37,075 bases of DNA from Butyriboletus loyo. Lineage: Eukaryota; Basidiomycota; Agaricomycetes; Boletales; Boletaceae. The notes beneath the pieces were generated by a model. The model was not told where the DNA came from. It ran no database searches and was given only the letters and a program-made list of their open reading frames with translations. The stretch lies in contig JBBPSI010000233.1 of NCBI GenBank assembly GCA_038093515.1, positions 1-37,075 of the forward strand, in the 5' to 3' direction. The position numbers were made by a program, and so were the translations under genes. Positions 1 through 37,075 of this stretch are shown piece after piece (position 1 is the stretch's first letter; every line of letters begins with the position of its first letter).

Positions 1-1529
1 TCGGCGTGAAAAGCGAAAAGCGATGAAGACCTCCCCACACATTGACAACCTGCACGGGAAATCTCGGATCTAAGCAATGCTTTTGCATATATGCATATGT
101 ATCCCGAGCTGAGCGCCCCCCCATGATCCTGTCCAAACTCATTACCGGTCGCGGATCAAAACCGCCAACACAGCACATACACATACTTGCATAGCGGAAG
201 TACCTGGGTGTGCACGTATGCATATGTCAAGCCCGAGCGCGGGCCCGCTCCGGAGCTGCGGCGCTCGGATGTTCCTTAGGACGGTCCGAGAGGCCCGGCA
301 TATACATGTACATGGGAGATACATATCTGTCTATCTATTTAACAGGAACGGAACGGCTGATTGACACGGTACCGGAGTGCATCGCCTTCACGGATCCGTG
401 TGTGTCATGTAGATATCATATGTACGAGCACATTATCCTCTGCCGCGTCGCTCCGCATGCACGAGGGACTGCATCGCATCGTGTATCATACAGCGTCGCC
501 GTCAATCGTACCATTTAAATAAATAAAACATAGACGGAACCGAGACGCCTCGTGCTCGTGCTTGTACTGACCCTGGACGGACGCACACTGTGCCGAGCTG
601 AACGGCCCGTATCGACAGCGGTGTGTGGTCCCCGATTCGGAAATAAGATCCAAAGTAAAGATGTGGATGTGAAGCTTTGAAGTTTGATACGACAGTTTTC
701 GGTTTCGATCGGTCGAGTTTTCTTTTGCTTTCACTTTTACTTTTACTTTTTACTTTTTACTTTTTTTTAAGTTTGATGAAATCGATCAAGGAAAGAAAAA
801 AATAAAAGAAATAAACGGAGTTTAGACGTGGAACGGGTCTATGGAATGGTCCCGCTCGGAGTTATCACTGCCCCCCATAATGGAATCGCTGTACAAGCGA
901 ATCTACGGCGAGGGACAGCATCGCGTGCGACGAGCACGTACGATCGAGACATGGCAGACACGGCGAGAGAGAGATCATGCGAGCCATGCACGCGGGTGGG
1001 ATCATGTTCATGTCGGGCCGATATGGCGATGGGCCATCATATCATCATATCATATATCGTACGACGGTGAGTATGTACAGTCAACGGTCGTCGGTGGTTA
1101 GGTGTCCTAAACGGTAAACGGTGGGTACATACATACCCGTAGAGAGGTAGGTAGCTGGTGCCTTCCGCTTCTCGGGCTGTAAACCTAAATTACCAAGTCG
1201 CCAAATCAGGTACACTGGTACTACTTTGGGGTGTCGCGCGGTCGAATCGTCGATGCTGACCGACCCGGGCGAGGGGCGGCGTCGGAGGAAAAGAAGGTGA
1301 TCGCGGAAGAGGCCGTCAAGTGTTCCTTTTCGTAGTTCGGCACTGCGGGTTCCATCGCTCCAGTTGTGATGTCGTCGGGAACGCGCGTGTACCTCAAAGG
1401 CGCAAGGTCCAAGCGAGTCGCGCCCAGACGTCGTGGGTATCGTATATACAAAAACAAACGGGACCGCCTCGCTCATGGAAAGTAGGGAAATAAATAACGT
1501 CTAAAGATGGTTCGGAGGAGGGATCCGTC
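1..1529. other. No gene recognised
   Basis: I see no convincing coding region on either strand. Short open frames here have no recognisable motif and no consistent splice pattern. A pyrimidine-rich stretch near 727-770 repeats a CTTTTA-like unit. The right end may hold eroded C-terminal sequence of the P450 relic that follows. Confidence 0.5.
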
Positions 1530-2910
1530 GTACTCGGCGCCCTCGTCCGCCGCACGAGTCGGAGACCATACCCAACGTCATCAGAACGTTCGCCTAGAAA
1601 ACACGTTCTCGCCATTCATCCACGCTCTCTGCTTGCCCGTTTGGGCGCTGCGCCAACAAGGGTTCGACCCGCCAGTCACGGAGTAGATGTGCGAGGAAAC
1701 ACACGGCTTCTGTCGTGGAGTACTCGCGGCCGATACAGGCACGAGGACCTGACGTTTTAAATATGGGAAGTCATGTCCATCGATGCCAACGTCTTCGGTT
1801 CATTGGTGTCAGAGACGTCGAGGACCACGTCATGCCTAGCTTCGCGGGGGACTGTCGTCCCGGGAGCTACGGTGCTCCATGTCAAATTCAGAGAAACGTC
1901 GTTGATGAACCTGATCGAACGACTTGTGGAACATTCGAATAGTTTCGTAGTACGCGACGACTAAGGAAAGGATCCAGAATTCACGCACTTTGTGAAACAA
2001 GTTCGTCCTGGATATCGAGATCGATCCAGAGCCAGGAACGCAAGGGTTATTGCCAAAGCATGGGCCGTCGTATCTAAACCCAGGTATGCGATCGGAACAA
2101 AATTAGGTAGACCAGAAAAGTGTGCATACCGTGACCAGCATACAGGAGCGTCCCCGGTCTAGGGCGAAGAAAAAAGAAAGAGGGCATGTCATCACTCCCC
2201 CGCTCCCGCCTCTTTCCGACAGAGAAGAAAGCGCTTACCGATTCATCGTCAATGAGGGTCCTCTCGCCTCCAGTATTTTCCTTGCACGAATCAAAAGTGA
2301 GAAGAGATCGTTCGATCCGGGGTTAACGCAAATGTTCCCGTTGGCTGCTTCGGATCGCATGGTCTCTCGTACGATATCGACTTGGGACCGCATGAATACG
2401 CACAAAGCGCAAGGTATCGTAGTAGGCTCCGAGTCGACGGATGTCACGCGTCACGTCGGACCCTACAGTGATCGTCAGAAAACGAGCGCGCTTCACGATT
2501 TCGAGACGTGCTTCGGACCCTCCGAACGGCAGCTTCAACCCCTTCCTGAGGCTGTTTTCGCCGTGATCGTGATGTCGAAGCTTTCCTTTCTTGCACGGCG
2601 AGTTCGTCGCCTTTACTAGTAGGTGGCTGAGACCACCTTGAACGTGACGAAATCGATACTGGGCACCTCGATGACGGCTTTCGAGGCCAGCCTTGCGCGG
2701 TCGTCATTTCCGCATAGAGTTTGCGCGCAGCGTCCCAATATATTGGCATACGCATACCTTTGAGTTCAACGACGACTCGGCATCGTTCACCCGTCGCACT
2801 TGCCAGATATCTAGTTCCGTCTACGTACGTGCGTGGAGTCGTCGTTAAATGCTCGAGTAGACAGACATCTTTCGGTGTTTTCGCCGTTGCCAGTCACTGT
2901 CCGGCGACGC
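1530..2910 (-). pseudogene. Broken cytochrome P450
   Basis: Landmarks of a microsomal fungal P450 occur in the correct order but in different frames. Near 2868-2900 there is a C-helix-like WQRRKHRKM, followed by AFNDD. Near 2640-2750 lies YWDAARKLYAEM and a second segment matching the region after the C-helix. At 2235-2330 there is DLFSLL, typical of the stretch before the I-helix. The K-helix motif YYETIRMF, with ExxR, sits near 1930-1950. The heme loop SGPRACIGRE has its cysteine codon at 1735-1737 and is followed by TTEAVCFLAHLLRDW. A stop interrupts the C-terminal stretch just after WRERVF near 1587-1600. The I-helix oxygen-binding motif was not found. Frame changes and the stop argue for a dead gene. 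It lies downstream of, and in the same orientation as, an intact P450 of a different type. Seen: the motifs. Inferred: a single decayed gene. Confidence 0.75.
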
Positions 2911-3367
2911 GGATGAGGTGAGCTAGATCTGACTCGAAACAGGCTCACGAGAAAGGACCTTTAAAGGCCGTGGACCTGTCAACCGCGTCCAAACCCTCCC
3001 AACAGAACCCGCTTTCCAGCTTCCAGGGACCGAGCGAATATCGTCATCTGCCAGGAGGCGATGTAACATAGCATGTCTAACTGGCCTCGTTGTATACAGC
3101 TACCATACTCATCGGGAGCGCCTTGTGGACATACAAGACTCGATAAATAAACCCGAGGGCACTGTCATGGTAGCAACAACAGGAACCGAGAGCAAATGTA
3201 ATATATGCTTTGATTGACAACTAACTACACCAAGAACAGAAATCAAGGGGTGAGAAACATGTCAACTATACCCCTGAGCCAGCACATGCAGTTTCGGACA
3301 TGTCCAGGCATTCGTGGTCCTGAGATCCAAGGCGTTCTGGTGATAACCAATCTGACATCCAGAAACC
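2911..3367. other. Intergenic, possibly eroded P450 N-terminus
   Basis: Nothing can be assigned with confidence. This stretch may hold the eroded N-terminal part of the P450 relic to its left, but no membrane anchor or proline-rich hinge is readable. It also contains the 3' flank of the intact P450. Confidence 0.4.
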
Positions 3368-5490
3368 TCAAGCAACCCTCCTCCTGAGCATGATTCGAGC
3401 GGTAGGGTTGGCTGCCACCGAGGTGCCAATCCGCAGATTCCGTGGACGAGTCGCATCGTCCTCCAGTTTGACATCATACGAGACAACGAGATGAGCTAGC
3501 ATAGTATTAACCACGCTTGCGGCGAGGAACCGACCGGGACTGCAGAAAAAGACATGCTCACGAATCAAGTGCTCGGACAGTGGGGGGAGCGCTCACCATG
3601 CGTGTCTGCCGTACCCGAACACCAAGTACTCAGGGCTAGTCGTAGAGAACTGGTGTGTGACGTCGAGAGCGTCTTCGGTACGCATCTTGGCAAATCGGAA
3701 GGGATCGAACACCTTTGCGTCTTCATAGAATTCGTCGTCGTTGTGCATCAGTTGGCTGGCCATCGAAACGAATGTCCCTTTCGGTATGGTGGTTCCGTCA
3801 GAAAACGTGACGTCCTTCATGGCCTTCCGCACCATGTTCACTGGTAACGAAAGCGATGAGCTTGACTGCACATGAGTGTGCACCATGCTTACCAAGAGCC
3901 ACCCCTTGCATACGTTGACTCTCTTTCGTGAAACTGTCGATTTTGCGCATCTTTTCTACCGCAGCGTTCGACCAGCCTTCCTCCTGGACGATCGACTCCA
4001 CTTCTTCACGAAGAGGTTGGATGTACTGAGGATTGGCTGCCAGATCATATACAGCTTGAGTAAAAGTCTGAAGAGAACTGCTGTCAAGCGTTGTATCCTG
4101 CTATTCACGTCCAACCTACATTGGAGGATGTCTAAGGCACAAACAAGCTAGGTCAGCACCGAGAGCCAAGAGACAAAGTAGCCACCTACATGAATAGCAG
4201 CAAAATTGATGGCCAAAATACGCGAAGTTAGGTTGGTTACGTCGCGTTGAGAACCCGCTGATCCTTCCATTAACCAAGACAAAAGATCGTTCTACCAAGG
4301 TATTGGTGAGTTGTCGTTACAGCGACAATGAGAACAGCCCACAGGTTTATCGTCCCATGACGTGCCATACTCTTCAAGTTGCTGCCGTCGCGCCTCGATG
4401 ATCGGAGAAAGGTGCTTCACACCACGCCTGGTGCTTCGAGCAGTATTCGTCATAAACCGTGCCACAAGCCTGGCGAGAAGTCAGGAGCTGGGTTACAGCA
4501 CGAAAGCGACTATGACTTACGGAGCCATAATATTAGGAAAGAGGTTGATTATAGCCGCCCCTTTGACGACGTCCAGGGTAAACTGTATATTGAGATCCAC
4601 CCAGTCGGGATCACGGCCTAACGAATACAGGATAAACAAACTTATAACGGACGGAAGTGGTGACATACATAGAGGGAGACCAACGAACACCCTGTTGCTA
4701 GTCCTGCTGATAATCTGTTGGATGGTGCTGAGTGCAGGGACACTCTTCCACTCTAATTGTTTGTGACTTGAGCGAAGTGCTGAGAGTAGCGATAGAGAAC
4801 CTCGACTTACCATGACCTTGAAGATTCAATGTATCGTCAAAAGCCGTGACGATCTCATCTCTCATGTCGGCATACAAGGCTCCGGGGTTACGAGCGAGTC
4901 TCGAGCGGACAATCGCAATGTGGTATGGATTATAGTGAGTATCGTGTCCTAGCGTGTATTCCACCTTCAGCATCTGTTGCATCTTCGGTCAGGCTGATTC
5001 CGAGGAGAGAAAACGTATGCTTACGTCGGCTGTAGCTTCCAAGAAGCTCAATTCATCGTCGCGAAATCTGCGAAATTCTTCCACATGCTCATGACTGCTA
5101 AAAACAACCATCCAGTGGTAGAACGTCGAAACTTTGAATGGAGTGCCCTTGTACTACGGTCATCATGCATGTATGTCAGCATTGTAACAATGTCGGGCGG
5201 CGAACGCACTTTATCGTAACCTTCCTGGATAACATCGGCGGCATTGATGAGAAACTTGATACCAGCCCACCATGATCCTAGCCGTGTATTCGACCCAACC
5301 GTTGGGATCTTGTCGAGCTGGGTACGGATCGTGAGCCGGAGGATGAGAGTCGTTAAGCATATGCTACACTCACGTTTGGACTACTGGACGACCTCGACAT
5401 TGAAATCAAGGTAACGGCAGCGATGACAGCCGTCATGCAGAAAGCCACACCTGAGATATGGTCTGACAGCTCTTGGATTTGGAGTTGCAT
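3368..5490 (-). CDS. Cytochrome P450 monooxygenase, ent-kaurene oxidase-like
   Basis: A heme-thiolate monooxygenase, probably anchored in the ER. I rebuilt 12 exons (5490-5374, 5317-5210, 5153-5025, 4982-4811, 4752-4669, 4617-4521, 4469-4343, 4291-4190, 4131-4120, 4067-3893, 3840-3597, 3539-3368), which join in frame to 512 residues, a normal P450 length. The start gives a hydrophobic N-terminal anchor (VAFCMTAVIAAVTLI). Family features are the EYTLG..HYNPYH region, RTSNRVFVGLPLCRDPDW, the I-helix ILAINFAAIHTSSNTF, the KESQR ExxR helix, the PFRF segment and the heme motif FGYGRHACPGRF, whose cysteine codon is split by an intron. The layout matches the kaurene-oxidase-like group that is expanded in basidiomycetes (CYP512-like). 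The substrate cannot be read from sequence; terpenoids or sterols are a guess. The TSSN part of the I-helix is its own 12-base exon. The gene is intact, unlike the P450 relic downstream. Confidence 0.93.
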
Positions 5491-6214
5491 TAGAAAACAG
5501 TGTGAAGGGTGTGTTGTCCACTCCGGATGCGAAAGTCAAAGAGCAGACGAACGAACGGTACTAATGAGCGCAGTTACATCGCCTTTTATTCCCTTGGCGA
5601 TTATATAGCGCAGACGCAGTGCTGAGTTGATCTGTGATTGGACGACTGCCCACCCAAGATTTGGTTGTCGTTAAGTTGACAGATCACTGATGGCTACTTA
5701 CCAAGTACGTGCTGTGCATATTCCACGTGAAACACGTCCAGCCAGTCGTACATTCCTGCATGCGCTGGGAACTCGTGTCGTTCGCCCTGATGGGAATCAA
5801 AGATGGAACGTCTCTTTGTGATGAAACGTGTCCCTTCTTGGTGCGAAACCTGGGCCAGGCGAGCAAGTTGTTTCACCACTGAAACGCATGTTGGTTACGA
5901 CCCATTTTTCTTTGGGTAAGACCCTGCTCAATGGCCTCCTGCATTCGACGCCCCATGCTACCTCGCTCAGTAACTTCTGGTTCCGCAATGGTTCCGCCGC
6001 ATGTTCCTCGTCCTCACGTTCTTTTCTTCCACGACAGTGCGATTTGGCATTGAATCCTTCTTGAACGAGTATTTATTCCAGCGGGAGGAAGGTGGGTGGA
6101 TGGCGATGCCGGACAATGGATGGCACAGGAAGACAGGGGCCGAAGCGCCGATGCATGATGCATGATGAGTCAGCTGGTGATTCAATTCTTCAAACTCGAG
6201 TCGACTCGGATGGC
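5491..6214. promoter_or_regulatory. Divergent intergenic region, P450 / PIG-H
   Basis: This stretch separates the 5' ends of two oppositely oriented genes, so it should hold both promoters. An AT-rich TATATAA-like patch lies near 5601-5607, upstream of the P450. Minus-strand open frames at about 5694-5990 have no recognisable domain and no consistent start, so I did not call a gene. Confidence 0.4.
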
Positions 6215-7131
6215 ATGCGCCGAACCCGCCCCTTGCCCGACACACACCCCGAATTCACCGTCCTCCACTGGCAAGAGTTCACCGAATATCGAGTCGAGCA
6301 TTGGCGGTTGGCGCGTGATGGGAGCGGGCGGGTCGTGCGTGGGACGTGCGTCTGGTCCTGGGTCGACGCGTGCGTGTTGGCAGTGGCGGCGTTGGTCGGT
6401 TTAGCGCGGTTCGAGGTATGTCTCTCTGTCTCTCTGTCCGTCGTCTCTTTTTTTTTTTGTGTGTGTGTGCGGACTGTGGACTGTGGACCGCGCGGGGACT
6501 GATGTTCGTTCTGTTGGTGGTGTAGGTCAACGTTCCTGTCCCCGTCTTCGTCCCCCGTCCCTCTTCTCGTCCCGTTCTAGTCATTGGAATCGGGATCGGG
6601 GTCGTACTGACATGGCTCGTCTGGGCCCGCTGCACCCAAGTTCTCCACGGTACGTCCGCCGTCCTCCCTCTCTTTTCCATCCCCCATCCCCCCATCCCTG
6701 ACTCCAACTCACAGAATCCCTCCTCGTCTTCCCCACCCTCGGCATCCAACTCGAAACTCACCTCGGTCACCCCCTTCTCCCCCCCATCTCCACCACACAC
6801 CACTTTATCCCACTCTCCGTGCTCGAAGACGTCGTCATACATGAAGGCTTTCGGAGGTGGGACGTGAGGTATTATCTGGCTGCGTTGCATCGCAAAGGGA
6901 CGTCCGACGCGTCCGACGCATCAAAGAGTGGGGTGGTAGAGGTTCGGGTCGCGTTCGAGGTACGTCCCCCTCATTCAAGTGGGATGGATGGCTTCACGCT
7001 CAACAAACGCCAACCTACATACACACACTCAGAACGTCCTCCCCTACTTTCCGGTCCTCAAAGCAGTCTATCTCGGCGTCCAACAGACGCTTTTTCCACC
7101 ACCCACCCGGGTCATGGAGACGGACGGATGA
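6215..7131 (+). CDS. GPI15: GPI-GlcNAc transferase subunit H (PIG-H / Gpi15)
   Basis: A small subunit of the ER complex that transfers GlcNAc from UDP-GlcNAc to phosphatidylinositol, the first step of GPI-anchor synthesis. Four exons (6215-6415, 6526-6649, 6715-6959, 7033-7131) give 222 residues. The N-terminus carries HPEFTVLHWQEFTEYRVEHW. A hydrophobic hairpin follows (VDACVLAVAALVGLARF, then PVLVIGIGIGVVLTWLVW). The PIG-H domain is clear: ESLLVFPTLGIQLETHLG, then PLSVLEDVVIHEGFRRWDVRYYL, ending NVLPYFPVLKAVYLGVQ. The ATG at 6215 was chosen because it lies just before the conserved start of the family; in-frame ATGs at 6092 and 6155 are alternatives. The first intron carries a T-run followed by a TG microsatellite. 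It is divergent from the P450. Confidence 0.9.
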
Positions 7132-7669
7132 TTCAATGGGGTTAGAGCAGTGGATACATACGCTGTATAGATGTAATATACCGTCTAGCTTACGATCCAA
7201 GTCGTCCTGCATGCTAAGATCCATATATCCTTGATGCACAACAGTAGGACGAGCATGTATTCTGCCCGCATGCACTTTGCAAGTTGTCAACGTGGCACTA
7301 GCCCGTGGCAAAGCTCACCTCGAAGAATGAAAAAAAAGAGGCCAACGATTGCAATCCCGCTGGGGACGTACTGTACGACCAAACCCTGGCGCGACTCTGC
7401 CACAAGAACATCAGGCCAAAAAAAAATAAGAAAGCGCTTCTTTCATGATCAACGCATCATCCACCTCTACCTTGGCATGCCTACTCGCTTCTAGTTACAT
7501 TCAAGGAAGAATAAAAGAGGGAGGGAGAGAGAGAGAGCAGAAACATAGCACAACGACCAGGCACACGCCAAGGCATTCCAATTTCTGCAACTGTCGCTCC
7601 TCGACGGTTCGATCTAGTTCTGAACGAAACCTTTGCCAGTGTAACCTTCTGACGAAACGCCTAGAATCG
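7132..7669. other. Intergenic between converging genes
   Basis: This lies between the 3' ends of GPI15 (+) and the Cox5 homologue (-). I see no gene. It contains purine-rich runs, such as the GA repeat near 7519-7540, and presumably both 3' untranslated regions. Confidence 0.5.
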
Positions 7670-8510
7670 TCACGAGTTCATGGGGTTAATGACGACGATG
7701 TGGCGCTCGAAAGGAAGAAGAGACGCACCCGAAAAGGGATCCAATTTCTGCTCGCGCGCACGCTCGTTCGAGGCTTCTTGCCATTCTCGGGTAAGTGTCC
7801 TGGGTGGTGGTGGTGCTATATATAAAAATAACAAGGTTGGTCAATTCAGTTCCGTCCATCAATGAGCATCGACGTGATTGGATAGGACAACGGCAAGGCA
7901 GAGACGAGTGATGGAGGAACGACGAGAGAGAAAACTCACCCCGCATACGAAAAGCATACGAAATCAGACCGGCGACACCAATGAGACCCATCGTGTAAAG
8001 GAAGATTTTGAAGCCATCACCAGGTTGACTGACGGGGGTCCGGGGACCATGGGGGCCAAAAGCGACATAGTAGGCTGTCGTCCGTAGCGCGCCGTGCCGT
8101 GCGATACGATACGACACGCGTCGTGCATCAATCGGACATAGGTCGTTTTCGGCACCGCGCAGTCACAACATGGAGAACAAATAACAAAAACGATGAGTAC
8201 CGCGTCCAAAAAAGTAAAAAGAACGACAGAGAGAGAAATCAAAAAAAAAATGCCGACACACACCCGCCTTTTTCTCATCCAGCGACAATGTCTTCCAATC
8301 CTTTTTCTGAATCTCCTCGAGCTGTCCCTGTACCGTCGCTTGGTCGGCCTTGGGCAGTTTTTCCCATTGGGCCTCGACGTTGCTCAGTGGGATCAGCGAG
8401 GATGTGTTCGCTCTCGCACTCGTAGTCGAGGCCGACGCGGCGGGTGCGGCCGTGGTGAGACGACGGAGGGCGAGACGGTGCGTAGGACGCGTTAGACGGA
8501 GAGCTTGCAT
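7670..8510 (-). CDS. COX5: Cytochrome c oxidase subunit IV family (Cox5), mitochondrial
   Basis: A nuclear-encoded subunit of respiratory complex IV in the inner mitochondrial membrane. Three exons (8510-8264, 8074-7940, 7815-7670) join in frame to 175 residues. The start MQALRLTRPTHRLALRRL is an arginine-rich, acid-free presequence. The matrix part has LSNVEAQWEKLPKADQ, then the conserved AYYVAFGPHGPRTPV, whose first codon is split by intron 1. The membrane helix is FLYTMGLIGVAGLISYAF. A PPPPRTLTREWQEASNE segment and REQKLDPFSG close the protein, as in other fungal homologues. An upstream in-frame ATG at 8687 would place an untypical leader before the presequence, so I chose 8510. Confidence 0.93.
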
Positions 8511-8904
8511 GGAACGATCACGACGAGGGCTGCGGAAACTAAAGGAGAGGGGAAGAGAGACGAGGCGCGAGGGTCGTCGAAGTGAGTATTTGACGGAAAT
8601 GAGCGGACGTGGGTAATAAAATCGTTGACCCGTGTGAAAAAAACAGACGGGGTTCGGCCCCAACCGGGTCGATGCGTCCAAGCTCAATGCCTACATGTAT
8701 CAGAGCTGAGATCTAAGAGCGGGGTTCGCGTTCCAGCGTAATATCAATACCAAGGTAACACGGTATGCGAGATGGGACATCAAGAAAGACAATGAAAAGA
8801 ACAGCACACATGGAAAGACGGAAGACACAAAGGGCGTGCAAACGAAACGTATTCAGCAGCTAGCAATACAAGTGCGGGATATCACATGACCACATGATCT
8901 CGCC
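8511..8904. promoter_or_regulatory. Cox5 upstream region / GIS2 3' flank
   Basis: About 390 bases separate the Cox5 start from the stop of the zinc-knuckle gene on the same strand. It should contain the Cox5 promoter. No specific operator was recognised. Confidence 0.4.
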
Positions 8905-10163
8905 TCAAACACCCTCCGCGGCAGCCGGAGCGCCAGGGCAATCGCGAGAAATGTGTCTACCGGGTTTCGTGAGCGAACATATGTTGTATCGACGCGGAGA
9001 CGCACCCCTCTGAGCCACATGTGTAGCAAGCGCGCCTCTGTGGCTGAGGACAATCCCGACTGATGTGTCCCTACAAAGAAAAATCGTTCAACGTCGTTCG
9101 AAGCTCCCACCCGACCAACGTTTGCAACACGTACTATTCCGGAACAGTTGTAACATTTAGACCCTTGGACGCAGTCGCGCGACAAATGGCCTACGCCGCC
9201 ACACGTGTAGCTGATTAAAAAACAGGAAACCATCAAACATGAACCGACTCGATGTGTGGAAAGGGGATGCCGTACCAAGTTTTACCTCCACCGCCAAAAG
9301 TACCGTAGCTTCCGCCGCCATACCCAGAATTGGTAGCACCTTCGGGACACGCGCGCGCAATGTGCCCAATTTTGCCACAACGGTAGCATTCCTGGCCAGA
9401 ACCGCCCGAGAAGCCGCCGCCACTGTAGCCGCCACCAACGTTCTGGTTACAGTCGCGAGACTATGCAAAGGATACCGTCAGCGCTGGTCCGTCGACAAGC
9501 CCACTGACAGCAGAGGAGAAATACGCACGATGTGACCTTCCTGACCACACTTGTAGCAAGATTTGGCCTTGGCTTCCATCGTGCAATCACGTGAAACGTG
9601 GCCCTCCATCCCACCTACACCCCATGACAAAAATCGCCATCAGCCCCACGTCACCACTTGCACGAAATGAAGGAAGCCATACTCACAGTTGTAGCTGAGA
9701 AAACAAGGCGCGACGCATACCAAACAATGAGCGGCTACCCCAAGCCAAGTTGAATTTGAGACCAAACATTACCATGTGGGCGTGCCAGCTTTAGGGCAGT
9801 TGGCAGCTTGATGGCCAACTGACGGCCCCGGTAGTTTTCACGACACAACACGGCCAGGAATCAAATATGATGTCAATGTCATTCATTGGGATGTTTTTTT
9901 TTTTTTTCGCGCGTTGGTTTTCGACGATCACATTGTCATCGGTACGATATGGAAGCAAAAAAGAACACAGCGGTCCACGTCAGCACCGCTCAGCACACAG
10001 AGGAAAGAAAAGAATGTAGATAAAATGGTAGGTTGGGCGAGATTGCTTAGCAGGCATGGCCATCGTCGCCGGCAACGAAAGCTAAGGGAGAAAATGCAAG
10101 ACAAACGACACAAAAACACCACGCACAGCCTCCACAGTTGAAACATCCACGGGCGCCCGACAT
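8905..10163 (-). CDS. GIS2: CCHC zinc-knuckle nucleic-acid binding protein (Gis2/Byr3/CNBP type)
   Basis: A small single-stranded nucleic-acid binding protein. Homologues act in mRNA binding and translation. Eight exons (10163-10127, 9818-9773, 9694-9687, 9614-9529, 9460-9276, 9210-9135, 9070-9006, 8956-8905) give 184 residues with seven CCHC knuckles: CFNCGGFGHQAANC, CYNCGMEGHVSRDC, CYKCGQEGHISRDC, CYRCGKIGHIARAC, CYTCGGVGHLSRDC, CYNCSGIGHISRDC and CYTCGSEGHISRDC. A glycine-rich linker (GGGYSGGGFSGGSG) lies between knuckles 3 and 4, and a second one follows knuckle 4. Exon 3 is only eight bases and completes knuckle 2. Introns repeatedly split the conserved knuckle positions. The start ATG at 10163 gives MSGARGCFNCGG, as expected for the family. 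Confidence 0.95.
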
Positions 10164-10429
10164 TATTAGCCTTGTTCAGAGGAAGAGCCTGAAAAGTGGA
10201 CGTTAGGGGGCGCTAATCGGGGGGCGAGCCCATACACGCGGAAGACGCGCGTGAAGCAAGCTGGTGTTGGACATCGACGGCGACCAAACGTACTTTTTTT
10301 TTCAAGAGGACAAGGTGCAGTGCAGTGGTAGAAAACAACCTCGCGCGCGTTGAAAACGAAGAGGAGAAGGCGAAAAAAAGCTGGGATCACACGGTGTATT
10401 GTACACGTGCTCAACACGTGCCAGTCAGA

Positions 10430-11671
10430 CTACAGTCCCTTGTCTACGTCAGATTTATCCTTATCCTTGCCTTTGCCCTTTTCTCCCTCCTCACTCTTCT
10501 TCGCTTCCCCGCTCGTTGGTTTCTTCTCTTTTTCCTTTTCATCCACCCCCTCCTCCAGCTCAGCACGCCCGATCGTCGCCTTGTTGTCCACCAACGCGTG
10601 CAGCGCAATCACCGCACGCAGCAACGTACTCAAATACACCACCAGCAACTGGTCGTTCGTGCTTGACGTGAAACTTTGCGTCACAACCACATCACTCAGA
10701 TCCGGAAGAAGATTGAGCGCATCCTGGAGGTGGTAAATGATCTGGTGATTGACGGGCATTGTGCCTGCGGCCACGTCCACGAGATAGCTATGTATGTCAC
10801 GTAGCCGAGATTGAAGACCCTGCAACGATGCAAGCTGCTCGCTTACACGTGTGGCAAGGGTCGTCGTCGTCGAGTCTTTAATATCTCGGAGGAGGTGCTC
10901 GACCCCTATTTCCTCGGCTTCTTCTGCTTCTATTGCGGAGGGGACATGCAGGAAGGTTTTACGTGTCTCTGTGCCGTCCTAGGGAAGCGCCATCATTGCA
11001 TGAGCAAACACGACGCGATAAGAGATTCCGTGCGTACGTCTTTGATTTCTTCCACAGCGTAGTAGGCGTCCGTGGGGATCCCGACGGTGTCGGGTCGCAC
11101 GTCGACGATGACCATGACAGGTTTGGCGATATACCGCTTGAACAAGTCGTTTATCTCTTGATCTGATGCTCTGAGCTTGGGTCCCGTGTGATACCATCCG
11201 ATCATGCGTTCTCGGGCTAACCGCGCCATTGCTCAATTCATGCGCTGGATGTGATAGTCTGAACAGGGCGCGACGTACCGTTGACCTTTTTGAACATATC
11301 GTACATGCCCTCGATGTAATTATGGTCGAGGAACCACGTCTTGCTGTCCTTCTCGTCCTCCTCGAAGGGGATACCAAAGGAATTGGCAACGTTGACGGTC
11401 TTGCCGTTGTCTTGCCCTAGTAGGACGCCGATGACCCGTTTTGACGAGTTGCGGGATACAGACCGAGCATGGTGGTCTGTCACGGATAACAGGACGAGCG
11501 GGTGGACGACTGTGAAGAGATCGTGCATAAGACATTGGATCGGTGACGTATGCAGGTCTGTTACTCACCGACGGTGGTGCTGGCGAGTGCTGTTAGCTGT
11601 AGCGACGATCAGCGCTGGGACAAAGAAGGAGGAAAACGGGAGCGAACCTGCTCTGTCGTTGGTGCAACCAT
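10430..11671 (-). CDS. RPN8: 26S proteasome regulatory subunit Rpn8 (PSMD7)
   Basis: A structural subunit of the 19S lid that pairs with the deubiquitinase Rpn11. Five exons (11671-11648, 11596-11569, 11509-11279, 11216-11038, 10978-10430) give 336 residues. The MPN domain begins [17 protein letters not shown] and continues [39 protein letters not shown] and [10 protein letters not shown]. The metal-binding JAMM motif is absent (HTG in place of HxH), as expected for Rpn8 rather than Rpn11. The C-terminal half has [30 protein letters not shown]-like [19 protein letters not shown], and a lysine- and glutamate-rich tail ([15 protein letters not shown]) typical of the family. Confidence 0.96.
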
Positions 11672-11799
11672 GGCAAACGACGGTGCTAAATGCCCTGGGC
11701 GCGTCGAGGACCGGACGCGCGTTGTGTTGACACTTGTTTTGATTTGACCTCGACGGTACACTGGACACAAATACAAATACAACTACCAAGTCCCTCTTC

Positions 11800-12388
11800 C
11801 TAATTGCCCTCTTTCGCAAGGTATTCCTGAATGCCCTCGACGATGACACCGTGATCGTCCTCCTGCTTCAACCCACTGACCACGATCACACCCACGATCC
11901 CCTCCACATTCTTCACCCGCACCGGAAACCCACCCCCATGACACCCATACACGCTCGGATCTGCCATCTCAAACTTGTCCTTCAACGACTCCTGCACATG
12001 CTTTCCCGGTTGCTCCATCCGCACCCGCATACACAACGACGACGTCCCCCACCTCAACACCACCGCTTCCTTCCGCTTCACCCAGTGCATATTGTCAGGG
12101 AGCGTGCCAGGACCCGAGGTCGCGAAGAACAGCAGCTGGGAAGAGTTGGCGTGTGCGATGTAGACGACGACGGGACGGACGTGTTTTCGTTGGCAGATGG
12201 TACGGATGATGGTGCCGAGCTCCCAGGCGACGTTACTGTCGAACGCCGGGAGCACGCAGGCGTCTTCTTGGGCTTTGAGCGACTCGACCTGTGTCCCACG
12301 GGGGCGCGATGGGATCAAACGATCGTTCAGCGTCGTTTACCGATACCGATTCGGGTGAGGGCGTAGGGGGACTTACTGTGAGCGACAT
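11800..12388 (-). CDS. UPF0303 / HbpS-like (DUF336) protein
   Basis: A small protein of the UPF0303 family, related to the HbpS/GlcG fold, some members of which bind heme. Its role in fungi is not established. Two exons (12388-12377 and 12288-11800) give 166 residues. The first exon codes only MSLT; the splice gives MSLTVESLKAQEDA, like the short N-terminal helix of the family. Conserved stretches are FDSNVAWELGTIIRTIC, RPVVVYI, LLFFATSGPGTLPDN, WVKRKEAVVLRWGTSS, YGCHGGGFPVRVK and GVIVVSGLKQEDDHGVIVE. The last region is the typical C-terminal signature. A search against UPF0303 would settle membership. Confidence 0.85.
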
Positions 12389-12973
12389 TAGCTTTGGGAT
12401 ACGCGGTGTAGCGATGATCTACGCTTGGGACGGAAACGGAAACGGAGGGAGCGTGTGGCAGTGGCCGTCAAGCTTTATATGCATGGGATGGCTGGCGTGA
12501 ACCCGACCAGATTTCGCACAGAGATACGCTGCATTGGGTCAGCGGCTCAATCGTCTTGGGCTCGGGTGGTCACGAGGACGACGTGAACGCGGTCCGGCCG
12601 GAGTCTCTCGCAACCCGGGCACTTGCGGTACACGTGTCGTGATGAACTATGTACCACCCTACCCCCCTGGTCGACGTCTGGAGTCGGTATTTCTTGTCTA
12701 CTTTTGTAGAGGGTTTTATAACGTGCACTGGCGCTGCTATCCCACCTGCCATAAGAATTTCGAGGTTCAAAATGGTTGTACGTTTCTTAACGCTTGATTT
12801 TTAGTGGTAACGTGTCTAGTAACATATATGCAAGAAGAAGAACACCAAGCTGCTCTTCTTCCCTCTATTTATGGGTGATAACATTTAGCCACTCGGCGTA
12901 TGTGAACCCTTTTCCAGCAGGCGGCTCCATAGCACTTCATAACCTGGCTATTGTCGACCGAGTGTGGCAGCGA
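12389..12973. other. Intergenic, UPF0303 promoter side and COG6 3' flank
   Basis: No gene is supported. Short frames on + lack motifs. The region should hold the UPF0303 promoter (its start is at 12388 on the minus strand) and the COG6 3' untranslated region. Confidence 0.4.
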
Positions 12974-15786
12974 TCAAGAGTCGTCCTCCTCGAGCCCGAA
13001 TATCTGCCTCAACAACTCCACTTGTCCAAATGGCCGCTCTCCTCCTAGAACCACACTCCCCGCGACGTACTTTCCTCGTGCGCTCTCTGCCCGTACCTCT
13101 TCACACAGTGCACTGTACGCGCGGACGAGTCGCCGCAGTGCACCACGATGCACCTGCCCAGCAAGAAGCGACGAGGAAAGCGGGAACAGACGTGGGGATG
13201 AGATCACGTCCGGAGTAGACAGCCAAAGAGAGAATTTCCCAAGGGCTTTGGCCAGCGCCTCTGGTTCAGTCGCAGGAAGACGAGAGAGCGGGGTCTGTGT
13301 ATTGACGTCGCAGAGGCAAAGGATTCGTGGTAGAAAATGAGCATCGTCGCATAGGGTGGGCAAGACACGGCGAGGGACTTACTGCGGGATCCTTCGTCTC
13401 CAAAGTACGTATTGCGTCGCTGAGAGAGGCATCCTTCAGAATATCTTCATACTGTGGTTGCGATGCGATGGTAGTAGTCCAAACATGTACAAATGACGGA
13501 ATAATGTAGAATAAACTTACATGCTCGTCCTCGAGTAGTCGCACCCTCTCCTCGATATCGTCCTTCACTTCTTTCCGCTTATCTTCCGTGAACGAAAATG
13601 ACTCTAGCACGTTCTTATCATGCATGCGAGTGGGACGTGAAGTACACAAGAAGCTCGAGCCAACGAACACACGTACCTCCAAATAACCCAGACAATTCAA
13701 TACAAATACCGCACGATCCCATCTCGGACGCAACCTCGCCTTTTCCTGTGCAGCGGCAGCACACATAGTGACAGCAGGGTCGACCATGACATCCAGGATG
13801 CGTCGGAACCCCGTGCTTGCCTCAGAGGGATCAGAGGAGCCTTCGCTGAGAAGGGAAGAATCATAGACGAGCATGATTTCACGCAGGAGTTGGGCATGGT
13901 CGATGATTGAATGCGGAGGAGAAAGAGATGGGTCGTTGATGTCCTGTGGGATTCGTTGACGCGCGTATGAGCCAAGGAGTCAAAGTAAACGCAGTAGGTG
14001 GCGAACCAGGGGTATACGATGCAAGGCACGTCCTTGGGCTTCTATCGAGTCGAAGAAGACTTTGTAACTGACCCCTGTTATCCTAGAGTATGGTCATGCA
14101 TTGTGGTCAACTCTTCAGGAAATAGAGAAATGCTTACTCCTGGAGTGTCTGTGAAAGCAGAGACTGGTCCCCGATCGTCCGTTGCATAGTAAGCATGTAG
14201 TACTGCAGAAGATTGGCAACCTTGTACGATAGAATGCTGCTTTCTTGTGCCCGTACAATTTGCAGAACTCGAACCTGCATTAGAGTCCGTCAGCCGAACG
14301 AGCAACGACAATGACAGTTATGCGTGTTAAACGCCTCCCTCACCTTGAGTGGCACACAGAGCTTACCCACGGAAGAATTCAACAACTCCTTTACCCATTC
14401 CTCTTCTTCACTTCCATTAAATGTCCGTGCGGCTCCTACCATGCGCACCTGACCGTTCAAACCGAAGAGACTTTCCAGGAACTCGCATTCTGCAGCTATT
14501 GCCTGATGGACCCATGCAAGCATGTCACCAACATATCGAATAGGATCATGCGCATGTAGTTCAATTGGTCGCGGGAATCCAGACGGACCGCCACGAGTTA
14601 GAGCGTCGAGGAAGAGTGTGAGGAGTGTACTTTGCCTCGCCTCCGAGAGGAAGGTGAGGGCATCGCTGAGTGATCCGGTTGATATGTGTGGCCAGAAAAA
14701 TGATATACAATACGTACGACAATAATTCGGGCCGCTGCGAAAGCCGACGGATAGCTTCACACATGATTGAACCAACTTCAAGTTGGCTTTCCCTTCCTAT
14801 CCTGCGGAATTCGAACGCCAACCAGCGGTAGATCTTGTCGTAACCTTGTTCGAGATACGAAGATGTCGTGGCCATTATATCCATACTGTGCCAAATAGAC
14901 TCGCTGAGATTGCAAAAATATTATGATGAAAGACGAATTACCCTGCCTTGGTCGGACCGTCCTCTCCAGACATCAACACTCTACAATCGCCTCGAATTCG
15001 CTCGGTCTTGTTCATAGCCGAGAAAAAAAGGGGACCAAGTGAAATTTCGCGAGAAGTGATAGCCTCAACTTCCTCGTCATTGAGCGTGAAACGATCGAGA
15101 AACAATAGTACGATGGATTTTCGTGTTTCCACCTCCTGCCTTGGATACGATGCTCATGGACACAGTTCACCTAGTGAGATCAAGCGCCTACCTCTCGTAT
15201 CTCAGGCTTTCTGCTTGCTCGAGCAGCGACCGGCTCGCCCCTTCCATTAACTTGAGTCGAGCATCAGCATCATCACAATGTTGTCGCATCCCTGTCACGA
15301 TATTTTGCAGGTCGTCTAGTTTCTAGAAATGTCGTGTGTATCAACCGAATGAAAACGGGGAAACTATCGGCATACTTGATCAACTTCTCCAAACGCTTTC
15401 AGGAAATGCTGACTGCCCTCCGCGAGCCTGTGCTCCAGGTCTCTCTGAAGGTTCTTGCGCACGCGCGCCACGGTTTCGTTGGCAACATCTACACTGTCCC
15501 TTGGTGCAGTTCCTTCAGAACCTAGGTCGCTCCAGCTATCGTCGTCGTCGTCGTCGTTGACATTTTGCTCCGGACTCTGAATGTGGGAAAGGGCAGCGAT
15601 GGAAGCGGATGGTGTGTTGTATAATTGCGAGAGTGTTTGCAGTGCTTCTGTTGTCGCTGGATCTGTGAAGGTGGTTCCCAGTATTTTACGCAATCGTAGG
15701 GTTATTGGGTTGCGAGAAGACGTTGAAGAGAGTCCATGTTGTTGAGGTGATGTACTCGAGGACGGGGATGATACAACAAGCGACAT
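12974..15786 (-). CDS. COG6: Conserved oligomeric Golgi complex subunit 6
   Basis: A subunit of lobe B of the COG tethering complex, which acts in retrograde intra-Golgi transport. Eleven exons (15786-15376, 15322-15192, 15139-14942, 14885-14718, 14665-14344, 14274-14138, 14082-14007, 13943-13677, 13613-13521, 13451-13383, 13294-12974) join in frame to 730 residues. The N-terminus has NPITLRLRKILGTTF and EALQTLSQLYN, followed by coiled-coil segments. The centre has SSYLEQGYDKIYRWLAFEFR, RRLSQRPELLSDALTFL, LFLDALTRGGP, PIELHAHDPIRYVGDMLAWV and HQAIAAECEFLE, a diagnostic run for COG6. The C-terminal part (RWDRAVFVLNCLGYLENVLE, FSFTEDKRKEV) is also family-like. All splice phases agree, so the gene appears intact. 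Its 5' end faces the orphan gene on +. Confidence 0.95.
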
Positions 15787-16140
15787 CGAGCGAACCCGTC
15801 CAAGTCACACGATGCCAGCTTGGTGCAATGGCCAGATTCAACGTATCCTGACTCATAACGATCATTGTTGATTTAGCCCAGCGCACAACGTTCCTATCCT
15901 TGCGAGTGCGCTCTCGCGAATTGCTGTGATGGGTGACCCGGGCTCTAGAGACTGGTTTCTTCGCTCCGTGAGTGGGCTCTCGCCTCCTTGGTTGAAATCG
16001 TCAACCCATCAACAAACAGTCTCCTTGATCACGTCGCACTGCGAGTCCGACTCCCCTCGTGTCAGGTACCTGGACTTTCTCGTCGATCTATCGATCCGAA
16101 CTAAATTTTATCCGCGCTGACTCTCGGCATACACCTCAAA
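15787..16140. promoter_or_regulatory. Divergent region between COG6 and the orphan gene
   Basis: This holds the COG6 promoter and probably the 5' part of the gene on the plus strand. A frame at about 15926-16120 ends at a stop and might be an early exon of that gene, but I could not join it reliably. Confidence 0.35.
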
Positions 16141-18234
16141 CCTCAAACTCGGAAGGTGATCGAGACCATTATCGTGAAAGCTGGTGATGCTAAGACAGAT
16201 TTGCCAAGCGATTTCTCCCAGCCACCAGGAATTGTTCGATTCACCTCTGTACGATTTCCACATCTAGCGTACATAGTGACTGGCTCCTTGCAGAGACGTC
16301 TTGTTGGATACCAAGTTGTCGATATCAGTGCATCACCGCAAGAATTTTCATGGTTTCCCTGGATCTACGAGACGTCTTGTGTGAAGCACATGGAGAGGAT
16401 GGGAAGCAGTATGAGTTTATTTCTGTCGCTGACTTCATTGCTCTCTAAAGCTCCGGTAGTGTCCCGCAAGACCAAGAGGAAAGTTGAAGTTATGATTGGC
16501 ATCCAATCGGTGTATTTTATAACTCTGACTCGTTCTCTTTTCTGAGCTTGTGGAGTAGCTTTCCTCGACTGCCAGTGAAATCGTGGCGTCTTGCTCCAGG
16601 TTTCGCGTTTTGATCATCGGCGAGGTGCTGCTCACACCTCGTTGATTGAGCATGCCCTGCGGGAGTATTTTCCCCAAGGTGGGCTTGATTGTCTAACGGT
16701 CCCTCTCGACCCGGGAACGGGAAAGGCCATTGCCAAGTGGCCACCAGATGTTGCTCGCATCCTCAAACCTGTTGCCCTCACCCATGACCATGTCGTGGTC
16801 GTCATCACCAACCATACAGACCGCGAGACCGGGGACCTATTTCTTGGGACTGACGATGCAGGTCAGACGCACACGGCCGAGGTTGACCAAGTAAGTTCCC
16901 TTTTTTGGGAACACAAGTTAGTTTTTGCAGGGCTGACATCACGAACAATCAGTCTCGAAAGTTGATTTTCGTTCCACAGCCCGGCATTGGTAAATCTGCA
17001 TTGATAAACAAATTATTCGGTGTCGCTGGCGTATGCGCAGGAAGATGAACTCGAATCTACTGACGAAATCCGCGAACAGTGTCTCAAGCCACTCTGCTAT
17101 TCACCTTTTTTTCATAATTTCCTCAGGTATGGCGGTATCGCCCGTACACACACCGCCACACACGGTGTCCAGGTCTCATGGAGATTAACAACAGGGCTGG
17201 TCGACGTCAACTGGTCCATTTCGAATTGCATACAAGTACGTCCGTTGAGTTGTCGACCCCCCTATCATTCATCCTGTGTGACATATTAGATAGCCTGGGA
17301 ATGTTTCTGGTGTATAGTTATAAATTAGAACTGCCCGGGAAATTGATCATGCCAACTGTCGGTGAAAGGCGCTTTCTACCGTATATTCTAGTGCCAAGGT
17401 TGCATTCGAATCGAGCTGTTCGTGTCTAACGCTCGTACCAAGTTGCATCTAAATGCATTAATCTTGTGAGTGATCATGTCACATGACCTCGGAAGCCTCG
17501 AGTGTTAAACCTCCTGCATCATGTTTCTCTTGCCTGCTTCTGCAACAATGTTGAACACTATCAATTACAAAACTATCCTCTGACCACATGGATATACATA
17601 TACTCTCGACATGCTTGAGTTATCTGTTCGTTTTCATGGTGTCGTTTGCTTCCGAGACCTCCCTGAGCATATTGTGAGTTCTCCTACACAACAGTGAAGT
17701 CTTGTGCAACCAGCGACACCCCTACTCAGCCTGTGTGAGTCTCCATTCACCTCCCAGACGAATGTGCAGGATTATTGCCCATTGTGCATGATATGTCGAA
17801 AGGCAACCTTGCTGCCATGAGTTCCTCGCCATTATTTGTTGGCAGGCTATGTTCCCATTCCTCCCACTCCCGTCTCATTTTGAGCCCACTGACACATGTC
17901 ACTGGCAATGGCTGGCGAAAAAAATTAAATCGGGCACTGCTTGATTGCAGACCCCCTTCTCGATTCCAAGCACCCAGGATGCCACCGCTTGATGCGAGAG
18001 TTATTCTGGACGGCGTTTATTTCTGCATTCCCTGAATTCCCTTCTGGTAACTGGCCTCGTTGGAATACATTGATTGCAATGGAAGGAGATTTTATATCAC
18101 GTTGGTTCTTGAGCGATGAGGATGAGGAGTTGGATGCTCATTTGTTAGATACACCACTTGCAATCCAACTCACCATATGGGAGCAGTTCAAAAGTATTGT
18201 TGATGACGTACTGTGGATCCCTTCCACTCAATGA
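16141..18234 (+). CDS. Uncharacterised Agaricomycete-type protein, exon model incomplete
   Basis: I see several coding-like blocks on + separated by probable introns. The first (16150-16540) reads RFPHLAYIVTGSLQRRLVGY and EFSWFPWIYE. The second (about 16600-16890) reads DHRRGAAHTSLIEHALREYF, LDPGTGKAIAKWPPDV and THDHVVVVITNHTDRETGDLF, followed by a GT-AG intron (16891-16952). The last (17950-18234) reads LFWTAFISAFPEFPSGNWPRW and DEELDAHLLDTPLAIQLTIW and stops at 18234. I recognise this layout only as an orphan family of mushroom-forming fungi without known function. No ATG could be fixed, and the region 17000-17900 does not give a clean exon chain, so the gene may be partly degraded. I make no functional claim. 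Confidence 0.5.
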
Positions 18235-18755
18235 TTCTGTACTCGCTTTCGTTTCAGCAACATTTAGTAGATATCGATATCTTCCTGATATTTGATCAAC
18301 ACACTCCATGACAGCAGTGCAATGTATTGTCAGGGACCCTGGATTGGGTATATAGGAAGATAGAAATGATACGGTAAAGGGATCTTTATCGTTTGCATGA
18401 TCGCTTACCGTCGACCCGAATGTCAAGAGTTAGTGCGTACTCCGCACACCGTCGTCGTGAGCCTCTCGGCCCACAATTGGGCAACTACGCCATGCCATGT
18501 TCTTACTGGCCTTCCTTTTTTGACCTACCACGTGTTGCACCAAAGTTGCTTCGAAAAGGCTGCCCTTGAGCCGCGTGCGGCTGTCACAACAGCCTCTTTC
18601 GACCCGAAGCACGCTCCCAGTGAAAAGCCCTTCAGCGCTCGAATCGTGGTGGTTGCTTTTCAGTGCGCGCGTGCCTCGGCCGAGTCACATCAGGTATACT
18701 TCGATCGACACCTGCGTGTTGAACGCGTTTCAAGTACTAATCTTTCCGAGGGAAA
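18235..18755. other. Intergenic, upstream of the coiled-coil gene
   Basis: Open frames here show no recognisable domain. The interval probably contains the promoter and 5' untranslated region of the gene that starts at 18756. Confidence 0.35.
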
Positions 18756-20295
18756 ATGTATGGGTACGTTCCCTCTTGTGTCTCTTCCATCGTCGTCGTT
18801 TTCTTAGTATTACGGTGTTCTCTGCACATGCAGACACAAACTTGATATACATGGGGATGGAGACGGGCATGGGCGAGACTCGGAATGTAGTTCTGGAGGT
18901 CCTTTGTCAGTGGTCGTATATGGGTGCGTGCTCCCTTTGAACGGTTCCCTCGGTGATAACCTCGCCCGATTCACTGTTCATCGATCATCGACATCATTCA
19001 TATCAGGTCATCATCCCAAGAAACTACCCCGTTGCTACCTGGGAAAACACAGCGCAAGATATCTCAAGTCGGATTCAAGTTCATCATATACAGCCTGTTC
19101 GCGTTCATGGCCTTCCTGTTCGTCGGCGCCAATTTGTACATGCACTTTAAGAACTGTCCCTTGTACCCATCGGCCATGGACGCCATTCGTCATGGTTGGG
19201 AGAAAGAAGTGGCGCAACACGAGGTGGTACGAGAAGGATGGCAGCTTGAGAAACAGGAACATGCCGTCCTCGAGGAGGGGTGGAAGCTTCAGACGGAATG
19301 TCATGAAAGGGACGTGGCGCGTCGGATTCGGGAGGAAGACGAGCGTCAAGAACGGGTGAGGCAAGAATGGTCTCGAGAATTCGAGCGGCGTGCGCGCGAG
19401 GTCGAAGAATACGAAAAGGCAGTTGTACACAGGGTACGCGAAGAGCAAGAACGTCAAGAGAGGGTCCGGAAGGAGTGGGCTCAAGAGGTAGAGGAGATGG
19501 AGCGCCGAGAAAATCAACGCCGAGAAATTGAACGAGAGAAGTGGCGGCGTGAAGTGGAAGATCACGATCGAATCGAGGAGGAGCGCAGGAAACGCGAGGA
19601 AGAAGAACGCCAGAAACTCGACATGTTTTGGGGTGGCGTTGAGGCGCATACATGCACCACTTACGCAACCAGGGAGTACACTGCACAACTCATGAACTTG
19701 CCCGCAACTTGGGAGCATCGAGTGGAGGCATGCAAGGTTACACCACTTGAAGTCCATGGGATCTCGTATCTACCGACGACCTGCGAAGACAGGGTAGGTG
19801 ATTCTTCCATTAGGATGTTCAGGAGACTGAGACCGTATCAGGGCCCTGGCGTTGTGATAGGTCGATGGAAAATTAACCAACAAGAACCAGACTGCACAAC
19901 ATTCTGGGATTCGTACAAAGACAAGGTAACCCCCTGCCATTGGCAAGTGTCGCATTCGTGCTGAAACAAAAACAAAAACACAGGGTTGCACCTCACCAGG
20001 ATCCGGGAAGAAGGCAAGACTCGATTTCCTAGAGAACGTATATCAGGACTGACCACTTCATCAGTACATCAAGCATAAACTGATGAACCTTCCTGAGGAT
20101 AGCAACTGGCGAGAATTCTGTGCCACGACGCCAGCCCAATTCGACCATATGCAATTCCGAGGCGCACAGGAATGCTTGCGAACAGTACGTACATTTTGAG
20201 AATCTGTGAGCTCGACTGAACTGTCCCGCGTCCATCTGCATCTGTAGTTTTGGGGCGTGTATGGTCGATGGGAAATAGATGACAGCGACTGTTGA
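18756..20295 (+). CDS. Membrane-anchored coiled-coil protein with C-terminal Cys/Trp domain (basidiomycete family, function unknown)
   Basis: Six exons (18756-18763, 18834-18923, 19007-19925, 19984-20013, 20065-20184, 20248-20295) join in frame to 404 residues. After a Gly/His-rich start comes ETTPLLPGK, then one membrane helix (FIIYSLFAFMAFLFVGANLYM). About 160 residues of Arg/Glu-rich coiled coil follow, with repeats such as RVREEQERQERVRKEW. The C-terminal domain starts DMFWGGVEAHTCTTYATREY and has regularly spaced Cys and Trp: EACKVTP, CEDRVG, GRWKINQQEPDCTTFW, GCTSPGSGKK, NWREFCATTPAQF, FWGVYGRWEIDDSDC. The half-repeat GRW-x5-10-DC occurs twice and ends the protein. I know this architecture from basidiomycete hypothetical proteins; its role is unknown. 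The intron at 20014-20064 has a GC donor. Exon 1 is only eight bases, and the start was chosen because it joins in phase. Confidence 0.75.
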
Positions 20296-20934
20296 ACGTG
20301 TCTTTGCCCCTTCTAGGTTCCTCTCGAGAGTTTTTCCGATTGTATGCTTTTGGATCGCTTTCTGTGGCCTCTTATTTCGTAGATAATCTGGCACGTTTTG
20401 CATTCTGTACATGGTACTGTGATCGAACTCGAGCTTGATCGGTTATTGGACGGGCATCGCTACATCAAACGAAGAAGAAGAGGGGGCAGCATGAAAAATA
20501 CTTTGCATATTCTGTATCCCAGTCACATTAACATTAACATTAACATTAACATCACATCGTGCGCGAATCTGATCTCGCAGGTTGCCAGTGATATACTCTG
20601 GGCGGTTTCTATCTATCACACAAGTCTTGTAACGTCACGAGATGGACTCTTGAGCGTAGTGGTGGCTCTGCCAGTGGCTTCTTCGTTCGCGACAGACTGC
20701 ACGCGGACTCGTACCGGTCCTTGACAATAGCGTGAGCATCCTTCCTGGTAGCATCATATTAATTCAGCGTCGGAGATATCCTACATACCGGGGATGGTTA
20801 TAGGATACTGCAAGGCGAGTTCGAATTTGTCCGCTCACCAAGGTAGCACCCCGTCTGGAAACACACAGAGCGCTCGCAGCAAAGTACATACGAGCGCTAC
20901 AACCGACCCCGCTACAAACACACAACCGACGACA
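20296..20934. other. Intergenic between converging genes
   Basis: No gene is supported between the coiled-coil gene (+) and the Vid28 homologue (-). The only notable element is the short hexanucleotide tandem repeat listed separately. Confidence 0.45.
20525..20552. repeat. Hexanucleotide tandem repeat (ACATTA)
   Basis: Four perfect ACATTA units plus a partial fifth (ACAT). It is not telomeric (fungal telomeres are mostly TTAGGG) and it is short, so an ordinary microsatellite is likely. Confidence 0.85.
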
Positions 20935-23701
20935 TCAAAGCATATCCCCGATCGCACACGTATCCATCAAATCCAACACTCTCCTCGCCAGTCCCGCTGC
21001 GTCCCTGTCATCCTGGCGTCTCGCAGACCCTGTCAAATACCTCAACGTCGACACGAACTTCGCGTCGATGAACTCTTGTCGTCGTCTCGGATTACTCGTC
21101 AGCAGACTAAGCACACACGACACGAGCGGGGAGCGGACACCCGATCTCCCGTCCGCCATGCACGAGTGCATGAGGTCGAGAATAGGCGGGTGTGTAAAGA
21201 TGAGATCTTGCTGTGCCCGCGTGCCGTTGGAGAGGTTGCCGAGGAAGTAGGCGGTCTGAAAGCGGGGATGAGATAAGTGAGGAGTGTGTGATATGCAATT
21301 GGGAGGGACATACCTCGCGCATTACTGGCTCGCTGGAAGAGTCGAGGCCTATGGAAATGCAGCTCGCAACGAGATCCTCCCCCATCGAGCTGAAAATGAG
21401 GGCGATGCCTTCTTCGTCCTCGGCGAGATTCCGAAAAATGCAAAATGCCTGTTCTTGGATCTGAGAATCTACATCGTTTACGAGTCTGGGAATAGATTCA
21501 AGTAGTAGTACGTCAGGAAGATAGATGCCAAACGACATACTCGGCAAGGTGAGTCCATCCAAAGTGCGTCATGACCATCCCTTTCGTAGAAAGGCTGCTC
21601 TTGCATAACAAGTTTTTCAGTGTCCACAGGACGCTTACCCGAACCCCTGAATCTTCGATTCTAGAAAGCTGCATCAACCTCGGAAGTAAGCCGTCCGCGA
21701 GCATGACCTTGTCGACCATTCTCCTAAGCAGACTCCCACGAGTTCGCAACATACTGCTCACCGGTCTCAGAGGCGAAAAGTCGTTTACGAGATTGCACAC
21801 GACAGCTAACGCGGCAGACGTGACTCTCAGATCTTCGTCTTCCTTCTTGAATACCTGGTACAAAGCCAGTGCAGCTCCGCTGTCGGTGAGGTTCGTTCGT
21901 ATTATCGCAGCATCACGGCTGAGTGCTCGGATGCACTGACAAGCCGCTACACGCACCCCTACACATTTATGCGTAAGACATGTTCGGACGAGAGGTATCA
22001 ACTGGATGTTGTCAGCTAGATCCCGTTTGATGACTTTGTCGAAGAGCGCAATGGAGGCTATTGCCATGAGGGCTGCCTGCGCGATGAATCAAGAGAGTGG
22101 AGATGAACGATGGAAAAGGTGGTAAAGGGCACGCGCAGACCTCTCGGAGGATGACTCTACTCTCAGACTCATCCAAATCCCAGTCTGAAGGGCTGTCAAT
22201 GGGAGTGACGGATTTAACAAGGGCCGCTACGTTCGCTAGGACTCCGCGATCGTATACCTCTAGGCAGATATCCTTTTCGTCTCTGACTAGCAAAGCTGCC
22301 CAAAGCATCATTGAGAGTATTTTGTGTCAATGGAGAAATGGTACGAACAGAGGATGTGACAGGCTTTAATTTGGTTTTTGGGAGACTCCGAATGCAAACT
22401 CAGGATGCGGTTGAGAACTTGAATGACAGTGAGCACGGCTGCAGGGTCCACCGTACCTGCGTGGTTACTTGCTTGCGCACGGATGATATTTGTAACACTT
22501 ATTTCCACCATACTGAGCAGAATGTATAGATAATGATCTCAAGAAACTCACCAGAGTGATGCTGCGAGTTGGACATCCGTGACACGACTCTTGGTCAAGG
22601 ATAAAACCAAAGCAATAGTAGTTGCAGCTACATGCGGAATGACTATCAAGCACGTGTATGCATTGAGTGTGCTTACTACCGTCAGGAGGTACCCTTGACA
22701 ATGCAGTAACGACGGGTGGGTTGTCCAGAGCGAGAGCGGCAAGGGCACATAACGCGGCATCTTGTGCCTAAGCTCGTTATCTGATCAACCATCCAAACAC
22801 AGACCGCGAGCAAAATACATGCCTTGATATCCTTCATCTGAATCATCGCAATCAAAGTGCGCATGACCCAGGCACTGTGTCTGCTAGTGACGTATAACTC
22901 CCAGCCCCTCACCCAATCGCGCCTACTTTTAACTTCCCGCTGGCGTTCCGAACGTGGGAGCCATTCAATGACGGCAGTTCTGTGAACGTCCGTGCGAACT
23001 GCAGCTCCAATGAGTTGGGCAATGGGAACTGAAGCCTGCGTTGAAGAATCGGCCAAAAGAGGCAGGAACACCTCTAAGCAGTCGAACTAGAGATAAAAGT
23101 ATCTGTCTATACGCATCATGTACCCAGAGACTACAACGGACCTCGAAGAGATAGTTGAGCGCAATCTTTGCCTCGGATCGGAATTGAGTGGAATATGTTC
23201 GGATCGGAGCAAGAGTGGGACCAGTGACTTCGATGATAGCGCTGGCAAGTACACGTAAGGCACGTGCGAGCGCGGACCTGAAGGAGATGATCAAGAGAGC
23301 CTGCGTGCTAGATAAGGCATAGACGATCGCTTGGAGTGCATTTGCCCGAAGCAAGCTTGCAAGTGCAGCCTCAGAGCCTGTTGAAAAGAAAGGGAAGATA
23401 AGAGAGCCGTGCATGGGACTGCTTGTGCTTACCGTAGGAGATTGAAGATATGATATGCGCTGCCTCGACACGGATATCATCTTGTGAGCCCTGGGGTTCC
23501 TCGGACGTGGGCGGGTGGTTAAGGCAGTCTACGAGGCTTGAGTTGGGGGTGAATGTGAATGTGGATTCTGGATGCATGGATGGGCACGCACGAGTGAATG
23601 AAGGCAGTATCGCGAGCGAGGGCAATTTTTGCGGATGGGTTTCCGATGACGGTGTTCTTGAGCTGCTTGAGGGACGTCGTTGTGATCTGTCGCACCGTCA
23701 T
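20935..23701 (-). CDS. VID28: Vid28 / Gid5 / ARMC8 armadillo-repeat subunit of the GID/CTLH ubiquitin ligase
   Basis: An armadillo scaffold of the GID/CTLH E3 ligase, which in yeast targets gluconeogenic enzymes for degradation. The start at 23701 gives TTTSLKQLKNTVIGNPSAK, like the first ARMC8 helices. Exon 1 (23701-23592) and exon 2 (23536-23433) join in phase at HS/LVDCLNHPP, and exon 2 includes DDIRVEAAHIISSISYG. The central run is diagnostic: LIPLVRTCLTHKCVGVRVAA, CQCIRALSRDAAIIRTNL, YQVFKKEDEDLRVTSAALA, VCNLVNDFSPLRPV, LLPRLMQLSRIEDSGVRVSV and WTLKNLLCKSS. The C-terminus has IQEQAFCIFRNLAEDEE and ILDLMHSC-like LMHSCMADGRSGVRS. A short insertion (SSMLRTRGSLLRRM) follows SPLRPV; it is not a removable intron because 38 bases would break the frame. 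I did not fix every intron in 22.0-23.4 kb. Confidence 0.92.
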
Positions 23702-24273
23702 TATACCGTTGATTAGGTAGCGGACCCAAGCCACGCTAGTCCATCCCGAGTCGGACTTTGGACTCTCACGTGGCCAACATATATATCCCACGCTTCTTCT
23801 CCCGCAGTTTGAGCTGCTCTTTGTTGTTTGCCTTGCCAATTGACGCACTTACCTCTGTTTGTTTGGCGGAGACGTGAGGCAAACGTGCTCAATCGCGGCG
23901 TTGAGCATGAATTTTGTAGCTCCAGCTCTTTGGTGACTTTGACCATGCCATGAGAACGATCGGCGGGAACCTGTGCGACCATACCCTAGCAAACATTTTA
24001 TTCACAGTACGTTGGACACCATATCATTCGTTTATGTTGTTATGCCAGTATGTAGTGAGGGGACTTTCAGAGCCTGGCACACGCGAGTAGTTGGCGCTCA
24101 AGCAGAGATGGGGTGCTAGTGAATACCAGTGTAACCGAGTGTTTCAGCGAGGATTATGAGCACCCAAGAATATCTGAGTCCGATGATGCCAGGTCGGGAA
24201 TCGGATCATCGTGTCAGTCCAGATCCCGGGCGGAGACCACATCAACCCACGACCACAACCACGAAGAGCTTGT
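23702..24273. promoter_or_regulatory. Divergent promoter region VID28 / IML2
   Basis: About 570 bases separate the two 5' ends. No defined operator was recognised. An upstream in-frame ATG of the plus-strand gene lies at 24211. Confidence 0.45.
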
Positions 24274-27146
24274 ATGGCAACCGGTATAGATCCCGCAGAG
24301 GGCCTTCGTGTGGCCAGCGAAGGCTTCGACCTTCTCTTTTCCAATGACTTGGTCGGCGCAGTCAACTTGTTCAGCGCCGACGGCTACCAGAACTCTCCTT
24401 TCCACCTCATGGGCCTGGGTGTGTGTGCGTTTCTGAAGGCGGCGCTTGGTATGGAGGTACGAGTTGTCTCGCTACCATGTGTCGCCCGTTCACGTCAACT
24501 CTCCGCTGTTAGCCCGAGCTCATGGACGACGCTACACAATGCCTCGAGTCATCACAGGCGGGGGCAAAGAAGTTCATGAAATCGGCGAAATCGTGCAAAC
24601 CTTCGCATAGATTTACCCCTGGTATCGAGTGGGAGGTTCTCCACACCGATGCAGTTCTTTTGCTGGGATTGACGCATGCACTGAGGTGCGCGACACGTCC
24701 GCAACTGTCCATTTGGCATTCCTTACTGATACCGTCGTCTGCAGTGAGTCGTATAAAGGATACCTACAGTGTCTGTCAGTTATTTATCATTCTCTGCACT
24801 TGCTGTGTTACTGAAACGTCTACAGATACGAGCTTAATAGGCAAGCCTTTCCGTATGACCATTCGCACTTCACCGTGGGTTGACATACACACTAGCGCAC
24901 ATTCAAAATTCACCAAGTACATCGTTTTCAACGAGCGTCCGTGTGTCCGTCTTTGCTGATGCGTCATTTTCCAGATTGTTTAGGAGCTTATATCCGAACG
25001 GACTGGACGAATATGCTACCCCAGGGCATACCCCTACGCCATCTTACAGAGGGTCAATGCACAATGTCAGATCTCCTGCAGCACAACCTGTTCCACAGGA
25101 ACGACCCTCATGGTTCCTGGCGCGGTGGGGATTCGTGTCTTCGACAACCACACCTCCCACAGTAGGAACCAAGAATAACCCGTCAAATGGCGCAATTGAA
25201 GAGCTGATCTTGTCAGGTGCTGCATTTGGTGAGCTCCTGATCGCTGACGTTCCCTCTTTACTCAATGCGGTCGTTGAATCGAGGTTATGGGCTGTTCAAC
25301 CTCGTGCTTTCCCTTCTTCCTTTCAAAGTCAGGTAAGGGGTACCCTCTAGCAGCAAGGTTATCGACGTCATCGTTTTATGTTAGGGCGGTGGTAGGCTTT
25401 CTGGGGTACAACCATGATCGCCAGCTCGCCCTCCAGGCACTGGCCGTGTCTGCCGCTCGATCGGACGTACATGCTGTATTTGCGGGGTGCGTGTTTTTCG
25501 GTGCTCGTTCTTTTATAGTCGGATGTCATTCTGAGTTTCATATCTGACACGTTTATTTCCGCTGTGGATTCTAGGCTGGTCTTGATGACGTATTACGGCG
25601 TCATATTACTTCTGGCGGGATACCAAGCAGATGAAGAGCACATTATAAGACAGTACAAAGGGATTATGAACAAGTGTGTGATTTCTCTTGTGGTGAATTT
25701 CTTTTTAACATATTTCAGGGTCTCGGCGCGGTACCCAAAGGGCACTTTATGGGTACTGAATAAGGTAAGTATCTTGTCTCCACTGGATGGTCACAGTCAA
25801 CCATTGGTCACCCGCTAGGCAAAGATTCAGCGTATGACAAGGGATGCCGAAGGCGCAATCAAAACGCTGAGGGAGGGTCTAGCGCCAGATAGGCCGGAAA
25901 TATTCCCTCAAGCGGACACGTTGGTATACCGTTTCCCGGTTCTCGTTCTGAAAGGAATAGCTCAAAATTTATTTGGGTGTGCAGCTTGCCTTCGAGCTTG
26001 CCTGGACGTTACTTGGCTTCAGGAGATATGAAGAATGCGCAGAGATCTTTTTGGAGTTGATAAAAATGAGTAGCTGGTGAGTTGTATCACGTTCGTCTGG
26101 GTCGCTTCGAGTGTTCAACCCTGGCAGGAGTCACGCTACATACCTCTTCATCGCTGCAGGTCAGTTCTATTGGATGGGGTATGAACAAGCGTTTTGGATT
26201 AATTCTTCCAGGGTGTTATATATCATGTAGCAGGTTGGATGAGGCACAAAGCCTTTTAGACAAGATTCCTGAGAGCATCAACAACCGAAGGAGGATTATG
26301 CCTACGGAAGTTTTCATTAAAAATAAGCGTACGTTCAGACTTTCTCAGATTTGAACTCGAGGTTCAATTGCATGACTTGAAGTGGAATTCTACAAGAGAA
26401 AACAAATCCGTCGCGGCGGCGATCCTGGCCATTACGTAGAGGCAATCAGAATTAGTCCCGCGGAGGGTCCGTGTCTTATTCGTGCTCATTCCCGCAACGT
26501 TTTTTTGATTATGAATTTCTAGAATTCGCCATTTGTTAGTCAAAGGATTTGATGTTTCATTTGTCTTGACTGACTTGGGTATTCAATAGTCTGGAACACG
26601 CATGCTCATATCGACGAAGCTACCGCACTGGCGCACATTGAGCTGCTCAGTGCATTCACGCCCCCCGTTGAAATCGAGAGTAAATACATGTTCGATCAAC
26701 CCGATCAACCGGCAAATACCAAACTCGATCTCGATACAGCTGACGAGCTTGCCATTCGGTCTCTCATCCTTGGCATCGTTCATCGTACGATTGGGAACTA
26801 CGTTACTGCGCGGACACTACTCAATGATGCCCTAAAGCATGGGGCGAACGTGGAAATTAGTACCTGGGTTAGCGGCGTTGCCTATTTCGAATTCGCAGTA
26901 CTGGAGATGAAGGAGGGTGATCGAAAGGCTGCAGAACGGGAGGCCAAGTCGGACAAAGTGGCTAGCGAGAGGGGGAAAGGGATGACAGAGTGGGGCCAGA
27001 CGTTCAAGGTGGCGAGGGAGATGTTGGCGCAGGCGAGCAGTGTTTGCACGCGCGAGATGGATCTGGCGTCGAGGCTAGATAGTCGGATCGTGATGCTCCG
27101 AGAGGAGATTGAGAAGAAGATGAAGATGGAGGGATATGAGGAATGA
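24274..27146 (+). CDS. IML2: Iml2 / TTC39-like TPR protein (DUF3808)
   Basis: A member of the Iml2/TTC39 family; in yeast Iml2 is linked to clearance of inclusion bodies with lipid droplets. I could follow the exon chain through about 15 introns without a break. It begins [19 protein letters not shown] and continues [88 protein letters not shown] and [18 protein letters not shown]. Next come [75 protein letters not shown] and [12 protein letters not shown]. The last exon holds a TPR-like helical stretch and ends [11 protein letters not shown]. The intron at 24841-24895 uses a GC donor. The ATG at 24211 could extend the N-terminus by 21 residues. It ends 188 bases before the next gene. Confidence 0.9.
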
Positions 27147-27334
27147 GGTTCAACGTATCCTTCTGTGCACACGTACAAAGTTTCGCGATGGTTGCCCAAT
27201 ATTGATGCGGGCTAAATGGGGTTATGGTTCAATGTTTTTATGTGTTTGGCGCAAAGCATTTCGACTTGCTGTGTCTTCCACGGATTAAAAGCTGCTCGCG
27301 AAGCTCAACGCTGACCTCGAAGACGGCCACGACG

Positions 27335-29738
27335 ATGGCAGCGACGACCGACCAGCAAATGTCGCTTACCGTAGCCCCGAGAGGGTTAAACACCTCCCAT
27401 TTGAACAGACCAGCCAGACAACTTGTCCCAGCCTTTCTCCAGAAACTATACGAGTGAGTGTCCTCATCTAATCTTTGCCCAGAAGGCCATCATTTGTTCA
27501 TCTTCTCGTCGCTTGGTGCTTGATAGGATGGTCAACGACCCCGCAGACCAAGATCTCATAAGATGGTCTGATGCTGGTGACTCCTTCTTTGGTGAACATC
27601 TCCCCTAAACTACGCGCCCAACTCGTGTCTGACTTCCTATTTCCCCACTTTTTACTTTCCAATGCAGTCCTCGACCAAGAGCGATTCGCAAGTGAAGTCC
27701 TCGGACGTTGGTTCAAGCACAAGAACTTTAGCTCCTTTGTCCGCCAACTCAACATGTACGGCTTTCACAAGATCCCACATCTCCAACAAGGTGTCCTCCG
27801 TGCCGACTCGGATACCGAATTCTGGAACTTTGAACACCCACACTTTTTGCGTGGCCAACCGGACTTGTTGTGTCTCATACAGCGGAAAAGGCAAGCACCA
27901 ACAATGGGCGACGATGCACATGCCATCCCCGCTGCAGGGAAGGACGCGGCGGGTAATGCGGCGGTGGGAACGTTGTCTGCGAATCAGCTGTTGGACATCA
28001 ACTCGATTGTGAATGGGATACAGGCGATCAAGCGGCATCAAGCAGCCATCTCTGCTGACTTGAACGAGTTGAAGAGTTCAAATCAACATCTCTGGCAGGA
28101 GGCGATGACGGCGAGAGAGAGGCATAAGAAACATCAGGATACCATCAATCGCATTCTGAAATTTTTGGCGGGGGTGTTTGGGCATGGTGAGAACCAGATG
28201 AGAAAGGACGAGGATGCGTCGCATGCTGTAGTGGCTAGGAAGCCCCAGAGACTGATGATCGCGGATTCTCGGAATGGACAGAAGGTGGACACGAATGAGG
28301 TTCCGGAAGAGGATTCTAGGTCGAGCATGGAAAGTGCGCAGTCGGCGAATTCGACAAGTGCGTCTTCTCGGCAGATCTCGGTTCTTTGTCGCATTGATCC
28401 CGAACTCCAGATTACTTTGGGTCGTTGGATACACCTTCTTTACAGCCTTCAGAACCGTTTTCGACCCCTAGGTTTGCTTCCGTTGAACCGAGCGCCGCAG
28501 ATGCCCCTACGCCATGCGCTATAGATCCTCGTCTCGCTCCACAAGAGACCAGACCCGCGCCGATCGTACCACCGCTGGATACAATTAACCCGACTTCGTA
28601 CACCAACCCTACGACTACCACTGCTACACCCCCACAAGCGAACAACGACCATATTGTACAGACGGCATTGACCTCTGTTCTCAACTCACCGTCACAAATG
28701 CAAAAACTGCTTGCGGCACTTGCGGTTCAGTCTATCTCGCCCGATGTATTACCACCAGCGGGTCAAGCACATCTTCAACATCTCATTGCGCCATCACCAT
28801 ATAACAATGCCTTTCAACAGTCCACTCCCGACATCAGTCCAAACTCAGGAAATATGCATCCCAATGTCACCACCCCAACACGATTACCCGCGACATTTGA
28901 TTATACGTCAGCTAATGCATTGTCACCGTTCACGCTCTCACTTCTCGGGGCACCTGCAGATCCAGATCCAGATCCATTCGCACTCCAACAGCAAGATGAT
29001 CGGCTTCAAAAGACTTACAAGTCTACCACGGAGATCAACGACGACGTGGATGAGCTGCAGGACAACATCCAGTCACTCATCCAGAGTCTGGGTATCGATC
29101 CCACGACGCTGGATTCGGTTGTCCCTCTCGTGGAAACCGCCACAGGCGTTGGCGGTGGGGGAAGGACATCTGTGCCACTGCCAGCGGGGGATGTGGACAT
29201 GTTCTCGTCCGCTAATATCGGTACCGGCCAGGACTTTGACTTTGACTCGTTTCTGATGGACATGCCGCGTACGAACGAGGAGGACGGCGACCTTGACAAG
29301 CTGGCGGAGAAACTGGACCCGTCGACCGTCGTTGTGCCCAAGGTATCGGATTCGTCCAAGATCGGGAACGCGTCGTCGAAACAATTACATGCCTTTTTGA
29401 ACGAGGTAGCGTTGCAAGATGGGAACGAGGGTGTCGGGGGTGGCAATGTCCGTGTCCGTGTTGGTGTCCGTACGGGTGTGCCACAGCTACATGGGTCGCA
29501 AGCATTCAAGGTGCCTGCCGGTGCTGCGAGCGGTGGGTCTGGTGCTGTTTCTGGTGCGGGCGTGGGGGTAGGGCCTGGGCCAGGGGCAACGACACGCGGA
29601 CGGAAGCGCAAGTCGGATGTGATCGTGGACGACGCACTTACCTTTGGACCGCAGGAAGTGCCAGGGGCGATGGCGACGACGACGGCGACCTCTGCGGCGA
29701 CTTCGATAACGGGCAACAGGAGCAAGCGCAAGAGATAG
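27335..29738 (+). CDS. HSF1: Heat shock transcription factor (Hsf1 type)
   Basis: A nuclear transcription factor that binds heat shock elements as a trimer. Four exons (27335-27453, 27527-27591, 27668-28357, 28411-29738) give 733 residues. The DNA-binding domain covers about residues 31-136: VPAFLQKLYEMVNDP, IRWSDAGDSFFVLDQERFAS, recognition helix FSSFVRQLNMYGFHKI and EFWNFEHPHFLRG. A heptad-rich trimerisation region follows at about 165-232, ending HQDTINRILKFLAGVFG. The long C-terminal half is Pro/Ser/Thr-rich with acidic, aromatic patches suited to activation (DVDMFSSANIG and DFDFDSFLMDMP). Basic clusters GRKRKSD and RSKRKR near the end may be nuclear localisation signals. The coiled coil and length fit Hsf1 better than Skn7 (no receiver domain) or Sfl1. 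Confidence 0.93.
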
Positions 29739-30213
29739 ACACGCGGGCATATGGATTCCCGTGACACCAAATCGCGCCACCTGTCGTCTATTGGGTATGC
29801 AAGAACAACAAAAAAGAAAGGTCAGGCGGGGGGAGGGGGGGGGACCATGGAGGTCGTCTTGACCGTTCGAGGCTGGGGTGATGCGTACGTGTATGGCGTC
29901 GGAATTGGGTGTTGTAATGATGTCGCACTTTAGTTCGGTTTTGTGTTTGTTATTAGTATACGATCTGCTGGCTTGTCCTAGTATTTGTAGGTTATTTCGT
30001 CCCACTCGACTACTTTGTACGCATACGAATAGAATATACATGAGCATCCTGTGATAGAGGCTCTGGACGGCGCAAAACCCTGGAGGTGATCGATACAACT
30101 TCGTATGCGACTACATGTCGTACAGATATGTATTCTGACGCCTATTTTACAGCCCCTTTACAGTGCGTTGATTTCTCATTGATGCACAAGGTAATACATT
30201 AATGCATATTAGT
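29739..30213. other. Intergenic, 3' flank of HSF1
   Basis: No gene is seen. A run of guanines interrupted by single bases at about 29826-29843 lies 90 bases after the HSF1 stop and could fold as a G-quadruplex in RNA or DNA. The rest is unremarkable. Confidence 0.45.
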
Positions 30214-31238
30214 CTAAAATACGTAGCGTATAGCGATCGATGGTGACCAATCTCCTTCGTACATGGGACACCAAACTCCGAGCCATATCCCCACAATCAA
30301 CTTGAACGCTTCATAGCACTTCAAAATCTCACGCCTGTTGTCCAGGGGCTTCATCCCTTCGCTACGCCGACGGGCAGGACGAGGAACGGGCGGATAACAA
30401 TAGATCACGCGAGTTTCCTCTGGAGGATAGGTCCCATGGCGAATATGAGTCGACAGAGTCTGAGTGATGGGACGTCGACGTGCCGACCATGACGATGCCA
30501 GGCATGACCTGAGGGGGAAAACAAGCTCTCAGAAGAGAACCGACACGCTCACGACACGACTCGCCTTTTCCGCCATGGGGAGGGAGTCCGACTGCGTCCC
30601 TTTGTGCATCGTTCTCGTTGAAGGCCGCGAGTGCCTCTGCTACGAGCTGGGCTCGTGCATCGACGGGTTCCAGGTGCGCCAACCTCTTGTGTTCTTGGAT
30701 GAGGAGAGGGATATCGTTCTGAGCGATCGACGATACAGACGTTGGTTTTTGCGTGCCTGGGCCTGGCTTCGCCACAATTTACAAATGAAGAACGGGAGGT
30801 CCACCCGGGTGCGTGCGTGCGTGCTACGCGTTCTCGACGCGCGTAGCCCAGAACCTTGAACAGCACGACGGTAAAATCGTCCACGGCGGTTTCACCCACG
30901 TCATTGTCGGGGAGCATGCATGGCGAGGTCGAGCAACGTGATCAATTCTGCGTGGCGATCGTGTTGCATGGGACCAGGGTCGGCGATGTTTAGGAGCGCT
31001 TCGTTCACCGAGGGATGTGGCAACGCCTGTTCGTTTAGAGTCTTTTCCGATTAAAAGGGCTGCCTGTCGCGACTCTGTCGTCGCCTACCTGTAAGCCAAA
31101 GAATGGAAGGGGGTCCACCTGATTGAGGCTGATCTGATACGAGTCCAGGTCATTGAGCGTCCAGTCGTTGCCGGACTTGGCGGAACGAACGAGGTTAGCC
31201 ACGATAACGACTTTGGGTGGTTGTGGGGTAGGGTAAGG
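30214..31238 (-). pseudogene. Relic of a basidiomycete orphan family, possibly with a PD-(D/E)XK-like core
   Basis: Pieces of one protein lie in order on - but in changing frames: DWTLNDLDSYQISLNQV and PFFGLQ (31190-31085), ALPHPSVNEALLN and ELITLLDLAMH (31030-30920), ETAVDDFTVVLFKVLGY (about 30895-30845), NCGEARPRHAKTNVCIVDR (about 30775-30720), LLIQEHKRLAHLEPVDARAQ (about 30705-30645), MPGIVMVGT (30500-30474), PITQTL, and YPPVPRPARRRSEGMKPLDN with EILKCYEAFKLIV. I recognise the order from basidiomycete hypothetical proteins whose central part has D-x(8-12)-(I/V)QExK. That pattern, hydrophobic strand included, looks like a PD-(D/E)XK nuclease core, but this is inference. At least three frame changes (near 30917, 30718 and 30475) and the lack of a start show the copy is dead. 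One plausible intron (after FFGLQ) is still recognisable. Confidence 0.65.
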
Positions 31239-31337
31239 CTGAAAACGAATCGCAAGTCACCCCTTGGAATGATTTAACAAGCCAATCAATGCTTGAGTCT
31301 CGCCTAATTTATCATCAATCCTACTTTTGAGGACGAC

Positions 31338-32620
31338 ATGGACTACGGCAGCGACATCGAGAGCGGCGATGAAAGCTCGAAGACGACATCAACATCAACC
31401 TCCCAGCCCCCGCTAGAAACGCCCACGTCGTCACTCCATCCACCAAACCCCAAGTCGACGTTTTCACTTCCTCCTCCAAAGTCTTCATCCACATCCACAT
31501 CCACGTCCTCCCTCTCTGCATCCTCAAGTTTCACTTCCACGACAAACGCAAGCAAAGTGCAGCACCGCAGAAACGAAAACGAACCAAGAAAATCGCCATC
31601 AGCCTCCTTCCAAAGAGGATGATGGACTACCAGCGAAGAAGCCCCGGGCCGCATCGAGCGCAGGCGGGGGAGTCGCTGCCAGAAAGTCCTCCCTCCTCAA
31701 CATGCTTCCCGCGCCGAAACAACCAGTACCTGTGATCGACAAGAAGGGAGAGCGTGTATTTGGGGGTGGAAGTGGTTGGTGTTTCGTATTCCCAAGAACG
31801 GGGCACGGTGTCACGACACCGCTGATTTCGCGAGCACGGAAGAACCCTCTGTCGGTGCAGGGGAGGTCGAAGGACCTGTTGATGTTTCTGGGCCATCGAC
31901 GTCGTTTGTTCCTCCCTTTGTCAAAAAGGGCAAGACGAACGTACTCCTCGAGAACGAAGGTCCCTCCCAAATACCCGTTTCGGTATCCACGCAGCCTCTG
32001 AAATCAGTGGCCCCGCCTGTGGACTTCTTCTTGCTAGGTTCAAGCACGCCTCCTGCCAGATCTACACCCACACCGTCCACATCCTCCGTCCCAACCATCA
32101 TGAGCGCACAGTCCACGTCAGCATCGTCCTCGTTCTCCGTAACTTCTGCCCCTGCCATTTCGACCTTCCGGCCGCCTTCGTCCACGTTGGACGATCCCTA
32201 CTCGGGTTATTACCAGCTTCCATCTGGCGCATACGCCCCTTACGACGCTGAATACTACGCCTGCTATGCCCACAAATGGAAGGCAGGTATGACAAACATA
32301 TCCGTGCGCTCGAAAAATCTCAGCACGAGTCTGAAGCAGAGGGTGCTCGGGATGTCGATATGGCTGCGGAGATGGAGAAGGCACGTCGAGAGATCAAGGA
32401 ACGTGAGGATAGAAAGGGGTTGACGGCGGGCAAGGCTGAACTGAACAAGAATGGAGAACCTGCGATGAATGTCAAAGGCGCCAAGCTAGGCGCGGTGGGA
32501 AGGTCGAGGCATCAACTGACAACTTTGCTGACTGAGGCATATTTGAACCGGGAGGCATTGGAAGATCGGATTGCGCAAGGCCGGAGGAATAGGAAGGAAG
32601 CCGGCAATAAAAACAGATTA
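31338..32620 (+). pseudogene. Broken PRCC-like gene (mitotic checkpoint regulator family)
   Basis: It starts MDYGSDIESGDESS with Ser/Thr/Pro-rich sequence. Family landmarks then follow: KRKRTKKIAIS (about 31571), PAKKPRAASS and SLLNMLPAPKQPVP (about 31640-31730), RVFGGGSG, TSFVPPFVKKGKTNV, PVDFFLLGSS, YSGYYQLPSGAYAPYDAEYY, YDKHIRALEK, then SRHQLTTLLTEAYLNREALE and DRIAQGRRNRKEAGNK, which is the PRCC C-terminal signature. These lie in frames that shift four times (about 31570, 31610, 31768 and 32287). Each shift equals one missing base. Introns could formally explain two shifts, but they would remove conserved motifs and lack branch points. The final YGF of the family is gone and the frame runs into ESF1-like sequence. 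The neighbours upstream are intact, so this is more likely decay than sequencing error. Confidence 0.75.
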
Positions 32621-33417
32621 TGAGGAAGGTATCAACTGGAGCGCTTGCGGTACGTCCCTCATCCATGTGTCCTCCATATATTGGCCCCATTCTCGTTGGC
32701 TAACGAACGTTAAGAACAGCTACTGCTATGCTATCGTCGAATGCGATACGGTAGAGGTTGCTGCTCGCATATATGACGAGCTCGAAGGAACCGAGTCTGC
32801 GAATGCGTTCGACCTCAGTTTTGTCCCAGACGACATGACATTCGACGATGAGCCACGGTAGTTGCTACCCACTTTCAGAGTTAATCTAGTCGCTAAATCG
32901 AGTTGCACGGTATTCAGAGATGAAGCTGCCCAGCCTTCAAACGCACCTTAGAGGGTGGTCGAATTTGTCACCGACGTGCGTACCCGTAATGTTACTGTTT
33001 TCTACCCATAAACACTAACTCGACGCTAGGCCCTTCGCCCCTCGAAAGTAAAACTCATGCGGGATGACGACGACCCAGAACGAAGCCATATCTTGCGTCG
33101 CCCGCTGACGAAGGAAGAGGCGGACTTTCGTGCATACGTTGCTTCTTCCTCGTCTTCCGAGGGTGGCTCCGAAGATGAGGGGGACTCTGAAGGAGAGTCG
33201 ACGAACACTGGGGGGCGTAAAACGAAGAAGGAAGGTAAGAGATCTAAGAGAGAGATAAACTCCGCATGGTACTCCTTGGCGGAGACGACGATGAACTACC
33301 AGAGGGATGGGGTGATGCTTTCGACAACAAGGCGAGCAGGGGAGAGAAAGGAAAATCCGGAAGAGGGGGGACAGTGATGTAGATATGGAACTTACTTTCA
33401 TGCCAGGCCTCAGCCAG
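32596..33417 (+). pseudogene. Truncated and frameshifted ESF1-like gene (rRNA processing)
   Basis: Homologues of Esf1 act in early 18S rRNA processing in the nucleolus. Visible pieces: DYEEG then YQLERLR before an intron donor at about 32650, YCYAIVECDTVEVAARIYDE, FDLSFVPDDMTFDDEPR followed by an intron (32860-32917), DEAAQPS, a TAG stop at about 32950, RVVEFVTD, an intron, ALRPSKVKLMRDDDDPERS, RPLTKEEADFRAYVASSSS, KRDKLRMVLLGGDDDELPEGW in another frame, and MELTFMPGLSQ (33385-33417). This is the central-to-C-terminal part only. The N-terminal half, about 300 residues in the family, is absent and PRCC-like sequence abuts directly. At least one stop and two frame changes show it cannot make a normal protein. 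Confidence 0.75.
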
Positions 33418-33424
33418 ACGATAC

Positions 33425-34717
33425 CCGAACCCCTTGGTCCGGTAAATGGGGGAAACCCACCCTCATCCCCGTCTCCCGCTCACTCTCCCATCGCCTCTGT
33501 CTCTGCTCCCTCCGTCCCCTCCGCCCTTTCTCCGCCCTCTTCCCCCTCTTCCCCCGCGTCGTCGAGCGTGTGGTCTCCGAAGACGATGACGAGGGCGTCC
33601 CCCGGGTACGTTATCTGGTCCCACCGTCCGTCCAATCACTCCACCACGCCTGGCATCATCATCTCCCCCCGTGCCCGTCCTCCAGATGACAGCATCCGGA
33701 AAGCACTCACGCTCGCCTCTCCTCCTCCCTCCCCGCCTCCCACTGAGGTCCTCCCCGACCGCGCCCCGACACCCGCGCCAGATCACATAGATGTCCCTCC
33801 TCGGCCGACACCGAAACGACCCCTGCAACATCCACCGCACCAGATATCTCCGTCTCCGCTTCCCCCGTCCCCACGAATACATATTTTTCTGCCGCTGACC
33901 CTCCCGCCTCAATCAAGTCAGATGAACCTCCACAACCGGATCGCGTTGTCCCGCCTCAACCAGACATCGCTTCAGAATCAGTCCCGTCGCTGCGGAGCAA
34001 TCAGTTGAGCCGCCTAGCACGGAACCTCCTGCTACCCCGCCCCCAGCCAAACCAGCTGCTCCAAAACCATCATGGGTATCCCTCCTCCGGCAAGATGCCG
34101 CATCCGGTTCAAAATCCAAAACCCTCCCGACCTCTTGCGTCGTCGGTTTCTCCATCCCTGCATCTGATCTTTCCGCGTCATCCACCATGTTACCTATTTC
34201 CCCAAGCAATAAAACTGAGCTGCTGTCCTTCCACCAGCGTTCGCTGCGATTAGATATTCAGGTTCGTTTCCTTATTTTTATAGCGCTACTATTACATCGG
34301 CTGACCTGCTTTCTGTAGCGCGAACAGATTCATACGATCAAATATGCCCTCGCATACATCTCTTGTGTGCAGAGGTAATGGCTCTAGGCAAGAAACTCCA
34401 CGGGACGCGGTATAAGCTCTTTGGTGGTAAGCACACCTCCAGCCTCTGCACCGCGATGCTGACCCTTTACTACGCATAGTACTGTACCACCATGGTCTCT
34501 GCCTTGGGAAGACACTACACCCTTGACGTGCCGCGTCCCAACATTGATGATATGGTGGGTACGGTACCGATGGTGAAGCCGCGCAGAGGATGGATATGTA
34601 TAGACGACGAGCTCGTATCGGATGTGAGACCCGAGCACGTGTTTGGGACACCGGAGCGGGACGATCGGTGTGCGTATTTGTTGTTTTACCGACGTGTCGG
34701 GGCGAGCGTGCGGAGTT
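33425..34717 (+). pseudogene. Ubp3/USP10-like deubiquitinase relic lacking the catalytic core
   Basis: The left part carries N-terminal linker features of basidiomycete Ubp3-like proteases: YVIWSHRPSNHSTTPGIIIS, SPRARPPDDS, PPPSPPPTEVLP and, in another frame, KPAAPKPSWVSLLRQDA and SCVVGFSIPASD (about 34045-34170). The right part carries the C-terminal end of the USP domain: RYKLFGV, an intron (34427-34479), LYHHG, then in a shifted frame HYTLDVPRPN, GWICIDDELVSDVRPEHVFG and DDRCAYLLFYRR. Everything between, including the Cys box and finger, is missing: only about 130 bases lie between the two parts. The motif around the catalytic histidine reads LGRHY where GGHY is expected. So both key elements are lost or altered. 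It follows ESF1-like sequence without a gap. Confidence 0.75.
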
Positions 34718-35327
34718 GATCAGAAGCATGAGGGAGGTCTTGAGGTGGAGCGTGGAGCGTGCACGGTGACCGGGCTCGCGGTAACTTGGACTGCAGAGCC
34801 TTTTCTTTTTCTTTGTAATGCATGTAGAACACGTTCGCTCACTGGCCGTCGTATGTCTACCCCCCCGCCTTTCATTTTTCTCGAGGGTTTTTGGTCACAT
34901 CAGGACCGATACATCTCATCCATCAAGTGTTGAACACTCGAATGTTGAGCCGAATTTGTCGGGATTGTTAAAGTGGTACAGGGATGAATTCGGATCTGGA
35001 ATAGTGCCCTATTGTCTTGGTTGCACATCTTCTATGGGTTGTCTTTTGCTATGGAGGAATGTCCAGGTTGTTCATGCATTTGAATATCACTTCCAGTTTG
35101 AACTGTGGTGCCAGGGACAGGCAGTGCATGCATTTATAGTGGTGGTGAGAGTTTGCTTCTTCAGCTGTATATATATAGTGGTGCAGTCATGTGAATGAAG
35201 TATCATGACCTTGATGTTCATGTTCTTCTGTTGGTTGGTACTGCAGTTGCAATGCATGAGCTCCACAGGATACTGGTAGCTTCATTTGTCACACAAACTA
35301 TCCTATGCCTTGATCTACCAAACATGG
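34718..35327. other. Transition zone into CpG-free DNA
   Basis: No gene is supported. Ordinary composition continues to about 34,990. After that, CpG vanishes and TG/CA steps become frequent (for example the TGCATGCATTTATAGTGG stretch near 35125). This stretch may include the 3' end of the minus-strand gene further right. Confidence 0.5.
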
Positions 35328-35552
35328 TCAACAAAAGGTGATCAGAAAATCAGTGTTTCTCCAGGCCCACTCCTCACTGTATGTACTTTTCAATTGAGTG
35401 AATAACTCAGCACCATCTGGCAACATCAACTGGCACATAACATTATTCCAGTTCTCAATACTATGAGTGTGGAGGAAAAAATATGTGATTGGCTGGGAAT
35501 TGACATGTGACAGAATGTTAAAGAACTTTGGTGAATGTTTTAGAAGGTACAA
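35328..35552 (-). CDS. Open exon-like block, uncharacterised
   Basis: An uninterrupted frame of about 70 codons reads like real protein: KHSPKFFNILSHVNSQPI, THSIENWNNVMCQLMLPDGA, ELFTQLKSTYSEEWAWRNTD. It has no ATG of its own. It lies downstream, on the same strand, of the single-codon-exon gene, so it is probably a further exon of that gene or of a neighbour. I could not find a splice chain that links them with confidence. No family is recognised. Confidence 0.4.
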   Translation of the reverse strand: MYLLKHSPKFFNILSHVNSQPITYFFLHTHSIENWNNVMCQLMLPDGAELFTQLKSTYSEEWAWRNTDFLITFC

Positions 35553-35684
35553 AGGTTGGACTTTGTGGAAAAACAGAAGGAAAAGGAAGATTCTGGGTCA
35601 GGCCAGACTATCAGTACAAATGTGGGGACAGCAAACAGATTGCAGGAAAAGAGAAAGAAAGGATAGGGTAAGTCATCTGGCAAG

Positions 35685-37056
35685 TCATAACATTTTAGCT
35701 ATGCATTGGCCTATGCTATAAGACAAGTTAGTATGTAGAAAGTTGTGTCACTTCACTACCTACACAAAGGGTGCTGCTTTATGATGTCCATGACAAGGTC
35801 CACTTTCTCATCTTTAGATTTGGTGGCAAAATGTTTGGATAAGATCTCATCCAGTTTCTTTGATATCTGAGCAGATACCCCAGATGCTTCATACCTTTTT
35901 TCTGCTAAGGCAAAGGGATTTTCAGATTTATTTTGGACCAGAGTGAAGGAATATTGAAGAAGTAGTATAAGGCCTATGAAAAGATATCAAGGTTATGAAA
36001 ATTCAAAATGAATTAACTGACCAATGCCACGTTGCAGAACCATTCTCTCAGTGTTGGTTCTCTTTTTGATCTGAAATACATAAAGAGTTAATACAGTAAA
36101 TATATTTTCATGATTGTACATGCCACCATGGTGTTTGCCTCTGTTGGTTGAAGAGAACTCTGAAATGAATGAAATTGTTGTAGCAAATACCTAGTATAAT
36201 CAAATGATAAATGATTTACCAGGGAGGACTGAGGGTTGGTGACAATCTGCATGATGTCAGTTGCAATATAAAGACCTTCAAGTTAAAAACTGACACTCTG
36301 GTCAAATTATGAGTACAATATTTAAACAATCACATAGATGTCTTACCTTCTAAATGTAGACAAAGCATAAAATTAAATAACACAAATAAGATTGCATGGG
36401 TAAACTTACATCCTATAGGAATGATAATCAATTCATAGCTGCATAACTATTACAGTAGCAAGATAACACTTACCAGCTAAGTATACCAGAAGTTGTGAAA
36501 TAATAGGGTTATATCAACATTTCAAGATAAATAGAGGTTTCATGAGCAGAATGCAGATTTCAATTGTGAATAAGATCACTTACATTCTATTTAGAAAAAA
36601 AAAACATGAAATGCAGGGATGCATATATTAGTAATACACATTGGAACAACATATCATGTAATTTACCCTCTGGAAGGGAGAGTAAAGTGGGCAGATAAAT
36701 CATTCATTCTCCAATGTCAGGTCAGATCACTCACTGCCTGTCAATGAGAAAGAATGAACATGAATTAATCAGCAATGAACATTTTCACATGCATACAAAG
36801 ATGCTCACAAACTAGTATCCAAATAGCCATAGAAGCAGACAGGTCAACCATCAGAGAGATCAGCAACAGCATCTGTCCTGGAGTTCATATGAGACCACAT
36901 ACATCCTGTGAAAGAAAGAGCAGCAGGGAGGATACTTGTTAGTATAATTTTCATTTTAAACCCACATCAGACCACTTACTTGCTATTAGTGGAAGAGCAC
37001 AAGGAAAGTTCATTAACATCATTCTTCTTTCAAATCAGTATTAGATCACTTACTTG
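35685..37056 (-). CDS. Uncharacterised intron-dense gene with single-codon exons (5' end outside window)
   Basis: Reading right to left, the first ten exons are three bases each (see the array entry) and spell QQDFARNLDK. Normal exons follow: 36246-36220 (IVTNPQSSL), 36159-36127 (SSLQPTEANTM), 36070-36022 (IKKRTNTERMVLQRGIG) and 35974 onward (LILLLQYSFTLVQN, FALAEKRYEASGVSAQ, KKLDEILSKHFATKSKDEK and VDLVMDIIKQHPLC). The last exon either stops at 35758-35756 or, by a 44-base intron (35759-35716) with a TACTAAC branch point, continues SIGQCIAKML to a stop at 35687-35685. An extra AGT exon at 36297-36295 is possible between AAG and ATT, splitting the 100-base intron in two. The deduced protein is mostly helical and charged; no family or signal peptide is recognised. 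The whole gene sits in CpG-free DNA. Confidence 0.6.
36347..37056 (-). other. Array of ten consecutive 3-base exons
   Basis: Exons in transcript order: CAA 37056-37054, CAA 36982-36980, GAT 36905-36903, TTT 36811-36809, GCA 36737-36735, AGG 36669-36667, AAT 36586-36584, CTG 36476-36474, GAT 36412-36410, AAG 36349-36347. Each is preceded by a clean acceptor (such as CTAATAG, TTCACAG, CTTCCAG, ACATTTAG) and followed by a strong donor (GTAAGT, GTATGT, GTGAGC, GTGAGT, GTAAAT, GTAAGA). The introns between them are 71, 74, 91, 71, 65, 80, 107, 61 and 60 bases; the next one is 100 bases. Reading through any of the ten meets an in-frame stop. Branch-like motifs occur, for example ACTAAC near 36938-36943. 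The first acceptor at 37058-37057 implies the array continues outside the window. Confidence 0.65.
36573..37053 (-). repeat. Related intron 5' ends (GTRAGTGRTCT)
   Basis: The introns that begin at 37053 (GTAAGTGATCT), 36979 (GTAAGTGGTCT), 36734 (GTGAGTGATCT) and 36583 (GTAAGTGATCT) share an 11-base start; the one at 36902 (GTATGTGGTCT) is close. A donor consensus normally explains only the first six bases. The intron bodies look diverged. This resembles introner-like elements, though copy number elsewhere is unknown. Confidence 0.6.
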
Positions 37057-37075
37057 CTATCAAAGGAAATGAGCA

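What the first reader, a model, noticed from the sequence alone, without database searches (positions are those of the whole stretch)
36347..37056. Ten consecutive exons of exactly one codon each
On the minus strand ten GT...AG introns follow one another with only three bases between them, always in phase 0. All donors and acceptors are good, every intron has an in-frame stop, and the ten codons lead in frame into ordinary exons of a plausible protein. Isolated 3-base exons are known in eukaryotes, and genes made mostly of micro-exons are known in schistosomes and gall aphids, but a run of single-codon exons in a fungus is, to my knowledge, not described. It raises the question of how the spliceosome defines exons this short.
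Basis: partly seen in the sequence, partly recalled or inferred. Interest (0 to 1): 0.95.

Follow-up and report, generated by a model that had tools for sequence, protein, structure and literature searches.

The report
Fungal gene with single-codon exon array
In this mushroom genome a family of GTPase-like genes appears to encode part of each protein one amino acid at a time, with an intron after every single codon, which would be an unknown gene layout and a possible way to make a protein stretch evolve very fast.

Summary
The window is a whole contig ending inside the array. Sister copies in the same genome show the full gene: seven GTPase exons, then 41-58 consecutive AG|NNN|GT units (about 75 bp each; four copies complete on one contig), then four ordinary exons, in phase 0. 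Evidence that the triplets are exons is comparative; there is no RNA. In the conserved ends of the array, splice columns vary in 1 of 92 against 821 of 1576 intron columns (the one change is GT to GC), and gaps touch 0 of 75 triplet columns against 242 of 1576. F, N, L and D of the run are invariant in 12 of 12 tail rows. Three of seven homologous proteins carry a similar motif at this place as ordinary coding sequence. Among close copies every triplet difference in the conserved ends changes the amino acid, while the GTPase domain has dN/dS 0.23. In the middle, eleven units with letter-identical introns hold six different codons. Against: five units have 1, 2 or 5 bases, and three of eight copies lack one ordinary acceptor. 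Best reading: a repeat domain whose constant part is an intron and whose variable part is one codon.

The parts
37054..37056 (-). single-codon exon t1 CAA (Q)
   Evidence: AG|CAA|GTAAGT; 3 nt in 12 of 12 tail rows
36980..36982 (-). single-codon exon t2 CAA (Q), variable between copies (E, G, N, R)
36903..36905 (-). single-codon exon t3 GAT (D), variable (K, H, A)
36809..36811 (-). single-codon exon t4 TTT (F), invariant in 12 of 12 tail rows
36735..36737 (-). single-codon exon t5 GCA (A), variable (E, T)
36667..36669 (-). single-codon exon t6 AGG (R), variable (K, E); weak donor GTAAAT
36584..36586 (-). single-codon exon t7 AAT (N), invariant in 12 of 12 tail rows; copy C8 has a GC donor here
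36474..36476 (-). single-codon exon t8 CTG (L); only change in 12 rows is synonymous TTG (C6)
36410..36412 (-). single-codon exon t9 GAT (D), invariant in 12 of 12 tail rows
36347..36349 (-). single-codon exon t10 AAG (K), variable (R, E, M)
36295..36297 (-). probable eleventh single-codon exon AGT (S), donor GTCAGT
   Evidence: AG-3 nt-GTCAG in 11 of 11 rows that reach it; P0053 and P0019 have T where it would be
36220..36246 (-). first ordinary exon after the array, IVTNPQSSL (27 nt)
36127..36159 (-). ordinary exon SSLQPTEANTM (33 nt)
36022..36070 (-). ordinary exon, 49 nt, donor GTCAGT
35756..35973 (-). last exon with the C-terminal region and stop (...HPLCR*)
   Evidence: in the AlphaFold model of homologue P0053 the matching part is helices 366-441
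37057..37075 (-). end of the intron before t1, cut by the contig end; the GTPase exons and most of the array are not on this contig
   Evidence: contig length 37075; complete copy C159b in L010

Best explanation
The window holds the 3' end of one member of a multicopy GTPase gene family. Between the GTPase domain and a C-terminal helical region, the coding sequence is a tandem array of intron-plus-one-codon cassettes (about 72-nt intron, 3-nt exon, phase 0), 41-58 of them in the four copies that are complete on one contig. Shown: the array, conserved splice sites, exact 3-nt exon length in its two conserved ends, and codon evolution unlike that of the introns. Inferred: the introns are removed one after another by intron definition, most simply 5' to 3', because an acceptor and the next donor 3 nt apart can hardly be bound at once. 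Each step would add one codon and put the next donor against the growing exon, as in recursive (ratchet) splicing. Inferred: exchange within the homogenised introns adds, removes and shuffles single residues in frame, and selection for amino-acid change diversifies the codons, giving a hypervariable linker between conserved flanks (RGLGxxKFLIQDDF ... AQEDFARNLDxS). A frame-breaking unit is presumably skipped.
For: Array and full gene. Chance excluded: (301 places with exactly 3 nt between [CT]AG and GTAAGTG, at most 6 for any other length from 0 to 15). Splice columns 1 of 92 variable against 821 of 1576 intron columns, gap columns 0 of 75 in triplets against 242 of 1576, in 8 head and 11 tail copies. 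The only donor change is GT to GC. F, N, L, D invariant in 12 of 12 tail rows. Close copies (7 head, 8 tail): 0 synonymous triplet differences (pN 0.063 and 0.105, pS 0), while GTPase residues 104-371 have dN/dS 0.23 in six close copies. Array middle: positions 1 and 2 have the highest entropy of 75 columns, 1.78 and 1.93 bits against a maximum of 1.50 in the intron; eleven units of three copies with letter-identical introns on both sides hold six different codons, all ending in T. 0 stops in 323 triplets of seven close copies (6.8 expected from composition) and 0 in 63 of two distant ones (4.3 expected). In alignment A2 the microexon residues DFAR and NLDRSVVTN stand over DFMN and MIDNTVVYN of P0053 and over DFKN and MADSTIIEN of P0019; P0007 has EFANLDRAVI nearby. 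Lanmaoa asiatica models J3R83DRAFT_2567 (GTPase) and _2566 (C-terminus), with consecutive tags and contigs of the same length, look like one gene split at this place.
Against: No RNA was examined. Five units break the rule: C159a and C111 have 1 nt, C149 and C8 have 2 nt, C254 has 5 nt. In the array middle such errors are not clearly rarer, per base, than intron length changes (by eye), so the middle may be skipped or tolerated. Three of eight copies read (C337, C111, C6) lack the AG of the modelled acceptor before the last GTPase exon, so those copies may be defective. Four head units (h1, h4, h7, h10) have AAG acceptors in the seven close copies. C8 has about 8 kb inserted in one array intron. 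Four of the seven homologues in A2 (P0106, P0098, P0120, P0088) do not show the motif clearly. A search with array plus C-terminus of one copy found no homologue at E 10. Codon saturation beside identical introns is more extreme than ordinary selection usually gives, so a mutational cause is possible.
Confidence: 0.75

Rival explanations
1. Only the conserved ends (head RGLGxxKFLIQDDF and tail AQEDFARNLDxS, about 25 codons) are true single-codon exons. The homogeneous middle is a 75-bp minisatellite that carries splice-like units along, is largely skipped, and has a dinucleotide that is hypervariable for mutational reasons.
For: The five wrong-length units all lie in the middle of arrays, none in the aligned ends. 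Codons there are only weakly tied to their introns: same codon in 0.109 of the 55 pairs with both introns identical (all pairs among 11 units) and 0.170 of 212 pairs with at most two differences, baseline 0.112. 153 of 160 middle codons end in T.
Against: The saturated positions are exactly codon positions 1 and 2, and amino-acid-changing evolution also marks the conserved ends. AG-3 nt-GTAAGTG outnumbers every other spacing by 301 to at most 6 in the family loci, although tandem copying alone would keep much of that.
Confidence: 0.25
2. The whole array is one 3-5 kb intron made of a minisatellite. The GT and AG are decoys or coincidence and no triplet is translated.
For: The middle of the array is a 75-bp tandem repeat. 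Gene models in relatives stop at the place where it would start or begin after it.
Against: In the aligned ends splice sites and 3-nt spacing are kept while about half of the intron columns vary; F, N, L, D are invariant; three homologues hold a similar motif; no stop triplets.
Confidence: 0.08
3. The copies are decaying pseudogenes or parts of a mobile element, so the structure is a relic.
For: Twelve loci with tail sequence (11, and C274), several truncated or broken: C411 has no head or GTPase part on its contig, C46b, C164 and C337 show only part of an array, C8 is interrupted. C337, C111 and C6 lack one acceptor AG.
Against: The GTPase part translates without a stop in 7 of 8 copies projected (C75 was shifted by the projection) and has dN/dS 0.23 among six close copies. 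C159b and C46 show neither a wrong-length unit nor the lost acceptor. Terminal repeats or a transposase were not looked for.
Confidence: 0.08

Closest known systems
Schistosome micro-exon genes (MEGs) and aphid bicycle genes
   Same: Many very short exons, symmetric in MEGs, between ordinary flanking exons, so exons can be skipped or added in frame.
   Different: Their exons are longer and of differing length, the introns are not a homogenised tandem repeat, and the products are secreted (all recalled; PMC9168663 and PMC4015677 seen as search listings only). Here each exon is one codon and the gene carries a GTPase domain.
Isolated 3-nt and 1-nt microexons (two 3-nt exons in lipS of Dactylellina haptotyla; 1-nt exons of plant APC11 and VPS55)
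   Same: Exons this short are reported, in a fungus and with RNA support in plants.
   Different: One or two per gene, not in long runs (passages of PMC5639578 and PMC8831610).
Recursive (ratchet) splicing with zero-nt exons in Drosophila
   Same: An acceptor abutting a new donor, so that each splicing step recreates a 5' splice site.
   Different: Nothing is retained and it subdivides long introns (recalled; passages and reference titles of PMC5126111). Here 3 nt are kept at each step.
Podospora HNWD (het-d/het-e) WD-repeat genes
   Same: Fungal gene family in which repeats are exchanged within and between loci while a few codons per repeat are under diversifying selection (abstract of PMC1805685).
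   Different: There the repeat is translated and four of its residues vary. Here all but one codon of each repeat is intron.
Boletales GTP-binding / G domain-containing proteins (MMR_HSR1-like)
   Same: Same GTPase domain, WFPH motif and C-terminal helices.
   Different: The seven full-length homologues aligned here have the linker as ordinary continuous protein; their gene structures were not seen.

Membership tests
MMR_HSR1-type GTPase (PF01926) | match above the curated cut-off and a P-loop | tested here: met
   C159b copy, 24.9 bits against 21.9, GRANAGKTT. The window itself lacks this part because its contig ends.
Micro-exon gene (MEG-like) | run of short exons, each a multiple of 3, between ordinary exons | tested here: met
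   41-58 units of 3 nt in four copies complete on one contig, two of which also hold one wrong-length unit; as exons inferred, not seen in RNA
Micro-exon gene (MEG-like) | exons of varied length up to about 36 nt (recalled) | tested here: not met
   units are 3 nt
Micro-exon gene (MEG-like) | secreted product with signal peptide (recalled) | not tested
   no signal-peptide program was run; the conceptual protein begins MKALKQRIRRLQ and carries a GTPase domain
Micro-exon gene (MEG-like) | transcripts with alternative inclusion of microexons | not testable with these tools
   no RNA data
Recursive splicing with zero-nt exon | AG|GT with nothing kept between | tested here: not met
   array units keep 3 nt; one conserved TAG|GTAATT before the array fits, in 9 of 9 copies, its use unknown
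Tandem-repeat domain under concerted evolution and diversifying selection (HNWD-like) | repeats homogenised while particular codons diversify | tested here: met
Tandem-repeat domain under concerted evolution and diversifying selection (HNWD-like) | NLR architecture with WD repeats | tested here: not met
   Pfam at E 0.01-0.1 lists GTPase and other P-loop families, and weak GPAT_N and DASH_Dad2 matches, but no WD repeat

The most novel reading that the evidence does not exclude
The gene is a codon-resolution diversity generator: a tandem-repeat domain from which everything but one hypervariable codon per repeat is spliced out. Recombination falls almost always in introns, so it seldom breaks the protein, and it edits the peptide one residue at a time. 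Because all units share phase and nearly the same splice sites, splicing may also choose combinatorially among them, so one locus could yield many peptide variants, possibly for non-self recognition.
Probability: 0.35. Interest if true: 0.97.

Novelty: categorically new. Interest (0 to 1): 0.9.

Why it matters
It would be the extreme case of exon size: dozens of consecutive exons of one codon. That makes it directly testable whether the spliceosome can work by intron definition alone, in what order introns 3 nt apart are removed, and how faithfully near-identical splice sites are paired. It would also be a new way to evolve a protein segment, with the recombining repeat spliced out and only the selected residue kept. 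Gene finders seem to miss it: gene models of relatives stop or split at this place, so such genes may be hidden in other mushroom genomes.

Tried and rejected
Considered and set aside: chance; a DNA transposon as the whole explanation (several copies share DNA on both sides of the gene, but element ends were not mapped); an assembly artefact (copies on several contigs agree); an RNA or regulatory repeat (does not explain codon-position asymmetry or the invariant residues). A structure search with the homologue's model gave generic GTPase folds such as G-alpha, dynamin-like and IRG proteins (first 50 of 1276 matches seen). A sequence search of solved structures matched only P-loop stretches of other GTPases. 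A homologue search with array plus C-terminus of one copy found nothing at E 10; the same database with a four-copy tail alignment gave 12 proteins.

Mended or dropped: alignment A1 has a wrongly placed C149 row and was not used for counts; the tail was realigned. In one search, 3 of 42 head and 3 of 30 tail triplet columns carry gaps, from the loss of one whole unit in C159b and from the contig end of C111; the gap test set these to zero while its intron counts still held the same events, so repeats it without those two copies and is the one cited. The 70 pairs with no mismatch ignored one-base length differences; the letter-identical cases are the 55 pairs, which are all pairs among only 11 units, so they are not independent. 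In one search the C75 frame came out shifted by the alignment projection and was left out of dN/dS. C75 and C395 hold the same run of codons, but C75 does not show the tail, so whether they are one gene or two is not settled; C111 and C274 are probably one gene. Copy counts are therefore approximate. On checking, the lost acceptor in C337, C111 and C6 led me to lower the main confidence from 0.78 to 0.75 and raise the relic rival from 0.06 to 0.08.

Full report
What is in the window. On the minus strand, ten triplets between 37056 and 36347 each stand between AG and GT, in the order CAA CAA GAT TTT GCA AGG AAT CTG GAT AAG, and read in frame into four ordinary exons that end in ...HPLCR*. An eleventh triplet, AGT at 36295-36297, fits the same pattern. 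Introns of the run are 49-107 nt long and each has an in-frame stop (10 of 10). The best such chain is ten long, against at most four in 3000 simulations and at most two in the rest of the window.

The run is cut off. The window is the whole contig C233. A DNA search of the same 30.3-Mb genome with the last 1076 bases gave 42 matches, among them ten other places at 83% identity or more. I fetched 30 stretches by place (17, 3 and 10). Copy C159b (L010) is complete: seven exons give 371 residues of a GTPase (PF01926, 24.9 bits, cut-off 21.9), then 43 single-codon units, then the exons seen in the window. The four copies complete on one contig have 43 (C159b), 53 (C159a), 58 (C149) and 41 (C46) triplets. 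C8 has 46 around an insertion of about 8 kb, C111 has 51 up to its contig end, and C411 has 31 with no head or GTPase part found on its contig. The lists come from a splice-site scan plus motifs for the conserved units that the scan missed. In the middle of the arrays the unit is a 75-bp tandem repeat. A pattern for that unit, with up to two mismatches, matches 285 places in the genome and its reversed control 2.

Are the triplets exons? There is no RNA here, so the case is comparative. (1) Splice sites: I aligned the first 14 units (head) of nine copies and the last 11 (tail) of twelve rows. Dropping one copy from each that had lost a unit or ended early, 1 of 92 splice columns varies against 821 of 1576 intron columns (Fisher p 6e-27), and gaps touch 0 of 75 triplet columns against 242 of 1576 intron columns (p 7e-6). 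Columns are not independent, so the p-values are a guide. The single splice change is GT to GC, in C8, a donor that spliceosomes accept (recalled). (2) Length: between [CT]AG and GTAAGTG there are 301 places with exactly 3 nt and at most 6 for any other length from 0 to 15; the six at 7 nt are an ordinary exon end upstream. Tandem copying alone would keep part of this in the middle of the array, so the ends carry the weight. (3) Amino acids: t4 F, t7 N, t8 L and t9 D are invariant as residues in 12 of 12 tail rows, the one DNA change being CTG to TTG. (4) Homologues: P0053, P0019 and P0007 are proteins of 432-446 residues read without a break from contigs of 1.5-1.7 kb, hence probably from cDNA or from genes without introns. 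Alignment A2 sets the microexon residues DFAR over DFMN and DFKN, and NLDRSVVTN over MIDNTVVYN and MADSTIIEN, of P0053 and P0019; P0007 has EFANLDRAVI near the same place. Four of the seven homologues in A2 (P0106, P0098, P0120, P0088) do not show this clearly. The match is short, but it covers the eleventh triplet. (5) No stop triplet among 323 triplets of seven close copies (6.8 expected from composition) or 63 of two distant ones (4.3 expected); units are related by descent, so these are not independent either.

How the codons evolve. Among six close copies the GTPase part (residues 104-371) has dN/dS 0.23, ordinary constraint; over all 371 residues it is 0.42. In the close copies the head triplets (7 copies) have pN 0.063 and the tail triplets (8 copies) 0.105, with no synonymous difference at all. 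By my own count of those lists this is at least 16 separate changes, all amino-acid changing, where about 3 silent ones would be expected without selection (probability of none 0.03). In the array middle (160 units of seven copies) positions 1 and 2 are saturated and position 3 is T in 153. Eleven units of three copies (C159a, C149, C111) share letter-identical introns on both sides and still hold six different codons, TAT GCT CAT GAT CCT CTT. Same-codon frequency is 0.109 of the 55 pairs among these eleven, 0.145 and 0.163 of pairs with an identical downstream or upstream intron (241 and 245 pairs), 0.170 of 212 pairs with at most two differences, and 0.112 at baseline. The link between codon and intron is thus weak. 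Introns are homogenised while codons are not. Selection for amino-acid change fits, and so would a mutational process aimed at two bases; the invariant F, N, L, D argue that selection acts at least in the tail. In the scan the AG and GT were required by the search pattern, so only the entropy of the other columns counts there.

What speaks against. Five units have the wrong length: 1 nt in C159a and C111, 2 nt in C149 and C8, 5 nt in C254. Those of C159a, C149 and C111 explain the odd gaps in their arrays. Used as exons they would break the frame, so they must be skipped, or those copies are dying. None lies in the aligned conserved ends, which leaves open that only the ends are always used. 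Three of eight copies read (C337, C111, C6) lack the AG of the modelled acceptor before the last GTPase exon. C159b and C46 have neither fault. Four head units (h1, h4, h7, h10) have AAG acceptors in the seven close copies, two of them also in both distant copies.

How it probably works. The introns are short, with donors mostly GTAAGT and a pyrimidine tract; a branch-like YTRAY lies 8-60 nt before the end in 178 of 198 introns tested, but no control was run for that common motif. Each intron could thus be recognised by itself. With 3 nt between acceptor and next donor the two sites can hardly be occupied together, so stepwise removal is likely, each step laying down one codon and presenting the next donor. 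This is inference. It resembles ratchet splicing, and a conserved TAG|GTAATT with nothing between, just before the array in 9 of 9 copies, may be a real zero-length step or a unit that lost its codon. In C159b one whole unit has been lost cleanly at head units 4 and 5, which shows how a single codon can be removed in frame.

What the protein is. The 120 best of 1205 homologues of the GTPase part were listed; those with an organism name come from Butyriboletus, Imleria, Lanmaoa, Chiua, Boletus, Rhizopogon, Suillus, Pisolithus, Tylopilus and Leucogyrophana, best Butyriboletus roseoflavus at 67% identity. Butyriboletus and Leucogyrophana were looked up as Boletales; the order of the rest is recalled. 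The source is inferred to be a bolete. An AlphaFold model of homologue P0053 (25-row alignment, mean pLDDT 75.8) places the linker between a GTPase domain and four C-terminal helices; pLDDT is under 50 at 303-323 and 339-360, and a helix of modest confidence (329-343) begins at the DFMNL motif (residue 328). So the array probably encodes a flexible segment with a small conserved helix at its end. Its function is unknown; rapid change in a large nucleotide-binding family of fungi recalls the HNWD non-self recognition genes (abstract of PMC1805685), but this is analogy.

Other species. Lanmaoa asiatica has a GTPase model J3R83DRAFT_2567 and a C-terminal model J3R83DRAFT_2566 listed on contigs of the same length, as expected if a gene finder split the gene at an array. 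The Butyriboletus protein ends shortly after WFPHT. Neither genome could be read here, so an array there is a guess.

Literature. Nine searches of an open-access library about tiny exons and related terms listed no title or abstract start that reports consecutive single-codon exons; most listed papers were not opened. A tenth was for the HNWD comparison. The nearest fungal case seen is two 3-nt exons in lipS of Dactylellina haptotyla (passage of PMC5639578). Subscription papers and preprints were not searched.

Noticed in passing
L010:3358-3366 (before the array; also in C159a, C149, C46, C111, C337, C8, C6, C75): TAG|GTAATT with no base between acceptor and donor is conserved in 9 of 9 copies; a possible zero-length exon (recursive splice site) in a fungus.
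   Followed up: partly
L010:7638-8140 and L010:8140-9824: After the gene an insert begins TGTTACGCTGG and the same word recurs at about 8141; related pieces lie in C411 and beside the array part of C8. Looks like a mobile element, not identified.
   Followed up: no
L010:3600-3690: Copy C159b has lost exactly one intron-plus-codon unit (head units 4 and 5 fused), an in-frame single-codon deletion.
   Followed up: yes
C111 end and C274 start (L019, L020): C111 ends at the GAT of t9 and C274 starts just after the following donor, so the two contigs are probably one gene broken in assembly.
   Followed up: partly
L019, L024, L022 (acceptor before the last GTPase exon): C111 and C337 have CCAT and C6 has TCAA where the other five copies read have AG.
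   Followed up: partly
window 27571-28524 (+): ORF with what looks like a heat-shock-factor-type DNA-binding domain (label recalled, no search run).
   Followed up: no
window 35976-37075: The last 1.1 kb has 34% G+C against 51% for the window.
   Followed up: no
L012, L019, L011, L015, L017 (arrays): Five array units with 1, 2 or 5 nt in place of 3; in the four short ones the T before the donor stays.
   Followed up: partly
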